NCBI GenBank assembly: GCA_903901425.1
Contig: CAIURC010000114.1
Location: 1-64,000 of the forward strand
DNA length: 64,000 nucleotides
Direction of reading: 5' to 3'
Source: an uncultured Spartobacteria bacterium
GTDB taxonomy: Bacteria > Verrucomicrobiota > Verrucomicrobiia > Chthoniobacterales > Chthoniobacteraceae
Both the position numbers and the translations under genes were made by a program. The notes below the pieces were generated by a model that saw only the letters and a program-made list of their open reading frames with translations, was not told the origin of the DNA and made no database searches. Positions 1 to 64,000 of this stretch are shown here, one piece after another; the stretch's first letter is position 1; every line of letters starts with the position of its first letter.

Positions 1-1
1 C

Positions 2-529
2 GGCCTCGCGGGGATGGCAATGGGTCTGGCGGTGGGTGTTTTTTTTCTGGGTGTTGCAGTGGTCGGGGTGCGTGTGTCGGGTGCAGTCCTTGAGGGGCGT
101 CAACGGGTCGGTGCGCCAGTGCGGAGTGCGGACTGGGTGGTGGAACTCAGGACCGGTTTGGAGCAGGGGTTGCTGGGGGGCGTGTTGCGGGCGCTGGATC
201 CGGTTTCCGAGGAGGCGTACGGGCTGTTTTTAAGGGCGGGGCAGGTGAGCGGCACGCCGGGAGGGGTGCAGCGGTTTCTGGCCAACCCAGAGTGGCGGCG
301 CGTGATCGGGGACCGGCGGGCTTGGGAACTGCAGCGGGACCCGGTTTTGATGCGGCAGATCCTGGAGGGCCGTTGGATGGAGGTGCTGAGGAACCCGAGA
401 GTCCTCGGGATGCTGAATGACCGCGAAGTCCGCCGGCAGTTAGGGGCCGTGGATTTGGAAAAAGCCCTTGATTACGCGGTGCCCAAAACGGAGAAGGGGG
501 CGGCGCGGGCGAGGCCTAGGCGTCCCTGA
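2..529 (+). CDS. CvpA-like membrane protein, C-terminal part (5' partial)
   Basis: The reading frame is open to the left edge of the window, so the true start is outside; an ATG at 14 is only the first internal Met. The visible part begins with a hydrophobic stretch (about the first 20 residues, rich in Gly, Val and Leu). A charged region of about 150 residues follows, with no recognised catalytic motif, ending in a Lys/Arg-rich tail. A last membrane helix followed by a soluble tail fits the CvpA/colicin V production family, which often has such tails in Verrucomicrobiota. That assignment rests on layout and general resemblance, so it is tentative. The gene ends 36 bp before gatB and may be cotranscribed with it. 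Confidence 0.45.
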   Translation, partial: GLAGMAMGLAVGVFFLGVAVVGVRVSGAVLEGRQRVGAPVRSADWVVELRTGLEQGLLGGVLRALDPVSEEAYGLFLRAGQVSGTPGGVQRFLANPEWRRVIGDRRAWELQRDPVLMRQILEGRWMEVLRNPRVLGMLNDREVRRQLGAVDLEKALDYAVPKTEKGAARARPRRP

Positions 530-565
530 GGAGGGGCCGAAAACGAACGAACAACCGAATTTTGC

Positions 566-2026
566 ATGTCCACCACCTATATTCCGACCATCGGCCTTGA
601 AGTGCATGTGCAGCTCAAGACCCGCAGCAAGATGTTCTGCAGTTGCGCTGTGGAGTACGGGGCGGGGCCGAACGAGAACACGTGTCCGGTGTGCCTTGGG
701 TATCCCGGGGCACTCCCTGTGATGAACCGGCAGGCGCTTGAAATGACGGCTCTGGCCGGACTCATGCTCGGCTGCGAAATCCCGGATATCTGCAAGTTCG
801 ACCGGAAGAACTATTTCTATCCGGACATGCCCAAGAACTACCAGATCACCCAGTTCGACCAGCCGATCTGTGTGGGTGGTGGGGTGCCGCTCCATGACTT
901 TGCCTATCCGAAGGACGCGCAGAAGAGCATCGCCAACCCGGGCAAGGTGGTGCGCCTGGTCCGGATCCATCTGGAGGAAGACGTGGCCAAGAGCACCCAT
1001 TTTGACGGCACCAGCGGAATTGACTTCAACCGCGCCGGCACTCCGCTCATGGAGATTGTCAGCGAGCCTGACATCGCGTCCCCGGAGGAGGCATTCGCCT
1101 ACCTGACCGCCCTCCAGCAAATCCTCGTGTACGGTGGGGTGTCGGATGCCGACATGGAGAAGGGGCAACTCCGGTGCGACTGCAATGTGTCGGTGCGGCC
1201 CGAGGGTCAGCAGGAGCTGGGCACCAAGATCGAGATCAAGAACATGAACTCGATCAGCGGTGTCCGCCGGGCTGTTGCGTACGAGATCGAGCGCCAGATC
1301 GCCGCGTTGAAAGCCGGGGAACCCCTGGTCCAATCCACACGCCGCTGGGATGACGCCTCCGGACAGACCTTTCAGATGCGGGTCAAGGAGTCTTCCCATG
1401 ATTACCGCTATTTCCCGGACCCGGACCTTCTCCCGGTGGACACGAGGGTGTTCATGGACGCCGTCCGGAGCCGGCGGCCGGAGTTGCCCGGGGAGAAAAG
1501 GGACCGTTTTGTGCGGGACTACGGGGTGACGCCGTATGACGCGAGTGTGCTGGCAAGCGAGGCGGCGCTGGCGGATTACTTTGACGCGGCGGCGCGTGGA
1601 TCCAAGAAACCCAAGAGCGTTGCGAACTGGGTGATCAACGACCTGCTCAGCGCTCTGGGTGCGGCAGGCCGCAGCATTGCCGAATCCCCGATTGAACCCG
1701 GGAACCTGGACGAGTTGGTCGGCCTGATTGAGGCGGGCCAAATCAGCGGCAAGCAGGGGAAAGAAGTTTTCGCCGCGATGTTCGAGACCGGGGCGCGTGC
1801 GGCCCAGGTCGTGGAGGAACGCGGTTTGAAGCAGGAAAGCGACACCGGCGCCTTGGAGGCGCTGTGTCTCCAGGCAATCGAAGCCAACCCGAAGGCCGTG
1901 GCGGAGTACCGGGCGGGCAAAATGCAGTCGATCAATTTCCTGAAAGGCCAGGTGATGAAACTGTCGCAGGGCAAGGCCAACCCCGGTGTGGTGGGCGAGA
2001 TTCTGGCCGCGAAACTGGCGGGCTGA
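566..2026 (+). CDS. gatB: Aspartyl/glutamyl-tRNA(Asn/Gln) amidotransferase subunit B
   Basis: GatB is the kinase/transamidase subunit of the GatCAB complex, which converts Glu-tRNA(Gln) and Asp-tRNA(Asn) to the amidated forms in the cytoplasm. The 486-residue length is normal. Family signatures are clear: GLEVHVQL near the N terminus, the PDMPKNYQITQ segment, GVSDADMEKGQLRCDCNVSV in the middle, and a helical tail domain at the C terminus ending in KANPGVVGEIL. The ATG at 566 gives the standard N terminus; no strong Shine-Dalgarno sequence precedes it. gatA and gatC are not visible and must lie elsewhere. Its presence implies that the organism makes Gln-tRNA and/or Asn-tRNA by the indirect route. 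Confidence 0.97.
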   Translation: MSTTYIPTIGLEVHVQLKTRSKMFCSCAVEYGAGPNENTCPVCLGYPGALPVMNRQALEMTALAGLMLGCEIPDICKFDRKNYFYPDMPKNYQITQFDQPICVGGGVPLHDFAYPKDAQKSIANPGKVVRLVRIHLEEDVAKSTHFDGTSGIDFNRAGTPLMEIVSEPDIASPEEAFAYLTALQQILVYGGVSDADMEKGQLRCDCNVSVRPEGQQELGTKIEIKNMNSISGVRRAVAYEIERQIAALKAGEPLVQSTRRWDDASGQTFQMRVKESSHDYRYFPDPDLLPVDTRVFMDAVRSRRPELPGEKRDRFVRDYGVTPYDASVLASEAALADYFDAAARGSKKPKSVANWVINDLLSALGAAGRSIAESPIEPGNLDELVGLIEAGQISGKQGKEVFAAMFETGARAAQVVEERGLKQESDTGALEALCLQAIEANPKAVAEYRAGKMQSINFLKGQVMKLSQGKANPGVVGEILAAKLAG

Positions 2027-2069
2027 TCCGGCCCACCTTCAGAGGTGATTCCTTTCAGCAAGCTCTGTT

Positions 2070-2327
2070 TTATCTGTAAACCTCTCTTCTGTGCCCCACT
2101 TTGACCACCAAGAGCACGAGTTGGCGGTCTTTGACCTCGTAGAGGATCCGGTAATTTCCTTGGCGGATTCTGTAATAATTTTTGCCTGAAAGCTTCACGC
2201 TTCCAGCGGGATAGGGGTCGTTTCTCAGTAAATGGATTCGTTCAAGAATCCGTTGGACATCTTGTTTGGGAACGTCCTTGAGGTCTTTGGAGACGGATTC
2301 CTTGAAAACCAATTCAAATTTGGCCAC
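2070..2327 (-). CDS. RelE/ParE-type mRNA interferase toxin
   Basis: This 85-residue basic protein has the RelE/ParE fold pattern: an N-terminal strand-helix with FKESVSKDLKDVP, a helix with QRILERIHLL, then the typical strands containing SGKNYYRIRQGNYRILYEV and a final hydrophobic strand with VVKVGHRREVY. The R-x-x-x-Y-R-x-x-Y spacing and terminal H-R-x-x-x-Y are usual for ribosome-dependent endoribonuclease toxins of this family. It starts inside the last codons of the antitoxin gene (14-bp overlap), so the two are translationally coupled. The RelE-like tail favours RNase activity over gyrase poisoning, but that is inference. Confidence 0.88.
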   Translation of the reverse strand: MAKFELVFKESVSKDLKDVPKQDVQRILERIHLLRNDPYPAGSVKLSGKNYYRIRQGNYRILYEVKDRQLVLLVVKVGHRREVYR

Positions 2328-2535
2328 GACTTTTTAACTCCTTTAAAAAGTCTTCATAGGAAATGGTCTTTTCTTTGTTTCGGTTTTTGATGTCCGCGAG
2401 GTCGTCCAAGTCCTCAGCCAGAGTGGTCCGGATGGCTTCATTTACCAGATGCGAGATGGTTTGGTCCGCTTCGACGGACTTCAGCTTCAGGGCCCGATGG
2501 ATTTCGTCCTCGAGATAAATTGTAGCTCGCTTCAT
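2314..2535 (-). CDS. Ribbon-helix-helix antitoxin
   Basis: The 73-residue protein starts MKRATIYLEDEIHRALK, the usual opening of a ribbon-helix-helix (CopG/Arc-like) DNA-binding domain: a short strand that lies in the major groove, then two helices. The acidic C-terminal half (LAEDLDDLADIKNRNKEK to the end) is the expected toxin-binding tail. It is the first gene of the pair and overlaps the toxin start. Directly upstream lie a near-consensus promoter and a 12-bp perfect palindrome, the normal arrangement for autorepression by the antitoxin or the toxin-antitoxin complex. Confidence 0.88.
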   Translation of the reverse strand: MKRATIYLEDEIHRALKLKSVEADQTISHLVNEAIRTTLAEDLDDLADIKNRNKEKTISYEDFLKELKSRGQI

Positions 2536-2541
2536 TGGGTA

Positions 2542-2570
2542 ATTTTAGCGTTAAAACGTCTAGACGTCAA
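2542..2570 (-). promoter_or_regulatory. Sigma-70-type promoter of the toxin-antitoxin operon
   Basis: Read on the minus strand, TTGACG (2570-2565) and TAAAAT (2547-2542) are separated by exactly 17 bp. Both boxes match 5 of 6 consensus positions. Only six bases (TACCCA) lie between the -10 box and the antitoxin ATG at 2535, so transcription should begin at or within a base or two of the A of the start codon. This predicts a leaderless mRNA; there is no room for a Shine-Dalgarno sequence. Confidence 0.75.
2556..2567. promoter_or_regulatory. Palindromic operator in the toxin-antitoxin promoter
   Basis: ACGTCTAGACGT is a perfect 12-bp palindrome lying in the spacer between the -35 and -10 boxes and touching the -35 box. 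This is where a dimeric ribbon-helix-helix repressor would block RNA polymerase. The placement fits autoregulation by the antitoxin; binding itself is inferred. Confidence 0.65.
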
Positions 2571-2708
2571 ACAGGCGGGGCTTCGGCAGGTGTCCCAGCG
2601 CCAGATTTTCGGGGAGCTTCGGGACGCTCCCGGCCTCCCGTGCGAACGGTGTCCAGTGCCCGCCGAGCCGGCTTTCATTGCCCAGGAGAAATCTGGCAGT
2701 GTGCCCGG

Positions 2709-3053
2709 ATGAAACCGGCAGTTCTCCAGGTATTCGGGATGTTGTGCGCATCGAATCTGTTCATGACGGTGGCGTGGTACGGCCATCTGCGTTCGATGGG
2801 GGACCGGCCATGGTACGTGGCTGCGGTGGTGAGCTGGGGGATTGCGTTGTTTGAGTACCTGCTCCAGGTGCCAGCCAACCGACTGGGGTTTACCGTTCTA
2901 AACCTTTCCCAGCTCAAGATCCTTCAGGAGGTCATCACCCTCGCGGTGTTTGTCCCGTTCGCGGTGCTCGTCATGGGACAACCCTTGAAGCTCGACTTTC
3001 TCTGGGCCGGGCTCTGTCTGCTCGGGGCCGTGTACTTTGTCTTCCGTGCCTGA
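2709..3053 (+). CDS. DUF486 family small membrane protein
   Basis: This 114-residue protein contains four predicted membrane helices: residues about 3-22, 32-48, 62-84 and 93-112. The segment NLFMTVAWYGHLR near the N terminus and the central FEYLLQVPANRLG segment are typical of the DUF486 family, which resembles half-size drug/metabolite transporters. The substrate is not known for the family. The ATG at 2709 was chosen because it places the conserved N-terminal helix at the start; the frame stays open further upstream but that extension is non-hydrophobic and overlaps the antitoxin promoter. Confidence 0.85.
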   Translation: MKPAVLQVFGMLCASNLFMTVAWYGHLRSMGDRPWYVAAVVSWGIALFEYLLQVPANRLGFTVLNLSQLKILQEVITLAVFVPFAVLVMGQPLKLDFLWAGLCLLGAVYFVFRA

Positions 3054-4229
<1,176 letters not shown>

Positions 4230-4297
4230 GTCTCCTGACCGGGGGAGGACGGGAGGAGTTGAAATTCCCGGTGCACCTGCACTAGAGTGCCCGGCGC

Positions 4298-5224
4298 ATG
4301 AAACTCTCCCCTCCCCTGCGCAGGTCTGTTCTGTTGGCATTGGTGCTTCTGGCAGGCTGCGGGAAGAAAGAGGAGGAACTGAGTTTCGAGGAAGTGCCGG
4401 CCCCGCCCGTGGCGGAGGAACCGGCTCCGGCAGTGGCTTCTGGAACGCCTCGGGAGACCGGGGCTGGAACGGCCCCTGACGGGGCGCCGGACGCCGCCGT
4501 CAAACCTGCTGCTGCCGCGGAACCGGTTCCGCAACCGGCGGGGCCGGATGGAAAGCCCGAAGCCAAGGGGGACGGGCTCGATGGGGTTCCCCAGAAACTG
4601 CTCGCTACCGACCGCGCGTACGAGGCGTGGTTCAAGCGTCATGGGCTGGACCTGAACGATCCGCAGATGCTCGACCAGGATCCCGATGGAGACGGGTTCA
4701 GCAACCGGGACGAGTTTTTGGCGGACACGGATCCAAAGGACGGCAAATCGCGCCCTGGGATTCACCGGACGCTGCGGCTGAAAGAGTACAGGGAGGTGCG
4801 CGTGCCCTTGATGCTGGAGGAGGTGAAGGGTGAGAACGCCCGGATCCGGCTTTTGGAAGAGGGTGAGGGCAAGTCGCAGACGGTTTCGGTGGGGAAAGAG
4901 ATTCTGGGGATGCGTGTAGAGAAAGTGGTGTACGAGATGGACAGCGACAAGAACGGTCAGCCGGTGGACCGGTCCTGGGTGGAGTTACTGGACGCGGAAA
5001 AGAAGGGGCGGGTGGTCTTGGTAAAAGACGTTTCAGCGCGGAGCGAGGCGAGCACTGCGGTGCTGGTGGCGTCGGACGGCGAGGAACTTGCGGTCCGGCA
5101 GGGAGAGGTTTTTGAATGGCCGGCCCAGAGCGGGGCACGGTACCGGGTGGTGGATTTGAGGGCGCAACAGGCCGTGGTGCGGGAGGTGGAGGCTGGCCGG
5201 ATGTGGACCATTCCGCCCCAGTGA
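4298..5224 (+). CDS. Exported lipoprotein with a DxDxDG calcium-type motif
   Basis: A lipoprotein signal peptide ends in LLAGC, giving a lipidated Cys21. A long Ala/Pro/Glu-rich linker follows (about residues 30-95). Next is a segment with DQDPDGDGFSNRDEF near residue 126, which looks like a thrombospondin type 3 or EF-hand-like calcium loop followed by D-x-D-P. The C-terminal 160 residues are predicted mostly beta-strand and have no recognised catalytic motif. This arrangement resembles the Amuc_1099-type proteins of Verrucomicrobiota, associated with a pilus-like/secretin system, but no secretin or pilM gene is nearby, so I give that only as a suggestion. Confidence 0.6.
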   Translation: MKLSPPLRRSVLLALVLLAGCGKKEEELSFEEVPAPPVAEEPAPAVASGTPRETGAGTAPDGAPDAAVKPAAAAEPVPQPAGPDGKPEAKGDGLDGVPQKLLATDRAYEAWFKRHGLDLNDPQMLDQDPDGDGFSNRDEFLADTDPKDGKSRPGIHRTLRLKEYREVRVPLMLEEVKGENARIRLLEEGEGKSQTVSVGKEILGMRVEKVVYEMDSDKNGQPVDRSWVELLDAEKKGRVVLVKDVSARSEASTAVLVASDGEELAVRQGEVFEWPAQSGARYRVVDLRAQQAVVREVEAGRMWTIPPQ

Positions 5225-5296
5225 TTTTTGGGGTACGGCTCGGGCTGTCCGGCGGCTTTCACTCGACTCTGTTGCCGGGACGGATATTCAGGAGCC

Positions 5297-7093
5297 ATGT
5301 TTTGGACTGAAGAGGTGGCGTCCCGCTGCACGGGTGCCCAGATCATCAACGACTCAAAGACGCCTTCCGGGCGGGTGCACGTGGGTGCGCTCCGCGGGGT
5401 GCTCATTCACGACGCGATTTTCCGGACCCTGACGGGGCAGGGGATTGAGGCGAAATACCTCTTTGGCGTGGACGACTACGATCCGCTGGACGAAATCCCG
5501 GCGGGCAAAGGGGAACACTTTGAGAAGTACCTTGGGCAACCGCTCTGCAACGTGCCTGCGCCGGACGGGTCGCCGGCTCCGGACATGGCGGAACATTACA
5601 TCGGCGAGTTTTTCCAGGTGTTCGAGGAACTTGGGGTCCAGGTCGAAAAGTACCGGATGCGGGACGTGTACCGTTCCGGACGGTTCAATGCCGCTATCGA
5701 CACGATCTTGCGTGCTGCTCCGACAGTGCGGCGGGTTTACAAGGAGGTCAGCAATTCCGACCGTCCGGAAAACTGGTATCCGTTTCAGGCAATCTGTGAG
5801 AAGTGCGGCCGGATCGGGACCACGGAGGTGTACGACTACGACGGCGCGCAGGTGAGTTACCGGTGCCGGCCCGACATGGTGAAGTGGGCGCGCGGTTGCG
5901 GGCACGAGGGGAAGGTTTCTCCGTTTGATGGCCGTGGAAAGCTTCCGTGGAAACTGGAGTGGGTGGCGAAATGGGTGAGTTTTCCGGTGACGATCGAGGG
6001 CGCGGGCAAGGATCACTCCACGAAGGGGGGCTCCCGGGATGTTTCGGCGGCCTGTTTGCGGGCCATCTTTGGAAAAGAACCGCCGTTGAATGTTCCGTAC
6101 GAGTTTTTCCTGGTAGGCGGCGCCAAGATGAGTTCGTCGCGCGGAGTGGGAGCCAGTGCCCGGGACATGGCCAATCTTCTGCCGCCCGAGGTGCTGCGGT
6201 TTTTGATGATCCGGACCAAGCCCAATTCGCCGGTGAACTTTGACGTTCACGAGGAGGGAATCATCAAGCTGTTCAATGAGTTTGACCGGTACCAGCAGCG
6301 GGCGCAGACCGGTCAGGCCACCCCAGACGAGCGCTGCGTGTACCGGTTGTCGGAACTTGAACCCGACGTGGCGTATACCCCGGCCAATTTCCAGTTGGTG
6401 ACGGCGCTGGTCCAGATGCCCCATCTGGACGTGGTCCGGGAACTCGAGAAACGCAAAGGCGGCGCGTTAACCGAAGTGGAGCGTCGGCACTTGGACCGGC
6501 GGATGGAGTCTGCCCGGCTCTGGGTGGCGCAGTACGCGTCGGAGGAGGAAAAAACGCGCTTGCAGGAAGTGCTGCCGGCGCGGGCTTCGGAACTGAGCGA
6601 GACCCAGCGGGCGTTTTTGAACCGGCTCGCGGAAGCGCTGCCGGGCATGGAATGGAACGAGGAGTCGCTGCAGGCAGGAATTTTTGAGGTGGCCCGGATG
6701 ACCCCGGTCGAACAGCCCGTCGCGTTCAAGGCCATTTACCGGGTCCTGCTGGACAGGGAATCCGGCCCAAAAGCAGGCAACCTTCTTGCCTTTCTGGACC
6801 GCGATTTCCTGGTGAAACGGTTCCGCGAGTTGCCGTGCGACCGGCTTGCGTTTTGGAAGGAATCAGCGGTGCAACCGGCCGAGTTCAAGGCATGGTTGGA
6901 GAAGCTCGGGGACAAGGTGGCCGGCGTGAGCTGGGAGCTGGTGTCCGAAGGAGCCGTCTTTGCGGTCGAATTCACCGTCCGCCTCGGGGACGGTCGTCGT
7001 CAGATGCGGCGGATTTTGGTGGAGGGCCAACCCGCGGAGGGTGTCGGTGCGGGGCTATTGGCCGGCACCGCGTGGGAAGGGGTGACCGGATGA
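5297..7093 (+). CDS. lysS: Lysyl-tRNA synthetase, class I
   Basis: This is the class I (Rossmann-fold) LysRS typical of archaea and found in a minority of bacteria. The ATP-binding signatures are visible: HVGALRG at residues 28-34 (the HIGH motif) and KMSSS at 277-281 (KMSKS). A Cys-rich zinc-finger-like insertion (CEKCG ... CRPDMVKWARGCG) lies between them, as in the family. The 598-residue length includes a helical anticodon-binding region. The ATG at 5297 was chosen because it has AGGAG six bases upstream and removes an unrelated 23-residue extension. No class II LysRS is seen in the window. Confidence 0.93.
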   Translation: MFWTEEVASRCTGAQIINDSKTPSGRVHVGALRGVLIHDAIFRTLTGQGIEAKYLFGVDDYDPLDEIPAGKGEHFEKYLGQPLCNVPAPDGSPAPDMAEHYIGEFFQVFEELGVQVEKYRMRDVYRSGRFNAAIDTILRAAPTVRRVYKEVSNSDRPENWYPFQAICEKCGRIGTTEVYDYDGAQVSYRCRPDMVKWARGCGHEGKVSPFDGRGKLPWKLEWVAKWVSFPVTIEGAGKDHSTKGGSRDVSAACLRAIFGKEPPLNVPYEFFLVGGAKMSSSRGVGASARDMANLLPPEVLRFLMIRTKPNSPVNFDVHEEGIIKLFNEFDRYQQRAQTGQATPDERCVYRLSELEPDVAYTPANFQLVTALVQMPHLDVVRELEKRKGGALTEVERRHLDRRMESARLWVAQYASEEEKTRLQEVLPARASELSETQRAFLNRLAEALPGMEWNEESLQAGIFEVARMTPVEQPVAFKAIYRVLLDRESGPKAGNLLAFLDRDFLVKRFRELPCDRLAFWKESAVQPAEFKAWLEKLGDKVAGVSWELVSEGAVFAVEFTVRLGDGRRQMRRILVEGQPAEGVGAGLLAGTAWEGVTG

Positions 7094-7197
7094 TCCTTTT
7101 TTCTGAGTGCCAGATGGGCCGGGTTCGATCAGGTGTGGTTTCCTCTCAAAGAAGGGGGGCTTGACGGGGTTGATTGACTGTGGCGGGAACACCAACC

Positions 7198-7668
7198 ATG
7201 GAAGAGGCACACATCGAACAGGCCACCATTGAGGATCTGCCACAACTGACGGATCTTCTTTTTGATCTGTTTACCCAGGAAGCCGATTTTACCCCGGACC
7301 GTTCCAAACAGATGCGCGGGCTGCGTCTGATCCTCGAGCAGCCCAACCGGGGCCGGATTTTTGTCCTGAGGCAGGGCCATGAGATCCTTGGGATGATCAA
7401 CCTGCTTTTCACCATCAGCACGGCCGAAGGCGGGTTCGTGGTGCTTCTGGAGGATGTGATCGTGCACCGGGAACACCGGGGCCACGGGTATGGCGGGATG
7501 CTCCTGCGGCATGCGATTGACTATGCCCGAAGCAAAGATTTCCTCCGGATCACGTTGTTGACCGACCGGATCGATCGGGAAGGATTGAAGTTTTTCAAAG
7601 CGCACGGGTTTGTCGAGTCGGCCATGGTGCCGCTCCGGCTTTTGCTGTCGCTGCCTGCCGCTGTTTAG
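7198..7668 (+). CDS. GNAT family N-acetyltransferase
   Basis: This 156-residue single-domain acetyltransferase has the acetyl-CoA pyrophosphate-binding motif A, VHREHRGHGYGGMLL (R/Q-x-x-G-x-G/A), about two-thirds along. The later strand-helix LLTDRIDREGLKFFKAHGFV forms motif B. The substrate cannot be told from the sequence. The ATG at 7198 begins the conserved fold; an in-frame TTG at 7174 is possible but adds nothing recognisable. The larB start codon follows after 13 bp, so the two genes are probably cotranscribed. Confidence 0.85.
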   Translation: MEEAHIEQATIEDLPQLTDLLFDLFTQEADFTPDRSKQMRGLRLILEQPNRGRIFVLRQGHEILGMINLLFTISTAEGGFVVLLEDVIVHREHRGHGYGGMLLRHAIDYARSKDFLRITLLTDRIDREGLKFFKAHGFVESAMVPLRLLLSLPAAV

Positions 7669-7681
7669 AAGGGACATTCGA

Positions 7682-8395
7682 ATGACCACTGAGAACGAAT
7701 CCAGCAAGACTGCAGATCTCGGCTACGCCCGCGTAGACTTGGACCGGCGTCGACGGTGCGGGTTTCCAGAGGTGATTTTTGGCCAGGGCAAGACCCCTGA
7801 GGAGGTGTTGGGCATCGGCAGGGTCATCGTGGAACGCGAGGGATTGTTGCTGGTGAGCCGGGCACGGGAAGAACAGTTCGAGCTGTTTCAGCGGGAGTTT
7901 TCCGATGCCGTCTGGCACGCCCGGGCGCGCTGCATCACCGTGGAACGGCGGCCTTGGGCCAAGCTGGACGGCGAGGTGGCTGTGGTCTGTGCGGGAACCA
8001 CCGATTTGCTGGTGGCCGAGGAGGCCCGGGTGACGCTTGAACTGTTTGGAAACCGGGTGCTGCGGATCTCGGATGTGGGCGTCGCCGGGATCCACCGGCT
8101 GCTGGCGGTGCGTGACCGGATCGAGGCGTGCAACGTGGCGGTGGTGGTGGCTGGAATGGAAGGGGCGCTTCCGAGCGCCGTGGCGGGATTGGTGAGCAAA
8201 CCGGTGATTGCGGTCCCGACGAGCGTCGGGTACGGAGCGAACTTTGGGGGGCTGGCGGCCTTACTGGGGATGCTGAACAGCTGCGGGAGCGGTGTGACGG
8301 TGGTGAACATCGACAACGGATTCGGGGCTGCCTACGCCGCTTCGACCATCAACCGGATGTTGCACGAGGCGCGGGCCGGCCGGGTTTCGGGTTGA
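7682..8395 (+). CDS. larB: Nickel-pincer cofactor biosynthesis protein LarB (PurE-like carboxylase)
   Basis: LarB carboxylates and hydrolyses nicotinic acid adenine dinucleotide in the first step of making the nickel-pincer nucleotide cofactor used by lactate racemase and relatives. The C-terminal PurE-like domain is clear: GMEGALPSAVAGL, then KPVIAVPTSVGYGANFGG and a Ser/Gly-rich NSCGSGVTVVNIDNGFGA segment. At 237 residues it has the usual length. The ATG at 7682 has AGAAGGG eight bases upstream, overlapping the stop of the acetyltransferase gene. larC, larE and larA are not in the window. Confidence 0.92.
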   Translation: MTTENESSKTADLGYARVDLDRRRRCGFPEVIFGQGKTPEEVLGIGRVIVEREGLLLVSRAREEQFELFQREFSDAVWHARARCITVERRPWAKLDGEVAVVCAGTTDLLVAEEARVTLELFGNRVLRISDVGVAGIHRLLAVRDRIEACNVAVVVAGMEGALPSAVAGLVSKPVIAVPTSVGYGANFGGLAALLGMLNSCGSGVTVVNIDNGFGAAYAASTINRMLHEARAGRVSG

Positions 8396-8656
8396 AAGAG
8401 CCGTCTGCGCGTTGACGGCAAAAGCTTCGGGCAATTTTGTTTTGTTGCCTGGCGCGCCGGAAACGTTGAGGCGGCATCCAATCCAGGCAGAGCGTGTGGG
8501 ACTGGGTACTCCTGAGATGAGTCCGCTTTTAATTCGCGCGAACTCCTGCCCTTGATCAGGACGTCGCCGAACGCATGTGGCCGTCAGTTCCCGGCTTGCC
8601 TAGGCGAGGGGACAAAGGCGGCAGAGCAGATCGAATGACCGGGTTTACTCGGTCAC

Positions 8657-8677
8657 AAAAACTCCGCAGCAAAGCGG
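8657..8677 (-). terminator. Possible terminator after thrC
   Basis: On the minus strand, just after the thrC stop, a short CCGC/GCGG stem is followed by AG and five T. A second hairpin (TGACCG/CGGTCA) lies 3 bp further on. The stem is short, so confidence is low. The rest of the 290-bp gap between the convergent larB and thrC genes shows nothing I recognise. Confidence 0.35.
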
Positions 8678-8685
8678 TGGGAAGG

Positions 8686-9777
8686 TCAGGCCAGAAGCCT
8701 GAGGATTTCGGCTTTGTCGGCCCGGGCAGGAATCACGGCGCCGCACTGTTCCTTGGCCACATCCGGATCCTTCAGGCCGTGGCCAGTGACGGTGCAGACC
8801 ACGCGGCTGCCCTCGGGCACCAGCGGCATCCGGCGTTCGGATTGGCGGGCAGGGTCGACGGACTTGAAGATCCCCGCAATGCCGGCGGCACTGGCCGGTT
8901 CGACAAAGATGCCTTCCTCAGAAGCCAGCCAGGCTTGGGCCCGGAGGATTTCCTCGTCGGTGACGATGTCAATCGCGCCGCCACTGTCCCGGAGCGCCGC
9001 ATTGGCGAACTCCCAGCTGGCCGGGTTGCCGATCCGGATGGCGCTGGCAATGGTCTCGGGCTTTTCAACGACGTGCCCGTGAAAGATCGGGGCGGAGCCG
9101 GCCGCTTGGAATCCGACCATTTTTGGAAGTTTGGTGGCCCGCTTGAGTTGGTGGAACTCGGTGTACCCCAGCCAGTAGGCGCTGATATTGCCTGCGTTGC
9201 CCACAGGCAGGAGATGAAAGTCGGGTGCGTCGCCCAGATCCTCGATGATTTCAAACGAGGCGGTTTTCTGTCCCTGAAGTCGGTGCGGGTTGATGGAGTT
9301 GACGATGGCGATGGGCTCGGTTTCCCCGATTTCGCGGACGAGCCGGAGCGCGTCGTCAAAGTTGCCTTCAATGGCGACGACTTTTGCGCCGTAGATGAAG
9401 GCTTGGGCGAGTTTTCCGAAGGCGATTTTGCCCGCGGGCAGCAGCACGGCGCAGGTGATGTTGGCGCGGGCTGCGTATGCGGCGGCGGCAGCGGACGTGT
9501 TGCCCGTGGAGGCGCAGATGACAGCCCGGGCGCCGTCCTCGACGGCTTTTGAGAGGGCAACGGTCATGCCGCGGTCCTTGAAGGAGCCGGTGGGGTTGAG
9601 TCCCTCGTACTTGATGTAGACCTCGCAGCCGCGTCCAAGCAGGGTGCTGAGCTTGGGGGAATGGATCAGGGGCGTGGACCCCTCGTTCAACGAGATGAAC
9701 GGGGTCTTGTCGGTGACAGGGAGGAACTCCTTCCAGCGGGCGAGAACGCCGCGGTCGTTGAGTGGGCGAAAGCTCAT
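8686..9777 (-). CDS. thrC: Threonine synthase
   Basis: ThrC is a PLP enzyme converting O-phosphohomoserine to threonine. Lys67 in [13 protein letters not shown] is the Schiff-base lysine. The Gly/Ser/Thr-rich [16 protein letters not shown] loop binds the PLP phosphate, and [13 protein letters not shown] is the second cofactor-contact loop. At 363 residues it belongs to the shorter plant/Bacillus-like group. Its ATG overlaps the stop codon of hom by four bases (ATGA), so the last two enzymes of the homoserine-to-threonine branch that are present here are translationally coupled. No separate thrB homoserine kinase is visible. Confidence 0.96.
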
Positions 9778-11066
9778 GAGAAATGTTCGACGCGGATCAT
9801 CCGCGGGGTTTTCCGGACGCAGCCCAGAGCGCCGAGCTGGGAGAGCGCGGTGGAGATCTGGGCGTGCGAGGCGCGGTGGATCATGAGGACGAGCGTCGCG
9901 ATTTCGCCCTCGGCGGCCTCGGGCTGGAGGATGGAGGAGATGCCGATCTGGAGTCTGCCGAGGATGCTGGCGACCTCGGCGATGACGCCTGGGCGGTCAT
10001 CGACAGCCAGTCGGAGGTAATACTCGGAGGTGCACTCGCCGATGGGTTTGCAGGCGCCGTACAGGGAATGCGGGGTGAATCCCAGGTTGCGGCGGGGAGA
10101 GGACAGGGCGTCGGCGGCCTCGGCGAGGTCGCTGATGACGGCGCTGGTGGTGGCATCCTGGCCGGCACCGCGTCCGTAGAGAAGGGCATCGCCGACGACA
10201 TCGCCCCGGACGGCCATGGCATTGAAAACGCCGTTGACGGAGGCGAGGACATGGGAGGCGGGGACGAGGGTGGGGTGGACGCGGACCTCGACCTGGCCCT
10301 GGTCGGCCTTGATCACGGCGAGGAGCTTGATGCGGTAGCCCAGTTTTTTTGCAAAACAGATGTCGCTGGCGGTCAGGTGTTCGATGCCTTCAACGAAAAC
10401 CTTTTCTGGAGGCACCCAGAATCCGTAAGCGAGGGAGGCGAGGATGATGGCCTTGTGAGCGGCATCGCCGCCGTTGACGTCGAGAGCGGGATCGGCCTCG
10501 GCGTAGCCGGCATCCTGGGCCTGGCGGAGAGCATCAGCGAATCCGAGCCCCTGTTCCGTCATCTGGGTGAGGATGAAGTTGCTGGTCCCGTTGACGATCC
10601 CGTGGATGGACTGGATGTGGTTGGCGACAAACGCTTCCCGGAGGGTTTTGATGATGGGGATGCCGCCCCCTACGGCTGCCTCGAAAAAGACAGGAACGTT
10701 GTGGCGCATTGCGGCCTCGAAGATTTCCCGGCCGTGCTCTGCCAGGAGCGCCTTGTTGCCGGTGACCACAATTTTCCGGCGTTCAATCGCGCCGAGGATG
10801 AGTTCGAGGCTTTCCTGTTTCTGCCCCATCAACTCGACGAGGATCTGGATGGACGGATCGTCCAGGAGTTGGCGCCAGTCTGTGGTCAGAAGTTCTGCCG
10901 GAACCTCGCACCCACGGTCTTTGGACAGGTTGCGGACCGCGATTTTTCGGACCTCAAGTTCGTAGCCGAGTCGTTCCCGGAGCAGGGAGCGGTTGCCGCG
11001 GAGGTGTTTGAACACCCCGGCACCGACGTTGCCCATACCGGCGAGACCGATGGAAAAGGTTTGCAT
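9774..11066 (-). CDS. hom: Homoserine dehydrogenase with C-terminal ACT domain
   Basis: This enzyme reduces aspartate semialdehyde to homoserine with NAD(P)H. The N terminus has the dinucleotide-binding [13 protein letters not shown] motif. The catalytic domain carries [18 protein letters not shown] and [11 protein letters not shown]. The last 80 or so residues (from [22 protein letters not shown]) form an ACT domain, the usual site of feedback control by threonine. The ATG at 11066 was chosen over upstream in-frame starts because it begins the Rossmann fold exactly; the upstream extension is low-complexity and would run into prmA. It is translationally coupled to thrC by ATGA. Confidence 0.96.
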
Positions 11067-11161
11067 GCTTGGAAACAGACTCAGGGAAAAGCCGCCAGTA
11101 TCATGCGGCCCGGATTTCCGAGGCAAGCGGATTTCGGTGGCCTCGCGGCGGCGCGGACTCT

Positions 11162-11986
11162 TCAGGCCCGGAGCGCGAGGGCCGTGAACCATTTGCCCCG
11201 CCGGACCCGGGTCTGGATCCGGAAGCCGTTTTGGGTCAGGGCTTTGCAGACGGCTTGGGCCTGGGTTTGGAGCACGCCGGAAAAAATCAATGTGCCGCCG
11301 GGCGCAGTGGCGGCGGCGAGAGTTGCGGCGGCCTCGATCAGGATGCCGCTGAAAAGGTTGGCTGCGACCACCGGCCACTGGCGGTCCGGTTTCCAGTCCA
11401 GGACATCCAGTTGCCGCACAGTGACCCGGGAGAGTTGGTTGAGGCGGAGGTTGTCTTTGGTGACGCGGACGGCATCGGGATCAAAATCGGCGGCGAGAAC
11501 GCGGTCAGCCCCCAGAGCGCGTGCGGCAAGGCCGAGAATGCCGGTGCCGCATCCGAGGTCGAGGAACTCCTCGCCTTGGAGTTCGAGATCGGCAAGCAAC
11601 CGGAGACAGGTTGCCGTGGTGGCATGGTCGCCGGTGCCGAAGGCCATGCCGGCGGGAATACGGAGCACAGCGCGACCGTTGGGCGTTTCAGGCGCAGGAT
11701 CGGATTCGCTGGAGACAATGATCAAGCGCTGCCGGATCCGGATGGGGGCAGCAGCCTTCGGAGCGGGAGGCGGGAGCTGTGCACGAGTCCTTCCGCCCCA
11801 TTCCTGGGTGAGCTTTTTGGCGTCTCCTGGGGAAAGGCCGTAGATTTCGAGCCGGAGAGATTTCCGGTTTGGGTGGGAGAGAACGGCGAGGCGGTCGGCG
11901 AACGGGGCGAGGCGTTGGAGCCAGAGAGATTCGAGGTGTTCCTGGCAGTTTTTCGACCAGATCTGGAGAGGGCGCGCGCGGTTCAT
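11162..11986 (-). CDS. prmA: Ribosomal protein L11 methyltransferase (PrmA family)
   Basis: This cytoplasmic SAM-dependent methyltransferase probably trimethylates ribosomal protein L11. The SAM-binding fold is preceded by the PrmA-type AFGTGDHATTATCLRLL segment. Motif I is FLDLGCGTGILGLAARALGA, the acidic end of strand 2 is in AADFDPDAV, and an NLFSG motif replaces the more usual N-I-L-A. The N-terminal domain is about 100 residues and divergent, so another protein substrate is possible. Its start overlaps the stop of the upstream exported methyltransferase gene by four bases. Confidence 0.85.
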   Translation of the reverse strand: MNRARPLQIWSKNCQEHLESLWLQRLAPFADRLAVLSHPNRKSLRLEIYGLSPGDAKKLTQEWGGRTRAQLPPPAPKAAAPIRIRQRLIIVSSESDPAPETPNGRAVLRIPAGMAFGTGDHATTATCLRLLADLELQGEEFLDLGCGTGILGLAARALGADRVLAADFDPDAVRVTKDNLRLNQLSRVTVRQLDVLDWKPDRQWPVVAANLFSGILIEAAATLAAATAPGGTLIFSGVLQTQAQAVCKALTQNGFRIQTRVRRGKWFTALALRA

Positions 11987-12687
11987 TTGCGGGCGAACAC
12001 GACGATGTGTTGCTGGGGTAGCACGGTTTTTGTTTCGAGGAATTGGAGTTCCTGATGAAGACCGATTTCCCTGCGGACCTGTTGTTCGCTCATTTTGTGG
12101 ACGAGTTTGATGGGGACGTTGGGGTCCTCGAGGCGGTACTCGACAAGCACGAGGCGACCGCCGGGGCGGAGGGCGGGCACGAGGCTGGCGATCATTTCGT
12201 AGGGGTGATCGAACTCGTGGTAGACGTCGACCAGGAGCATGAGGTCGCAGGATTGTGCGGGGAGTTTGGGGTTGGTGACAGTGCCGAGGATGGGGGTGAC
12301 GGCGGAGTCGACCCGGCGTTTGGCCATGTTTTTCATGAGGAGATCGAGCATCTCCTGCTGGATGTCTACCGCGTAGACCCGGCCTTCGGGAACCACCTTG
12401 CGGGCCATGCGCCAGGTAAAGAACCCGCTTCCGGCGCCGATGTCGGCCACGTGCATGCCGGGTTTGAGGTCCAGCGCGTCAAGGAGGCGGTCCGTGGACT
12501 CTTCCTCTTCGCGTTCGGGGCGTTCCAGCCACGCAGCGCCCTGGTGGCCCATGACATGGGCGATCTCGCGGCCAAGAAAGAACTTGCCGATCCCGTTGGG
12601 ATCATGGTCCTGCCGGGTTTCATAAACGGGCTCTGCATGGAGCAGAGGGGCGACGAGTACGAGCAGCGTGACGAGGAAAAAGCGCAT
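11983..12687 (-). CDS. Exported class I SAM-dependent methyltransferase
   Basis: The protein begins with a classic Sec signal peptide (MRFFLVTLLVLVAPLLHA, cleavage likely before EP). It is followed by a full class I methyltransferase fold: motif I HVADIGAGSGFFTWRMA, an acidic YAVDIQQEM after strand 2, and LLVDVYHEFDHP at the motif IV position. A methyltransferase outside the cytoplasm would lack its usual supply of SAM, so its location or cofactor is a puzzle. Similar signal-bearing proteins are known in Planctomycetes and Verrucomicrobia, without a settled function. It starts 2 bp after the sensor kinase stop and overlaps prmA by ATGA. Confidence 0.8.
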   Translation of the reverse strand: MRFFLVTLLVLVAPLLHAEPVYETRQDHDPNGIGKFFLGREIAHVMGHQGAAWLERPEREEEESTDRLLDALDLKPGMHVADIGAGSGFFTWRMARKVVPEGRVYAVDIQQEMLDLLMKNMAKRRVDSAVTPILGTVTNPKLPAQSCDLMLLVDVYHEFDHPYEMIASLVPALRPGGRLVLVEYRLEDPNVPIKLVHKMSEQQVRREIGLHQELQFLETKTVLPQQHIVVFARK

Positions 12688-12688
12688 A

Positions 12689-13852
12689 TCAGTGGGTGTG
12701 GGATTCTGGTGGTTGAGGGGGGACAGGAGGGGGCGGTTGGAGCGGAATCGAGATGTGCATGGATGTCCCTCTCCCCGGTTCGCTTTCCACCGTTATCACG
12801 CCATGGTGAGCGTCCACCACACTTTTGACAATCGCCATACCAAGGCCGGTACCCCCGTGTTTTCCTGCCGTCACAAACGGTTCAAACAAACGGGCCCGGA
12901 TTTCCGGCGGGATTCCGCACCCGGTGTCGGCGATGGTAAACACCACGCGGTCGGTGCCGGGATCGGTTCGGAGCACGAGTTCGCCGCCGTGTTCCATCGC
13001 TTCGATGGAGTTTTTCGCGAGGTTGAGCAGCATTCTGGAGAATCTGGAAAGGTCGGCGAGGATCCACCCCTCGCACCCGTTTTTGGTCCGGAGCCGGATT
13101 TTCTCCGGGAGCAGGGGTTCGAGGCGTGGAAGGAGGTCTGCGAACACGGAGGAGACCGGGTGCAGTTGGGGATGAAAGCTGGACTGGCCCTTGGAAAACT
13201 CGAGGAGTTCCTGAATCATCTCGAGCATGTTGTTGACGGCCCGGTTGACCATGGAGGTGAACCGGGTGGCGGCAGGATCCTGAAACTTCATCCGAAGCAG
13301 TTCGGAGCAGGTCCGGATCACGGAGATGGGGTTTTTGAGGTCGTGAATGATCGAGTTGGCCATGCTTCCGACTAGGGAGAGGCGTTCGGTTCGGACGACT
13401 TCCTCGATGAAGTGTTCGCTGACCTCCCGGAGCCGGGCGGTGACACAGCGGAGAAGGTTGGAGTGGAGCTGGCCTGGGGCGATGAGGAAAATGTGTTCGA
13501 AGGTGGGCTGGTCAATCCGGCCCAGAACACTTTCCTCCATGGCTGTGGCTTGGGCCGAGCGGGGTTCCACGTCGATCATGGCCATTTCCCCGAAAAAATC
13601 CCCGGGCTGGATGTAGCCCAGAGCCTCCTGAAGACCGCCTCTGCCCTGTTTGGAAACACGGATCCCGCCCGAGCAGAGCAAATAGAAGCAGTCGCCGGCT
13701 TCGCCATCGTAAAAAATCACCTCGCCGGGTTCAGCGCTGACCAGCGGGATCCGGGCACAGATCTCGCCGGTCAGTGCCTGGGGGATGGCGGTGAACAGCC
13801 GGTTTTGCCGGAGACAACCAAGGTATTCGGCTGTGGAGGAGACAGGACGCAC
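12689..13852 (-). CDS. Sensor histidine kinase with N-terminal cyclic-nucleotide-binding domain
   Basis: Residues about 12-130 form a cNMP-binding (CAP_ED) domain, with FYDGEAGDCFYLLCSGGIRV and the GDFFGEMAMIDVEPRSAQATA phosphate-binding-cassette region. The kinase core follows: the dimerisation helix with phospho-acceptor His in NSIIHDLKNPISVIRT, then the ATPase domain with NLAKNSIEAMEHGG (N box), FTIADTGCGIPPE (G1) and KHGGTGLGMAIVKS (G2). There is no membrane segment, so it is a cytoplasmic sensor. It has no response-regulator neighbour and heads the operon with the exported methyltransferase and prmA. The C terminus is Pro-rich. Confidence 0.92.
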   Translation of the reverse strand: MRPVSSTAEYLGCLRQNRLFTAIPQALTGEICARIPLVSAEPGEVIFYDGEAGDCFYLLCSGGIRVSKQGRGGLQEALGYIQPGDFFGEMAMIDVEPRSAQATAMEESVLGRIDQPTFEHIFLIAPGQLHSNLLRCVTARLREVSEHFIEEVVRTERLSLVGSMANSIIHDLKNPISVIRTCSELLRMKFQDPAATRFTSMVNRAVNNMLEMIQELLEFSKGQSSFHPQLHPVSSVFADLLPRLEPLLPEKIRLRTKNGCEGWILADLSRFSRMLLNLAKNSIEAMEHGGELVLRTDPGTDRVVFTIADTGCGIPPEIRARLFEPFVTAGKHGGTGLGMAIVKSVVDAHHGVITVESEPGRGTSMHISIPLQPPPPVPPQPPESHTH

Positions 13853-13957
13853 GGGGGATATCCCGTCACCCGGGCGCCGAATTGTAAAGCCCGGGAATCA
13901 GTCAATGGCCGGTTTGCCTTGCGCCCCGGGAAGGTTCCGTGGTGAGTATCAGGGCTC

Positions 13958-14860
13958 ATGGAATCCATCCGGGCCATTCACAGTGCCGCTAAAAGCGCGG
14001 GGCATGCTGCACTCTCGTTCGAGTTTTTTCCGCCGAAATCGGCCGAATCCGAGGCTGCGCTCCAGGAAAAAACCCTGCCCGCTCTGTTGGCCGCACGACC
14101 CGACTACTGCTCCGTCACCTACGGCGCCGGTGGCGGTACCCGGGAAAAAACCCTCGACGTGGTGGAGCAGATCCAGAGCCAGCATGGGCTCACCACCATG
14201 ATGCATTTGACCTGCGTTCACTCCACCCGCGACCAGATCCGGGCCGTTGTTGAGGAGGCCAGAAAACGCGGGGTCCGCAATTTTCTGGCGCTGCGCGGGG
14301 ATCCGCCTTCCGGGGGGGAGTATGTTCCAACGCCGGGCGGCTTTGAGTTCAGTTCGCAACTCGTTTCATTCCTCCGGGAGTTGGGAGGATTCGACATCGG
14401 GACGGCCGGTTTTCCCGAGGGACACATTGCTTGCAAACAGGGGAAGTTGGTGGATTGGGGGTATCTGCGGGACAAAGTGCAGGCCGGGGCGGATTTCATC
14501 ATCACCCAGTTGTTTTTTGACAACACGGATTTCTTCCGGTTCCGGGATCATCTTTCGCGCAACTTGGGGGTTGCGGTGCCCATCATCGCGGGGATTTTGC
14601 CGGTGATTTCCCGGCGCCAGACGACGAAATTTGTGGAGCTCTGTGGGGCAGGGTTGCCGGTGGAGTTCCGGAGCCGGCTCGAGGAACTCGGTGAGGACGA
14701 CGCAGCGGTGACCGAGTACGGGATTGAACATGCCACAGCCCAGTGTCGGGAGCTTCTCCGGGAGGGCGTGGACGGAATCCATTTTTACACGCTGAACAGG
14801 GCGCATTCGACGTGCCGGATCCTGAGTAACTTGGGTTTCCGAGGCGGCGTCAGCGCTTAG
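13958..14860 (+). CDS. metF: 5,10-Methylenetetrahydrofolate reductase
   Basis: MetF reduces methylene-THF to methyl-THF, the methyl donor for methionine synthesis, using FAD. The 300-residue TIM barrel starts with SFEFFPPKS and includes SVTYGAGGGTREKTLD, HLTCVHSTRDQI, LALRGDPP and DFIITQLFFDNTDFFRFRD. The C terminus has the conserved GIHFYTLNRAHST. It is divergent from the sensor kinase gene, about 105 bp away. I looked for a SAM or SAH riboswitch in that gap and did not recognise one. Confidence 0.96.
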   Translation: MESIRAIHSAAKSAGHAALSFEFFPPKSAESEAALQEKTLPALLAARPDYCSVTYGAGGGTREKTLDVVEQIQSQHGLTTMMHLTCVHSTRDQIRAVVEEARKRGVRNFLALRGDPPSGGEYVPTPGGFEFSSQLVSFLRELGGFDIGTAGFPEGHIACKQGKLVDWGYLRDKVQAGADFIITQLFFDNTDFFRFRDHLSRNLGVAVPIIAGILPVISRRQTTKFVELCGAGLPVEFRSRLEELGEDDAAVTEYGIEHATAQCRELLREGVDGIHFYTLNRAHSTCRILSNLGFRGGVSA

Positions 14861-14883
14861 CTCGAGCCTTTGAAGGGGGGGGC

Positions 14884-14901
14884 GGCGCGTTTTGACGCGC
14901 C
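14884..14901 (+). other. Perfect hairpin downstream of metF
   Basis: GGCGCGT and ACGCGCC form a perfect 7-bp stem around a TTTG loop, starting 24 bp after the metF stop. There is no following T run on either strand, so this is not a classic intrinsic terminator. It may stabilise the 3' end of the metF mRNA or be chance. Confidence 0.4.
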
Positions 14902-15015
14902 GGAGATCGCCTCAGGGAAAACCTTTGCCCCTTGGGGTGACCCCATGGGAGCGTCAAAGAGCGAGAGTTAAGGCCGAGAGCCTGAGGCTGGAGGGCCCTT
15001 ATGCCTGGAGCGCCC

Positions 15016-15342
15016 TCAGTCGAGGAAGGAGCAGATGTACTCGCAGATGCCCGAAGCTACCTCGATGTCGAAGCCGCTGTTGGCGGGGACATGGAAGGCT
15101 GAGCCTGCGGCGAAAGTCTCCGAGCTGTTCTGACCGTCGATCTTGACGCTGCAAGTCCCGGCCACAATCTCCATGCGCTCTGCCTTCTGGGTCCCGAAAT
15201 GGAACTTCCCGGGGTAGATGAGTCCCAAGGTTTTCTTTTCACCGGCTGCTGTGAGCACGGTGTGGCTCACGACCTTGCCGTCGAAATAAACATTGGCTTT
15301 GGCGTGGACCGTGACGTTGGCGAACTCGGTGGGGATGGACAT
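15016..15342 (-). CDS. ppnP: Pyrimidine/purine nucleoside phosphorylase PpnP
   Basis: This 108-residue single-domain cupin belongs to the PpnP (YaiE/DUF1255) family, which phosphorolyses several nucleosides to bases and ribose-1-phosphate. Family features seen are ANVYFDGKVVSHTV near the N terminus, the KTLGLIYPGKFHFGT strand, and FHVPANSGFDIEV with CEYICSF at the C terminus. It lies just downstream of trxA on the same strand and may share its transcript. Confidence 0.92.
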   Translation of the reverse strand: MSIPTEFANVTVHAKANVYFDGKVVSHTVLTAAGEKKTLGLIYPGKFHFGTQKAERMEIVAGTCSVKIDGQNSSETFAAGSAFHVPANSGFDIEVASGICEYICSFLD

Positions 15343-15390
15343 GGGTAATGCAGGCTGCGTCTTCAGAAGCCCGGAGGAATTCCCGGGGGC

Positions 15391-15723
15391 TCAAGCGAGC
15401 GCGTCCAGCCGAGCAAGGAGAGCCGCTTTGCTGGTGCCCGCGCCGACGACCTGATCCTTGACCTCGCCGCCTTTGATAAAGAGGAGCATTGGAATGGAAC
15501 TCACACGGAACTTGGTTGCGAGGAGTCTGCAATCGTCCACGTTGACTTTGCCGACCGTGGCTTTTCCAGCGCGTTCATTGGCGATTTCGTCGATGATGGG
15601 CGAGATCAGTCGGCAGGGTCCGCACCACGGAGCCCAGAAGTCCAGAAGGACTGGGAGCTCGGATTTCAGAATCTCGGACTCGAAATTGGAGTCGGTGACA
15701 GTAACGACGTTTTGGCTGGCCAT
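15391..15723 (-). CDS. trxA: Thioredoxin
   Basis: This is a standard 110-residue cytoplasmic thioredoxin, the general protein disulfide reductant. The redox site WCGPC is at residues 33-37 within DFWAPWCGPCRL. The cis-proline loop is in RVSSIPMLLFIKGG. It lies between ppnP and the proline-rich membrane protein gene, all on the minus strand. Confidence 0.97.
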   Translation of the reverse strand: MASQNVVTVTDSNFESEILKSELPVLLDFWAPWCGPCRLISPIIDEIANERAGKATVGKVNVDDCRLLATKFRVSSIPMLLFIKGGEVKDQVVGAGTSKAALLARLDALA

Positions 15724-15826
15724 GGTAAGAAACTTTGCAACTGCGTTCAGGATTTCGGTTCTTCGCGGCGTTTTTCCGCTTCAGAACCGGCTCTGCGGGG
15801 GGAACGTCGTTGAGGAAAAAGCGGGC

Positions 15827-16858
15827 TTACTGCGGATTGGCAGCCGCGAAGTTCAGGTAGGTCAGAACGAGCGCACCCAGCGAGAGCAGCAGAGCGACAA
15901 TCGACAGACCATTCACGACCGCGTCTGATTCCGGTTCGGCCACTGCGGTGATTTGAGCCACGGAGGCGGTGGCGGAGGCGGGGGCGGGTTTGTTTACCAT
16001 GGGCTGAGTTTGCCCCATCTTCATCGTGGTGGGTGCTGGGGTGGGATTCGGTTTGGGCGTGGGTGACGGCGTAGCTGCAGAACTGGGGCGCGGAGCCGGG
16101 GTGACCGATTTCGGGGCCGGCGTTGCGGCGGCACTGGGTGCAGGAGTGGTGGCCGGCTTGGTCATCTCCGGGAGCGTAATCCGCGCGGTTTCCTTCTTAG
16201 GTGAGGCAGGTCCGCCGGCCGAAGCTCCTGAAATACTGGGAGGCGTCGGCTTGAGTGGAATGGTTGTGACTCCTGCGGGAGGTGGAGGCGCCAATGTTCC
16301 CGGAGGTTTTGGGGGAGCAGGTGGGAGCGTTGCACCGGGAGGCTTGGGAGGCAGCGGCGCACCGCCACCGAGCGAGCCGGGCGGTTTCGGAGGCATCGGA
16401 GCGGGTGGAGGAAGGACGGAGCCGGGAGGTTTGGGCGGGAGCGCCGGAGCCGAGGGAGCAGAAGGCGCGGAGGGCGCCAAAGGAGGGGCTGGTGGGGCTC
16501 CGAGAGGTTTCGGGGGCAGCGGTGCGCCGGCGGCTGGCGGCGGTGCCAAAGGTTTGGGAGGAGCCAGAGGCGGTTTTGGGAGCCCGGCGGCAGCGGGAGA
16601 AGGCAAACTGGCCGAAGAGCCCACAGCTGGAGCTGTGTTGGGCAGCTTGGAGGTGGTGATTTTCGGGGCGGCGGCCGGTTCGCCGCCGGAAGAAAGGGGA
16701 ATAGCTGCCGGAGGAGCCGAGGTGACGGAAGGGAGGCTGATCCGAACGGTGTCCCGTTTCACAGCAGGTTGTTCGCCCTTGGGGGGGAGTGTGATTCGGA
16801 TGGTCTCCGTCTTGTCTGGGGCGGAGTCGGGCGTGGGCTGGGGAGCATCGTCGGACAT
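15827..16858 (-). CDS. Proline-rich protein with repeated R-I-x-L-P motifs and a C-terminal membrane anchor
   Basis: I do not recognise a family with known function. The 343-residue protein starts MSDDAPQPTPDS (the ATG at 16858 is followed by the first motif). More than half is low-complexity Pro/Ala/Gly sequence with repeated K-P-P-G and L-P-P-K-P units (about residues 90-215). A short motif recurs three times: TIRITLP (Arg21), TVRISLP (Arg39) and TARITLP (Arg226). A single membrane helix at about 316-338 ends three to five residues before the C terminus, so it is tail-anchored with the bulk probably in the cytoplasm. The motifs look like docking sites for a partner; this is inference. Confidence 0.7.
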   Translation of the reverse strand: MSDDAPQPTPDSAPDKTETIRITLPPKGEQPAVKRDTVRISLPSVTSAPPAAIPLSSGGEPAAAPKITTSKLPNTAPAVGSSASLPSPAAAGLPKPPLAPPKPLAPPPAAGAPLPPKPLGAPPAPPLAPSAPSAPSAPALPPKPPGSVLPPPAPMPPKPPGSLGGGAPLPPKPPGATLPPAPPKPPGTLAPPPPAGVTTIPLKPTPPSISGASAGGPASPKKETARITLPEMTKPATTPAPSAAATPAPKSVTPAPRPSSAATPSPTPKPNPTPAPTTMKMGQTQPMVNKPAPASATASVAQITAVAEPESDAVVNGLSIVALLLSLGALVLTYLNFAAANPQ

Positions 16859-17010
16859 AAGAAGAGGAAGCGGCCGAAAGTCGTATCGCACCCGGTGCGC
16901 CCGGGTGTCAACACCGGAGCAGAGAACTTCTGGGAAGTTGCGATGTTTTCAGGGGTGGCAGGGGAACTTTCACTTGCCGGTGTTTTTCTGCTGGGGATAG
17001 GGTGCTGCGG

Positions 17011-17955
17011 ATGAAAATTCTTGTGACAGGGGGGGCGGGATTCATTGGGTCGCACTTTGTGGAGCAGTGCGTGAAGCTGGGCCACGATGTGGAGGTGGTG
17101 GACGAGTTCAACGATTTTTATGATCCGGCGATCAAGCGGGCGAACCTCCGCGGTGTGCCCGGGGTCCGCGTGCATGAGGTGGACATCCGGGACGCAGCAG
17201 CCGTGGACAGGGTGGTGTTGGGGGGGCGGTTTGATACGATTGTGCATCTGGCCGCGCGAGCAGGGGTTCGGCCGTCGATCCAGCAGCCGCGGCTTTACAT
17301 CGACACCAACATTACCGGCACGTTCCATCTTTTGGAGGCCGCCCGGAAGGCCGGGGTGCCCCGGTTCATTTGTGCCTCCAGTTCCTCGGTTTACGGGGTG
17401 CTCAAGAGCGTGCCTTTCCGGGAAGACTTGTGTTTGAGTCAGACGATTTCTCCGTATGCCGCCACAAAACTGGCTGCCGAGCAGCTGTGTTCTAACTACT
17501 CCCACCTCTACGGGATGCGGACCATCAACCTCCGCTTTTTCACCGTGTACGGTCCTCGGCAGCGGCCGGACCTCGCGATCCACTCTTTCACGAGGGCGAT
17601 CTGGGAGGGGCGCCCCATCCGCCAGTTTGGAGACGGATCCACGCGCCGGGATTACACCTACATCGATGATATCCTGCAGGGGATGACTGCGTGCCTCGAT
17701 TTTGCGGGTGATCCGTGTGAGGTGTTTAATCTGGGCGAAAGCCAGACCACGACGTTGTCGGACCTGATTGCGACGATTGAAAAAGCGCTGGGACGCCAGG
17801 CAGTGATCGAACGTCACCCCGAACAACCCGGCGACGTGCCCGTCACTTACGCGGACATTTCCAAGGCCCGTCGGCTTCTGGGCTACGACCCGCACACGCA
17901 GATTGCCGAGGGGATCCCGAGGTTTGTGGAGTGGTTTCACTCCCGTGCGGTCTAA
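17011..17955 (+). CDS. NAD-dependent nucleotide-sugar epimerase (GalE/UDP-glucuronate 4-epimerase type)
   Basis: This is an extended short-chain dehydrogenase of 314 residues. The NAD-binding GGAGFIGS is at residues 7-14. The catalytic elements are SSSSVYG followed by YAATK (Tyr and Lys four apart). HLAARAGVRPSI and TVYGPRQRPDLAI match the UDP-glucuronate 4-epimerase branch more than classic GalE. It would act in surface polysaccharide precursor supply. The ATG at 17011 starts the Rossmann strand directly; an in-frame GTG at 17002 adds only three residues. An M20 peptidase gene follows after 12 bp. Confidence 0.9.
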   Translation: MKILVTGGAGFIGSHFVEQCVKLGHDVEVVDEFNDFYDPAIKRANLRGVPGVRVHEVDIRDAAAVDRVVLGGRFDTIVHLAARAGVRPSIQQPRLYIDTNITGTFHLLEAARKAGVPRFICASSSSVYGVLKSVPFREDLCLSQTISPYAATKLAAEQLCSNYSHLYGMRTINLRFFTVYGPRQRPDLAIHSFTRAIWEGRPIRQFGDGSTRRDYTYIDDILQGMTACLDFAGDPCEVFNLGESQTTTLSDLIATIEKALGRQAVIERHPEQPGDVPVTYADISKARRLLGYDPHTQIAEGIPRFVEWFHSRAV

Positions 17956-17967
17956 GACACAGATGTC

Positions 17968-19086
17968 ATGAGAACCCCAGCCACGGTTGTCGAACTCCTT
18001 CAGGAACTGGTCCGGATTCCCAGCGTGAATCCGGCCGGGGAGCCTGGCACTCCGGGTGTGGGTGAGGAGCGCATCGCCCGGGAACTGGCTGATCTGCTTT
18101 CTGGCTGGGGGGCGGAAACGGAGTTGCGTCCTGTGGAACCCGGCCGGCCCAATGTGGTGGCCCGTTTCCGACCGGATCGGCCGGGAAAACCGCGTTTGCT
18201 GTTTGCGCCGCACACGGACACCGTCAGCGTTTCGGGCATGACGATTGAGCCGTTTGGCGGGGAGCTCCGGGATGGAAAGATCTGGGGACGCGGAGCCAGC
18301 GACACGAAGGGGCCGATGGCGGCGATGCTGTGGGCGCTTTTTGAGGAGCGCGATCGGCTGGCTGGGTTGCCATGGGAGATTTGGTTTGCGGGTCTGGCGG
18401 GGGAGGAGGCCGGGCAGCCCGGCGCGAAAGCGCTTGCGGCTCAGGAACAGTTCGATTTCGTGATTGCCGGCGAACCCACCGGTCTGGATGTGGTGCATAC
18501 GCACAAGGGGGCGCTCTGGTTGACGCTCCAGACCCGCGGCGTGGCGGTGCATGCGGCTTCCCCGGAACGCGGGGTGAACGCCATTTACAAGATGGCCGAC
18601 GTTCTTGGGTGTATCCGCGACGAGATTGCGCCCGGCTTGGCGCAGTTCTCCGATCCTGTGCTTGGGCCGGTGACCATCAGTGCCGGTGTCATTCATGGCG
18701 GTAGCAAGACCAACATCGTGCCGGATTTTTGCCGGGTGGAGATCGATGTCCGGACCGTGCCAGGATCCGGGAACGTGGCTGACTGGGTCGGGGAACGATT
18801 GAGGAGGGTGTGTCCGGATCTGGAGATGGAGACCGTTCAATCGCTGCCCATGGCCACGGATCCCGGGCATCCGATGGTGCAGGCGCTGGTCCGTGCAGGT
18901 GCGCGTCCCGTGGGCGCCCCGTGGTTCTGTGATGCGGCTGTTTTCGCGGCACGCGGGATGCCTGCGGTGGCGCTGGGGCCGGGCTCGATTCACCAAGCCC
19001 ACACGAAGGACGAGTGGATCACCCAGGCGGATCTGGAGGACGGGGTCCGATTTTTCCGGCGTTTTCTGTCGGGACTGGCAGGGTAA
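17968..19086 (+). CDS. M20 family metallopeptidase (ArgE/DapE/CPG2-like)
   Basis: This is a di-zinc amidohydrolase of 372 residues. The metal ligands are visible: His in FAPHTDTVSV, Asp in RGASDTKGPMAAML, the catalytic/ligand Glu pair in GLAGEEAGQPG, Asp/Glu in IAGEPTGLDVVH, and the C-terminal His in SIHQAHTKDEWI. A dimerisation (lid) domain occupies about residues 180-290. The family includes acetylornithine deacetylase, succinyl-diaminopimelate desuccinylase and carboxypeptidase G2. The sequence does not settle the substrate. An argA-type gene lies 5.5 kb downstream but is not in the same operon. Confidence 0.9.
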   Translation: MRTPATVVELLQELVRIPSVNPAGEPGTPGVGEERIARELADLLSGWGAETELRPVEPGRPNVVARFRPDRPGKPRLLFAPHTDTVSVSGMTIEPFGGELRDGKIWGRGASDTKGPMAAMLWALFEERDRLAGLPWEIWFAGLAGEEAGQPGAKALAAQEQFDFVIAGEPTGLDVVHTHKGALWLTLQTRGVAVHAASPERGVNAIYKMADVLGCIRDEIAPGLAQFSDPVLGPVTISAGVIHGGSKTNIVPDFCRVEIDVRTVPGSGNVADWVGERLRRVCPDLEMETVQSLPMATDPGHPMVQALVRAGARPVGAPWFCDAAVFAARGMPAVALGPGSIHQAHTKDEWITQADLEDGVRFFRRFLSGLAG

Positions 19087-19244
19087 GCCTCGTGGGGGTG
19101 CTGAGGATGGTGGGGGGCGGGGTTTGGGGACAAATCCTTGGACAAATTGGCACGCCCCACTAATGTTCCGCCTCCCGAGGAAGCCCGGCACTGTGCGGCG
19201 CGGTGCCGTGACGGCCGGGTTTCACGGGGTGAAAAACCGAAGCC

Positions 19245-19595
19245 ATGTCCCACTTTTCGACTTTGATTCTTGCCCAGGCGCCTGCGCCGACCGTCAAGCC
19301 GCCCCCAGACGGTCTCAACATGATGGTGATGATGCTGTTCTTCTTCGCGATGATGTACCTGCTGATGATCCGGCCCCAGCAGAAGCGCCAGAAGGAGCTT
19401 GCCGCGCAAATTGCCGCCACGAAAACTGGGGACCGTGTGGTGACCTCGGGCGGGATCCACGGGATCATCGCGAATGTGAAGGAGAAGACGTTTGTTTTGA
19501 AAGTCGCGGACAACGTGAAGATCGAGATCGATAAATCGGCGGTGGCGACGGTCTTGAAAGTCGCGGAGGCTGGTGCTGCGGAATCGGCGGGCTAG
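19245..19595 (+). CDS. yajC: Preprotein translocase subunit YajC
   Basis: YajC is a small single-span membrane partner of SecDF in the Sec translocon. The 116-residue protein has one long hydrophobic helix (MMVMMLFFFAMMYLLMIRP) followed by the typical cytoplasmic segment: QQKRQKELAAQI, then TGDRVVTSGGIHGIIANV. It sits 70 bp upstream of secDF, the usual order. Confidence 0.95.
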   Translation: MSHFSTLILAQAPAPTVKPPPDGLNMMVMMLFFFAMMYLLMIRPQQKRQKELAAQIAATKTGDRVVTSGGIHGIIANVKEKTFVLKVADNVKIEIDKSAVATVLKVAEAGAAESAG

Positions 19596-19665
19596 GCGAT
19601 CAGACATTTTTCCGTTTCCCGCGCGTTGAAGAGACGCAGAATTCACATCTAACCCTTACGTTTTC

Positions 19666-22011
19666 ATGCCTCCCATTTGGACTTTTCTGTTTGGCCTGCT
19701 TTTGCTGGCGCTCTTTGGTTGGTACTTTTTCACCGACAGCGACCGTGTGAAGCGGATCCTGGGAACGCTGTTGACAGTGATGCTCATGGCGCTGTGTGTC
19801 GCCGAGGTCAACCCGCCGCAGGAGCGCATCCAACTCGGTTTGGACCTCAAGGGGGGGACGTCCTTCCTGATCAAGTTGATGGAGCCGCAGAGCGAGGTGA
19901 CCGGGCCCAACGGGGAGAAGAGTGTGGAGGCGCGGGAAATCACGCCGACCATGGTGGACCAAGCGGTGGAGGTGATCCGGAAACGGGTAGACCAACTCGG
20001 AACCAGTGAGCCGGTGATCACGCCTCAGGGCAAGGAGCGGATTTTGGTCCAGATTCCGGGGCTGAGCACGGCTGCTCTGGCCGAGACCCGGGAGCAATTG
20101 CGGAAAGTGGCCAAGTTGGAGTTCAAGATGGTGCACCCGGACTCCCAGGCTATGGTGGCCGGCACGGTCCCGCCGGATCCCGCTTACCGACTTGAAACCT
20201 ATCGGGATGAGCGAAATGGCAAGATTGAGGAAGAACAGCTTTTCGTGAAGAAAAAGGCGGACATTCCGGGAAGCATGGTGACCGGGGCGTTTGCGTTTTT
20301 TGACAAGGAGGGCTGGGGGGTCAGCCTGCGGTTTAGCTCCGAAGGTGCAGACCTGTTCGGCAAGCTGACGGCGGAGAACGTGGGCAAACGGTTCGCGATT
20401 GTGCTGGATAATGCTGTAACGTCGGCCCCGGTAATCCGGGACGCGATTTATGGGGGGAGCGCTCAGATCACAGGGAATTTCAGCGAACAACAGGCGCGCA
20501 CTTTGGCCAGTGTGCTTGAGAATCCGCTGCAGAATGAGGTGCGGATTGAGGAGGAACGGAGCACATCCGCGACGCTCGGCCAAGACGCGATCCGGAGCGG
20601 GTTCACAGCGGGCTGGGTTGGGGTTGTGGCGACGTTTCTTTGCGTGCTGCTGTACTACCGGTTTGCAGGTTTGATTGCGAACATCGCGCTGGTGGTCAAC
20701 GTGGTGCTTCTCTTTGGGGCGATGGCGATGTTTGGGACGGTTCTGACGCTGCCCGGGATGGCGGGGATCATCTTGACGCTCGGGATGGCTGTGGATGCGA
20801 ACGTGTTGATTTACGAGCGGTTGCGCGAGGAGTTGGCAGCGGGCAAGTCGAACCGGGCGGCAATTTCCGCTGCGTTCGACAAGGCCTTCACGGCGATTTT
20901 TGACTCGAACGTCACGACGCTGATCACGGCGGTGATTCTGTTCTGGAAGGCAACCGGACCCGTGAAGGGGTTTGCGGTGGCGCTGACCATGGGGGTTGTC
21001 GCATCGCTGTTCACGGCTCTGGTGGTGACCCGCAACCTGTTTGACTGGTCGCTGAAGCTGGGGATTCTCAAAGAGGTCCGGATGACCAACCTGATCCAGT
21101 CCACCCAGTACGATTTTCTCGGGAAACGCAAACTCGCGGTCATCTTCTCCACTGTGGTGATCCTTGGTTCGATGGGGGTATTCGCCCTGCGCGGTGAGAA
21201 AAACTTCGGCGTGGATTTCAAGGGGGGGGACCGATTGGTGCTTGAGGCCACGCAGTCCAAGCCCAGCGACGGGGAGGTCCGCGATGTGATTGGCCGGATG
21301 CAACCCAAGGTGGGGGATTTCGTTGTCCAGACCGAGACCTCGGCCAGCAAGGTGTTCACGACCATCCGGAGTCCCAAGGAGACCGGGGATCTGATCGCCA
21401 AGCATTTGCTGTCCACGATGCCGCAGGCTGCGTTTCGGGTGGAACAGTCCGAGAAGGTGGGGAGTTTGGTGGGCGATGAACTGGCCCAGAACTCGTTGAT
21501 TGCGCTGGGGTTGGGCATGGTGGGGATCTTGATTTACGTGACGCTCCGGTTCGAGTTTTCGTTTGCTCTCGGGGCTCTGGCGGCGTTGATCCACGACGTG
21601 GTGATCACGGTGGGCGCGTTTGCCCTGTTTGAGCGCGAACTGTCCCTGATCATCGTTGGCGCGGTTCTGACCATTGCCGGGTACTCGGTGAACGACACGA
21701 TCGTGGTATTTGACCGGATCCGTGAGGGGATCCAGACTGGGCGGAAAGGGTCGCTCTTGGAAATCATGAACCTGAGCGTGAACGAGACCCTGAGTCGGAC
21801 AATCCTCACGGGGGGCGTCACGCTGCTGACCACCGCTGGATTGTACGCATTTGGCGGTCCAGTTCTGAACGACTTCGCGTTCGCGATCTTTGTGGGGGTG
21901 CTTGTGGGAACCTACTCCTCCATCTTCATCGCAGCTCCCATCGTCTACTGGTTCTCCGGGGCGCGTTCCGGTAAGGAACTGTCGGTGTCCGGGGCCGGGG
22001 CCGGCGTCTGA
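19666..22011 (+). CDS. secDF: Fused protein translocase subunit SecDF
   Basis: SecD and SecF use the proton gradient to help pull exported proteins through the Sec channel. Here both are in one 781-residue chain. The SecD half (to about residue 470) has the GLDLKGGTSF signature, a shortened periplasmic P1 region and six membrane helices with GMAVDANVLIYERLREE. The SecF half begins near FLGKRKLAVIFS, has GVDFKGGDRL, and ends with six helices including GYSVNDTIVVFDRIREG. It directly follows yajC. Fusions are known in several phyla and are not an error here, since the frame is continuous. Confidence 0.96.
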   Translation: MPPIWTFLFGLLLLALFGWYFFTDSDRVKRILGTLLTVMLMALCVAEVNPPQERIQLGLDLKGGTSFLIKLMEPQSEVTGPNGEKSVEAREITPTMVDQAVEVIRKRVDQLGTSEPVITPQGKERILVQIPGLSTAALAETREQLRKVAKLEFKMVHPDSQAMVAGTVPPDPAYRLETYRDERNGKIEEEQLFVKKKADIPGSMVTGAFAFFDKEGWGVSLRFSSEGADLFGKLTAENVGKRFAIVLDNAVTSAPVIRDAIYGGSAQITGNFSEQQARTLASVLENPLQNEVRIEEERSTSATLGQDAIRSGFTAGWVGVVATFLCVLLYYRFAGLIANIALVVNVVLLFGAMAMFGTVLTLPGMAGIILTLGMAVDANVLIYERLREELAAGKSNRAAISAAFDKAFTAIFDSNVTTLITAVILFWKATGPVKGFAVALTMGVVASLFTALVVTRNLFDWSLKLGILKEVRMTNLIQSTQYDFLGKRKLAVIFSTVVILGSMGVFALRGEKNFGVDFKGGDRLVLEATQSKPSDGEVRDVIGRMQPKVGDFVVQTETSASKVFTTIRSPKETGDLIAKHLLSTMPQAAFRVEQSEKVGSLVGDELAQNSLIALGLGMVGILIYVTLRFEFSFALGALAALIHDVVITVGAFALFERELSLIIVGAVLTIAGYSVNDTIVVFDRIREGIQTGRKGSLLEIMNLSVNETLSRTILTGGVTLLTTAGLYAFGGPVLNDFAFAIFVGVLVGTYSSIFIAAPIVYWFSGARSGKELSVSGAGAGV

Positions 22012-22140
22012 GGGGCGCCCGTGGAGTGGAATCCGAGCCGGCGGTGGCTGGCGGGATGCCGCCCCCGATTTGCCCCGGACGCGAGTCCGTGTTAGAGATG
22101 GATTTGAGGTTTTGGAATCGAGATAAACCAGCAAACCACC

Positions 22141-22458
22141 ATGCCGACGTACGAGTATTACTGTCAGAAGTGTAAAAAGAGTTTCGAGGCCTTCCAATCG
22201 ATGCGGGACAACGCGTTCGAGACATGTCCTCAGGAGTTGTGCTGCCGGAAAACTTGGGGCAAGGGGGCTGTGGTGCGTCAGCTTGGGACTGGAGCGGGTC
22301 TGATCTTCAAGGGGTCCGGTTTCTACATCACCGACTACCGGAGCGAGGGGTACAAGGCGGCAGCGCAGAGTGACAAAGCGTCGGGTTCCGGGGGCAAGGA
22401 CGGGGGGAAAGAGAGCTCCAAGAAAGAGGGAGGCAAGAGCGCCCCGAAGAAGGAATGA
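22141..22458 (+). CDS. FmdB-family zinc-ribbon regulatory protein
   Basis: This 105-residue protein starts MPTYEYYCQKCKKSFEAFQS, the hallmark of the FmdB/CxxC_CxxC zinc-ribbon family, with a second Cys cluster CPQELCC. The GLIFKGSGFYITDYR segment is also family-typical. The C-terminal 35 residues are a Lys/Ser/Gly-rich tail. FmdB was named as a putative regulator of formamidase; in general the function is unknown. Its stop overlaps the next ATG by four bases. Confidence 0.9.
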   Translation: MPTYEYYCQKCKKSFEAFQSMRDNAFETCPQELCCRKTWGKGAVVRQLGTGAGLIFKGSGFYITDYRSEGYKAAAQSDKASGSGGKDGGKESSKKEGGKSAPKKE

Positions 22459-23213
22459 GCGGTTCCCCCCGGAGCTTGAAGTGCAACGGTTGCCAGGCCG
22501 AGAACGAGTGGGAGCGCGTTTACTGCCGCGCCTGCGGCGCGAAGTTAGACCGGTCAGAGTTGCCCGGGACGGATTCCCGAGAGCCAGAGGTGGTGCCGGT
22601 TTCAAGCGAGCCATCCGGGGGCGTGGTCCGGGGTTCCAGGCGTGTTCTGGGGGTGCCGCGCGGTGTGTGGAGGGCCGTTCAGGTGGTCTCGGCGGCGCTG
22701 GTGACAGGCTTCCTGATCCAAGCGTTCCGCGAACCTGAGTTTTTGGAGGCGCAGAAGGGGCAGTTGGCCACGCAACCGGTCGGGAGTGCGGTGCTGCAGG
22801 CCCTTGAAAATCCAAAGCCCCAAAAGGTGGCTTTCAGTGAGGCGGACTTGAACAGTTACCTCGGAAAAATTCATACAGTGAAACCCGGTTGGGTGCCGTG
22901 GGTGAAGTTCGGCCGTTTTTACGTGGATGTCGGAGATGGGGTCGTTGGGCTCCAGCTCCGGAACGATGTCTGGGGCTGGCCCCTTTACATGGGCCTCCAA
23001 TACCGGGTGGCGGGGGAACACGGCATCTTGAATTCCCGCCTGATTGGGGCAAGTCTCGGTCGGGCACGGATTCCGGCATTTCTTGCGCCCGGACTGCGGC
23101 TCGGGTTTGGGAATTTGTTCCGGGTGATGGATGCGGAATGGCGGTTGGTTTCGAGGATGGATTCCGTGCGGTTGGAGGAGGGACGGATTGTGTTGGTCAC
23201 CAAGGGGCTTTGA
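22455..23213 (+). CDS. Zinc-ribbon membrane protein of unknown function
   Basis: A small zinc ribbon at the N terminus has Cys10, Cys13, Cys24 and Cys27 (CNGC ... CRAC). A polar linker follows, then one membrane helix at about residues 75-95 (VVSAALVTGFLIQAF). The remaining roughly 150 residues probably lie outside the cytoplasm and look beta-rich, with FSEADLNSYLGKI and GVVGLQLRND. I do not recognise the C-terminal domain. The gene is coupled by ATGA to the FmdB gene and by TGAATG to the next, so the three form an operon. Confidence 0.7.
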   Translation: MSGSPRSLKCNGCQAENEWERVYCRACGAKLDRSELPGTDSREPEVVPVSSEPSGGVVRGSRRVLGVPRGVWRAVQVVSAALVTGFLIQAFREPEFLEAQKGQLATQPVGSAVLQALENPKPQKVAFSEADLNSYLGKIHTVKPGWVPWVKFGRFYVDVGDGVVGLQLRNDVWGWPLYMGLQYRVAGEHGILNSRLIGASLGRARIPAFLAPGLRLGFGNLFRVMDAEWRLVSRMDSVRLEEGRIVLVTKGL

Positions 23214-24530
23214 ATGGGAATCCGGATTGCGTGGCTGGCGTTGGCCGTTGCCTGCGGGCTTCTTTCGAACGCCCCTGCGGCACCGTTTGACGCCCGGTCA
23301 CGGACGGTGAGCAGTTCAGCCCAAGTCTTGGTTTACAGTCAGAACGCCGAGCTGCGCACACGGGCGGCGAGTCTTGCGGAGGACATCAAGAGCCAGTTGC
23401 TCGGTTTTTTTGGGGAGACGGATCAATGGCGGTTTCCGGTGGTGGTGTCCATTGAGCCGGCGGGAAGTGATCCGGCGGTGATCCGGCTCAATCTGGTGGA
23501 CACGCCGGACGGGATGAGTGTGCAACTCCAGGTGCGGCCGGGGACCGACCCGGCAGAAGTGCATCTGGAGAAGCACCTGCTGCGTGCCCTGCTTCTGGAG
23601 CGGATGTATCGGAGGCGGGAGCGAGTTCGTGCGGGCGATTCTTACCTTGAAGCCCCGCGCTGGCTGGTGGAGGGGTTGCTGGTCTTCCGCCGGTTTCGCG
23701 AGGGCAGCCGGAGCCTTTCCCAGTACCGGCTTTTGCTGGGGGCGCAAAACCTTTTGCCAGTGGAGGAGATTTTGGAAAACCGGGTGGAACTCCTTGGGTC
23801 ACCCACGGCAGAAGCGATGGATGCCGTGTACTCTTACTGCCTGATTCGGTTGTTGATGGACCAACCGGAGGGTCGGGCGGGGTTGGTCCGTTTGGTGGAG
23901 GACTGGCCCGATTGCGGCAACACGCCGGTGGAGGCGCTGGGATCCCATTTTCCATCCCTTGGCGTTTCACCGGATGGGTTGAGGAAATGGTGGACGCTGG
24001 GTGTGGCGCGGTTGGCAGCGACTTCGGAAGGAACCATGCTGGATGCTGGGGAGAGCGAAAAGCATTTGGTCCGGCTTCTGCAGGTGGAGGTGGTGGTGAA
24101 CTCGGATGGGAGCCGGACCCGTTTTGAGTTGGAGCAATTTGAGGAGTTCCTGCCGCTGCCGGATGCGCGGCGCGGGTTGAAGGCGGCGCAGGCGGCAATG
24201 CTGGAGGCCGGGAGCCGGTTGCACTTCATGTTTCAGCCGGTCCTCGCCCAGTACGAGGCCGTGGTGGTGGATTTGTTGGCGGGTAAAAAACGGGGTGTCG
24301 CGGAGAAGATCCGCAAGGCGGACCGGGCCCGGCTGGATGTCCGGCACCGGCTGGATGGAATTGCGGACCTGTTGAACCACTACGAGGCGACTCAGATGAA
24401 GGGGTTCAGTGGTGCGTTTGGCGGGTTGCTCAAAACGGTGCCTGCCCGGCCGGCCGGCGAGCCGGGTGGAAAGACGGAAACTGTGCCCGGGGTGGGGGCT
24501 GCGGGACGGGACCTTTTGCCCCCGAAATGA
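23214..24530 (+). CDS. Exported protein of unknown function
   Basis: The N terminus (MGIRIAWLALAVACGLLSNAPA) is a Sec signal peptide. The mature protein of about 415 residues has no catalytic motif that I recognise. The stretch ending in RWLVEGLLVFRRFREGS resembles the region around the active site in gluzincin-like peptidases, but there is no H-E-x-x-H. The C-terminal third is helical and charged (LAGKKRGVAEKIRKADRARLDV). It is the last gene of the FmdB/zinc-ribbon operon; its ATG begins one base after the preceding stop. Confidence 0.65.
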   Translation: MGIRIAWLALAVACGLLSNAPAAPFDARSRTVSSSAQVLVYSQNAELRTRAASLAEDIKSQLLGFFGETDQWRFPVVVSIEPAGSDPAVIRLNLVDTPDGMSVQLQVRPGTDPAEVHLEKHLLRALLLERMYRRRERVRAGDSYLEAPRWLVEGLLVFRRFREGSRSLSQYRLLLGAQNLLPVEEILENRVELLGSPTAEAMDAVYSYCLIRLLMDQPEGRAGLVRLVEDWPDCGNTPVEALGSHFPSLGVSPDGLRKWWTLGVARLAATSEGTMLDAGESEKHLVRLLQVEVVVNSDGSRTRFELEQFEEFLPLPDARRGLKAAQAAMLEAGSRLHFMFQPVLAQYEAVVVDLLAGKKRGVAEKIRKADRARLDVRHRLDGIADLLNHYEATQMKGFSGAFGGLLKTVPARPAGEPGGKTETVPGVGAAGRDLLPPK

Positions 24531-24626
24531 GAGGCGCGCGTCCGCACGGTGCGGGATTGGAGCCGGGAGGGGCGTTTTTCCGCTTTGATGCCGGCAAAAT
24601 CTGGTGTCTGTACTGGGATCGCAACG

Positions 24627-25934
24627 ATGAAAGTTTCTGACCTCCGCGGCATTCTGCAGTATGTCCCCCGGTTCCGGGACCGGATTTTTGTGGTGGCAGT
24701 GGACGGACAGGTGGTGGGGTCGCCGAATTTTGCGAACCTGCTTTTGGACATCGCGGTGCTGCGTTCCTTGAGCATCAAGGTGATCCTCGTGCACGGGGCG
24801 GGTCAGCAGATTGAGGACCTTGCCCGGGAACGGGGAGTGGTGTGCACCAACGTCGACGGAACCGGGCCGACAGACGACCGGACGCTGAAGATCAGTCTGG
24901 AGGCCGCCACGAGCGTGATGAACGAGGTGATGCAGGGGCTGACCTCCGTCGACCTCCGTGCAGCCTACGCCAACGTGGTGATCGCCCATCCGGCGGGGAT
25001 TTTGGGTGGCGTGGATTACCAGAACACGGGGCGCGTGGAACGGGTGGACACCAAACCGCTCCACCTTTTCCTGAACGAAGGCATTATCCCGGTAATACCG
25101 CCCATGGGTTTTGATGGCGAGGGCAAGACGTTCCGGGTGAACTCGGATGGGATCGCCTTGGAGGTGGCCGAGGCCATGCAGGCCATGAAAATCCTGTTCC
25201 TTTCCGCAGACGCCTGCCGGCTGCAGGGGGAGGTGGTGCGGCAGTTGTCGATTGCGGAAACCGAGGACATGGTCAAGCGCCGGCGGGCGCAGGTCGAGCC
25301 GCGCCTGCTTTCCAAGCTGGAGCACGCGGCGCGGGCCTGCCGCCAGGGGATCCCGCGGGTCCACCTGCTCAACGGAATGCAGGACGAGGCTCTGCTGACC
25401 GAGGTGTTCAGCCATGAGGGCATTGGCACCATGGTTTACTCGAACGATTACCAGCAGATCCGACGGATTTTCAAAAAAGACGTTCGCGCCGTCATGACGC
25501 TGATCCGGCAGTCTGTCCAGAACGAGGAGCTGGTCCGACGGACGCGGGCGGACATTGTGGCCCAGTTGAACGACTACTGGGTGCTTGAAATCGATCGGGC
25601 ATTGGTCGGCTGCGTCGCGCTCCACCTGTACCCCGAGGAAGGGATGGCGGAACTGGCCTGCCTGTACGTGAACAAAAACCAGGAGGGCCAGGGCTACGGG
25701 CGAAAACTCATGGCGTTCGCCGAACAACTCGCTGCCGAAAAAGGCATGCGGCATATCTTCGCCCTCTCCACGCAGACCTACAATTTCTTCCAGCAAAAGG
25801 GCGGTTACGCCGAGGTGTCTCCAGACCTGCTTCCGGCCGAGCGCCGGAAAAAATGGGAGGCCAGTGCGCGCAACTCCAAGGTGATGATGCGTCCCGCTGT
25901 GGGGCCGGCCGCTCTGGAGCCCCGGAGGGCTTGA
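24627..25934 (+). CDS. argA: Amino-acid N-acetyltransferase (N-acetylglutamate synthase)
   Basis: This enzyme makes N-acetylglutamate, the first step of arginine synthesis. The 435-residue chain has two domains. Residues 1-290 form an amino-acid kinase fold, with ILVHGAGQQIEDLA and FRVNSDGIALEVAEAM. Residues 295-435 form a GNAT domain, with LACLYVNKNQEGQGYGRKLM and YNFFQQKGGYAEV. This is the E. coli ArgA layout, in which arginine bound to the kinase-like domain gives feedback inhibition. The ATG at 24627 begins the conserved region; in-frame starts further upstream overlap the spacer and add an unlikely sequence. Confidence 0.93.
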   Translation: MKVSDLRGILQYVPRFRDRIFVVAVDGQVVGSPNFANLLLDIAVLRSLSIKVILVHGAGQQIEDLARERGVVCTNVDGTGPTDDRTLKISLEAATSVMNEVMQGLTSVDLRAAYANVVIAHPAGILGGVDYQNTGRVERVDTKPLHLFLNEGIIPVIPPMGFDGEGKTFRVNSDGIALEVAEAMQAMKILFLSADACRLQGEVVRQLSIAETEDMVKRRRAQVEPRLLSKLEHAARACRQGIPRVHLLNGMQDEALLTEVFSHEGIGTMVYSNDYQQIRRIFKKDVRAVMTLIRQSVQNEELVRRTRADIVAQLNDYWVLEIDRALVGCVALHLYPEEGMAELACLYVNKNQEGQGYGRKLMAFAEQLAAEKGMRHIFALSTQTYNFFQQKGGYAEVSPDLLPAERRKKWEASARNSKVMMRPAVGPAALEPRRA

Positions 25935-25994
25935 ACCTGCCCCCGCAGCTCAAGCGGGGGCGGCCTCCCGTCGGCAGTCCGTCTTAGATTTCTC

Positions 25995-27614
25995 ATGAAC
26001 CCCGGCTACCTGCTCGACGGTCTGGTGATCGTCTTTTACTTCGTGCTCATCGTTTCCATCGGCCTCTACAAAGGCCGGGGGGAACAGTCCATGAGCGCAT
26101 TCGCCATCGGCGACCGCAACATTCCATGGTGGGCGGTACTCGCTTCCATCCTTGCCGCCGAGATCAGTGCCGCCACCTTCCTCGGCGCCCCCAATGAAGG
26201 ATACGCCCTGCGGAATTTCACCTACGCCCAACTGGCCATCGGCACCATCCTCGCCCGGGTTGTCATCGCCTTTCTTTTCATCAAGCCCTACTACGATTAC
26301 CGCGTCGTCTCGATCTACGAGTTCCTCCTCTTGAGATTCGGGCACGCCACAAAAAACGCCGCCTCTGCCGTCTTTCTCGCCACCCGTGCCCTTGCCAGCG
26401 GCACCCGCCTCTACGTGGCCGCCGTGGTTCTGGTGTTGGGATACGAAAAAATCACCGGCACCAAGCTTCCCCCCCTTCAAGAGGTCAGCGTTTATGTGGC
26501 TGCACTGGCGTTCCTCACCGGCGTGACGGCCGTGTACACCGCTGCCGGGGGAATCAAGGCTGTCGTCTGGACCGACCTCATCCAGGCGAGCATCATGTTC
26601 GGTGCGCTCGGTTACGCCATCTGGACCCTGCTCCAAAGGGTGCCCGGCGGTTGGGACGGCGCATTGCAGATCTTGGACGCCCCCCGCGATCTTGCGTTCT
26701 TTGATTCCGGCTGGGTGGCAGGTCGCGGCATCTGGGAGAACGTCCGGGCCATTCTGGAGTCCGAGTACACGATTTTTGCGGCAGTGCTGGGGTCGACCTT
26801 CCTGACAATGGCCACGCATGGCACCGACCAGGACATGGTGCAGCGGATGCTCACTGCAAAAGACCACACCCGGAGCCGGCTTGCGCTGATCCTGTCAGGG
26901 CTTGCGGACCTCCCGCTTGTCCTGTGTTTTCTTTTGGTTGGAATTTTGTTGTGGGTGTTTTACAGGGAACCGGGCAAGGCGCACCCCTTCGCGCACTTCA
27001 TTCTCGACCATATGCCCGTCGGCGCCAGGGGCCTTCTGGTGGCCGGAATTTTCGCCACCGCCATGGGATCCCTCAGCACCGCTCTCAACGCCCTGGCCAC
27101 CAGTTTCACTGAGGACTGGTACGTGCCTTATTTCCGCCGGGGCGCCTCCCAGAACGAGGTGGTGCGGGCCGCTCGGTGGAGTACCGTAGCGTTCTCCATT
27201 CTTCTGGTCTTGATCGGGTCCGCGACCGCCTATGCGGTGGTGATTCTGAAGTCCAGGGTCATCCCGATTGTCCTGGGGATTTTCGGGTACACCTACGGCT
27301 CGCTTTTGGGGGTTTTTCTGGTGGGCATGCTGACCCGGCGCCGCGGGAGCAACCGGGGCAACCTCTGGGCCATGGCGGCGGGCTTCGGGGCCGTGGCGCT
27401 GTTGAGCGGCCTCCACAACGACCTCTGGATTCTTGCGCATCCTGCGGCTGCCTCTGGCGCGGCGCCTCAACCGCTTTGGAAACCCCTCTGGCTGCCGGTG
27501 GTGGAGTTTCCCTGGAGGATCCTTTTTGGGACCGTGGTGACGTTTGGGGTGGCGGTCTGTTTCCGGACCCCGGAGTCGCAGATCCGGTTGGTGGAGGAAC
27601 GGGCGGGGCGTTGA
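25995..27614 (+). CDS. Sodium:solute symporter family protein
   Basis: This is an integral membrane protein of 539 residues with about 13 hydrophobic helices. SSS-family features are the SMSAFAIGDRNIPWWAV segment after helix 1, SAATFLGAPNEGY in helix 2, and ATHGTDQDMVQRMLTA in the cytoplasmic loop, a strong signature for this family. It imports a small organic solute with Na+; the substrate is not evident. It lies between argA and dnaA and appears to be a single gene. Confidence 0.93.
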   Translation: MNPGYLLDGLVIVFYFVLIVSIGLYKGRGEQSMSAFAIGDRNIPWWAVLASILAAEISAATFLGAPNEGYALRNFTYAQLAIGTILARVVIAFLFIKPYYDYRVVSIYEFLLLRFGHATKNAASAVFLATRALASGTRLYVAAVVLVLGYEKITGTKLPPLQEVSVYVAALAFLTGVTAVYTAAGGIKAVVWTDLIQASIMFGALGYAIWTLLQRVPGGWDGALQILDAPRDLAFFDSGWVAGRGIWENVRAILESEYTIFAAVLGSTFLTMATHGTDQDMVQRMLTAKDHTRSRLALILSGLADLPLVLCFLLVGILLWVFYREPGKAHPFAHFILDHMPVGARGLLVAGIFATAMGSLSTALNALATSFTEDWYVPYFRRGASQNEVVRAARWSTVAFSILLVLIGSATAYAVVILKSRVIPIVLGIFGYTYGSLLGVFLVGMLTRRRGSNRGNLWAMAAGFGAVALLSGLHNDLWILAHPAAASGAAPQPLWKPLWLPVVEFPWRILFGTVVTFGVAVCFRTPESQIRLVEERAGR

Positions 27615-27748
27615 GCAGGTGGCTCTGCGTCAACTACAATCCGGTTTCGGGCCTGAAATAAATATGGGGACTTTTCCCCAAATTTTCTTGGCGCCCCCAA
27701 GGGTGCGGCCTACCCTCCGGAGCCATCCGGGCGAACCGAAAGGGGGCC

Positions 27749-27768
27749 TGTGAATAACTTGTGAATAG
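27749..27768 (+). promoter_or_regulatory. Tandem DnaA boxes
   Basis: TGTGAATAA (27749-27757) matches the DnaA box exactly. TGTGAATAG (27760-27768) has one mismatch. Both are in the same orientation and their starts are 11 bp apart, one helical turn, as in cooperative DnaA binding. Confidence 0.65.
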
Positions 27769-27954
27769 CCCAGAAAAACCTGCCATGTTTTCCAAGAAAA
27801 GTCCGTCCGTTGCCACCGAGTTGATGCGGAGCGGCGGGCTGTCCGGTCGGGGTGTTTCCCGAGGGATTTACCTCAGGAATAACGTTCTTGAATCCGGGTC
27901 GGCATCGGCCGCGGGGTTGATCTGAAGTGTACGGGGAATCCATCTGTTGACCGC

Positions 27955-27963
27955 TGTGGATAA
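27955..27963 (+). promoter_or_regulatory. DnaA box next to the dnaA start
   Basis: TGTGGATAA is a perfect DnaA box ending 16 bp before the ATG of dnaA. Binding here would overlap the ribosome-binding region of the DNA template and suits negative autoregulation of dnaA. Confidence 0.6.
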
Positions 27964-27979
27964 GGGACATTTCGACGCC

Positions 27980-29428
27980 ATGCCTGAAGAGGTTTTTTCT
28001 GGTTCCAACGCCCAAGAACCTCTCCCGGGTTCAGTTCGCGGGGGGGCTTCCCCCGACCCGCAAACCGGGTTGAGGGAGGGTTTGAGGGAGGCGTGGGCGG
28101 CGGTCTGTGCCGAACTGCAGAAAGAGGTGAGTGTGGACACGTTCAACCGGTGGTTCCGGGACACCGCACTGGTGGAACTGAGCCAGTCCGAGCTGACCCT
28201 CCGGGTGCCAAACAACATTTACCAACTCTGGATCGAGAGCAATTACCTCGGGCTCCTGCGGTCCGCCACGATGCTGGTGTTTGGAACCCCGTGTTCCGTG
28301 CGTTTCACGTTTGCTCCGGAGGATGCGGCAGCGGCGCCGCCGCCGCCGCCAGAGCCCAAGGTGGAGCCGGTGCCTGTGGAGCCCAAGGCGGAACCCAGCG
28401 CCTCTGGGCACGGGTTGAACGCGAGGAATACGTTCGAATTGTTCGTCGTCGGGACAAACAACCAGTACGCCCACGCTGCCTGCTCGGCCGTGGCAAATGC
28501 GCCCGGGAAGACGTACAACCCGCTTTTCATTTACGGCGGTGTGGGACTTGGCAAGACCCACCTGATGCAGGCGATTGGCCAGCACATCCTCAAGTCGCGG
28601 AAAAACAGCAAGGTCTGTTACGTCACGAGTGAGCGGTTCACCAACGAGTTCATTGATGCAATCCAGAACAGCACCCTGGTGAAGTTCCGCAAACGGTACC
28701 GGCAGGCGGATGTCCTGCTGATTGACGATATCCAGTTTCTGGCGGGGAAAGAGCGCTCGCAGGAGGAGTTTTTCCACACCTTCAATGCGTTGTTCGATGG
28801 TCACAAGCAGATCGTCCTGTCCAGTGACCGGCCGCCGTCGGAGATTGCGAACCTCGAGCACCGCCTGGTGTCGCGGTTCGAATGGGGCCTGACCGCGGAG
28901 TTGCAGCCGCCGGACATTGAGACCCGGCTGGCAATTCTCAGGAAGAAAGCCGAGGGCTTGGAGGTCCGGTTGGAGCCTTCGATTCTGGAGTTTCTTGCGG
29001 AACGGATCCGGACGAACGTTCGTCGCTTGGAAGGCGGCCTGATGCGGGTGGCTTCGTTTGCCTCGCTTTCCGGCTCTCAGCCGACCACGGAAAAGATTGA
29101 ACACCTCCTGAAGGATATTCTTCAGGAGGAGGCCCGGCGCGCCATCACGATCGACCAGATCCAGCGCCGGGTGGCGGAGCATTTTGATGTGCGTCTGGCA
29201 GACATGACCAGCAAGCGGCGGCCCCAGAACATTGCTTTTCCGCGTCAGATCGCGATGTACCTCTCGCGCGAGCTCACCCGGGCTTCTCTTGCGGAGATCG
29301 GGGACGCGTTTGGTGGACGGGACCACGGCACCGTTTTGCACGCGCACCGGTTGGTCAAAGGCAGGATGGGGAGCGAGGAAAAGGTGCGACAAGTGGTTGC
29401 CTACCTCGACAGCCAGCTCCAGCGCTGA
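27980..29428 (+). CDS. dnaA: Chromosomal replication initiator protein DnaA
   Basis: DnaA binds DnaA boxes and opens the origin. The 482-residue protein has all four domains: an N-terminal domain I (WAAVCAELQKEVSVDTFNRWF), a Pro/Glu-rich linker, and the AAA+ domain with Walker A GGVGLGKTH at about 185-193 and Walker B LLIDDIQFLAGKE. The C-terminal DNA-binding domain has the signature GGRDHGTVLHAHR. The ATG at 27980 was chosen; an in-frame TTG at 27947 would overlap a DnaA box. The SSS gene is upstream and dnaN is not adjacent, as dnaA is often separated from dnaN in this phylum. Confidence 0.97.
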   Translation: MPEEVFSGSNAQEPLPGSVRGGASPDPQTGLREGLREAWAAVCAELQKEVSVDTFNRWFRDTALVELSQSELTLRVPNNIYQLWIESNYLGLLRSATMLVFGTPCSVRFTFAPEDAAAAPPPPPEPKVEPVPVEPKAEPSASGHGLNARNTFELFVVGTNNQYAHAACSAVANAPGKTYNPLFIYGGVGLGKTHLMQAIGQHILKSRKNSKVCYVTSERFTNEFIDAIQNSTLVKFRKRYRQADVLLIDDIQFLAGKERSQEEFFHTFNALFDGHKQIVLSSDRPPSEIANLEHRLVSRFEWGLTAELQPPDIETRLAILRKKAEGLEVRLEPSILEFLAERIRTNVRRLEGGLMRVASFASLSGSQPTTEKIEHLLKDILQEEARRAITIDQIQRRVAEHFDVRLADMTSKRRPQNIAFPRQIAMYLSRELTRASLAEIGDAFGGRDHGTVLHAHRLVKGRMGSEEKVRQVVAYLDSQLQR

Positions 29429-29499
29429 GTCCTTCAGCGGACCCAGCGCAGACTGCAATCATCCCTCGACTGGCGTTAGGCGTGGCCCCAAGCGCGGCC

Positions 29500-29781
29500 T
29501 CAGGCGCGGCCTTCACGGATCCGGTTTTTCTTCGACTCGCACTCCTCCTGAATTCGGCGGGACTCGTACTGGAGTTCCTTTTCCAGTTCAAGCGCCTCGC
29601 CGATCTGGCCGGCGGCATGCGCCTTGGCGATCTTTTCTTTGAGGAACAATTCGCGTTCCGCCAGTTTCGCCCGGAAAAGGGTGTCCACCTCCGCCAGAGC
29701 GGTTTTTTGCTCTGCGGAGAGTGCGCGGACTGGCGACTCTTTCTGGAGCCGTTCCATGGCAAGTTCGTAAGCGGATTTCAT
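29500..29781 (-). CDS. Small coiled-coil protein of unknown function
   Basis: This 93-residue protein is highly charged and almost entirely helical. It starts MKSAYELAMERLQKE and continues with heptad-like Glu/Lys/Leu patterns (about 30-88). The opening S-A-Y-E-L-A-M-E-R-L occurs in small conserved proteins of Verrucomicrobia, of unknown function. It is convergent with dnaA and divergent from the HAD phosphatase gene. The clear amphipathic pattern and the typical start support a real gene. Confidence 0.7.
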   Translation of the reverse strand: MKSAYELAMERLQKESPVRALSAEQKTALAEVDTLFRAKLAERELFLKEKIAKAHAAGQIGEALELEKELQYESRRIQEECESKKNRIREGRA

Positions 29782-29953
29782 GGGATGGGAAAAGCGGGTG
29801 GGAATTGGTGAGGCAAGTGTTGGCTGGGGCCTTCTGCGAGTCGATACTGGACTTGCGGTGAGCTCTCAGGAAATGTGCGGGCAGAGAGCGGTGCGGGGAA
29901 TGGCCCAGCGGGGACCGCCCGCTGCAGCCCGTTGCCAACCTTTGTTCCCAGCC

Positions 29954-30754
29954 ATGATCCAGCTTCTCAGTACTGATTTCGACGGCACATTGGTAGACCA
30001 TGGGGGTGACCCGCAGGTTTCGCCCCGGTTCCTCGAGGCACTCGCATTTTTGAAACGCCGGGGTGTTCTTTGGGCGGTCAACACCGGGCGCGAACTCCAG
30101 CACATTGTGGACGGGCTCCGCGAGTTCCAGTTTCCTTTTGATCCGGATTACGTTCTCACCTCCGAACGCGAGGTTTTCCATCGGGGCGCAAACGGCTGCT
30201 GGCAGGATTACGGCGACTGGAACCGCCGGTGCGCGCTGGTGCATCAGCAGCTTTATTCCGATGCCGCTCCTCTGTTGAGGGATGTGGAGGAGTACCTGCG
30301 GGTGCACGGGCTGGCGCACCCCATTTATGAGGGCGAACATCTTATCGGACTGGCTGCCGACTCCGATGCTGAGATGGACAGGGTCTGTGATTTTCTGGAC
30401 CGGGAACGGGTCCGTGTGCCCGGTTTCCAGTACATGCGAAACTCGGTGTATGTCCGGTTCTGCCACGAGGATTACAGCAAGGGCACGGCTCTCGCGGAAC
30501 TGGCCAGACTCACCGGGATTGGCGTGGACGGCATTTTTGCAGCAGGCGACCACTACAATGACCTTCCGATGCTCGACGGACGGCACGCGCGCTGGGTGGC
30601 GTGCCCCTCCAATTCCGTGGACGCCGTCAAGGAGGCCGTGCGTCGGACTGGCGGGTGCGTGGCATCCGCCCCTGCCAGCGAGGGGGTGCTTCAGGCATTT
30701 GAAACTTTCGGCATGTTGGAGGGATTCCATTCTGAGTTGCACAGGAGACCATGA
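29954..30754 (+). CDS. HAD superfamily hydrolase (Cof-like)
   Basis: This is a phosphatase-type protein of 266 residues. Motif I is STDFDGTLVD at the N terminus with the nucleophilic Asp. WAVNTGREL matches motif II. The C-terminal motif IV AAGDHYNDLPMLDG supplies the metal ligands. The large cap between them is of the C2 (Cof/sugar phosphatase) type. The substrate is unknown. The ATG at 29954 places the nucleophile eight residues in, as is usual. The stop overlaps the start of the next gene by ATGA. Confidence 0.9.
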   Translation: MIQLLSTDFDGTLVDHGGDPQVSPRFLEALAFLKRRGVLWAVNTGRELQHIVDGLREFQFPFDPDYVLTSEREVFHRGANGCWQDYGDWNRRCALVHQQLYSDAAPLLRDVEEYLRVHGLAHPIYEGEHLIGLAADSDAEMDRVCDFLDRERVRVPGFQYMRNSVYVRFCHEDYSKGTALAELARLTGIGVDGIFAAGDHYNDLPMLDGRHARWVACPSNSVDAVKEAVRRTGGCVASAPASEGVLQAFETFGMLEGFHSELHRRP

Positions 30755-31416
30755 CGCCGGCCCAGATCCGCAAGATGGGGGGCAAAACCCGGTGGCGGAT
30801 TGTGGAGGCGTTGAAGCTTGGGGGCGGTGCCTGTGTGCGGGATCTGGCTGGTCAACTGGGAATGAGCTACATGGGAGTCAAGGAGGCCTGCCTCGGACTC
30901 CAGAAGAGCGGCTTTCTTGAAACTTGGCGCCAACCGTCCTCCGGAGGCCGGCCCCGGCTGGAGTACCGGCTCACGGAGCGGGCAGGGCAGTTGTTTCCGG
31001 CCGAAAGTCCTGAAATCGCCCTGGAGTTGCTCGAATCCGCCCGGACGCTGTTTGGGGCTGCTGCGCCGGAGAAGCTGTTGCTGGTGGTGTTCAAGCGGAT
31101 GGCTGAACGTTATGGGCGCCGTCTGCGTTCCGGCAGTTTGGAGGAACGAGCCCAGCGGTTGGCCGAAATCCGGCAAGCAGAAGGGCATCTGAGCCGGTGG
31201 GAACCGGCATGCCCGGAGGCCGGGTCGGGAGTGGAAGGGCTGGCAGGCCGGATTGTGGAGGCGCATTCCCCGATTTTGGAGGTGCTTCGAGCCCATCCGA
31301 TTGCGGCCCGTTTGGAGTCGGAAATGCTCGGAAACCTGCTTGGGGCGAGGGTGGTCCGGGAGGAGGAGACGGCGGCCGGAGCGTACCGGTGTGTTTTTCA
31401 CGTCCACGCCGGCTGA
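30751..31416 (+). CDS. Winged-helix transcriptional regulator (ArsR/DeoR-like HTH)
   Basis: The N-terminal 75 residues form a winged helix: RWRIVEALKLGGGACVRDLAGQLGMSY is the helix-turn-helix, and SSGGRPRLEYRLTERA the wing. The remaining 140 residues are a helical ligand or dimer domain like that of SufR-type regulators, but the Cys residues that hold an iron-sulfur cluster in SufR are absent. AGGAG lies four bases before the ATG, and the gene is coupled to the HAD gene by ATGA. It ends 110 bp before rpmI. The target is not known. Confidence 0.75.
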   Translation: MTPAQIRKMGGKTRWRIVEALKLGGGACVRDLAGQLGMSYMGVKEACLGLQKSGFLETWRQPSSGGRPRLEYRLTERAGQLFPAESPEIALELLESARTLFGAAAPEKLLLVVFKRMAERYGRRLRSGSLEERAQRLAEIRQAEGHLSRWEPACPEAGSGVEGLAGRIVEAHSPILEVLRAHPIAARLESEMLGNLLGARVVREEETAAGAYRCVFHVHAG

Positions 31417-31526
31417 ACTTGCTTCTGGGGAATGTGAAGTCGTTTGGAGCGGAGATCCGCTGCGCTCGTTTGGAGTGTGAGAAAGAGATTGCCATCCCCG
31501 CGGGGGTCGCTATCCTCCCCCGCCCC

Positions 31527-31736
31527 ATGCCTAAGTCAATTGCACGTCGAAAGACGAAAAAATCTGCCGCCAAACGGTTCAAAGTGACCGGTACGGGCAA
31601 GATTCTCCGCCGGAAACCCGGTCTCAGGCATCTGGCCTCCTCCAAGAGTTCCAAGCGGAAGCGGAACCTTGGCAAGGTGGGTCAGGTTCACGAGACCATG
31701 GTTGCCCGGATTGAGGAATGCCTGCCGTTTGCCTGA
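31527..31736 (+). CDS. rpmI: 50S ribosomal protein L35
   Basis: This 69-residue basic protein starts MPKSIARRKTKKSAAKRFKVTG and ends with the usual LGKVGQVHETMVARIEECLPF. This is a clear L35. It precedes rplT in the standard order. infC, which normally starts this cluster, is missing; a HTH regulator gene is upstream instead. No obvious Shine-Dalgarno sequence precedes the ATG at 31527, a position fixed by the conserved M-P-K. Confidence 0.96.
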   Translation: MPKSIARRKTKKSAAKRFKVTGTGKILRRKPGLRHLASSKSSKRKRNLGKVGQVHETMVARIEECLPFA

Positions 31737-31895
31737 GGCCGTAGGGTCCGGCCCAATCCCGGCGCTGCCGGGGCTGTCCGAGACCTCCTGTGCCGGAAAT
31801 CCGCCCGCCTGTTTCCCCTTGGGAGACGATTCGGAACGCGAGGCGGCGGATGAAAAAAACTAGAAACAGCGTTCTGAAAGAAACCCGAAAATAAT

Positions 31896-32276
31896 ATGCC
31901 AAGAGCCACCAACGCGCCCGCCAGTCGCGAGCGCCGCAAAAAGATCGTAGACCTCGCCCGCGGATACCGCGGTCGTCGTTCCAAACTTTTCCGTTACGCC
32001 AAGAACGCCGTGATGAAGGCGCAGGTCTGGTCGTACCGTGACCGCAAGACCCGCAAACGCAATTTCCGGATGCTCTGGCAGCAGCGCATCAACGCCGCCG
32101 CGCGTGCAAACGGCCTGAATTACAGCCGTTTCATTGAGGGCATTAAGGCCGCGGGCCTTGACCTCGACCGCAAGGTGCTGGCGGACATCGCCGTGGCTGA
32201 CGAGGCTGCCTTCAAGGCGCTCGTGGAGAAGGCGAAAGCCGCTCTCGCCGCCAAGGCTGCACAGCCCGCCGCCTAA
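31896..32276 (+). CDS. rplT: 50S ribosomal protein L20
   Basis: L20 is an early-assembly 23S rRNA-binding protein. The 126 residues contain the typical start [36 protein letters not shown] and [14 protein letters not shown]. The last 15 residues form an Ala/Lys-rich extension ([14 protein letters not shown]) beyond the usual length of about 118. In many bacteria L20 represses its own operon; the 159-bp gap between rpmI and rplT could hold such a site, but I see no clear structure there. Confidence 0.97.
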
Positions 32277-32316
32277 CGGACCGCGGATAACGCACTGGAT
32301 TCCGCACGGTTTTTCC

Positions 32317-32347
32317 AGCCTCGAACGCGTTTGACGCGTTCGAGGCT
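32317..32347 (+). other. Perfect 14-bp hairpin between rplT and pheS
   Basis: The arms AGCCTCGAACGCGT (32317-32330) and ACGCGTTCGAGGCT (32334-32347) pair perfectly around a three-base TTG loop. It lies 41 bp after rplT and ends 24 bp before the pheS ATG. No T run follows on the plus strand, so it is not a standard intrinsic terminator. It could be a Rho-dependent attenuation or mRNA-processing hairpin separating ribosomal-protein from pheST expression. Confidence 0.75.
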
Positions 32348-32371
32348 GCTCCGTTTCAAGCATCCTCACTC

Positions 32372-33385
32372 ATGGACTCACAGATCGATCAGCTCCGCGT
32401 TGAAGCACTTCAGCAAATCGCCCAAGCCACGGATGAGGCCGGCCTCGACGCCATCCGCGTTCAGTTTCTCGGGCGCAGCGGCTCCATCTCCCTGCTCAGC
32501 GAGGGGATGAAGTCCCTCCCCAAGGAGGACAAACCCAGATTCGGCAAGCTGCTCAATGACGCCCGGACCGCGGTCACTTCCGCATTGGATGAGGCCCGGA
32601 CGGAGCTCCAAGCCCGTGCCGACCGGGCTGCGTTCTCCGGCGTGGACGTGACCCTGCCCGGCATCGCGCGAGCCCAGGGTGCTCTTCATCCGATCACCCA
32701 GCTCCAAGACCGCGCGGTCCAGATTTTCCGGCGGATGGGGTTTGCGCTGGCCGACGGGCCCGACATCGAGACGGAGTTTCACTGTTTTGACGCCCTGAAC
32801 ACGCCTGCGGATCATCCAGCAAGGAACGAGCAGGACACTTTCTATTTTCAGGACGGCCGCCTCCTGCGCACCCACACGAGTTCGGTCCAGATTCGCACCA
32901 TGGAGTCTGCGGTGCCTCCCATCCGGATCATCGCCCCGGGCGCAGCCTACCGCCGGGATGAGATTGATGCCACTCACCTGGCCCAGTTCACCCAGATGGA
33001 GGGGTTGTATGTGGATTCCAATGTCTCCGTGGCCGATCTCAAAGGGACCCTCGAGTTTTTCTTCCGCGAACTGCTCGGCAGCGATGCCCAGTTCCGCTTC
33101 CGGCCCCATTTTTTCCCGTTCACCGAACCCAGTTATGAGGTGGATATCCGGACCCGGGCCCTCGGGAATGCGGACCGCTGGCTTGAGATCGCCGGGTGCG
33201 GGATGGTGGATCCGGCCGTGTTCGAGGCGGTCAACGGACGCCGGGGCGACCGGGCGTTTGATCCCGAAAAAGTGACCGGATTCGCCTTCGGATTCGGTCT
33301 GGACAGGCTCGCGATGATTCTCTCGGGCGTCCCAGATATCCGCCTGTTCACCGACAACGACCAGCGGTTCCTGCGCCAGTTTTAA
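32372..33385 (+). CDS. pheS: Phenylalanyl-tRNA synthetase alpha subunit
   Basis: PheS carries the class II catalytic site. In 337 residues it has the N-terminal coiled coil, then GDxxxxETEFHCFDALN-like sequence (DGPDIETEFHCFDALN), motif 2 (FRPHFFPFTEPSYEVDI) and motif 3 (FGFGLDRLAMIL). The Ala-vs-Gly position that sets amino-acid specificity lies in the GFGLDRLAM area and looks normal. pheT begins 27 bp downstream. Confidence 0.97.
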   Translation: MDSQIDQLRVEALQQIAQATDEAGLDAIRVQFLGRSGSISLLSEGMKSLPKEDKPRFGKLLNDARTAVTSALDEARTELQARADRAAFSGVDVTLPGIARAQGALHPITQLQDRAVQIFRRMGFALADGPDIETEFHCFDALNTPADHPARNEQDTFYFQDGRLLRTHTSSVQIRTMESAVPPIRIIAPGAAYRRDEIDATHLAQFTQMEGLYVDSNVSVADLKGTLEFFFRELLGSDAQFRFRPHFFPFTEPSYEVDIRTRALGNADRWLEIAGCGMVDPAVFEAVNGRRGDRAFDPEKVTGFAFGFGLDRLAMILSGVPDIRLFTDNDQRFLRQF

Positions 33386-33412
33386 TCGAGTTCCAATTTC
33401 CCGTTTTTTCCC

Positions 33413-35761
33413 ATGAAGGTTTCTCTCCAATGGCTGCGTGAACACGTGGAACTGCCCGGATCGGTGGGTGCGCTGGTCGATCTCCTGACTCTGGCCGGGG
33501 TTGAAGTTGAGGGAGTCCAGTCCCTCGGTGTCGCCATCCCGAATGTGGTGGTGGCCGAAATCCAAGGCCGGGATCCTCATCCCAACGCGGACAGGCTCAG
33601 CGTCTGCCGGGTGGATGACGGGTCCGGTACCCTGCGTCAGATTGTCTGTGGCGCCAAAAACTTCCAAGTCGGCGACCGCGTGCCCGTGGCATTGCCGGGT
33701 GCCGTGCTCCCGGGCGATTTCAAGATCAAGGTGGGAAAACTGAGGGGCGTGGAAAGCCAGGGCATGCTCTGCAGCGCCGACGAACTCGGCCTTCCCAAAG
33801 GTGAGGATGGCCTTCTCATCCTGCGGAATGCGCCGGCCCCTGGGACACCGCTGTCCGACCTCTTTCCCGCCGACACGGTTTTGGACTTGGAGGTGACTCC
33901 CAATCGCCCGGATTTGCTCAGCGTGAACGGGATTGCCCGCGAGATCGGCGCGCTGACCGGAAAACCCGTGACTTTTGCCGCGCCGGGCGCTGTGCCTGCG
34001 GTTCCGGTTCACGGCGGGATCCGGGTATTTTCGGAGGAGGCCTGTCCGTTCTATTCGGTCCGCGAAGTCCGCGGGGTGCGCGTGGGGCCCAGTCCGGACT
34101 GGCTTCGAAAAAAGCTGGAGTCTGCCGGACTGCGTTCCCTGAACAACCTGGTGGACATCACCAATCTGGTGCTTCTGGAGACAGGCCAGCCGCTCCACAT
34201 TTTTGATGCCGACAAGCTCGAGGGAGCGCTGCAGGTGCGTGCCGCCGTGGACGGCGAGGAATTCAAGGCGCTGGACGGCCGCGTTCATCGGCTCAAGGCC
34301 GGGCAGATCGTGATTGCTGACCAGAACGCCCCCCAAGCTGTTGCGGGCGTGATTGGCGGTGAATCGAGTGGCGTCACCGAATCCACCACCCGAGTATTCC
34401 TTGAGGCCGCCGTGTTCCAACCCGCGAGCGTCCGGCGGACGGCGCGGGCTCTTGGGATTTCCACCGATTCCAGTTACCGCTTCGAGCGCGGTGTGGATCC
34501 CGCGGGAGTGCTCGAAGCCAGCCAGCGCGCATTTGAACTGATTCTTGAACTGGCGGGGGGTGAAGCCGGGAGTTTTTCTGCAGGAAAACCCGCTGCGGTG
34601 TCTGAGCCGGTCCCGATTCTTCTTAGGGAGGCGCGTCTTGCCAGCCTTCTGGGGGTGACGATCGAGAGCACCGAGGTGTGCAGGATCCTTGCCGGGTTCG
34701 GACTCCGGGAAGAGGCGGGCGGCTGGGTACCCCCCAGTTTCCGGCCGGACTTGGTTCGGGAAGTGGATTTGGTGGAAGAAGTGGCACGGGTGGTGGGTAT
34801 GGCGCGGATTCCGGGAAGAACCCATGCGCGGTTTGTTGCAGCCAGCGAATCCGACCGGCGTTACGACCTTGCGATGGGGCTGCGCCGGGCCTGTGCGGCC
34901 CAGGGAATGTGCGAGGCCCGGAGCTTGACGTTGGTCCCGGCCGAACCGCTGGGTGGCGCGTATACAGGGGTGCCGGCGGACGAGTGGATCCGGGTGAAGA
35001 ACCCGATGATTGACGACCAGGTGGTCCTCCGGCCCAACCTGCTCCATGGCCTTTTGAAGGCGGTGAGCGCCAACGCCCAGAACGGTCCTGTCCGGCTCTT
35101 CGAGCTGGGACGCGTCTTCCGCAGGGGAGCCGTGGAAGAAACCCTGCATCTCGCATTTGTGCTCAGTGGCGCCGTTTCCGAACGGACATGGCGCTCGCCA
35201 GCCGGTCCTGACTCGGACTTGTACGAGTTGAAGGGGATTGTGGGCGCAGTGCTCGGAGACGGACTGGATTTTGTTCCGGAAGAAGACTCTGCGCTGGCTC
35301 TCTGTGTCCAGGTGCGCAAAGGCGGGCGGGTGCTTGGGCGACTCGGCCAGCTCTGGCCTGCCGATGCCCGGAGCCTGGACGCCCGTGCGCCGGTGATTTT
35401 CGGGGAACTGGACCTTGAATCCGTCGCGAATCTTGAAGGCCGGGCGGTGAAGTACTGTGAGATTCCGAGGTACCCTGCAGTGACCCGGGACATCGCGTTG
35501 GTGGGAGATGCCGGGGTGCACCATGCGGAGATCGAGCGGGTGATCCGGGGAGTGGGCGAGTCGCTGCTGGAGGGCGTGGAACTGTTTGATGTCTACCGGG
35601 ATCCGACCGGTCAGAAACTTCCGGCAGACCGCAAATCGCTGGCTTACTCGTTGACATATCGGTCGGCGGAACGAACACTGACGGCAGAAGAGGTGAATGC
35701 GGCCCATGGGCGTCTCCGGGAGGCGCTGGTGAGTCAGCTCGGCCTTGGTGTCCGCGAATGA
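33413..35761 (+). CDS. pheT: Phenylalanyl-tRNA synthetase beta subunit
   Basis: PheT provides tRNA binding and editing to the alpha2-beta2 enzyme. The 782-residue protein has the N-terminal EMAP-like tRNA-binding domain (about 40-150, with HPNADRLSVCRVD), the B3/B4 editing domain (about 210-370, with NNLVDITNLVLLETGQPLH), the B5 domain, a degenerate catalytic-like core, and the C-terminal FDX-ACB anticodon domain (about 690-782, with YPAVTRDIALV). It ends the pheST unit and is followed by a 555-bp gene-free stretch. Confidence 0.97.
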   Translation: MKVSLQWLREHVELPGSVGALVDLLTLAGVEVEGVQSLGVAIPNVVVAEIQGRDPHPNADRLSVCRVDDGSGTLRQIVCGAKNFQVGDRVPVALPGAVLPGDFKIKVGKLRGVESQGMLCSADELGLPKGEDGLLILRNAPAPGTPLSDLFPADTVLDLEVTPNRPDLLSVNGIAREIGALTGKPVTFAAPGAVPAVPVHGGIRVFSEEACPFYSVREVRGVRVGPSPDWLRKKLESAGLRSLNNLVDITNLVLLETGQPLHIFDADKLEGALQVRAAVDGEEFKALDGRVHRLKAGQIVIADQNAPQAVAGVIGGESSGVTESTTRVFLEAAVFQPASVRRTARALGISTDSSYRFERGVDPAGVLEASQRAFELILELAGGEAGSFSAGKPAAVSEPVPILLREARLASLLGVTIESTEVCRILAGFGLREEAGGWVPPSFRPDLVREVDLVEEVARVVGMARIPGRTHARFVAASESDRRYDLAMGLRRACAAQGMCEARSLTLVPAEPLGGAYTGVPADEWIRVKNPMIDDQVVLRPNLLHGLLKAVSANAQNGPVRLFELGRVFRRGAVEETLHLAFVLSGAVSERTWRSPAGPDSDLYELKGIVGAVLGDGLDFVPEEDSALALCVQVRKGGRVLGRLGQLWPADARSLDARAPVIFGELDLESVANLEGRAVKYCEIPRYPAVTRDIALVGDAGVHHAEIERVIRGVGESLLEGVELFDVYRDPTGQKLPADRKSLAYSLTYRSAERTLTAEEVNAAHGRLREALVSQLGLGVRE

Positions 35762-36004
35762 GGCGGCAGAGGCTAGCCACCGGGTTATTTCCAAGATTTC
35801 TTGAAGCTTTGAATCATCCCTGCGCCGCGGAAATTCCGCCTGCAACGGGGCATCACTGGGTACTTTAAACTGCGTTCCCAATGGCGCTCCGGCAGCCTTT
35901 AATGAGGCCTAAAATGGCGTTGGCGTTGCCGGGATGAACAGACAGCTTTGCCCTGCGTTGTTCGACCAATCGGAGGTAATCCCGATCCGGTATTTTACAT
36001 AACA
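35762..36004. other. Gene-free stretch after pheT
   Basis: This is the first 240 bp of the 555-bp gap between pheT and the CoaB-like gene. I see no open frame with protein-like composition, no repeats and no recognisable RNA family. A promoter for the structured RNA that follows may lie near 35991-36002 (TATTTTACATAA), but no convincing -35 box is at the right distance. Confidence 0.4.
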
Positions 36005-36179
36005 AAGGAGGCCGGGGTGGGCGTGTTGATGTCATGCCTTTTTAGGAAGACTGAGGCCCGTTCCAGGTCATCCACCCGTTAACCTAATGGGGGAACGTGG
36101 TGACCCTTCGCGACGGCAATCGTGGGGCAAATTTTGGCGTCCCGGGAAGGCAGTAGCCTTTCCGGGACGCCTTTTTTTT
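36005..36179 (+). ncRNA. Candidate structured non-coding RNA or 5' leader ending in a strong terminator
   Basis: About 175 bases with no coding potential contain consecutive stem-loops and end in the best intrinsic terminator of the window. GGCGTG/CATGCC (36020-36038) is a 6-bp hairpin. CCCGTT/AATGGG (36075-36091) is a 6-bp hairpin with an AACCT loop. It is enclosed by CGTTCC/GGAACG (36059-36064 with 36092-36097). GGTCA (36066-36070) can also pair with TGACC (36101-36105); that crosses the previous stem, so it is either a pseudoknot or an alternative fold. The ends are approximate. It could be an independent small RNA or an attenuating leader of the CoaB-like gene, whose ATG is 138 bp after the terminator. 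It does not match tmRNA, SRP RNA or RNase P signatures. Confidence 0.4.
36136..36179 (+). terminator. Strong intrinsic terminator
   Basis: Arms 36136-36151 and 36156-36171 form a 16-bp stem with one G-T pair around an AGTA loop, followed by eight T (36172-36179). It works only in the plus direction, since the minus-strand side lacks a clean T run. It ends either the candidate RNA or read-through from pheT. Confidence 0.92.
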
Positions 36180-36316
36180 GATCGCGGGGGTGGCCTGCGG
36201 AATTCCTGTTGTGTCCGGGCAGATTGCGTCAAAGCCCAACGGCCGTTTTCCGGTAAAATCGGGTGTGGGCGGGAGGTCGGCAGGGAAGGGGCGTGCGTTC
36301 TTCCGGGGGCGGAGTT

Positions 36317-36976
36317 ATGAAATCTGGGATGCGAGTTTTGGTGACATGCGGACCCGGATACGAGCCGTTGGATGCGGTGCGTCGGCTGACAAACTTCTCG
36401 ACGGGCCAGTTGGGTCTGCAACTTGCGGGTTGCCTTGCGGCTGCGGGACACCAGGTGGTGTGTTTGCGCGGAGTGGGAGCGACCTCGCCCCTGCATCCGG
36501 CCGGGGTGGAATTCCGGCCATTCACCACGAACTTGGATCTGGCATCGCAGCTAGAGGCGATTCGCGATGCGAGTGGCGCGGATGCCGTGTTACAGGTTGC
36601 GGCGCTGTGCGATTTCCGGGTGGCTGCCGTTGAACAGTCCGGTTCGGTGCTCGCAAATGCCGGAAAGATTTGTAGCCGTTCCGGCGAGCTGCTCCTGAGA
36701 CTGGTGCCCGCTGAGAAGGTGCTGGGCAGGTTGCGCGACTGGTTTCCCAAGGCACGTCTGGTGGGCTGGAAATACGAGGTGGAAGGCGGACGCGACTCAG
36801 CTCTGGCAAAGGGAAGCCGACAGATCTTGGAGAATGCTACGGATGCGTGTGTGGTGAACGGGCCCGCCTATGGTGCGGGCTATGGCTGGATGGAGCGCGG
36901 GCGCGACGGGGTGCATCTGGAACACTGGGAGGAACTGGCCGCACGGCTTCTGGAGTGGCTTCCACGGGGTGTGTGA
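36317..36976 (+). CDS. CoaB-like phosphopantothenoylcysteine synthetase domain protein
   Basis: This 219-residue protein resembles the C-terminal (CoaB) half of Dfp alone. It begins RVLVTCGPGYEPLDAVRRLTNFSTGQLG, where a bona fide CoaB has G-G-T-x-E-x-I-D-x-V-R-x-I-x-N-x-S-S-G. It includes DAVLQVAALCDFRV, matching the substrate-binding A-A-V-A-D-[FY] region with changes, and VNGPAYGAGYGW near the C terminus. There is no CoaC flavoprotein domain. It may be a separate CoaB or a relative with another nucleotide-dependent role. GGAG lies two bases before the ATG at 36317. The structured leader with a terminator is upstream. Confidence 0.75.
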   Translation: MKSGMRVLVTCGPGYEPLDAVRRLTNFSTGQLGLQLAGCLAAAGHQVVCLRGVGATSPLHPAGVEFRPFTTNLDLASQLEAIRDASGADAVLQVAALCDFRVAAVEQSGSVLANAGKICSRSGELLLRLVPAEKVLGRLRDWFPKARLVGWKYEVEGGRDSALAKGSRQILENATDACVVNGPAYGAGYGWMERGRDGVHLEHWEELAARLLEWLPRGV

Positions 36977-37006
36977 GGCAGTGAGATCCGAGGACTCTGC
37001 GTGGAG

Positions 37007-38782
37007 TCATAGGTGGCGCAGGAGCCGGCCGAGTCCGGCCACCGCAAAGATCTGGGGGTAGAGTTCTTCAAAGTACCAAAGTTTGGCAAAGTAAAATCCG
37101 ATCGGACTGGGGGTTGTCCAGTTGCCGTCCTCGATTTTGGAGGCCAGCCAGAGGCCGCCCCGCGCAGCCGCCTCGGGCTGGCAGGAGGCAAGTGCCTCGA
37201 CGGCGAGCCCGGTTTCTTCGGTGGAAACCGCAGTGCCCGGTGCGCCGCCCCATGCCCCCGACCGATCCTGCGCGTCCAGCAGCCAGCGGACGGCGCGTTC
37301 TGCAATTTGGGGCGGGAGCCGGATCCCGAGCAACCGGAGTTCCTCCAGTGCCAGGAGAACGCAGGCGGTGCCGTAGGTGGGGTTGGCTTCGTCGGGGCCC
37401 TGTTCGTTTCCGAACCAGAGCGGGGTCCAGGAGCCATCTGGGTTCTGGCTGCGCGTGAGGTACACCAGCGCGCGTTCAATGCCGGAGGCGATGGAGAACC
37501 GGGCTGGTCCTCCGACCCGGAGCATCCAAACGGCCCATGCGCGAAGGGCGTGTGCGGTGAGGTCCGGCGAACTGCGGTCAAAGGGCAGTGCGCCCCAGCC
37601 GCGGCAGAATGTCGGGATGCCGCCATCGCGGTTTTGGAGGTTCAACAGCCATTGGCACCCCGCGATGCCGGCCCGGAGGACGGCGGGTTCCGGGGTCCCG
37701 TCATGGAGCAGGGCGAGCAGCGCGCCGGCCGTGTCATCGGCGTCCGGGACGCCGCCTGGGAGCGGAGTCCAAGACCATGCCCCGGGAGCTGCGAGCGTGT
37801 AGGGATGGATCCGAGTGTACTGTTGTCGGAGCAGCCAAGGCCGGGCTTCGCTGGCGATGGAGTCCGGAAAATCCGCCTGCCGGAGCGCCTTGACGGAGAG
37901 CGTGGTGACCCAAGTGGCGAGATGGGTGTCGATGGGCCAACTCCCGTCCGGGCGCACCGATGCGTCCAGAAACGCGAGCGCCTTTTCCAGGACGGGGTGG
38001 GAATCCGTCATTCCGGCGAGGCTCATCGCAACAAAGCTGGTCAGGGGCGTGGCTTCCAAAAAACCGCCGTTTTCTGGCTGGACCGACTCCAGTACCCGGA
38101 GCGTCTTGGAACGCACGGAATTTCGGATGAGCCGGAGAAGCGGGTTTCGGGTCGGGGATCGTTTGTGGAGGATCTGGCCAATCGCAATCAGCGCCGGCAA
38201 CGCGTAACTCACCACCGGGAGTTGGAGGGCTCCGAAGAGTTCCCTTGGAAAAACGGCCAGTTCAAACGGAAGCGCGGGAATGAGGCGCCAGCCATCCGGT
38301 CCGAGCCTGCCCGCAAGAGCGAGCGCCATCAGGATGGGAACCGAAAAAGTGCGGTCCTTCCCGTAACGCGCGGTCAACGCGGCCGCGAGTGCTGCGGGAT
38401 CCACCGTGCAACGGGGTGCGTCCTCTGCCCCAGATGCATGCACCAGCCATGTTTCGGCCTGCTGGACAGTTTCCGGGAAGAGGGAGTCCGCCTGGGCCGC
38501 GCCGAACGCCGCCCAAACGAGGGCGGTCGTGCTGATATTGGCGCGGCTTTTTGGAGTGTCACCCCATCCGCCGTCGGGCAGTTGTGAGCTGGCCAGCCAG
38601 CGAAGGCCGTTCTGGATTTTTTCCGTGGACCTGCGCGCGGAGGCGAGTGCGATGATGGCAGTGGCGGTGGAGAGTGCGCTGGAGGAAAGATGTCCCTCCC
38701 AGAAGCCGGCCGGGGAACGCTGCAGCAGAAGATGACGGCCAGCTTTTGCGAGGGCGGCGGCAAGGCGGTCCCTGAATTCCAT
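37007..38782 (-). CDS. Squalene-hopene-cyclase-like terpene cyclase family protein
   Basis: This 591-residue protein is built of prenyltransferase/squalene-oxidase repeats forming an alpha-barrel. The class II cyclase acid motif DXDD is intact as DADD at residues 347-350, followed by T-A as in hopene cyclase. QW-type repeats are visible (SSQLPDGGWG, QNRDGGIPTF, SQNPDGSWTP, DAQDRSGAWGG). It is about 40 residues shorter than typical hopene cyclases and the N-terminal region is divergent, so a different isoprenoid substrate is possible. No signal peptide is seen. The DCC gene lies 3 bp upstream on the same strand. Confidence 0.85.
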   Translation of the reverse strand: MEFRDRLAAALAKAGRHLLLQRSPAGFWEGHLSSSALSTATAIIALASARRSTEKIQNGLRWLASSQLPDGGWGDTPKSRANISTTALVWAAFGAAQADSLFPETVQQAETWLVHASGAEDAPRCTVDPAALAAALTARYGKDRTFSVPILMALALAGRLGPDGWRLIPALPFELAVFPRELFGALQLPVVSYALPALIAIGQILHKRSPTRNPLLRLIRNSVRSKTLRVLESVQPENGGFLEATPLTSFVAMSLAGMTDSHPVLEKALAFLDASVRPDGSWPIDTHLATWVTTLSVKALRQADFPDSIASEARPWLLRQQYTRIHPYTLAAPGAWSWTPLPGGVPDADDTAGALLALLHDGTPEPAVLRAGIAGCQWLLNLQNRDGGIPTFCRGWGALPFDRSSPDLTAHALRAWAVWMLRVGGPARFSIASGIERALVYLTRSQNPDGSWTPLWFGNEQGPDEANPTYGTACVLLALEELRLLGIRLPPQIAERAVRWLLDAQDRSGAWGGAPGTAVSTEETGLAVEALASCQPEAAARGGLWLASKIEDGNWTTPSPIGFYFAKLWYFEELYPQIFAVAGLGRLLRHL

Positions 38783-38785
38783 GAA

Positions 38786-39193
38786 TCAGAGGTCTTGGTC
38801 GCGCTGGCGTTTGGGGAGGATGGAACAGGCTTCGGAGCATCCAAACCAGCGGCTGAGCAGGTACCGGTTTTCGCTGATGACCCGGTAGACCACCTCGGCG
38901 ATCTGAATCACGCCTGGGATCCAGAGGAAGAGGGCGAGCGGTACCAGCAGGGGGAGCCGGAGGGATGCGAACCGGATGGCACGCGCCCCGCGGTGGATCT
39001 TGCCTTCCGGAGTCACGCAATGGATTGCGGAGCGGAGCTCATCCGGGGAAATGGACGGGGCAGCGTTCCGTGCGGTATCGGAGGAGAGCGGAACCAAGGC
39101 GAGACGGTTTGACCAGTCCATCCAGCTCAGGAGCCGCATCTGGAACGTGCAGAGCGGACACTGGTCGTCGTAAAGGACGAGGTGCTGGGTCAT
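38786..39193 (-). CDS. DCC family thiol-disulfide oxidoreductase-like protein
   Basis: The 135-residue protein begins with LVLYDDQCPLCTFQM, the DCC motif that gives the DUF393 family its name (Cys12 and Cys15). Two hydrophobic segments (about 80-95 and 97-110) suggest membrane association, and the RYLLSRWFGC end is usual. Redox activity is proposed for the family but not well shown. It is the upstream gene of a two-gene unit with the terpene cyclase, three bases apart. Confidence 0.88.
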   Translation of the reverse strand: MTQHLVLYDDQCPLCTFQMRLLSWMDWSNRLALVPLSSDTARNAAPSISPDELRSAIHCVTPEGKIHRGARAIRFASLRLPLLVPLALFLWIPGVIQIAEVVYRVISENRYLLSRWFGCSEACSILPKRQRDQDL

Positions 39194-39323
39194 TGGGATA
39201 CCTCCTTGGCTCCCACCGCCGCAGTTCCGGGTCCCGCTGTGGCGGGTGGGTTCCGGTTGTTTGCTCGCTGTTGCGGGCTCGGGAGTGGGGTGCAGGTGTG
39301 CGGGCTGCCGCCGGGGCTACCGA

Positions 39324-40007
39324 TCAGGCCTTGGGCTCGGATCCCGCTGCAGGCGGGAGTTCGGATGCGGGCTTGATCTCTTTGCGGCTGCGGACGACTT
39401 CATCGACGAGGCCGTACTCCTTGGCTTCATCGGCGCTCATGTAATAGTCGCGGTCGGAATCGATTTTCACGGTTTCCTCGGATTTTCCGGTGTGATCCGC
39501 GAGGAGCTTGATGAGGCGCTTCTTGAGCTTGAACATGAACTCCACGGTGCGTTCGACGTCGCTGGCGGTACCTTGGGCGCCGCCGCTGACTTGGTGGATC
39601 ATGATGTCGGAATTCGGAAGTGCGTAGCGTTTGCCCTTCGCGCCGGCGGCAAGGAGTACGGCGCCCATGGAGGCAGCCATTCCAATGCAGTAGGTGTTCA
39701 CATCGCAGGTGAGGAACTGCATGGTGTCGTAGATCGCGAGCCCAGCGGTGACAGAACCGCCGGGGCTGTTGATGTAAAGGTTGATGTCCTTCTTGCCATC
39801 CTCCATCTGCAGAAAGAGAAGCTGGGCAATGACGGAATTGGCGACTCCGTCATCAATGCCGGTCCCAAGGAAAATGATCCGGTCCTTGAGGAGGCGGGAA
39901 TAAATGTCGTAGCTGCGTTCTCCGCGGCCGGTTTGCTCGACGACCATCGGCACGTAGTAGTTGTTCCGGGGCGGGGTGACGATTTGGTTGTCGGGTTGGA
40001 TGATCAT
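39324..40007 (-). CDS. clpP: ATP-dependent Clp protease proteolytic subunit
   Basis: This is the serine peptidase core of the Clp protease. The 227-residue protein has catalytic Ser113 in GMAASMGA, His138 in [10 protein letters not shown] and the Asp of [12 protein letters not shown]. The [11 protein letters not shown] oxyanion segment is intact. The ATG at 40007 gives the expected short N-terminal arm ([10 protein letters not shown]) that binds the ATPase. tig is upstream on the same strand but with a terminator between. The unfoldase gene clpX is not present next to it. Confidence 0.97.
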
Positions 40008-40149
40008 AGGGAAAGGACGGATGGGAAGAGTGTGAAACGGCAGGTTGGAAATAGAGAGGATAGAGAGGGAAGCACAGAATCCATGTGCCACGCTCAAACC
40101 ATACTTGCAGGGCCGCAGATTTCCACAAAATGAAAAACGTCAGTGACCT

Positions 40150-40188
40150 AAAAATCAGGGAGCCGCCTCCCATGCGGAAGGCGGCTCC
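40150..40188 (-). terminator. Intrinsic terminator of tig
   Basis: GGAGCCGCCT (40159-40168) and AGGCGGCTCC (40179-40188) form a perfect 10-bp stem with a 10-base loop. On the minus strand it is followed by CTGATTTTTAG, with a T run at 40154-40150. It sits 33 bp after the tig stop and separates tig from clpP. Confidence 0.88.
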
Positions 40189-40220
40189 TCGAAAGAGTTG
40201 GAACTCGGTTGGGCGCGAAA

Positions 40221-41579
40221 TTAGGCGGGGTTTTCCGCCGCTGCAGCTGGTTCAGCCGCAGGAGTCGCCGGGGCGGGTTCGCCTGCCACGGTGTTTGCCA
40301 CGAGGAAATCGAGGGTCTTGCTCGTGAGAATCTCCTGCTGGATTTCGCCAAGGGCGTCCCGCTTGTGCAGGGTCTTGTACAGTTTCTCGAAGTCCATGTT
40401 GTACTGCTGGGACATCGCCATGATACGGCGGAACATTTCGTCCTGACCGACCTTAAGACCCTCGGCCTCGGCAATCCGGAGAAGGATGAAGGAGCCCTTG
40501 ACCTTTTCACGTGCGGTCTGAGAGGCGGCTCCGATCACTTCACGCTCGCTGCCGCGGATCACGTCGTCGGAGATTCCGCGGGCCCGGTTTTCAGAGATGA
40601 TCTCGTTGATCAGGCGCTGGGTCTCGGAACGGAGGAGGCCGGTCGGCAATTCGCATTCCACGGCCTGCATGAGGTGGCGCATGATCTGCTGCCGCTTCTC
40701 GGTTTCGGCCTGGGTGACTTTCTGGCGGCCGATTTCTTCGCGGGCCATCTGGCGGAGTTCCTCAAGGGATTTGCCTTCAAGAACGGAGTTGGCGAACTCG
40801 TCGTTGAGCTCCGGGAGTTGCTTGGATTTGATGGACTGCAGCGTGACCCGGTAATGGATCTGTTTTCCGGGCATGTCTTCGACCGGGAAATCCGCAGGTA
40901 CAGTGACGTCGAACTCGCGGGTTTCGCCCGGGTTTGCGCCGACCAAGTTTGCGCAGTAGCCGGGGAAGAAGGCTTCGTCGGTCATTTTGATCCAGAACCC
41001 CTCGTTCTGGGTCAGAGGTTTTCCAGCCTTTGGAAAGGCTTCATGGACGGGCTGTCCGTCGATGGTGCCGACGTAGTCCACGACGATGTAGTCTTCCATC
41101 TGGGCCGGGCGGTCGGTGACGTCGGTGAAGTCCGCGTTCTGTTCCCGGAGCGCATCGATGGCCTGATCCACATCCGCGTCTGAGACTTCCGTGGAGGAGG
41201 GGGTGACAGCGATGCCCTTGTACTCGGGGAGTTCGAAGTGGGGGTGGGTGACCACCGTGGCTGTGAACGACATCTGATGGTCCGCGCCAAGCTGGACGTC
41301 TTCGACGTTGGAGATCTGGAGGACCTTGAGTTGTTTTTCGCGGATGGCTTCCCAAGTGCTTTCCCGGAGAAGTTTGCCTTCGAGTTCCTCCCGGATCTGC
41401 TTCTGGAAGCGTTTTTCGACCAGGGAACGCGGGACTTTGCCTTGGCGGAAACCTTCCACGCGCACAGAGCGGCCGAACTCAAGGATGAGTTCTTCGCGGG
41501 CTTTCTGGACGCGCTGCGGTTCGAGTTCGACGCGGAGGGTTGCGAGGCAGTTGGGAAGGGATTCGACGACGACGTTCAT
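40221..41579 (-). CDS. tig: Trigger factor
   Basis: Trigger factor is the ribosome-associated chaperone and prolyl isomerase. The 452-residue chain has the N-terminal ribosome-binding domain with FRQGKVPRSLVEKRF (the GFRxGKxP signature). The FKBP-type isomerase domain comes next (about 150-245, with DYIVVDYVGTIDGQP), then a long helical C-terminal chaperone domain. The C-terminal tail is Ala/Pro/Glu-rich. The ATG at 41579 gives the standard opening MNVVVESLPN. It precedes clpP, the common tig-clpP order. Confidence 0.96.
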   Translation of the reverse strand: MNVVVESLPNCLATLRVELEPQRVQKAREELILEFGRSVRVEGFRQGKVPRSLVEKRFQKQIREELEGKLLRESTWEAIREKQLKVLQISNVEDVQLGADHQMSFTATVVTHPHFELPEYKGIAVTPSSTEVSDADVDQAIDALREQNADFTDVTDRPAQMEDYIVVDYVGTIDGQPVHEAFPKAGKPLTQNEGFWIKMTDEAFFPGYCANLVGANPGETREFDVTVPADFPVEDMPGKQIHYRVTLQSIKSKQLPELNDEFANSVLEGKSLEELRQMAREEIGRQKVTQAETEKRQQIMRHLMQAVECELPTGLLRSETQRLINEIISENRARGISDDVIRGSEREVIGAASQTAREKVKGSFILLRIAEAEGLKVGQDEMFRRIMAMSQQYNMDFEKLYKTLHKRDALGEIQQEILTSKTLDFLVANTVAGEPAPATPAAEPAAAAENPA

Positions 41580-41678
41580 TTGGAAAAAAGGATCAGAGGG
41601 GGCGCAAAGATACTTGGCCCGGGCAAAATGCAAATACTGAAATGACGGCTTGTTTCAACACAGCCAGCCCGGGGCTGG

Positions 41679-42488
41679 TTAGAGGTTCTCTTCCGCAACC
41701 GGGTTTGTGAGCCGGCCGATTCCCTCGATGTCGATGGTGACGACGTCGCCGGGCCTGAGCCAGCGCGGCTGGGGTTTGGCGGCCATGCCGACTCCGCTGG
41801 GGGTGCCGGTCAGGATCACGGTACCCGCCGGGAGGGTGGTGCTGGCGCTCAGGTAGGTGATCAATTCCCGGACGCTAAACGCCATGTCGCTCGTGTTCGA
41901 GTCCTGAACGGTTTCGCCGTTGAGTTCTGTCCGGATCCGGAGCGCGTTCGGATTGGGGATGGATTCCGGGGTGGCGAGCCGGGGCCCGAGTGGGGCAAAG
42001 GTGTCAAAGAATTTGCCGCGGCACCACTGGCCGCCTCCGAGCCGGATTTGGTGGTCGCGGGCGGACACATCGTTGGCGCAGGTGTACCCCAGTACGAAGT
42101 CGAGGGCGTTTTCGAGGGTGGCGTTTTTGCAGGGTTTGCCAATGACGACGGCCAGTTCGCACTCGTAATCGACCTCGTCGCTCCGGAGATGGCGGGGAAG
42201 GAGGATGGGGAGGCCGGGATGCTGGAGGCAGTTGATGCCTTTGACGAAGAGCACCGGGCGTTCAGGGAGTTTGGCGCCGGTTTCCTCGGCATGCCGCTTG
42301 TAATTGAGGCCGATGCACAGGATTTGGGTGGGCACCACGGGGGCCAGCACCTGAGCCACATCGGCCGGTTGGTCGGTCACATGAAACGAGCCAAAGATGT
42401 CGCCTTCGATCCGGAGCAACGTGCCTCCGGGTTTTTCGGCGGCGTACTGGATCTGGCCTTTGGAATCGAGATGGCGGAGGAGGTGCAT
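41679..42488 (-). CDS. Fumarylacetoacetate hydrolase family protein
   Basis: This 269-residue protein carries the FAH-family metal site: DEVDYECELAVVIG (Glu and Glu ligands) with the Asp in GYTCANDVSARDHQ. It includes the CIGLNYKRHAEE opening loop and the ILTGTPSGVGMA strand near the C terminus. Members hydrolyse or decarboxylate 2-oxo acid derivatives, including 2,4-diketo-3-deoxy sugar acids. The N-terminal 60 residues are the usual DUF2437-like cap. It stands alone between tig and the kinase gene. The substrate is not fixed by sequence. Confidence 0.9.
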   Translation of the reverse strand: MHLLRHLDSKGQIQYAAEKPGGTLLRIEGDIFGSFHVTDQPADVAQVLAPVVPTQILCIGLNYKRHAEETGAKLPERPVLFVKGINCLQHPGLPILLPRHLRSDEVDYECELAVVIGKPCKNATLENALDFVLGYTCANDVSARDHQIRLGGGQWCRGKFFDTFAPLGPRLATPESIPNPNALRIRTELNGETVQDSNTSDMAFSVRELITYLSASTTLPAGTVILTGTPSGVGMAAKPQPRWLRPGDVVTIDIEGIGRLTNPVAEENL

Positions 42489-42567
42489 GGGGCGGGGTGG
42501 ATGGAAACCCGGATTTATGGGTGAGCCCGTCCAATTCGTAAAGCTCCGCGAACCCGGGGCCGTTTTC

Positions 42568-45372
42568 TTACCTTGGGGATTCTGAGGAGGAAGCTTGAAC
42601 CGCTGAGCGCAGTTCCTCGGGGAGAAGATGGTCCGGTCTGGGAACGGCGCCCCAGAACGTGAGGTTTTTGAATTCCGCGGTCCCGCCGGAAACTATGAAA
42701 GACGCGCTGGGTTTTGTCTGGGAAAAGACCTTGTCCGTAGCCGAACCGAGAAACTTGTTGTCCAAGGAAAGCGTGGCGCGGTTTCCTATGACTTCGAGGA
42801 CACAAACATGCCAGGAGTTCGGGGCCAGTTGAACATTGGCGGAAAATGCGGTGGCGGCCGAAGGGGTGCTCGGAGCGATTTCAAGAGTGGCAGAGGAAAG
42901 TGAAAAACTCGCTTGGAAGAGCGGGCTGGCATCGTCCTCAAGTCTGAACCCTGCGGATTTTGCATCCGAGATCGCGAACTCCCACGCAGCTACAAAATCG
43001 CCCAATTCTAACGGCCCGGAGGGCTCTGCACCGCGGACAAGAACGACGGGGGGGGAGGGAGGCGCGTGGGCCACCATGTCGTAGGACTTTGGAATGCGAT
43101 CACTGAATTTTCCCTCCCGGTCCCGGCTCCAGACCACCCGCTGGATTTCTCGGTCCTGGCCAAAGTCCAGTTCGAGCCATGCGTTGGGTTTGTTGGCCAC
43201 CCAGATGCTGGAGTTTCCGAGGACGCCGTCGATGGCGTTGGAGGGGGCATGTTTCTCTGGGGACAGTACGCCGGACGCCGAGGCCGTGGTGCCTTCGGAT
43301 GCCAGGGCGATATTTTTTCCTGAGCCGTCGAACACTTGGATTTCGTCGATGGCAGGTTGCAAATGGGAGGTATGGTGGATGGTGAACCGCAGGGTGCGGG
43401 CTTTCACCGGGGCAAAGAGTTCGGTGTTTGCCGTGGCCTCTGCTGAGGTTTTTTGGAAGCTGCTCTGAGCAGGGACGGTGCTTTCTGGAGGCTGTGTTCC
43501 ACGAAGGGCTGATTCAGGATACGACCAGAAACCCGACATGGGGGGCCATTGAGCCGTGGGAGCGTCCAGCGCCACGTGGAGCCTGGGTGCGCGGCGGTAA
43601 GACACAAAGGTATTCGGAGTGGGCGGGATGGAGTCGATGCCTTTGATCTTCAAGGCGCGTCCTGCGAGGGGTTCGGGAAAGTCGCGGAGGCAGGCTGCGA
43701 TGTTTCTTTTTTCCTCCGGTTTGCTGCTGGTCCGGAACTGGGTTTCCAGCACCCGGTAGGATTCAAACGCATCCGCAAGTTGGTTGCCGACTTCCGAGAT
43801 GCTCCGGATCCACGGATCGTTGTTGGTCGGCGCGCGCAGCCGGAAGTCGCGGAGGTAGGCGGAGGCGGACTCCAAGCTGCCGACGGACCATTCCCGCAGA
43901 CCGTTTGAAAAGAGGAGGAGGCTCCGGAGGTCGCCTTTCCGGATATCAGAAGCGCTCAACATGGCTGGCCGTGAGCCGGGCAGCAGGATCAAGGCGGACT
44001 CGGATAGGACCGGGGCGAGATCGGATTTTTCCGGGGGAATTTTGGATGCCAGTGCGCGGAGGTGGGAGAGGTGGACAGGAGCCGCATTGGATTCGGTGAC
44101 AACTTCAATCGAGGAGAGCAGGAAAAGAGCGCGCATTCGGGCGGTGCTTGAGATTCCCGAATTCTCCAGAGTCTTGAGAAGCGTCTGGACCGCTTTGGAG
44201 TAAGAGCCGGAGAGGACTTCGTTCTGGGCTTGGAGAAGCGAGGCCGGGATGGTTTCTGCGACGGCGGGTTTGACATTCTGTTTTGGAAAAAGAACGCCAC
44301 GGAAGAGGAAACCCAAGACCAGAATCAAGAGGGCGGCGGCGGTAAACCAACTGGCGGCCCGGTTTTCTTCGGGAGCCTCCACGACCAGGGGTTTGGCTTT
44401 CTTGGGGCTGGAGGCCGCCTGAGTCAGTTCGTTCCTGGCGTACTGCAGGTGTTCAATGAGTTCGTCGTAGGACTGGTACCGCTGTTCCGGATCCTTGTGG
44501 AGCATCCGGTCGATCACGTAGGCGGTGCGCTTTGAAACATGCGGCGCAAAGGACTGGATGCGCACCGGCGGAGACTGGAGGTGTTTCAGGGCGATGGTGC
44601 TGGCGTCAGGACCATCAAACGGCGGGCGTCCGGTGATGGCGTGAAAAAGGGTGCCGCCCAGCGAGTAGATGTCGCTGCGGAAGTCTTCGGGTTTGCCCTC
44701 GATTTTTTCAGGGGCGATATAATAGGGGGTTCCCCAGATCTCGCCCCGGACGGACTCCTCCTCGCTCTGGGAGATGGCGAGGCCGAAATCCACCAGTTTG
44801 GCGAGCGAGGCCGTGGCGAAAAGGATGTTAGCCGGCTTGATGTCGCGGTGGATGAGGCCGTGTTCCTTGGCAGCGCGGAGTCCAGCGGCCGCCTGGATGC
44901 CGACCAGCAGCGTCTGGGCCTCGGACACAACCCCCTGCATCTTGATGAGGCTTTCAAAGGATCCTTTGTCCACCAACTCCATGGCAATGTAGAATCTTCC
45001 GTTCGCCATGCCCGTGGAGAACACCCGGACCACGTTGGGATGGTTGACCGCAGCTGTAATGGTGGCCTCCGCATCGAGTTTGGCAACCAAACCCGGATCA
45101 GCGCTCTGCTCCCGTTTAAGAAGTTTCAGCGCCACTTCGCGGTTCAATTCCGAGTCGAAGGCGCGGTAAACCACGCCCATGCCCCCCTTGCCCGCCACCT
45201 TCAGCAGGGTGAAGTGACCCAGCTTGGAGTGCACGGGAAAAACCGTCTGGCAGTCCGGGCAGGCAATCTGGGTGAGCGGTTCAAGGGAGCCGACGTCAAT
45301 CAGGAGTCCGCAGCCGGGACAGTAGTCAACGGGCAGGAAATCCGGGATGTCTGGCGTCGGGTTCGAATTCAT
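42568..45372 (-). CDS. Transmembrane Ser/Thr protein kinase with zinc-ribbon head and discoidin/LamG-like tail
   Basis: The domain order in 934 residues is as follows. A zinc ribbon has Cys18, 21, 38 and 41. The Hanks-type kinase (about 53-315) has GKGGMG at 61-66, Lys83, the HRDIKPAN loop at 175-182 with Asp177, and DFG at 195-197. A Pro/Lys linker is followed by one membrane helix at about 341-362. A helical repeat region spans about 370-560. A F5/8 (discoidin)-like region near 620-760 has IDEIQVFDGSGK and WLELDFGQDREIQRVVW, and a final LamG-like segment ends the chain. The kinase is cytoplasmic and the lectin-like part should face the cell exterior, so it probably senses a carbohydrate. 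No substrate gene is adjacent. Confidence 0.88.
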   Translation of the reverse strand: MNSNPTPDIPDFLPVDYCPGCGLLIDVGSLEPLTQIACPDCQTVFPVHSKLGHFTLLKVAGKGGMGVVYRAFDSELNREVALKLLKREQSADPGLVAKLDAEATITAAVNHPNVVRVFSTGMANGRFYIAMELVDKGSFESLIKMQGVVSEAQTLLVGIQAAAGLRAAKEHGLIHRDIKPANILFATASLAKLVDFGLAISQSEEESVRGEIWGTPYYIAPEKIEGKPEDFRSDIYSLGGTLFHAITGRPPFDGPDASTIALKHLQSPPVRIQSFAPHVSKRTAYVIDRMLHKDPEQRYQSYDELIEHLQYARNELTQAASSPKKAKPLVVEAPEENRAASWFTAAALLILVLGFLFRGVLFPKQNVKPAVAETIPASLLQAQNEVLSGSYSKAVQTLLKTLENSGISSTARMRALFLLSSIEVVTESNAAPVHLSHLRALASKIPPEKSDLAPVLSESALILLPGSRPAMLSASDIRKGDLRSLLLFSNGLREWSVGSLESASAYLRDFRLRAPTNNDPWIRSISEVGNQLADAFESYRVLETQFRTSSKPEEKRNIAACLRDFPEPLAGRALKIKGIDSIPPTPNTFVSYRRAPRLHVALDAPTAQWPPMSGFWSYPESALRGTQPPESTVPAQSSFQKTSAEATANTELFAPVKARTLRFTIHHTSHLQPAIDEIQVFDGSGKNIALASEGTTASASGVLSPEKHAPSNAIDGVLGNSSIWVANKPNAWLELDFGQDREIQRVVWSRDREGKFSDRIPKSYDMVAHAPPSPPVVLVRGAEPSGPLELGDFVAAWEFAISDAKSAGFRLEDDASPLFQASFSLSSATLEIAPSTPSAATAFSANVQLAPNSWHVCVLEVIGNRATLSLDNKFLGSATDKVFSQTKPSASFIVSGGTAEFKNLTFWGAVPRPDHLLPEELRSAVQASSSESPR

Positions 45373-45569
45373 TCACGGTCCCTTTACAAAAACTGTTCAT
45401 ACAGCGGGTGAAACGCAAGCATTGCAAGCGCCTATTTGAGCATTCCGGATGCGTTTTTGCCGGCCGCAAGGAAGAACGCAGATCCAGGAAGCCCCCAAGC
45501 CTCTCGTCGGAACCCCCAAAGCAAACTTGGTTTTGATGGGTGAACGCAGTGCCGCACTTTGACCGTCCC

Positions 45570-46317
45570 ATGAAAACCCTTCTCATCCGTGTGCTGTGCC
45601 CTGTTCTGGCTTTCGGTGTTTCCACAAAAATTGCCGGGGCGGACGTCTTCATTGAGTTGAGCCGGCCCAGTGATTTTGAAGTGTTCCAGCGCACCGATGC
45701 CCGTACCGCGGATGGAAAATGGCAGGTGTGCGAGAACCCGCAGCCGGGTGCCGGCGGGCGGGGCGGGAGTTTTCTACCGCCGCTGGGGGACGCGCTGGCA
45801 AATGAACTGGGAGTGTCGGTGGGGTTTGTGAGTGTGGGGGACCAGTGTCCAGGAATGGCTGCCCCGCGGCATTCCCGTGACGGTTCTTCCAAGTGTGACC
45901 GGCCGGATGGTGGCGGTGGGAAAAGAGCAGTGGGAGTCGGATGGCGCACTTTTTGATTCGCTGGCTGGAGCCTTGAAGAGTCTGGGAAAAGGGGGGTGCC
46001 GGGCCGTTCTCTGGCACCAGGGGGAATCGGATGCGAATCAGGCCGATCGGACTTGGACGGTTCCCGGTCCGCCGTACCGGGCGAATCTGGGGAGGATGAT
46101 TGGTGACTCCCGGCTGGCAGCGGGCTGGCCGGTGCCTTGGTTTGTGGCACAGGTGACTTACCATGTGCCCGGGGACGAATTTTCACCCGAGATCCGCCTG
46201 GCGCAGCGCCAGATCTGGGAGGCCGGGTTGGCCATGGAGGGACCGGACACGGATGCGCTCACGGGGGAGATGCAGGAGCGGTGCGGGGGGCATTTCAGCG
46301 CGGACCGGGATGGTTGA
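45570..46317 (+). pseudogene. Decayed sialate O-acetylesterase-like (SASA) gene
   Basis: A signal peptide (MKTLLIRVLCPVLAFG) opens the frame. Recognisable parts of a SASA-family acetylesterase follow, but they need at least two frame changes. The first frame runs through PQPGAGGRGGSFLPPLGDAL to VGFVSVG. The following GTSVQEWLPRGIPVTV lies in the next frame; the shift is at a G run near 45835-45840. That second frame continues with CRAVLWHQGESDANQ and EGPDTDALTGEM. Near 46298 another frame change makes the expected HFSGPG end read HFSADRDG. The segment that should hold the nucleophile motif GQSN is absent, so roughly 100 residues are missing. An assembly error could explain one shift, not the internal deletion. 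Confidence 0.75.
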
Positions 46318-47791
46318 TGTGTGCAGCATCCCGGAGTGAGCCGGGAAGTCTGGTCCGCGGGTCCGAAGTGGGTTTGGGCTGGATGGCGCGGCCGTTTTCG
46401 CGGCTGTATTCGTCTGGTCTGAGGGACTCCGGGACGGCGTCACCGGTTTGTTGGGTCCAGAGTTCCAGCGTTCGTGCCAGACGTTCCCGGGTGGCGGCGT
46501 GCGCAGGGTTTGCGGCAAGGTTGTGGAGTTGGTTGGGATCCGCCTCTGTGTCGTAGAGTTCTTCTGCCGGGCGCGGTTGGAGGAAGAGGTCGGCCTGTGC
46601 TGGATCCAGCCGGTGCTGGTTCCGGAGGGCAATGAGATCCTGATGGGATGGAGACTGGATGGAGTCGACCGGGCCCAGCCATGCAAGGTCCGGTCGCGCG
46701 TTGCGGATGTAAAGGTGGCCCGCATCGCGGATGGCTCTTCCGTGGGCCTCGTAATCGTGCCAGTTGTGCTCGGAAAATGCGTGGCTGCGGACCGAGGCCG
46801 CGGGGTTAGCAAACAGCGGGCGCAGGCTTACTCCCTGCATGGACGGGGCCCCCGGGAGGCCAGCCGCCTCAAGGACCGTCGGCGCGAGGTCAATCGAACT
46901 GACCAGGCTCGAACAACTCCCCGCCTGAGTTCCGGCCGGCCAGTGCGCCAGCAGCGCGGTCTTCATCCCGGAATCATGGAGCCGGGTTTTCGCACGGGGA
47001 AACGGACGGCCGTTGTCCGCCAGCAGGAAAATCAACGTGTTCTCAAGGAGCCCAGATTTCCGGAGCGCGTCTACCACTTGGCCGACGTTATGGTCAAACC
47101 GGGTCAGTTCGTTCTGGTGCGAGGCGAGGTCGGCCCGGGTCGCAGGGGTGTCCGCAAGAAACGGGGGGACATGGACGTCTTCCGGGCGGTGTTTGGGACC
47201 GTAGAGGGCCGAGTCCCATTCGATGTCGCCGTCCCAGCCCCGGTGCGCGTCAATGGCGGCGAACCAGAAGAAGAAAGGCTTTTCTTTGGGACGGTTTTCG
47301 AGGGTCTGCACCCAGAGAGCGCCGCCGCTGTGGTTGGTGGGCGTCACCCCCTTGTCTGTGTGGTTCCAGGGATTGGGCTGCACGGCGTCTTTACTGCCCG
47401 GGGGAAGCACCTCGCGGGACATGTGGTTTTTGCCCACCAGCGCCGTGTAGTACCCGGCTTTCTGCAGGAAATGGGGCAGCCATGGAATGTGTCCAGCAAC
47501 CGGGCCGTGCAGTTCCGCGCCCGGGCCGAGGTTGTGCGGGTAGCGGCCGGTAATGATGCTCGAACGGCTCGGGCTGCAGCTGCTGGCGGTCAGGTAGGCG
47601 CTGGTGAACCGCAGGCTGCCCGCCGCCAGCGCATCGATGTGCGGCGTCCGCGCCGCCCGGTTTCCGTAACAGCCAAAATCGTCGGCGCTCACATCGTCCA
47701 CGATGAAAAAAATCACGTTTGGCTTTTCCGCTCCGAGGCATGGGTTCAGGGCGGCGAGAAGAATCAGGAGGAGTGCGCCACGGGTTTTCAT
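46295..47791 (-). CDS. Exported sulfatase (arylsulfatase type)
   Basis: A signal peptide (MKTRGALLLILLAALNPCLG) precedes a type I sulfatase fold of 498 residues. The formylglycine site is C-S-P-S-R at residues 72-76 in SSCSPSRSSIITGRYPHN. Metal ligands include Asp32/Asp33 in IVDDVSADD and ILADNGRPF. It would remove sulfate esters from a glycan in the periplasm or outside, and needs a formylglycine-generating enzyme not seen here. Its end overlaps the tail of the convergent pseudogene by about 23 bp, and it stands 50 bp from the GH2-like gene upstream on the same strand. Confidence 0.92.
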   Translation of the reverse strand: MKTRGALLLILLAALNPCLGAEKPNVIFFIVDDVSADDFGCYGNRAARTPHIDALAAGSLRFTSAYLTASSCSPSRSSIITGRYPHNLGPGAELHGPVAGHIPWLPHFLQKAGYYTALVGKNHMSREVLPPGSKDAVQPNPWNHTDKGVTPTNHSGGALWVQTLENRPKEKPFFFWFAAIDAHRGWDGDIEWDSALYGPKHRPEDVHVPPFLADTPATRADLASHQNELTRFDHNVGQVVDALRKSGLLENTLIFLLADNGRPFPRAKTRLHDSGMKTALLAHWPAGTQAGSCSSLVSSIDLAPTVLEAAGLPGAPSMQGVSLRPLFANPAASVRSHAFSEHNWHDYEAHGRAIRDAGHLYIRNARPDLAWLGPVDSIQSPSHQDLIALRNQHRLDPAQADLFLQPRPAEELYDTEADPNQLHNLAANPAHAATRERLARTLELWTQQTGDAVPESLRPDEYSRENGRAIQPKPTSDPRTRLPGSLRDAAHINHPGPR

Positions 47792-47842
47792 TGGAAACTG
47801 AAACCCCGCAAAGTGCGCAGGGTTGCGCCGTTGGCCCGGCCT

Positions 47843-49156
47843 TCAGCGGGGTTCAACCCGGAAACACAGGTTCTCAACACTCGCGGCGCCGTGCCCGTCC
47901 CGGACAATGACGAAAAGCCGGTAATTGCCCGGACGATCTGGGGTCCGAATCAGTGCCCCCGTGACTTTGGCCTCGAGCACGGCGTCAGGAAAGGAGCCGG
48001 GCTCGGACTCGGCATCGCCGCCGGAACGGCGGTCAGTGCTTTCGGCGGTGACCTGCCACTCGGCGCGGAGCGGCTGAGATTCGGCGTCAGAAGCGGAAAG
48101 GCGGACCGTGTAGAGTGTGCGAGGGGGGACCGTGGCGTTGCGCAGGTCGGACTCAAACTGATCGATCCTTGGGCATTGGTTCGCGGGCCAGCGACCGGTC
48201 CATGTCCGGCAGAGTGCATCCGCCGGAGGCAGTTTCTCGCCGGTTTTCAGAAACATGCCGTACCACGTGGAGGTGGTTTCCTGTTTCTGGCCCCAGAAAA
48301 AACAGAAGCCGCCCAAGAGATTTCCCACGGAGTTTTTTGCAAGTGCCTCGGACGTGGCGGAACAGCGTGCCGCCTTTTCCCGGCTGCCTGGCTCGATGGG
48401 CGCGCCCCAAACCGTTTTTGGCACCTCCCAGTGTCCCGATGGTCCGTATTCAGCGATCACGACGGGTTTTTTCCAGCCAGCATCCAACACGGCCTGAGCT
48501 GCGCGAGTCGCTCCGGCGTAACTGTTGATTCCGAGAATCTCCAAGTTTGGATAGTGCCGGAGCAGGGTCTGGATCTTTTCCGGAGCGTCTCCGGCCAGAG
48601 TGGTCATCACAGGATGCGCCGGATCCTCCGACTGGATGCGTGCGGCAAGGGTGTTGAGTTCCTCATAAACCAGCGGAGCACGCGGGCTGGAGGGCGGTCC
48701 TTCCATTTCGTTTCCCAGCGACCAGAGGAGGAGGGCCGGATGGGAGCGGTATTTGCGGACGGTTTCCAGGATCCGGGCCCGCTGTTTTTCCACCTGCACA
48801 GGGTCGGAATAGTTGAAACCGTGCCGTTCATGGCCGACCCAGAGTCCGGCGGCCACGGCAATCCCCAGCTCCGCGCAGCGGTCCAGAAGCGGTTTGCCGT
48901 CCATGCGCTGTTCGAGTTCCTCGATACCGTATGTCCGGATGGAGTTGCCGCCATGTGCGCGGAGCAGGGCCAGGTTTTCCTTGCCGCACACTCCGCGGAG
49001 AAACCACGGCTTTCCGTCGCGCAGGATCTCAAAGCGGCCGGCAGGGTCTTTTTGAATCTGGACATCGGCTGCGCGGATGGGCTGGAGCGCGACATAGACG
49101 GCGGCCCAGAGTCCGATCAGCCGGCCCAGACGGAACAAGTGGGTCTCGATCAACAC
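47843..49156 (-). CDS. GH2-like TIM-barrel glycoside hydrolase
   Basis: A hydrophobic leader (LGRLIGLWAAVYVALQPIRA) is followed by a catalytic barrel like the TIM domain of GH2 enzymes: RGVCGKENLALLRAHGGNSIRTYG, the acid/base Asn-Glu in LLWSLGNEMEG, and the nucleophile Glu in VVIAEYGPSG. A PKD/Ig-like beta domain ends the protein (from about 345). No sugar-binding jelly-roll domain precedes the barrel, so it is not a complete beta-galactosidase. The start is uncertain: no ATG is present near the leader, and a GTG at 49156 gives a good signal peptide. The substrate is unknown. It lies upstream of the sulfatase on the same strand. Confidence 0.8.
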   Translation of the reverse strand: MLIETHLFRLGRLIGLWAAVYVALQPIRAADVQIQKDPAGRFEILRDGKPWFLRGVCGKENLALLRAHGGNSIRTYGIEELEQRMDGKPLLDRCAELGIAVAAGLWVGHERHGFNYSDPVQVEKQRARILETVRKYRSHPALLLWSLGNEMEGPPSSPRAPLVYEELNTLAARIQSEDPAHPVMTTLAGDAPEKIQTLLRHYPNLEILGINSYAGATRAAQAVLDAGWKKPVVIAEYGPSGHWEVPKTVWGAPIEPGSREKAARCSATSEALAKNSVGNLLGGFCFFWGQKQETTSTWYGMFLKTGEKLPPADALCRTWTGRWPANQCPRIDQFESDLRNATVPPRTLYTVRLSASDAESQPLRAEWQVTAESTDRRSGGDAESEPGSFPDAVLEAKVTGALIRTPDRPGNYRLFVIVRDGHGAASVENLCFRVEPR

Positions 49157-49232
49157 GGGAAAAACGTTTTGGGCGGGGCAGCGGGTTTCTGCCGTTGCCA
49201 GTTGGAAGTTTCTGGGCCCCAACCAGGCGCTC

Positions 49233-50444
49233 TCAGCGAAGAGTAGCCTGACAGACCATCTCCAAAATCCGCGGGATGCTGTAGTTTTCGTATCCGCCGT
49301 TTTTTGGATTTGCCGGGGCGCTGTTCTGAGTGCCGAAGGAGTCGGGCGGTTGCGGGATTCGAGTGAGGTCCGGACTCCACTGGCCGTCTTTTCCACCCAG
49401 TTTGTAGATGACCAAGTCCAGCGAGGGTACGACGTAGAGGCAGAAGCCTCCGGCACCCGTTTTATAGAAGGCGTCGCGCGGTGCGCCCAAGATCTGGCCG
49501 GCGTGGTTGTGTTCGAACTGGAGGCTGAACGGAAAGTGCGGGTTGTACGGGAGCGGTTTCTGGCAGAGCCGGATGTATTCCGGTGGCACGAGTTGTTTTC
49601 CCTCCCAGCGGCCTTCATGGGCGAGGCAGTAGCCGAATCGCGCCGCATCCGTGGCGCGGAGCGCAATGGACCCGGCTCCGTTGGCGTGGGCCATCGTGAC
49701 TTCCCCGCGGTACAGACAGTACCCCCACGGTCCCCAGCCCATCGGGGTGGCGAACTTTTCCTGGATGTAGTCCGGGAGTTCACGCCCGGTGACCCGACGC
49801 AGAACCATCGAGGCGATGTGCGGGGCGGGTGAGGAGTAGGAATAGCCTTCACCCGGCGCGGTCCAGAGCGGGACCTGGAGTGAGGAGGCGTCGATGTCGC
49901 GGATGTCCTGGCCTTTGGTGGGTTTGAGGGGTTGTCCCACGCCCTGAATGAAAGCCGATGGAGTCGCACCTTCGCCATTGTGGCCAGAGGACATGCAGAG
50001 CAGGTGGCCGAGCCGGATGTCCGCCTCGCGCGGATCCCGGAGCGGCAGCGCTTCGGGCAGAAATTCAGGGGTATAGACCTTGGTGTCGAGGCCGTCGGGA
50101 ATTTTTGCTTTAAACTCTTCGAGCATCACGCCGCAGGCGATGCTCGTGAACGCTTTGCCCGTGGAGGCCATGTCCGGGTTGGCGTTCCGGTGGGCTTTCC
50201 CAAAGTACTTTTCAAGAACCAGATAGCCCTTGGAAACCACAAGCAACCCGCCGTTCTCGGAGTTGGACCGTTCCGCTGCCCGGTAGGCCTGCTCGAGGCG
50301 GTCAGGATCCATCCCGGCCAGGGTCCGTGTTTCCGCGGCGTCTTTGGGGGTCCGCCAACCGCCTTGGGAGTCAGGAGGCGGAAAGTACTCGGCGGCGAAT
50401 CCAGCAGATGCGACCGAAGCCGCGAGGAAGAGTGCGAAGCGCAT
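49233..50444 (-). CDS. Exported serine hydrolase (beta-lactamase/DD-peptidase-like)
   Basis: This 403-residue protein starts with a signal peptide (MRFALFLAASVASAGFAA). The catalytic S-x-x-K is S94-T-G-K97 in NPDMASTGKAFTS. A Tyr-x-Ser-like second motif occurs in GEGYSYSSPAPH. The fold belongs to the AmpC/esterase EstB class. In this setting an esterase that removes acyl groups from polysaccharides or a transpeptidase-like enzyme is as likely as drug resistance. It lies upstream of the GH2-like gene, 77 bp apart on the same strand. Confidence 0.88.
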   Translation of the reverse strand: MRFALFLAASVASAGFAAEYFPPPDSQGGWRTPKDAAETRTLAGMDPDRLEQAYRAAERSNSENGGLLVVSKGYLVLEKYFGKAHRNANPDMASTGKAFTSIACGVMLEEFKAKIPDGLDTKVYTPEFLPEALPLRDPREADIRLGHLLCMSSGHNGEGATPSAFIQGVGQPLKPTKGQDIRDIDASSLQVPLWTAPGEGYSYSSPAPHIASMVLRRVTGRELPDYIQEKFATPMGWGPWGYCLYRGEVTMAHANGAGSIALRATDAARFGYCLAHEGRWEGKQLVPPEYIRLCQKPLPYNPHFPFSLQFEHNHAGQILGAPRDAFYKTGAGGFCLYVVPSLDLVIYKLGGKDGQWSPDLTRIPQPPDSFGTQNSAPANPKNGGYENYSIPRILEMVCQATLR

Positions 50445-50492
50445 GGGGGAACGGTTTGGCGGGGAGCGACTGGCAGTGGACGAGAACCTCGC

Positions 50493-51269
50493 TCAGAGCG
50501 TGGCTTTGGTTGCGCCGGTGGAAATGCCGCCGTCAACCAGGAGGGTCTGGCCGGTCACGTACCGGCTTCCTTCAGAGGCAAGAAACACTACGGCGGCGTC
50601 AAGGTCATCCGGGCTGCCCGGGCGCTTGAGCGGGATCCTGTCGCACAGATACTTCACCCAGTCCTCGTTGTCGTAGAGCACCTTGTTCTGGTTCGTCTTG
50701 AACCAGCCCGGCGCAAGGCAGTTGACCGTGACACCGTGTTTGCCCCAGTCGTCGGCAAGGCTCATGGTGAGCTGCTTGATGCCGCCGCGGCTGGCGCCGT
50801 ACGGAGCCAGTCCCGCGTACCCGGCCACGCAGGTGACGGATCCTATGTTGATGATCCTGCCGTACCCGCGTGCGATCATGCCGCGTGCTGCCGCCTGCGC
50901 CGTGAAGAAACTGCCGCGCAGGTTCGTGTCCACCACAAGGTTCCAGTCTTCCCAGGTGACTTCCAGTGCCGGCTTGCGGACGTTGCAGCCGGCGTTGTTC
51001 ACCAGGATGTCGATCTTTCCAAATGCCGATTCCACCTCGGCCACCGCGTTTTGGATGGAGGCATGGTCCCGGACATCGAGTGCGGTCGCAAAGGTGCGCC
51101 GCCCGAGCGCCTCGATCTCCTTGCGGAATGCGTCACAGGATTCCCGGGTCCGGCTGGTCATGGCGATGTCTGCGCCGGCGCGGGCCAGGGCGCGGGCAAA
51201 GTATTGGCCGAGGCCGCGGCTGGTGCCGGTGATCAGGGCGGTTTTTCCGGTCAGATCAAAGAGTTGCAT
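50493..51269 (-). CDS. Short-chain dehydrogenase/reductase with Lys-to-Arg change in the active site
   Basis: This is a classic 258-residue SDR. The cofactor motif T-G-x-x-x-G-x-G is at 14-21 (TGTSRGLG), NNAGCN is in place, and the catalytic Ser is in IINIGSVTCVAGYAG. The active-site Tyr157 is present, but the position four residues later is Arg161 instead of Lys (YGASR), so the usual Y-x-x-x-K is broken. A Lys lies four residues further on (GGIK). The best general matches are gluconate 5-dehydrogenase or 2-keto-3-deoxy-sugar-acid dehydrogenases. It pairs with the alcohol dehydrogenase gene 42 bp upstream. Confidence 0.88.
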   Translation of the reverse strand: MQLFDLTGKTALITGTSRGLGQYFARALARAGADIAMTSRTRESCDAFRKEIEALGRRTFATALDVRDHASIQNAVAEVESAFGKIDILVNNAGCNVRKPALEVTWEDWNLVVDTNLRGSFFTAQAAARGMIARGYGRIINIGSVTCVAGYAGLAPYGASRGGIKQLTMSLADDWGKHGVTVNCLAPGWFKTNQNKVLYDNEDWVKYLCDRIPLKRPGSPDDLDAAVVFLASEGSRYVTGQTLLVDGGISTGATKATL

Positions 51270-51311
51270 GGGAGACAGAAGGGGGTGGGGAAGCGGGAAT
51301 GGGGGGGACGG

Positions 51312-52343
51312 TCAGGGCTGGAGGACGACCTTCATGAGGTTGGGTTCGTGCTTGTAGAGCCGCTGGAACCAGGAAGCGCCTTCCTCAAGCGGTGCGCACG
51401 CACTCAGCATCGGTTCTACCTGGATCTTCCCGGATGCCAGCAGATCAATGCAGGCAGGAATCTCCCCGGCCGATGCACAGGACCCCTGAAGCCGGATCTG
51501 GCGCGTCACCACCGACTGCAGCGGGATTTCAATCTTCGGGGCGATGTTCCCCACCAAGGTCACCGTGCCGCCCTTGCGGGCGCACTCAATGGCGGAGGTC
51601 ACCGTGGCGGTCGTGCCCACGCATTCAAATGCCGCGTCTGCACCCCGCCCCCCGGTAATATCCCGGACCGCCTGAGCTGCAGAGCCGCTCTTTGCATTCA
51701 CCGTTTCGGTGGCGCCCAGCGAGCGGGCAGTGGCGAGGCGTCCGTCGTCGACATCCACGGCCACAATCCGGCTGGCACCGGCCAGTTTCGCCGCCTGCAG
51801 AGTGAGCAGTCCGATCATTCCAGCTCCCACTACAACCACGGTGTCGTTGAGTTGGATGGGCGTGATCTCCACCGCATGGACCCCGATGGAGATGGCTTCG
51901 ATCATGGCTGCTTTTTCAAAGGGAAGCGTGTCCGGAAGCGGATAGAGGATCCGGGCCGGCACAACCACGAATTCTGCGAACGCACCTGCCCGGCGGTAGT
52001 CGCCACAGGAAACGCCGAGCACCTGACGATTGTCACACAGGTTGATCTGGCCGCGCTGACAGAAGAAACAGTGGCCGCAGGAAACCGTCGAATCGAACGT
52101 GAACCGCTGGCCTGGACGCAAACCCTGAACCCCCGGCCCGACATCGGCCACGGTTCCGGCGGCTTCATGGCCCATGACCAACGGCGGGATCCGGCGGCCG
52201 GTGCTGCCGTCAAAACCATGGACGTCGCTGCCGCAGATCCCGCAGGCTTGGACCCGGATCAGCACCTCGCCCGGACCGGGGTCGGGCTTTGGAAGATCTT
52301 GGAGTTCGAGTTTGTGGTAATCGGTGAGGACAAGAGCTTTCAT
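51312..52343 (-). CDS. Zinc-dependent alcohol/sorbitol dehydrogenase family protein
   Basis: This is a medium-chain dehydrogenase of 343 residues. The catalytic zinc ligands are Cys37 (ACGICGSDVHG) and His59-Glu60 (MGHEAAG). The structural zinc site has Cys89, 92, 95 and 103 (CGHCFFC ... C). The NAD motif is VVVGAGMIGLL. The length and the GSDVHG motif put it with sorbitol, threonine or L-galactonate-type dehydrogenases. The ATG at 52343 was used; an upstream in-frame extension lacks similarity. With the SDR downstream it probably works on a sugar acid or polyol. Confidence 0.9.
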   Translation of the reverse strand: MKALVLTDYHKLELQDLPKPDPGPGEVLIRVQACGICGSDVHGFDGSTGRRIPPLVMGHEAAGTVADVGPGVQGLRPGQRFTFDSTVSCGHCFFCQRGQINLCDNRQVLGVSCGDYRRAGAFAEFVVVPARILYPLPDTLPFEKAAMIEAISIGVHAVEITPIQLNDTVVVVGAGMIGLLTLQAAKLAGASRIVAVDVDDGRLATARSLGATETVNAKSGSAAQAVRDITGGRGADAAFECVGTTATVTSAIECARKGGTVTLVGNIAPKIEIPLQSVVTRQIRLQGSCASAGEIPACIDLLASGKIQVEPMLSACAPLEEGASWFQRLYKHEPNLMKVVLQP

Positions 52344-52475
52344 GAGGGGACTCGGAGGTTCGTAGGCGAAACGCCAAGGTCCCAGATTGCCGGGCGGGAA
52401 GAGCAAAGGCAAGCGTCGCCGGGTCCCCATGAGGGACCGGCGTCCGCGAGGCTTGTGTCGGCCAGAGTGCCTGGC

Positions 52476-53771
52476 CTATGCCCTGAGCTTCGAAAGTGTG
52501 CCCGTGCTGTCCCCGAACTTTTCGAGGGGGACACCGGCTCCGTGCAGAAGCGTGAGCCACGCGTTGCAGAGCGGGGTGTCCTTGGGGAGCACGATGTTTT
52601 CCCCCATCTTGAGCCCGGCGCCGTGCCCAGCGAGTAGGGTGGGACAGTTGTCGAGGCTGTGGGCGGTGCGAATATTACTCCCGTAGGCGACCGTGGTGTG
52701 GTCGAGGAGGGAGGAACCGTCCGGTTCGCGGACAGATTTGAGTTTGTCGAGGAGACCCGACAAGAGTTCGCTCTGCGCCCAGTCGCGCTTGAGCGAGGCC
52801 TCGAGGTATTCCGGGCCTTTGCCATGGTAATGGCTCATCGTGTGCGAGTCGATCCGGACACCAAGGCTCGTCAGCAGGGTGCTGACGGGCTGCCGGTAGG
52901 TAATGACGCGGGTCGAGTCCGTTTGGAGCGCAGCCGCCATGAGGTCGTACATCAGTCGGATTTCCTCGTATCCGACCAGGCCGGGGGCGGGTTCCTCCAG
53001 AGGCGGGGCTGGTTTGGGCCGGCCGATCCATTTTTCCTCCCGGCCCAGCCGAGTTTCAATGTCGCGGATGCTTTGGAAATATTCGTCGAGCTTGTCGTTG
53101 TCGTTTTTGCCGAGGGTACGCTGGAGGGCGCGTGCATTTTCCAGAGCGTTGTCGAGAACCGAACGTCTCTGGGCGAGCAATGCTTTCTGGAGCTCGAGCG
53201 GGGTGTCGTCGCGGGCAAAGAGCCTGTGGAAGGCTTCCACCGGGTTCTTGGGGCCGGCCATGGGTTTGCCTCGGGAATCCCAGGAGAGCGACAGACCGAT
53301 GCCGTGTCCGGAAGGGTTGGCGGCGGCGCCGCAGTCCAGAACAAGGGAATCGAACCGGGTGTCTCCGCCAAGGTGGTCCGCGGCAACTTGGTCGACGGAG
53401 ATGGAGTTGTGGAAACTCTGGCCGGCCTCGCCGAACTCGTTGGCGCCAGTGAGCCAGAAAGTGCTTCCGTAATGGCCGTTGGCACTGTGTCGGTTCCAGA
53501 GGCCTTGAACGATGGAGAAATCCTTCCGGTGCCGTGCCAGGGGCGTCAGGGATTCGGGCAGCGTATACCCGGCTCCGGGCTGGTCCAGACTCGGATACCA
53601 CTGTTCCTGGGTGACGCCCCATCCGAATCCGAGGAACAAGAGGCGTTTGGGGCGCTGCACCGGAGCGGCTGCGGAAGCGAACCTCCGGAATCCCAGGGAC
53701 TCAAGGGCGGGCAGTGCGATTAACGCGGAGCTGGTCCGCAGGAAGTGACGGCGGCTCTGGGGGGTATTCAT
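52476..53771 (-). CDS. DUF1552 domain protein, Tat-exported
   Basis: The N terminus has a twin-arginine signal (SRRHFLRTSSALIALPAL, with Arg7-Arg8). The rest of the 431 residues is a DUF1552 domain: LLFLGFGWGVTQEQWYP, then RHRKDFSIVQGLWNRHSANGH, and TTVAYGSNIRTAHSLDNCP near the end. DUF1552 proteins are distant relatives of DUF1501/sulfatase-like proteins of unknown function and nearly always pair with DUF1592 cytochrome proteins in this phylum. Here that gene ends four bases before this ATG, so the two are cotranscribed. Confidence 0.9.
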   Translation of the reverse strand: MNTPQSRRHFLRTSSALIALPALESLGFRRFASAAAPVQRPKRLLFLGFGWGVTQEQWYPSLDQPGAGYTLPESLTPLARHRKDFSIVQGLWNRHSANGHYGSTFWLTGANEFGEAGQSFHNSISVDQVAADHLGGDTRFDSLVLDCGAAANPSGHGIGLSLSWDSRGKPMAGPKNPVEAFHRLFARDDTPLELQKALLAQRRSVLDNALENARALQRTLGKNDNDKLDEYFQSIRDIETRLGREEKWIGRPKPAPPLEEPAPGLVGYEEIRLMYDLMAAALQTDSTRVITYRQPVSTLLTSLGVRIDSHTMSHYHGKGPEYLEASLKRDWAQSELLSGLLDKLKSVREPDGSSLLDHTTVAYGSNIRTAHSLDNCPTLLAGHGAGLKMGENIVLPKDTPLCNAWLTLLHGAGVPLEKFGDSTGTLSKLRA

Positions 53772-53775
53772 GGGA

Positions 53776-56550
53776 TTATTTGGAGAGAAACTCGCGACTC
53801 TGGAACAACGCATGGAGAAAGCTGCGGACGGCGTATCCGTCCTTTGCGGCGGTTTGGGTGAGGTGTTGGAGGAGCGGTTCGTCGCTGAAGCCGCAGGTGC
53901 GTCCGAGCGCATATTCGGTGAGTGCAACGGCGAATCCCCGTGCAAACGGCTGGCGGCGTTGCGCGATCAGGTCGCGGAGTTGGTGGAAGTTGGAAAACGC
54001 GGGGCCCTTGTGCAGTTGGGCGGAAGGATCAATCGTCCACGTTTTGCGTGCCTTCGGGTCGGGTTTGCCGTTGCCATCCAGAGCTTGGTAGGTGTCCGAG
54101 ACACGCCAGAGGCCCACGGCATCGAAATTTTCGAGGCCGAACCCGATCGGATCGATCTTTCGGTGGCAGCTGGCGCACTGGGGTTCCTCCTGGTGTGCCT
54201 GAAGCCTTTCGCGGGCGGTCAGGAGTTTTCCCGCCAGACGCGCGATTTCAGGGACGTTGGCAGGTGCAGGGGGCGGCGGTTCGTTGAGAAGTTTCCGCAA
54301 CACCCATGCGCCGCGTTCGACGGGGTTGGTCCGTTCTCCATTGCTACCCATGGCCATGATGGCCGCCATGCCCAGAAGACCGCCCCGCGGAGAATCGGGC
54401 GGGATCGGCACGGGCCGGAACGTGTCTCCGGAAACGCCGGGAATCTCGTAGTAGTTGGCCAGCAGCCCGTTCACCGCCGCGTAGTCGGCTTTGAGCAGGT
54501 CAGTCAGCGGGCGGTTTTCCTGAAGCAGAAGCCCGAAGGTTTCAAACACCTCCTGACGGGCAGCCGCTTTCGCCACGTCGTCAAACCGCGGATGCAGTTT
54601 GAGGCTGAACTGGAAAAGATCCAGCCGGTCCAGCGACAGCCACTGCGTCAGAAAAGGTTTGGTGAAATTCTGGGACCGCGGATCTTCAAGGAGTCGGGTG
54701 GTTTCGCGTGACAAGACCTCCGGTTTCAGCAGTGCCCCGGTTTGCCCGTGCGTGGTCAAGATTTCGTCCGGCGGACCGCCCCAGAGAAAATAGGCAAGGC
54801 GCACGGCGAGTTCCCGGCCCGTGAGGAGGCGGTGCTGTTCGCCGGCATCCGGTTCCGAACGGTACAGGAACTGGGGCGAACTCAGAACCGAGGAAAGCGC
54901 TGTGGCAAGCGCTTTGGGGTGCTTGTCTCCCGTGGCAATCCGGCTCCTGTAAATCGCCAGAAGCCGGTCGGCTTCCTCCGGGCCTGGGTCCGCACCGCGG
55001 TAGGCCAGCTTCGCGAACCGCCCGAGTCCCGCCCTGAGTCGTTCCGGGTCCACAGAGACCGTTTTCTCTTCCAACGGCAGGTCCAAGGCGCGAATGCCCG
55101 AGGCTGCCCCTGCGAATGCTGGGGGCTGGCGTTCAATCTCAAGCCAGTCAATCCAAAGCGCCGGTTCCGGCCCGAACCCGTTCCGGGCGCGCTCCTTATG
55201 AAAAAGCGTTTGGTAAAGTTGGGAAACCGAGGTGCCGCGCTCCCTGAAAATCAGGTGCCGGTGGCCGCGTTCCATGTTGGAGCGCGTGACGGTATACGGG
55301 ATCTCGATCACCTGCGGTTCCTCGAGGGATCCGGTGATGTGGTGGACGCTCAACGCCGGCGCCGGTGCTCCGAATCCCGATTTGAGGGTGAACTCCAGAA
55401 ACCGCCGCTCGGCCGGTGCAGTCGGTGCCGCGCCCACACGGGCTCGGACGATGTATTCGCCCGGCGGAAAATCCGGCGGAATCGAGAGCCGGATTTCAGA
55501 CCTGAAACTGGTTCCGCCAAAAATGCCGTTTCCATTCGGGATGGCCAGATACGCGCCGGAATCCAGTTTCGGCAGTGTGAGGTAGTGCGCATCGTAGAGG
55601 CGGAAAAACTGGTCGTTGATGCACCGGTAGATGAGGGCCGGGTTGATTTCCGCGTCCTGCTTGAAGCCGAACTGAACCGGGCTGGGCGCACCCGGAATTT
55701 TTCTCCAGTGATAGCGGAGCGCGTCGGGCGTGGCCGCGATTTTGCGGAGCCCGGCGACGAGTTCCGCGTTCTCCGGGGCCTCGGCTGCTGCATCCACGGC
55801 GGCATTCCAGGCGAGGCCGTTCTCGATGTCCTTGATGGCTTCTGCGTTGCGCTTCAGAAACACGGGGTGCTCGGATTCCGGCTCGGACCGGTGTTTTTTT
55901 GAGACGAACGGCTGTGAATGTTTTCGGAAGGATTCCAGCAGAGCGTCCTCGGAAAGGGCCTCGTAGGTTTCGATCTGGTTGCTCGTCAGGAAAAGTCGGG
56001 CTCCGGCGGTGTCAAACCCGTTCGGGACGGAGTCGGCTGGCAGCTCGCTGACGTCCATTTCGACGCCGAGAAGATCCCGCAGCGTGTTCCGGTATTCGCG
56101 CCGGTTGAGTCTCCGCAACGCAATGACTCCCTTCTGGTCTCCCAGCGCCTTCCGCGCGGAAACCATGGTCAGCGAAAGCTCCTCCAAAAAGTCCGTCTTC
56201 TGATGCGGATCAGGCTGGGGTTCGTCGTCCGGCGGCATTTCCCCGGCGTTCATTGCGTTGAGAATTTTCTGCCAGCGTTCAGCTGTCTGGACGTCTGCAA
56301 TCGAAATCGGCAGATCGTCCACCCGGAACTTGCCTTTCTGTTTTTCCGCACCGTGGCATTTCTGGCAGTGCTCCTCTAAAAGCGGGCGGAGTTTGGCGGA
56401 GACAGGAACCGCCCGCGGACCCGCGGGTTCGGATGGGCTCGATTTCTGTGCGGCCTGACTCGGTGCGGCCGCGAGGAAGGAAAGAAAAAGGCCTGCAGCA
56501 GTTCCGCAGGAGGAGAGGGTTCTGGTGGAAAACAAGGCTCTGGGGAGCAT
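53776..56550 (-). CDS. DUF1592-family c-type cytochrome protein (PSD1-like)
   Basis: This 924-residue protein starts with an export signal. It carries an N-terminal cytochrome C domain with C-x-x-C-H at 62-66 (CQKCHG). The run DUF1587 ([17 protein letters not shown]), DUF1595, DUF1592 ([31 protein letters not shown]), DUF1588 with a second C-x-x-C-H at 792-796, and DUF1585 follows. These proteins are abundant in Planctomycetes and Verrucomicrobia. They are thought to be periplasmic redox enzymes, but no reaction is established. It precedes the DUF1552 gene and lies just after the anti-sigma gene. Confidence 0.92.
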
Positions 56551-56588
56551 GGGATAGGGAACGGTCCTGTGTCTGGTGGTCAGGGGAT

Positions 56589-57536
56589 TCAGTAGACGTG
56601 GCGGCCGATGGAGACCCGGACATCGTCCACGACATGACCATCGAAGGTGAGCCGGCGCTGCTGGAGTGTCGCATGGGCCATGCTGCACTGGACCACGATG
56701 AAACGGGTGTCAGCGGGAAGCCTCAGGTCGCAGGAAACCTTTTCCCAAGTGTCTTGGTTCCGGTCCATCCCGCGGTGGTTTTGGCGCGCCATCGTGGCCG
56801 GAGTTACGCCGGTCACAATCTCGCGCAGGGTTTCACGGCTTGGCGGGTTCGGGCCGGGAAACGCCATGACGGAGATCGCGAAGTTGTAGGATTCGCTCTC
56901 GGGAAAAGCGATCGCGTTGAACTGCGCGGAGGCTTGGATTACGGCCTTGCCTTCCGCAATCAGAGCGCGGTGTGCATGGAGATCCACCACCCGGTAGAGT
57001 TCGCCCACGCAGCTGGTGGATTTGTGGTCGTTCTGATTGTTCGCAGCAATCCAGCGGTACATTTTGCGTCCGGAGGCGGGCCGGATTTTCTGCCAGGAAT
57101 CCACCAACTCGCCGTAGTCGCCCACCCAGCCTGTCTCGCCGTTGGGGAGTCCAGTGGTGGCCGGGGCCGGAATCGACTCAAAGCTCTCCCTAAAAATGGG
57201 AGCCACAGCCGAAAAAAGCGGGGCCACATACGTCAGGGCTGTGGCGCTTCCAATCCCGCCCAGAAGCAGGCCCGCGGCCGCCGCAGCGATCGGACGCCAG
57301 CGGAACCAGGGGTTCGACGGGGCCGGCCCGGAAAGAAACCCGGGAGTGGCAGGCAGCTTGGACGCATGGGTTTCCGCCCATGCTTCAAGGCCGACTTCCA
57401 ACGCCACAAGATCCAGGTATTCGGACCGGAGCGCCGGATCCGATTCCATCGCGGCTTCAAGCGTTGCGGATTCCTCGGCGGACAATGTCCCGTCGATGTG
57501 CTTCCGGAGAAGTTCTTGGAAGTGTGTGGAGTTCAT
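56589..57536 (-). CDS. Anti-sigma factor-like membrane protein
   Basis: The first 65 residues (HFQELLRKHIDGTLSAEESATLEAAMESDPA) form a short helical anti-sigma/FecR-type domain, without the zinc-binding H-x-x-x-C-x-x-C motif. A membrane helix follows at about 80-102. The C-terminal 200 residues should be outside the cytoplasm and look like a beta-sandwich, perhaps a glycan-binding or sensing domain; I do not recognise it further. The gene overlaps the sigma factor stop by ATGA, which supports a partner role. Confidence 0.78.
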   Translation of the reverse strand: MNSTHFQELLRKHIDGTLSAEESATLEAAMESDPALRSEYLDLVALEVGLEAWAETHASKLPATPGFLSGPAPSNPWFRWRPIAAAAAGLLLGGIGSATALTYVAPLFSAVAPIFRESFESIPAPATTGLPNGETGWVGDYGELVDSWQKIRPASGRKMYRWIAANNQNDHKSTSCVGELYRVVDLHAHRALIAEGKAVIQASAQFNAIAFPESESYNFAISVMAFPGPNPPSRETLREIVTGVTPATMARQNHRGMDRNQDTWEKVSCDLRLPADTRFIVVQCSMAHATLQQRRLTFDGHVVDDVRVSIGRHVY

Positions 57537-58084
57537 GCGCGTTCTTTGTCAGCCAGAGTGCGCCGGGTGCATTCCAGCAGCAGTTGCCGCAGCCGGTGCA
57601 GGATCTTGTAGAGCGCCATCGGAGTCTGTGAACGCCGCAGCGCAATCTCGTCAATCCGGTTGCCTTTGGTGTACGCGGACAGCAGGAGGTCCCGCTGTGC
57701 GTCCGGCAGTTTCCGCAGACAGGTTTCCAACGCCTCCCTCTGCCTCTGGTGGCGGCTCTCGCGTTCCTCGGCCTCCTCGGCAAGTTTCAGCAGAAGCTCG
57801 TCGTTGAACACGTGGCGGTCCCGGGAACGGTCCCGGAAAAACGAGAGCGCCTTGAGCCTCGCGATTCCGAACGCCCATGCCCGGAAATCGCGGGTGACAT
57901 CAAACAGGGAAAACTTCTGCCAGAGCACCATCGCCACCTCCTGCTGCACCTCATCGGCGTCAGCGGTTGAGGGAACCAGAGACCGGATAAAGGTGCGGAT
58001 GGAGGTCTGGTGCGTCCGGTAGAACCAGTCGAACTGGGCGCGGAGTTCTTCTTCCGGAGAGGCCTGGGGACTTGGGGGCTCCAT
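57533..58084 (-). CDS. ECF-type RNA polymerase sigma factor (Rhodopirellula/Verrucomicrobium family)
   Basis: Region 2 is clear in ADEVQQEVAMVLWQKF followed by DFRAWAFGIARLKALSFFRDR. Region 4 has LRKLPDAQRDLLLSAYTKGNRIDEIALRRSQTP. There are no regions 1 or 3, so the 183-residue protein is an ECF-type factor of the family found in Planctomycetes and Verrucomicrobia. The ATG at 58084 was chosen; an in-frame start at 58201 would add an unrelated 39 residues. The downstream gene overlaps and encodes the presumed anti-sigma, and the DUF1592/DUF1552 genes follow, so these may be its targets. Confidence 0.88.
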   Translation of the reverse strand: MEPPSPQASPEEELRAQFDWFYRTHQTSIRTFIRSLVPSTADADEVQQEVAMVLWQKFSLFDVTRDFRAWAFGIARLKALSFFRDRSRDRHVFNDELLLKLAEEAEERESRHQRQREALETCLRKLPDAQRDLLLSAYTKGNRIDEIALRRSQTPMALYKILHRLRQLLLECTRRTLADKERA

Positions 58085-58210
58085 GGTGACGGGGTCGGTA
58101 TCTACCAACCCCGTTTGGATGCCCCGTTTTAGAATGAAAAGCGAGCCCGTTGTCCGGGTCAGGCTTTCCAGAAAACCGCCGTGGGCAAGGCAGGGAGTCA
58201 TGGGGTTCGA

Positions 58211-58996
58211 TCAGCGGACCTTCCAGATCCGGACATCGTCAATCCATGCGGTACTCAGGAACCCGAAACTCAGCCAGCGTTTGACCGGGTGTGCAAAGCC
58301 CTCCGATTTGAGCTCTCCAATCGACTTTCCGTCGACTGACACGCGCAGGACATCCTTGTCGACGGCCAGCAGAAGGTCGTGCCACTCGGTGTCGCTGGCC
58401 CATGAAAAACTGAACTCCTTTGTTTTCAGAAGGGCAACAATGTCGTCGGGAACCTTGCCAGTGGCTTTCCGGCCCTCCTCGGATCGGTTTTTGACCTCCA
58501 GACTCATGGAGCCGGTTTTCGAGTCCTTGAGCATGATGGAGCCGGGCTTGGCGGTGATGAATGCATAGCCGAGGTGACCGGCATGGACGGTCTTGCACTC
58601 CCGGTCCACGAAGCCCACCTGGAGGCGTTCGTCCGGATTTAGCCCGGGTAGCTTGAACCGGAGCGAGACTGCACCGTCCTGAAAGCCCGCATCGTGGTGA
58701 ATGTGAGCCCCGTGGCCCGCTTCCTTGGTGGCGGAGGCCACCTTGAGAATGCCCTGGTCGAGGTCCGCCTGTTTGATCTGCGGCACGCGGTCTGCCGTCG
58801 CGCTTTCCCATCCGTTCCCGATCGCCTTGAGGCCGTTGCCGGTTTCCTCGCGGTCGAATGAGTCCTCAAAAATGAGGGTCGCGTTTTTCTTGTACCATCC
58901 GGCGTCCTGCACCGGTTCAGCGGCTTTCAAGGCCGCGTTGAAAAGAAGTGCTGAAATCGAGGTGGCAACGGCTGCTGCGTGTCGGGGGAGAGACAT
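58211..58996 (-). CDS. Exported LamG/jelly-roll protein (3-keto-disaccharide hydrolase-like)
   Basis: The 261-residue protein has a signal peptide (MSLPRHAAAVATSISALLFNAALKA). The mature part has DSFDREE, RFKLPGLNPDERLQVGF and DTEWHDLLLAVDKDVLRVSVDG, the strand pattern of concanavalin/LamG jelly-roll domains as in the DUF1080 family. A sugar hydrolase or binding role is possible; I see no conserved catalytic pair that would decide. The ATG at 58996 was selected because it begins the signal peptide. It is upstream of the sigma gene, on the same strand. Confidence 0.75.
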   Translation of the reverse strand: MSLPRHAAAVATSISALLFNAALKAAEPVQDAGWYKKNATLIFEDSFDREETGNGLKAIGNGWESATADRVPQIKQADLDQGILKVASATKEAGHGAHIHHDAGFQDGAVSLRFKLPGLNPDERLQVGFVDRECKTVHAGHLGYAFITAKPGSIMLKDSKTGSMSLEVKNRSEEGRKATGKVPDDIVALLKTKEFSFSWASDTEWHDLLLAVDKDVLRVSVDGKSIGELKSEGFAHPVKRWLSFGFLSTAWIDDVRIWKVR

Positions 58997-59142
58997 TTTT
59001 TTGAGGGAGGGTTTCACTTCATATTTCCAGCCGAACCACCGGTTTGCCGGAAAATCTTGGGCCACCAACGAAAACCGCGTTTTGAATCCTGCCTTGGGCG
59101 AACCGTGAATCGGGGGCTTCCAAAGCAGGGTGCCCGACGGGC

Positions 59143-60294
59143 TTAAACCGGGGCGATGGAGGCAAAGCGCGCGTTCCAGCGGAGGCCGAGTCCCGGGGTC
59201 TGTGGAACGCGGTAGGCTCCGTCCTGAATCTGGAGCGGTTCCTCAAGGAAAGCGTTGGCCATGCTCAGGACGTTGGGGTTGAACTCGCAAAGCTGGCAGT
59301 TGGCTGTGCCAGCGGCAAAATGAAGCGCGGCAGCGATTTGGGGGCCCATGGCTATGCTCAGATGCGGCACCACCAAGTGCGGCGTGGATGCCGCGATCCG
59401 GATGGATCCCGTGATTCCGCACCGGCCAATGTCCGGTTGGAAAACGCGGGCAATCGGGAGGAACGGCGCAAATTCCAGCGGGGTTCGGTAGCTTTCACCG
59501 AGAGCGATGGGAGTCTGGATGGAAGCCGCCAGCCGGGCATGGGCGTCGACTTCCTCCGGGTAAAGCGGGCATTCCAGCCAGCGCGCCTTGCGGGAATCGA
59601 GTTGCCGCGCCATCTCCACGGCGCGGTCCGGCGGCAGGTGCCAGAGCGCGTCCACGGCGAATTCAAGGGACTCGCCAAGTAGGTCAGCCGTGGCCAGCAG
59701 TTCGTTCCAGTCGGATTCGAAGTAGAGTTTGACCATGCCGAATCCCTGGTCCGCAAACCGCCGGGCAAACTCAGCCCGTTCCGCAGGCGTATTGCCGGTG
59801 GCTCCGCTCAAGTAGGCGGGGATGGCAGTGGCCGGGTTTTCCGCGATCAACGCGGACACGGGTTTGCCCTGCAGGAGACCGGCAAGGTCCCAGAGAGCGA
59901 TGTCTGCTCCGCTCATGGCGTCGACCATGAATCCTCCGGAATGACCGCGGACCCGCATGGTGGCGTACATGCGGTCCCAAAGCTGGGCGATGCCCGCCGG
60001 GGTGCCGTCAAACTCCTGGCCTTCAAGGGCCGGCCGGAGCAGGTGTTCAACGATGGTGCAGGCCACTTCCGGGGCGAGCGGTGCCTGCGCTTCCCCCCAA
60101 CCCACCAGCCCGCTGGAAAGCTCAATCCGCACCAGTGCCGTCTCGAAGTGAACTGAGTACAAAACCGGGTAGGCGGTGGACCACCGGTAGTTCCCGGTTC
60201 CCGATAGCACGGTGGGCGAACCCGCGGTGCCTTTGGCGGTGGCAAGGTCCCGGGGAATCCGGATCGGAATGGCAGTTACGGATTGAATGCGCAT
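59143..60294 (-). CDS. Enolase superfamily dehydratase (mandelate racemase type)
   Basis: The 383-residue chain has the N-terminal capping domain and a TIM barrel. The metal ligands look intact: Asp in AVDALWHLP, Glu in WLECPLYPEE and Glu in PIALGESYRT. A lysine is at the second strand (GMVKLYF), though the usual second residue of K-x-K is Tyr. Members dehydrate or cycloisomerise sugar acids; galactarolactone cycloisomerase-like or aldonate dehydratase roles fit. The last residues end WNARFASIAPV. It is the last gene of a tight operon with the MFS transporter 10 bp and the aldolase 12 bp further upstream. Confidence 0.88.
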   Translation of the reverse strand: MRIQSVTAIPIRIPRDLATAKGTAGSPTVLSGTGNYRWSTAYPVLYSVHFETALVRIELSSGLVGWGEAQAPLAPEVACTIVEHLLRPALEGQEFDGTPAGIAQLWDRMYATMRVRGHSGGFMVDAMSGADIALWDLAGLLQGKPVSALIAENPATAIPAYLSGATGNTPAERAEFARRFADQGFGMVKLYFESDWNELLATADLLGESLEFAVDALWHLPPDRAVEMARQLDSRKARWLECPLYPEEVDAHARLAASIQTPIALGESYRTPLEFAPFLPIARVFQPDIGRCGITGSIRIAASTPHLVVPHLSIAMGPQIAAALHFAAGTANCQLCEFNPNVLSMANAFLEEPLQIQDGAYRVPQTPGLGLRWNARFASIAPV

Positions 60295-60304
60295 GGGGAA
60301 AGCG

Positions 60305-61588
60305 TCAGGGAACGATTGTTCTCAATGCGGCTCTTGGCCCGTCGATGTCCCCGGCCGGAATCGGGCATCGGACCAGACGTCGCATGAGCAGGAAAGAGAG
60401 CGGATGCAGGACGCTCATGAGCAGGAAAACGCTCTCATAGCCGAAGTTCTGAATGAGCCGGCCCGTGAGCCATGTGAACAGCGTGCCTCCGAGTCCGGTG
60501 CCGAAGGCGAGGATGCCGGAAACGCTTCCAACGAGTTGCCTGGGAAAGACGTCGTTGGTGAGTGTGGCCTGGTTGGTTTTCCATGCCATGTGCGCAAAGG
60601 TCACTGTGCAGATGAGTCCGAGGGTGAGCAGGCGGGACTGGGCATGGTTGACCCACAAAGACAGCGGCATCAGGGCTGCGCAGGGGAGCATGACCCGGAG
60701 CCGGGCCGCCAGCGGGGCGCTTCCAGAAGCCACCAGCCGGCCGCTGCACCATCCGCCAAAGACCGCACCGAGGTCGGCGGCAAGGTAGGGCATCCAAGCC
60801 AGCATCCCCATCTCGGCCATGGTGAAACCGCGCTGGTCCACCAAATATTTTGGAAGCCAGAAAAGGTAAAACCACCAGACCGGGTCGGAAAGAAACCGCG
60901 CAAGGAGCAGCCCGAGCGTCTGCGGATGCTTGAGCGTGGCGAGCCATTGCGCCTTTCCTGGACGCGCTGCCGGTGGTTCTGCACAGACCACGGCCCGTTC
61001 CGCTTCCGTGATCCACGGATGCCGTTCCGGGGGATGGTAGAGCAGCAGCCAGAGGGCGAGCCATGCGAACCCGAGAGCGCCGGTGGCCAGAAAAGCGGTC
61101 TGCCATCCGAACGCCGCATGGAGCCAGGTGATGGCCGGCGGGGCAATGATGGCTCCGATGGCCGCACCGCCTTGGATGAGTCCGTGGACCAGGGCGCGTT
61201 CCTTGGGGGGGTACCATTCCGACACCGCCTTGAACGCAGCCATGAAGTTGCCCGATTCACCCATCCCAAGCAGAAACCGGAGCAGACCAAGAGACCATGG
61301 GCCGCGGGCGAGCGCATGTGCCATGTTGGCAATGGACCACCAAACCATGAAGACGCTCAGGGCGGCCCGGGTTCCCCAGCGGTCCACCAGAAGGCCTGAA
61401 CCCACGTACATCACCGTGTACGAAGCCAGAAAAGCCGTCAGGATGTTGGAATACTCCACCGGCGAGATGCCCAGTTCCGCCGTGATGACCGGCGAAAGCA
61501 CCGAGAGCGTCTGCCGGTCAATGTAATTGATGACCGTCGACAGCAGTAGAAGGCCCGCAATCCACCAACGCAGATTTGGGACACGCAT
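60305..61588 (-). CDS. MFS transporter of the anion:cation symporter (ACS) type
   Basis: This is a 12-helix transporter of 427 residues. The N terminus has INYIDRQTLSVLSPV (helix 1 motif of the ACS/hexuronate-glucarate group). The loop-2-3 motif is degenerate (GSGLLVDRWGTRA). FLLGMGESGNFMAAFKAVSEWYP is a strong ACS signature. It probably imports a hexuronate or aldonate with protons. It lies between the aldolase and dehydratase genes with 10- and 11-bp gaps, so the import and first steps are in one transcript. Confidence 0.93.
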   Translation of the reverse strand: MRVPNLRWWIAGLLLLSTVINYIDRQTLSVLSPVITAELGISPVEYSNILTAFLASYTVMYVGSGLLVDRWGTRAALSVFMVWWSIANMAHALARGPWSLGLLRFLLGMGESGNFMAAFKAVSEWYPPKERALVHGLIQGGAAIGAIIAPPAITWLHAAFGWQTAFLATGALGFAWLALWLLLYHPPERHPWITEAERAVVCAEPPAARPGKAQWLATLKHPQTLGLLLARFLSDPVWWFYLFWLPKYLVDQRGFTMAEMGMLAWMPYLAADLGAVFGGWCSGRLVASGSAPLAARLRVMLPCAALMPLSLWVNHAQSRLLTLGLICTVTFAHMAWKTNQATLTNDVFPRQLVGSVSGILAFGTGLGGTLFTWLTGRLIQNFGYESVFLLMSVLHPLSFLLMRRLVRCPIPAGDIDGPRAALRTIVP

Positions 61589-61599
61589 GGGGCCGAGGA

Positions 61600-62493
61600 T
61601 CAGAGGCCGTCTGCCAGTGCCCGCAGATGTGCCAGTTCTGCCACGCTCTCAGGCTCCAGCGCCGCAGTTGGGTGCCGGACGTGCGCGGATGCGATTACCC
61701 CTGCCGCCACCAAGTTGTGTTTCTGGGCCGAAACACCCAGTCCCGGCTGCAGTTCAAATCGCAGCAGCGGCAGGATCCGGTTGAACACGGCCCAAGCTTC
61801 CCGGGTCCGGCCGGCTTCCAAGTGGTTCCAGATCTCCACCAAATCGCGTGTCCGGTCGCTTCCGGGCATCTGGCCGCGGGCGCCCCGCTGCCATTCCTCG
61901 ATGAAGAACTGGCAGTTCAAGCCGCCGAATAGGGTGAGGGAATCGCCGGCCAGGCGGGCGAGGGCGGAGATTTTGGGGGCGGTAGCCGGGGCCTCCACCT
62001 TGACATATTTGACGTGCTCAATCTCGCGGCCCATCCGGGCAAGAAGCGGGGCGGGCATGGCGACCTGGGTCATGAGCGGGGCGTCCTGGACCATGATGGG
62101 GATCTGGACGGCTTTCGAAATGGCGCCGAAGTAGTGGAGCAATCCTTCGCCATCGGTCTTCAAAAAGTAGGGGGGTAGAACCATCAGACAGTCGGCGCCC
62201 AGGTCCTGAAGCTCCCGGCTCAGTTCCACTGCGGCATCGGTCCCGGTGTGCCCGCTGGACGCCACCAGCGGAACCCGCCCATTGACCCGGGCGGAAATCC
62301 TGCGCATGAGTTGGATTCGTTCCTGTCCGGACAGGGTGTATCCTTCGCTCGCGTTTCCAAACAGGCCGAGGCCGTGTGCGCCCTGTTCGAGCAGATGGTC
62401 CACCAACCGGTCCTGGCTCTCGTAATCAATCGAGCCGTCCGGGTGGAAGGGGGTGTTGACAATGGGGTAGATGCCGGAAAGGGAGGTTTTCAA
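61600..62493 (-). CDS. Dihydrodipicolinate synthase/NAL family lyase
   Basis: This is a 297-residue class I aldolase-type TIM barrel. The start GIYPIVNTPFHPDGSID and GLFGNASEGYTLSGQER match the family, with the Tyr that shuttles protons. The Schiff-base Lys is in VKYVKVEAP. Because the operon also has an ACS transporter and a sugar-acid dehydratase, a 2-keto-3-deoxy-sugar-acid aldolase is more likely than lysine synthesis. The family member cannot be named further. It is the first gene of the operon. Confidence 0.92.
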   Translation of the reverse strand: MKTSLSGIYPIVNTPFHPDGSIDYESQDRLVDHLLEQGAHGLGLFGNASEGYTLSGQERIQLMRRISARVNGRVPLVASSGHTGTDAAVELSRELQDLGADCLMVLPPYFLKTDGEGLLHYFGAISKAVQIPIMVQDAPLMTQVAMPAPLLARMGREIEHVKYVKVEAPATAPKISALARLAGDSLTLFGGLNCQFFIEEWQRGARGQMPGSDRTRDLVEIWNHLEAGRTREAWAVFNRILPLLRFELQPGLGVSAQKHNLVAAGVIASAHVRHPTAALEPESVAELAHLRALADGL

Positions 62494-62564
62494 GGGAAAC
62501 AGGGTGGGGTTTGATGGGGGTTAATTCGTCTTTCCAAACGGGGTCCGCAGTTGCCGGAAAATTT

Positions 62565-63038
62565 TTAGGCGCCGGTTCCGGGAAAAATCGACTCCACCGC
62601 TTGGGTGCGGAAATCGAAGATCTCCTCAAGTTGTCTGCGGACAAAGAGGAGATGCGCCGGTTCGCTCAGCCAACCCAGCGGGAGTTTGTAGGTGACCCGG
62701 TCTTCGATCTCAACTTTGCCGGGTCCGGCCGGCCGGAACCAATGTTCATGGTGCCAGATGGCGTAGGGACCCACGCGCTGTTCGTCCACGAAGTAAAGCA
62801 GGGGTTCGACATGGGTGATCTCCGTGAGCCAGGTCAGAGGCAGTCCGGCAATGGGGCGGACCCGGTACTCGATCATAAGCCCGGAATGAATCTGTTTGGG
62901 CAGGTCTGGAGTGACGACTTGGAAATCCAGCGATTGCGGGGTGATCCGGCTGAGGTTGCGCGGATTGGAAAAGAAGTCCCAGGCGGTTTCCGGGCTGGCA
63001 TGGATGATCTGGCGGCAGTGCAGGGTGTGGATCGGCAT
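62565..63038 (-). CDS. SRPBCC (START-like) family protein
   Basis: A 157-residue ligand-binding fold is seen: IIHASPETAWDFFSNPRNLSRITP at the start, then the sheet with LTWLTEITHVEPLLYFVDEQ, and WHHEHWFRPAGPGKVEIEDRVTYKLPLG and the long C-terminal helix with RRQLEEIFDFRTQAV. The family binds lipids or polyketides; the ligand here is unknown. The ATG at 63038 starts this domain; an in-frame ATG at 63083 would add 15 residues. It is divergent from leuC, about 115 bp away, and lies downstream of nothing on its own strand within that gap. Confidence 0.85.
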   Translation of the reverse strand: MPIHTLHCRQIIHASPETAWDFFSNPRNLSRITPQSLDFQVVTPDLPKQIHSGLMIEYRVRPIAGLPLTWLTEITHVEPLLYFVDEQRVGPYAIWHHEHWFRPAGPGKVEIEDRVTYKLPLGWLSEPAHLLFVRRQLEEIFDFRTQAVESIFPGTGA

Positions 63039-63153
63039 GGTGCGGTAAAGGCCAGTGTTCCAAAAGAATCGGGCCAAGGCCATGTTCCCGTGAATTCCAG
63101 GCAGAGGATTCCGATTGCATCCCCCGGAAACCCCATGGGAGGATGACGGGCTT

Positions 63154-64000
63154 ATGACTCTGACCGAAAAAATCCTCGCGCGGGCCAGTGGCAAGGCCCA
63201 CGTGGAACCGGGTGCAAACGTGTGGGTAAACGTAGACGTGCTGATGACACACGACGTCTGTGGCCCAGGCACCATTGGGGTTTTCAAACGGGAGTTCGGG
63301 AAAGACGCGAAGGTGTGGGACCCGCGCAAGGTGGTGATCATCCCGGACCACTACATTTTCACGGCGGACTCGATGTCCAACCGCAACGTGGACATCCTGC
63401 GGGAGTTCGTCCGGGAACAGGGACTGCCGTATTTTTACGACGTGATCGACGACCCGAACGGGCACTGGCAGTTTGACGCGTCCCGGGGCCAGACCAAAGC
63501 CCAGTACGGCTCGCGCTACACGGGCGTCTGCCATACCACGCTCCCCTGGAAGGGACACACCCGGCCCGGCGAGATTCTTTTCGGCACCGATTCGCACACT
63601 TGCATGGCCGGTGCGTTCAACCAGTTCGCCACCGGGATCGGCAACACGGACGCCGGGTTCATTCTCGGCACGGGCAAACTTCTGATCAAGGTGCCCGAGA
63701 CGATGCGGTTTTTCCTCGAGGGCGCGATGCAACCTGGGGTCATGGCCAAGGACGTCATTCTGCACGTGATCGGCGACATCGGGTTCGACGGTGCCACCTA
63801 CCGGGCGATGCAGTGGGAAGGTCCCGGCGTCTACGCGATGAACATGGACGATCGGATGACCATTGCCAACATGGCGATCGAAGCCGGGGGCAAGAACGCC
63901 ATGTTCCCCTGTGACCAGAAAACCCTGGATTATGTCCGGGAACGCACCGCCGAGAACGGCACCCGGGAGGATTTTGAGCCGGTGGAATTGGATGCGGACC
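63154..64000 (+). CDS. leuC: 3-Isopropylmalate dehydratase large subunit (3' partial)
   Basis: LeuC with LeuD isomerises 2- to 3-isopropylmalate in leucine synthesis, using a 4Fe-4S cluster. The frame runs off the right edge, giving the first 282 residues. The start MTLTEKILARASGK, then FGTDSHTCMAGAFNQFATGIGNTDAGF (with a cluster Cys) and HVIGDIGFDGATYRAMQWEGPG are family signatures. The aconitase-type HVIGDIG region fits the homoaconitase/LeuC group used by many deep-branching bacteria, so a homoaconitase role cannot be excluded. leuB is at the opposite end of the window. Confidence 0.93.
   Translation, partial: MTLTEKILARASGKAHVEPGANVWVNVDVLMTHDVCGPGTIGVFKREFGKDAKVWDPRKVVIIPDHYIFTADSMSNRNVDILREFVREQGLPYFYDVIDDPNGHWQFDASRGQTKAQYGSRYTGVCHTTLPWKGHTRPGEILFGTDSHTCMAGAFNQFATGIGNTDAGFILGTGKLLIKVPETMRFFLEGAMQPGVMAKDVILHVIGDIGFDGATYRAMQWEGPGVYAMNMDDRMTIANMAIEAGGKNAMFPCDQKTLDYVRERTAENGTREDFEPVELDAD

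Follow-up and report, generated by a model that had tools for sequence, protein, structure and literature searches.

The replication origin of a bacterial chromosome, oriC, is commonly located next to dnaA. For Methylacidiphilum infernorum, of the same phylum as the bacterium considered here, oriC has been placed by GC skew 250 nt upstream of dnaA (PMC2474590), and another report on Methylacidiphilum, also based on GC skew, gives an origin about 6.6 kb upstream of the gene (PMC4210602). DnaA boxes are also present in the promoter region of dnaA in Escherichia coli, where the promoter is autorepressed by DnaA-ATP (PMC3309966). The basal unwinding system (BUS) described for bacterial origins has two DnaA boxes separated by no more than 3 bp, next to a run of DnaA-trios (PMC8287927). 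A search of open-licence papers gave no description of an origin for the order Chthoniobacterales.

The window, which is the whole stretch of 64,000 nucleotides that was analysed, is part of contig C114 of the draft genome of an uncultured Spartobacteria bacterium (G000; 5.1 Mb in 224 contigs). Families are labelled f1-f13, f1 being the family of the window, and genomes G000-G129. Upstream of dnaA there is a gene-free gap of 365 bp (27615-27979), as originally predicted, extending from the end of a sodium/solute symporter-like gene (25995-27614, plus strand; TIGR00813 162 bits, below the cut-off of 184) to an ATG at 27980. The dnaA reading frame is open upstream of this ATG, with an in-frame GTG at 27956, and continues back to a TTG at 27947; the true gap may therefore be 24-33 bp shorter. 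The gene itself (27956-29428, plus strand; TIGR00362 541.8 bits, cut-off 343.9) has an uncertain start, GTG 27956 or ATG 27980, and is the sole PF00308 match in G000 (E <= 0.001). Its best named relatives among the best 80 loci of the contig search are from Spartobacteria and Chthoniobacterales, with 64 and 68% identity. Besides the symporter-like gene, its more distant neighbours are rplT, pheS and pheT. A 6S RNA is found at 35947-36132 on the plus strand of the window (Rfam RF00013, 53.6 bits).

With TGTGNATAA as the DnaA-box consensus, the gap contains three boxes, all in the same orientation, and the prediction of two perfect copies was correct. Box 1 (27749-27757, minus strand, TTATTCACA; plus strand TGTGAATAA) is exact. 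Box 2 (27760-27768, minus strand, CTATTCACA; plus strand TGTGAATAG) has one mismatch and is displaced by 11 bp from box 1, leaving 2 bp between them, in agreement with the predicted distance of one helical turn. Box 3 (27955-27963, minus strand, TTATCCACA; plus strand TGTGGATAA) is exact and overlaps the in-frame GTG at 27956. In 2000 first-order Markov sequences, 0.004 exact boxes were expected in the gap against the 2 observed; when one mismatch is allowed, the gap has 3 boxes and 0.13 were expected (P about 0.0005). An above-chance cluster of DnaA boxes, one of the features of an oriC, is present in the gap. Over the window as a whole, matches to TTATCCACA with one mismatch show no enrichment (6 found, 4.45 expected), and the unusual feature is the clustering of boxes in the gap, not their number in the window. 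The G000 genome contains six exact copies of TTATCCACA and 15 of the reversed pattern. The spacing of the tandem pair is within that of the BUS (PMC8287927), but inspection by eye showed no DnaA-trio run beside the pair.

The boxes are conserved within f1. Of 40 f1 genomes searched, 38 had a DnaA match; the best 30 loci by E-value, the window included, were retained, and L011 was dropped as it had only 118 bp upstream, leaving 29 loci. In the last 500 bp upstream of dnaA, 26 of these have an exact TGTGAATAA and none has an exact box facing the other way. A box pair with a period of 11 bp, each box with at most one mismatch, was found in 25 of the 29 loci (reversed motif 0/29). Close to the dnaA start, 24 loci have a further box with no more than one mismatch, exact in 14 of them (reversed motif 3/29). 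In 18 of these 24 loci the third box covers part of a GTG that is in frame, with the frame open in 17, and in the other six it is out of frame. It keeps the TGTGNATAA form while the N-bearing codon varies the residue after GTG (D, H or Y), so that DNA rather than peptide appears to be conserved at this position. The locus L029, with a partial dnaA, has no boxes upstream, and in G001, of the same genus as G000 but outside the 29 loci, only one-mismatch boxes were seen by eye upstream of dnaA. A homologue of the symporter-like gene is also found beyond the dnaA box pair in four f1 and two f8 loci. The boxes are real and conserved, and on the sequence data binding of DnaA to them is putative.

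The boxes had been predicted to flank an AT-rich segment, but the sequence between the pair and box 3 (27769-27954) has 58% GC, the whole gap 56%, and the sequence immediately upstream of the pair (27700-27748) 73%. The most AT-rich 40 bp, with 62.5% AT, start at 27650, before the first of the three boxes; only 0.35% of the 40-mers in the window reach this value. Some 60 bp separate this 40-mer from the pair downstream of it, and the gap has no AT-rich unwinding element of the oriC kind beside or between the boxes. The 40-mer overlaps a terminator-like hairpin with a T-rich tail following the symporter-like gene (27665-27680, plus strand), identified by consensus scan only, and hairpin and tail account for much of the AT-rich stretch. 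Three terminator-like sites were found in the region by the consensus scan, against 0.7 expected.

A promoter-like element, TTCTTG...TACCCT, is located at 27685-27716 on the plus strand and is the putative dnaA promoter, assigned by a pattern shared in the family. The pattern TTG-N19-22-TANNCT, with its end 31-34 bp upstream of the box pair, is present in 26 of the 29 f1 loci and in 0.1% of shuffled segments, a count obtained after the fact, as the pattern was widened once a stricter form had matched 11 of the 29 and the rest had been inspected. A standard sigma-70 scan gave a promoter-like site at 27611-27640 and none at 27685-27716. DnaA boxes are found in the putative promoter or the leader of dnaA, as in an autoregulated promoter. 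The promoter-like element is at a fixed distance from the conserved pair, the third box is over or near the gene start and all boxes have a single orientation, an arrangement that fits autoregulation. We consider it quite probable that the gap serves dnaA as promoter and leader, with autorepression by DnaA, and that the chromosome origin is elsewhere, most likely at a module beside rnc in this family. Transcription would start from the sigma-70-like promoter at 27685-27716, about 25 bp before the tandem pair, and DnaA on the pair and on the third box over the start codon would block RNA polymerase and repress its own gene. The presence of DnaA boxes in the promoter region is shared with E. coli, and a similar feedback is inferred here; the arrangement differs from the E. 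coli one in that the pair is downstream of the promoter-like element and one box covers a possible start codon (PMC3309966). Consensus-like boxes away from the supposed origin could also titrate DnaA without any control of transcription. This is very unlikely, as only two of the boxes are exact and their fixed spacing to the promoter-like element points to transcription.

GC skew, the check proposed for an origin at this locus, does not change sign at dnaA, either within the window or in G001. The skew is +0.151 to the left of the gap, +0.098 to the right and +0.112 in the next 16 kb. In G001 dnaA is located on the minus strand at 487 kb, in the middle of the 977 kb contig C31, where the skew is weak and is negative in 19 of 20 sampled 20-kb segments (mean -0.030 to the left, -0.024 to the right). 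On the 3.76 Mb contig C2 of G068, from another family, 35 segments gave an interpolated skew minimum at 95 kb and a maximum at 2720 kb, and dnaA at 3578 kb is within the negative arm, far from the minimum. There is no skew minimum at dnaA in the window with the next 16 kb, on the G001 contig or on the G068 contig. With one sign on both sides of dnaA in the window, and a single sign for 19 of the 20 G001 segments, an oriC at the gap is unlikely. The gap has the same position upstream of dnaA as the M. infernorum origin, but the latter is supported by GC skew (PMC2474590), and no skew switch is found at the gap. DnaA loading on the pair and on box 3, with opening of the DNA between or beside them, would agree with a box cluster that adjoins dnaA and with Methylacidiphilum origins published at or near the gene (PMC2474590, PMC4210602). 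Such an origin is nevertheless highly improbable given the constant skew, the lack of an AT-rich core between the boxes, the lack of exact boxes in the opposite orientation within 500 bp upstream of dnaA in all 29 loci and a better candidate elsewhere. The original prediction allowed for either oriC or only dnaA autoregulation, and autoregulation fits the data. Of the two observations that were named as refuting an origin here, the one on skew is borne out by the window and the two relatives.

The better candidate is a module that adjoins rnc in f1 and consists of DnaA boxes facing each other, together with a GAA repeat and an AT-rich core. In G015 (G015:C7:37401-37662; L276 17401-17662) it comprises five boxes in both orientations, three of them exact; the first two overlap the end of rnc and the rest are found between rnc and a NifS-like gene. 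The family search identified this rnc as ribonuclease III (225.2 bits, cut-off 166.25), and the NifS-like gene scored 529.6 bits for NifS, just under the cut-off of 530.75. The best 30 of the rnc matches gave 23 f1 loci and seven from other families, and L290-L311 and L313 are among the rnc flanks that show the module. Each of the 23 f1 loci carries at least two boxes, allowing one mismatch per box, within 280 bp at the end of rnc (1.3% of shuffles; reversed motif 0/23), and none of the seven other loci does. As in the window, DnaA-trios were not seen by eye at the expected place and strand of the module. The module pattern TTRTTCACANNNTNAAGAAGAAG is present with at most two mismatches in 46 of 117 genomes of the order, 13 of them exact, and in 12 of the 27 f1 genomes of that set; the reversed pattern was found in three. 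At this threshold it is absent from the other 71, including G000 and G001.

In G001 rnc and box clusters are on contig C39, and so no less than 487 kb separates them from dnaA, which is on C31. The single TTRTTCACANNNTNAAGAAGAAG match in G068 is exact (C2:74987-75009), about 20 kb from the skew minimum and about 260 kb or more from dnaA, a distance that is larger if other contigs intervene. In G073 both flanks of the module have negative skew. Downstream of rnc, G001 apparently has about three copies of the module in a row. There are rnc matches in 110 of the 117 genomes of the order and none in the G000 draft; the window and the 16 kb that follow it contained no match for alaS, rnc or the nifS-like gene, and a BLAST search of G000 with the module region of G003 gave nothing convincing (best E 0.132). 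Judged from the sequence comparison, the module beside rnc is most likely a better oriC candidate than the gap, and in the G000 draft that place was not found.

A nearby parS cluster is a further feature of bacterial origins. Among 29 chosen genomes, 10 contain the palindrome TGTTCCACGTGGAACA, which we take to be one base off the parS consensus, always on a contig other than that of dnaA (10/10), the contigs being unordered. Non-palindromic parS sites with one mismatch are additionally found in G006, G013 and G015, and the reversed parS pattern gave one match, in G070. Five of the ten parS genomes (G006, G013, G015, G047 and G073) have TTRTTCACANNNTNAAGAAGAAG and parS on one contig, 6 to 35 kb apart. 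The least possible distance between parS and dnaA is about 21 kb in G015, where a block of strongly negative skew spans from parS to the module. In G000 the parS-like site is on C88 (64147) and dnaA on C114, with a least possible distance of about 43 kb. A block of strongly negative skew (G000:C88:64147-79906) starts sharply at the parS-like site and continues as far as the end of the contig (79.9 kb). A skew switch at parS itself was discarded as the origin, since the change seen there has the wrong sign. The skew data for G000 cover the window, the next 16 kb and C88, out of 224 unordered contigs. The skew is negative where C88 ends, 15.8 kb beyond the parS-like site, and positive where C114 starts; if these two ends were joined, an origin may be about 28 kb or more upstream of dnaA, which would still not be the gap.

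A locus with gmk, dfp and a histone-H1-like gene was also considered as an origin and rejected, as f1 has no exact box there (G000 and 13 other f1 stretches) and G068 no skew switch. The gene order is kept in G000, as judged from gmk and yicC. A second conserved DnaA-box pair, with TGTGAATAACTCACT-type spacing, is located between dfp/gmk and the H1-like gene, named by eye, in G068 (C2:3628554-3628583; L181 8554-8583) and in several f6, f10 and f12 genomes. Such a pair is 4-16 kb from the module pattern in G067, G075 and G125, and further DnaA-box pairs were seen at L193-L196, L200, L204, L205 and L211, loci viewed as ORFs.

Among 18 named loci, 16 have one or more boxes with no more than one mismatch within 700 bp or less upstream of dnaA, the exceptions being L033 and L037. 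An 11-bp pair at a similar distance is found in four of the 18, three of which are titled only Verrucomicrobia (L032, L035 and L036) and one Opitutales (L058). The gap could on this basis be the relic of an origin located at dnaA in an ancestor, its boxes kept for autoregulation after the origin moved, and Methylacidiphilum origins at or near dnaA (PMC2474590, PMC4210602) are in line with such a history. It is compatible with autoregulation, but autoregulation alone suffices to explain the boxes, and we regard the relic as a possible, rather doubtful, addition. For the order as a whole, we give an even chance to a scheme in which the origin has split from dnaA and is now a dyad-like module, with dnaA retaining an old array of boxes for self-control. 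The module would have two facing DnaA boxes, GAA/AAG triplets inward of each and an AT-rich core, and would be next to rnc in f1 and beside other genes elsewhere. As the Methylacidiphilum origins are at or near dnaA, the conclusion of an origin away from the gene holds only for the genomes analysed here.

Two genomes of the same order, G127 and G128 (about 0.9 Mb, one contig, about 99% complete), have no match to the C-terminal domain of DnaA and are possibly symbionts. DnaA is described as lacking in another tiny verrucomicrobial symbiont (PMC8204192).

The conclusion for the window, that dnaA probably carries its own control region and not the origin, bears on the use of the gene as a landmark. 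The position of dnaA is often taken as the origin mark when growth is estimated from metagenome depth or when genome start points are set. It does not always mark the origin (PMC10197239), and as an origin marker it would mislead here. The module beside rnc provides a testable origin for a group that is known here mostly from drafts.
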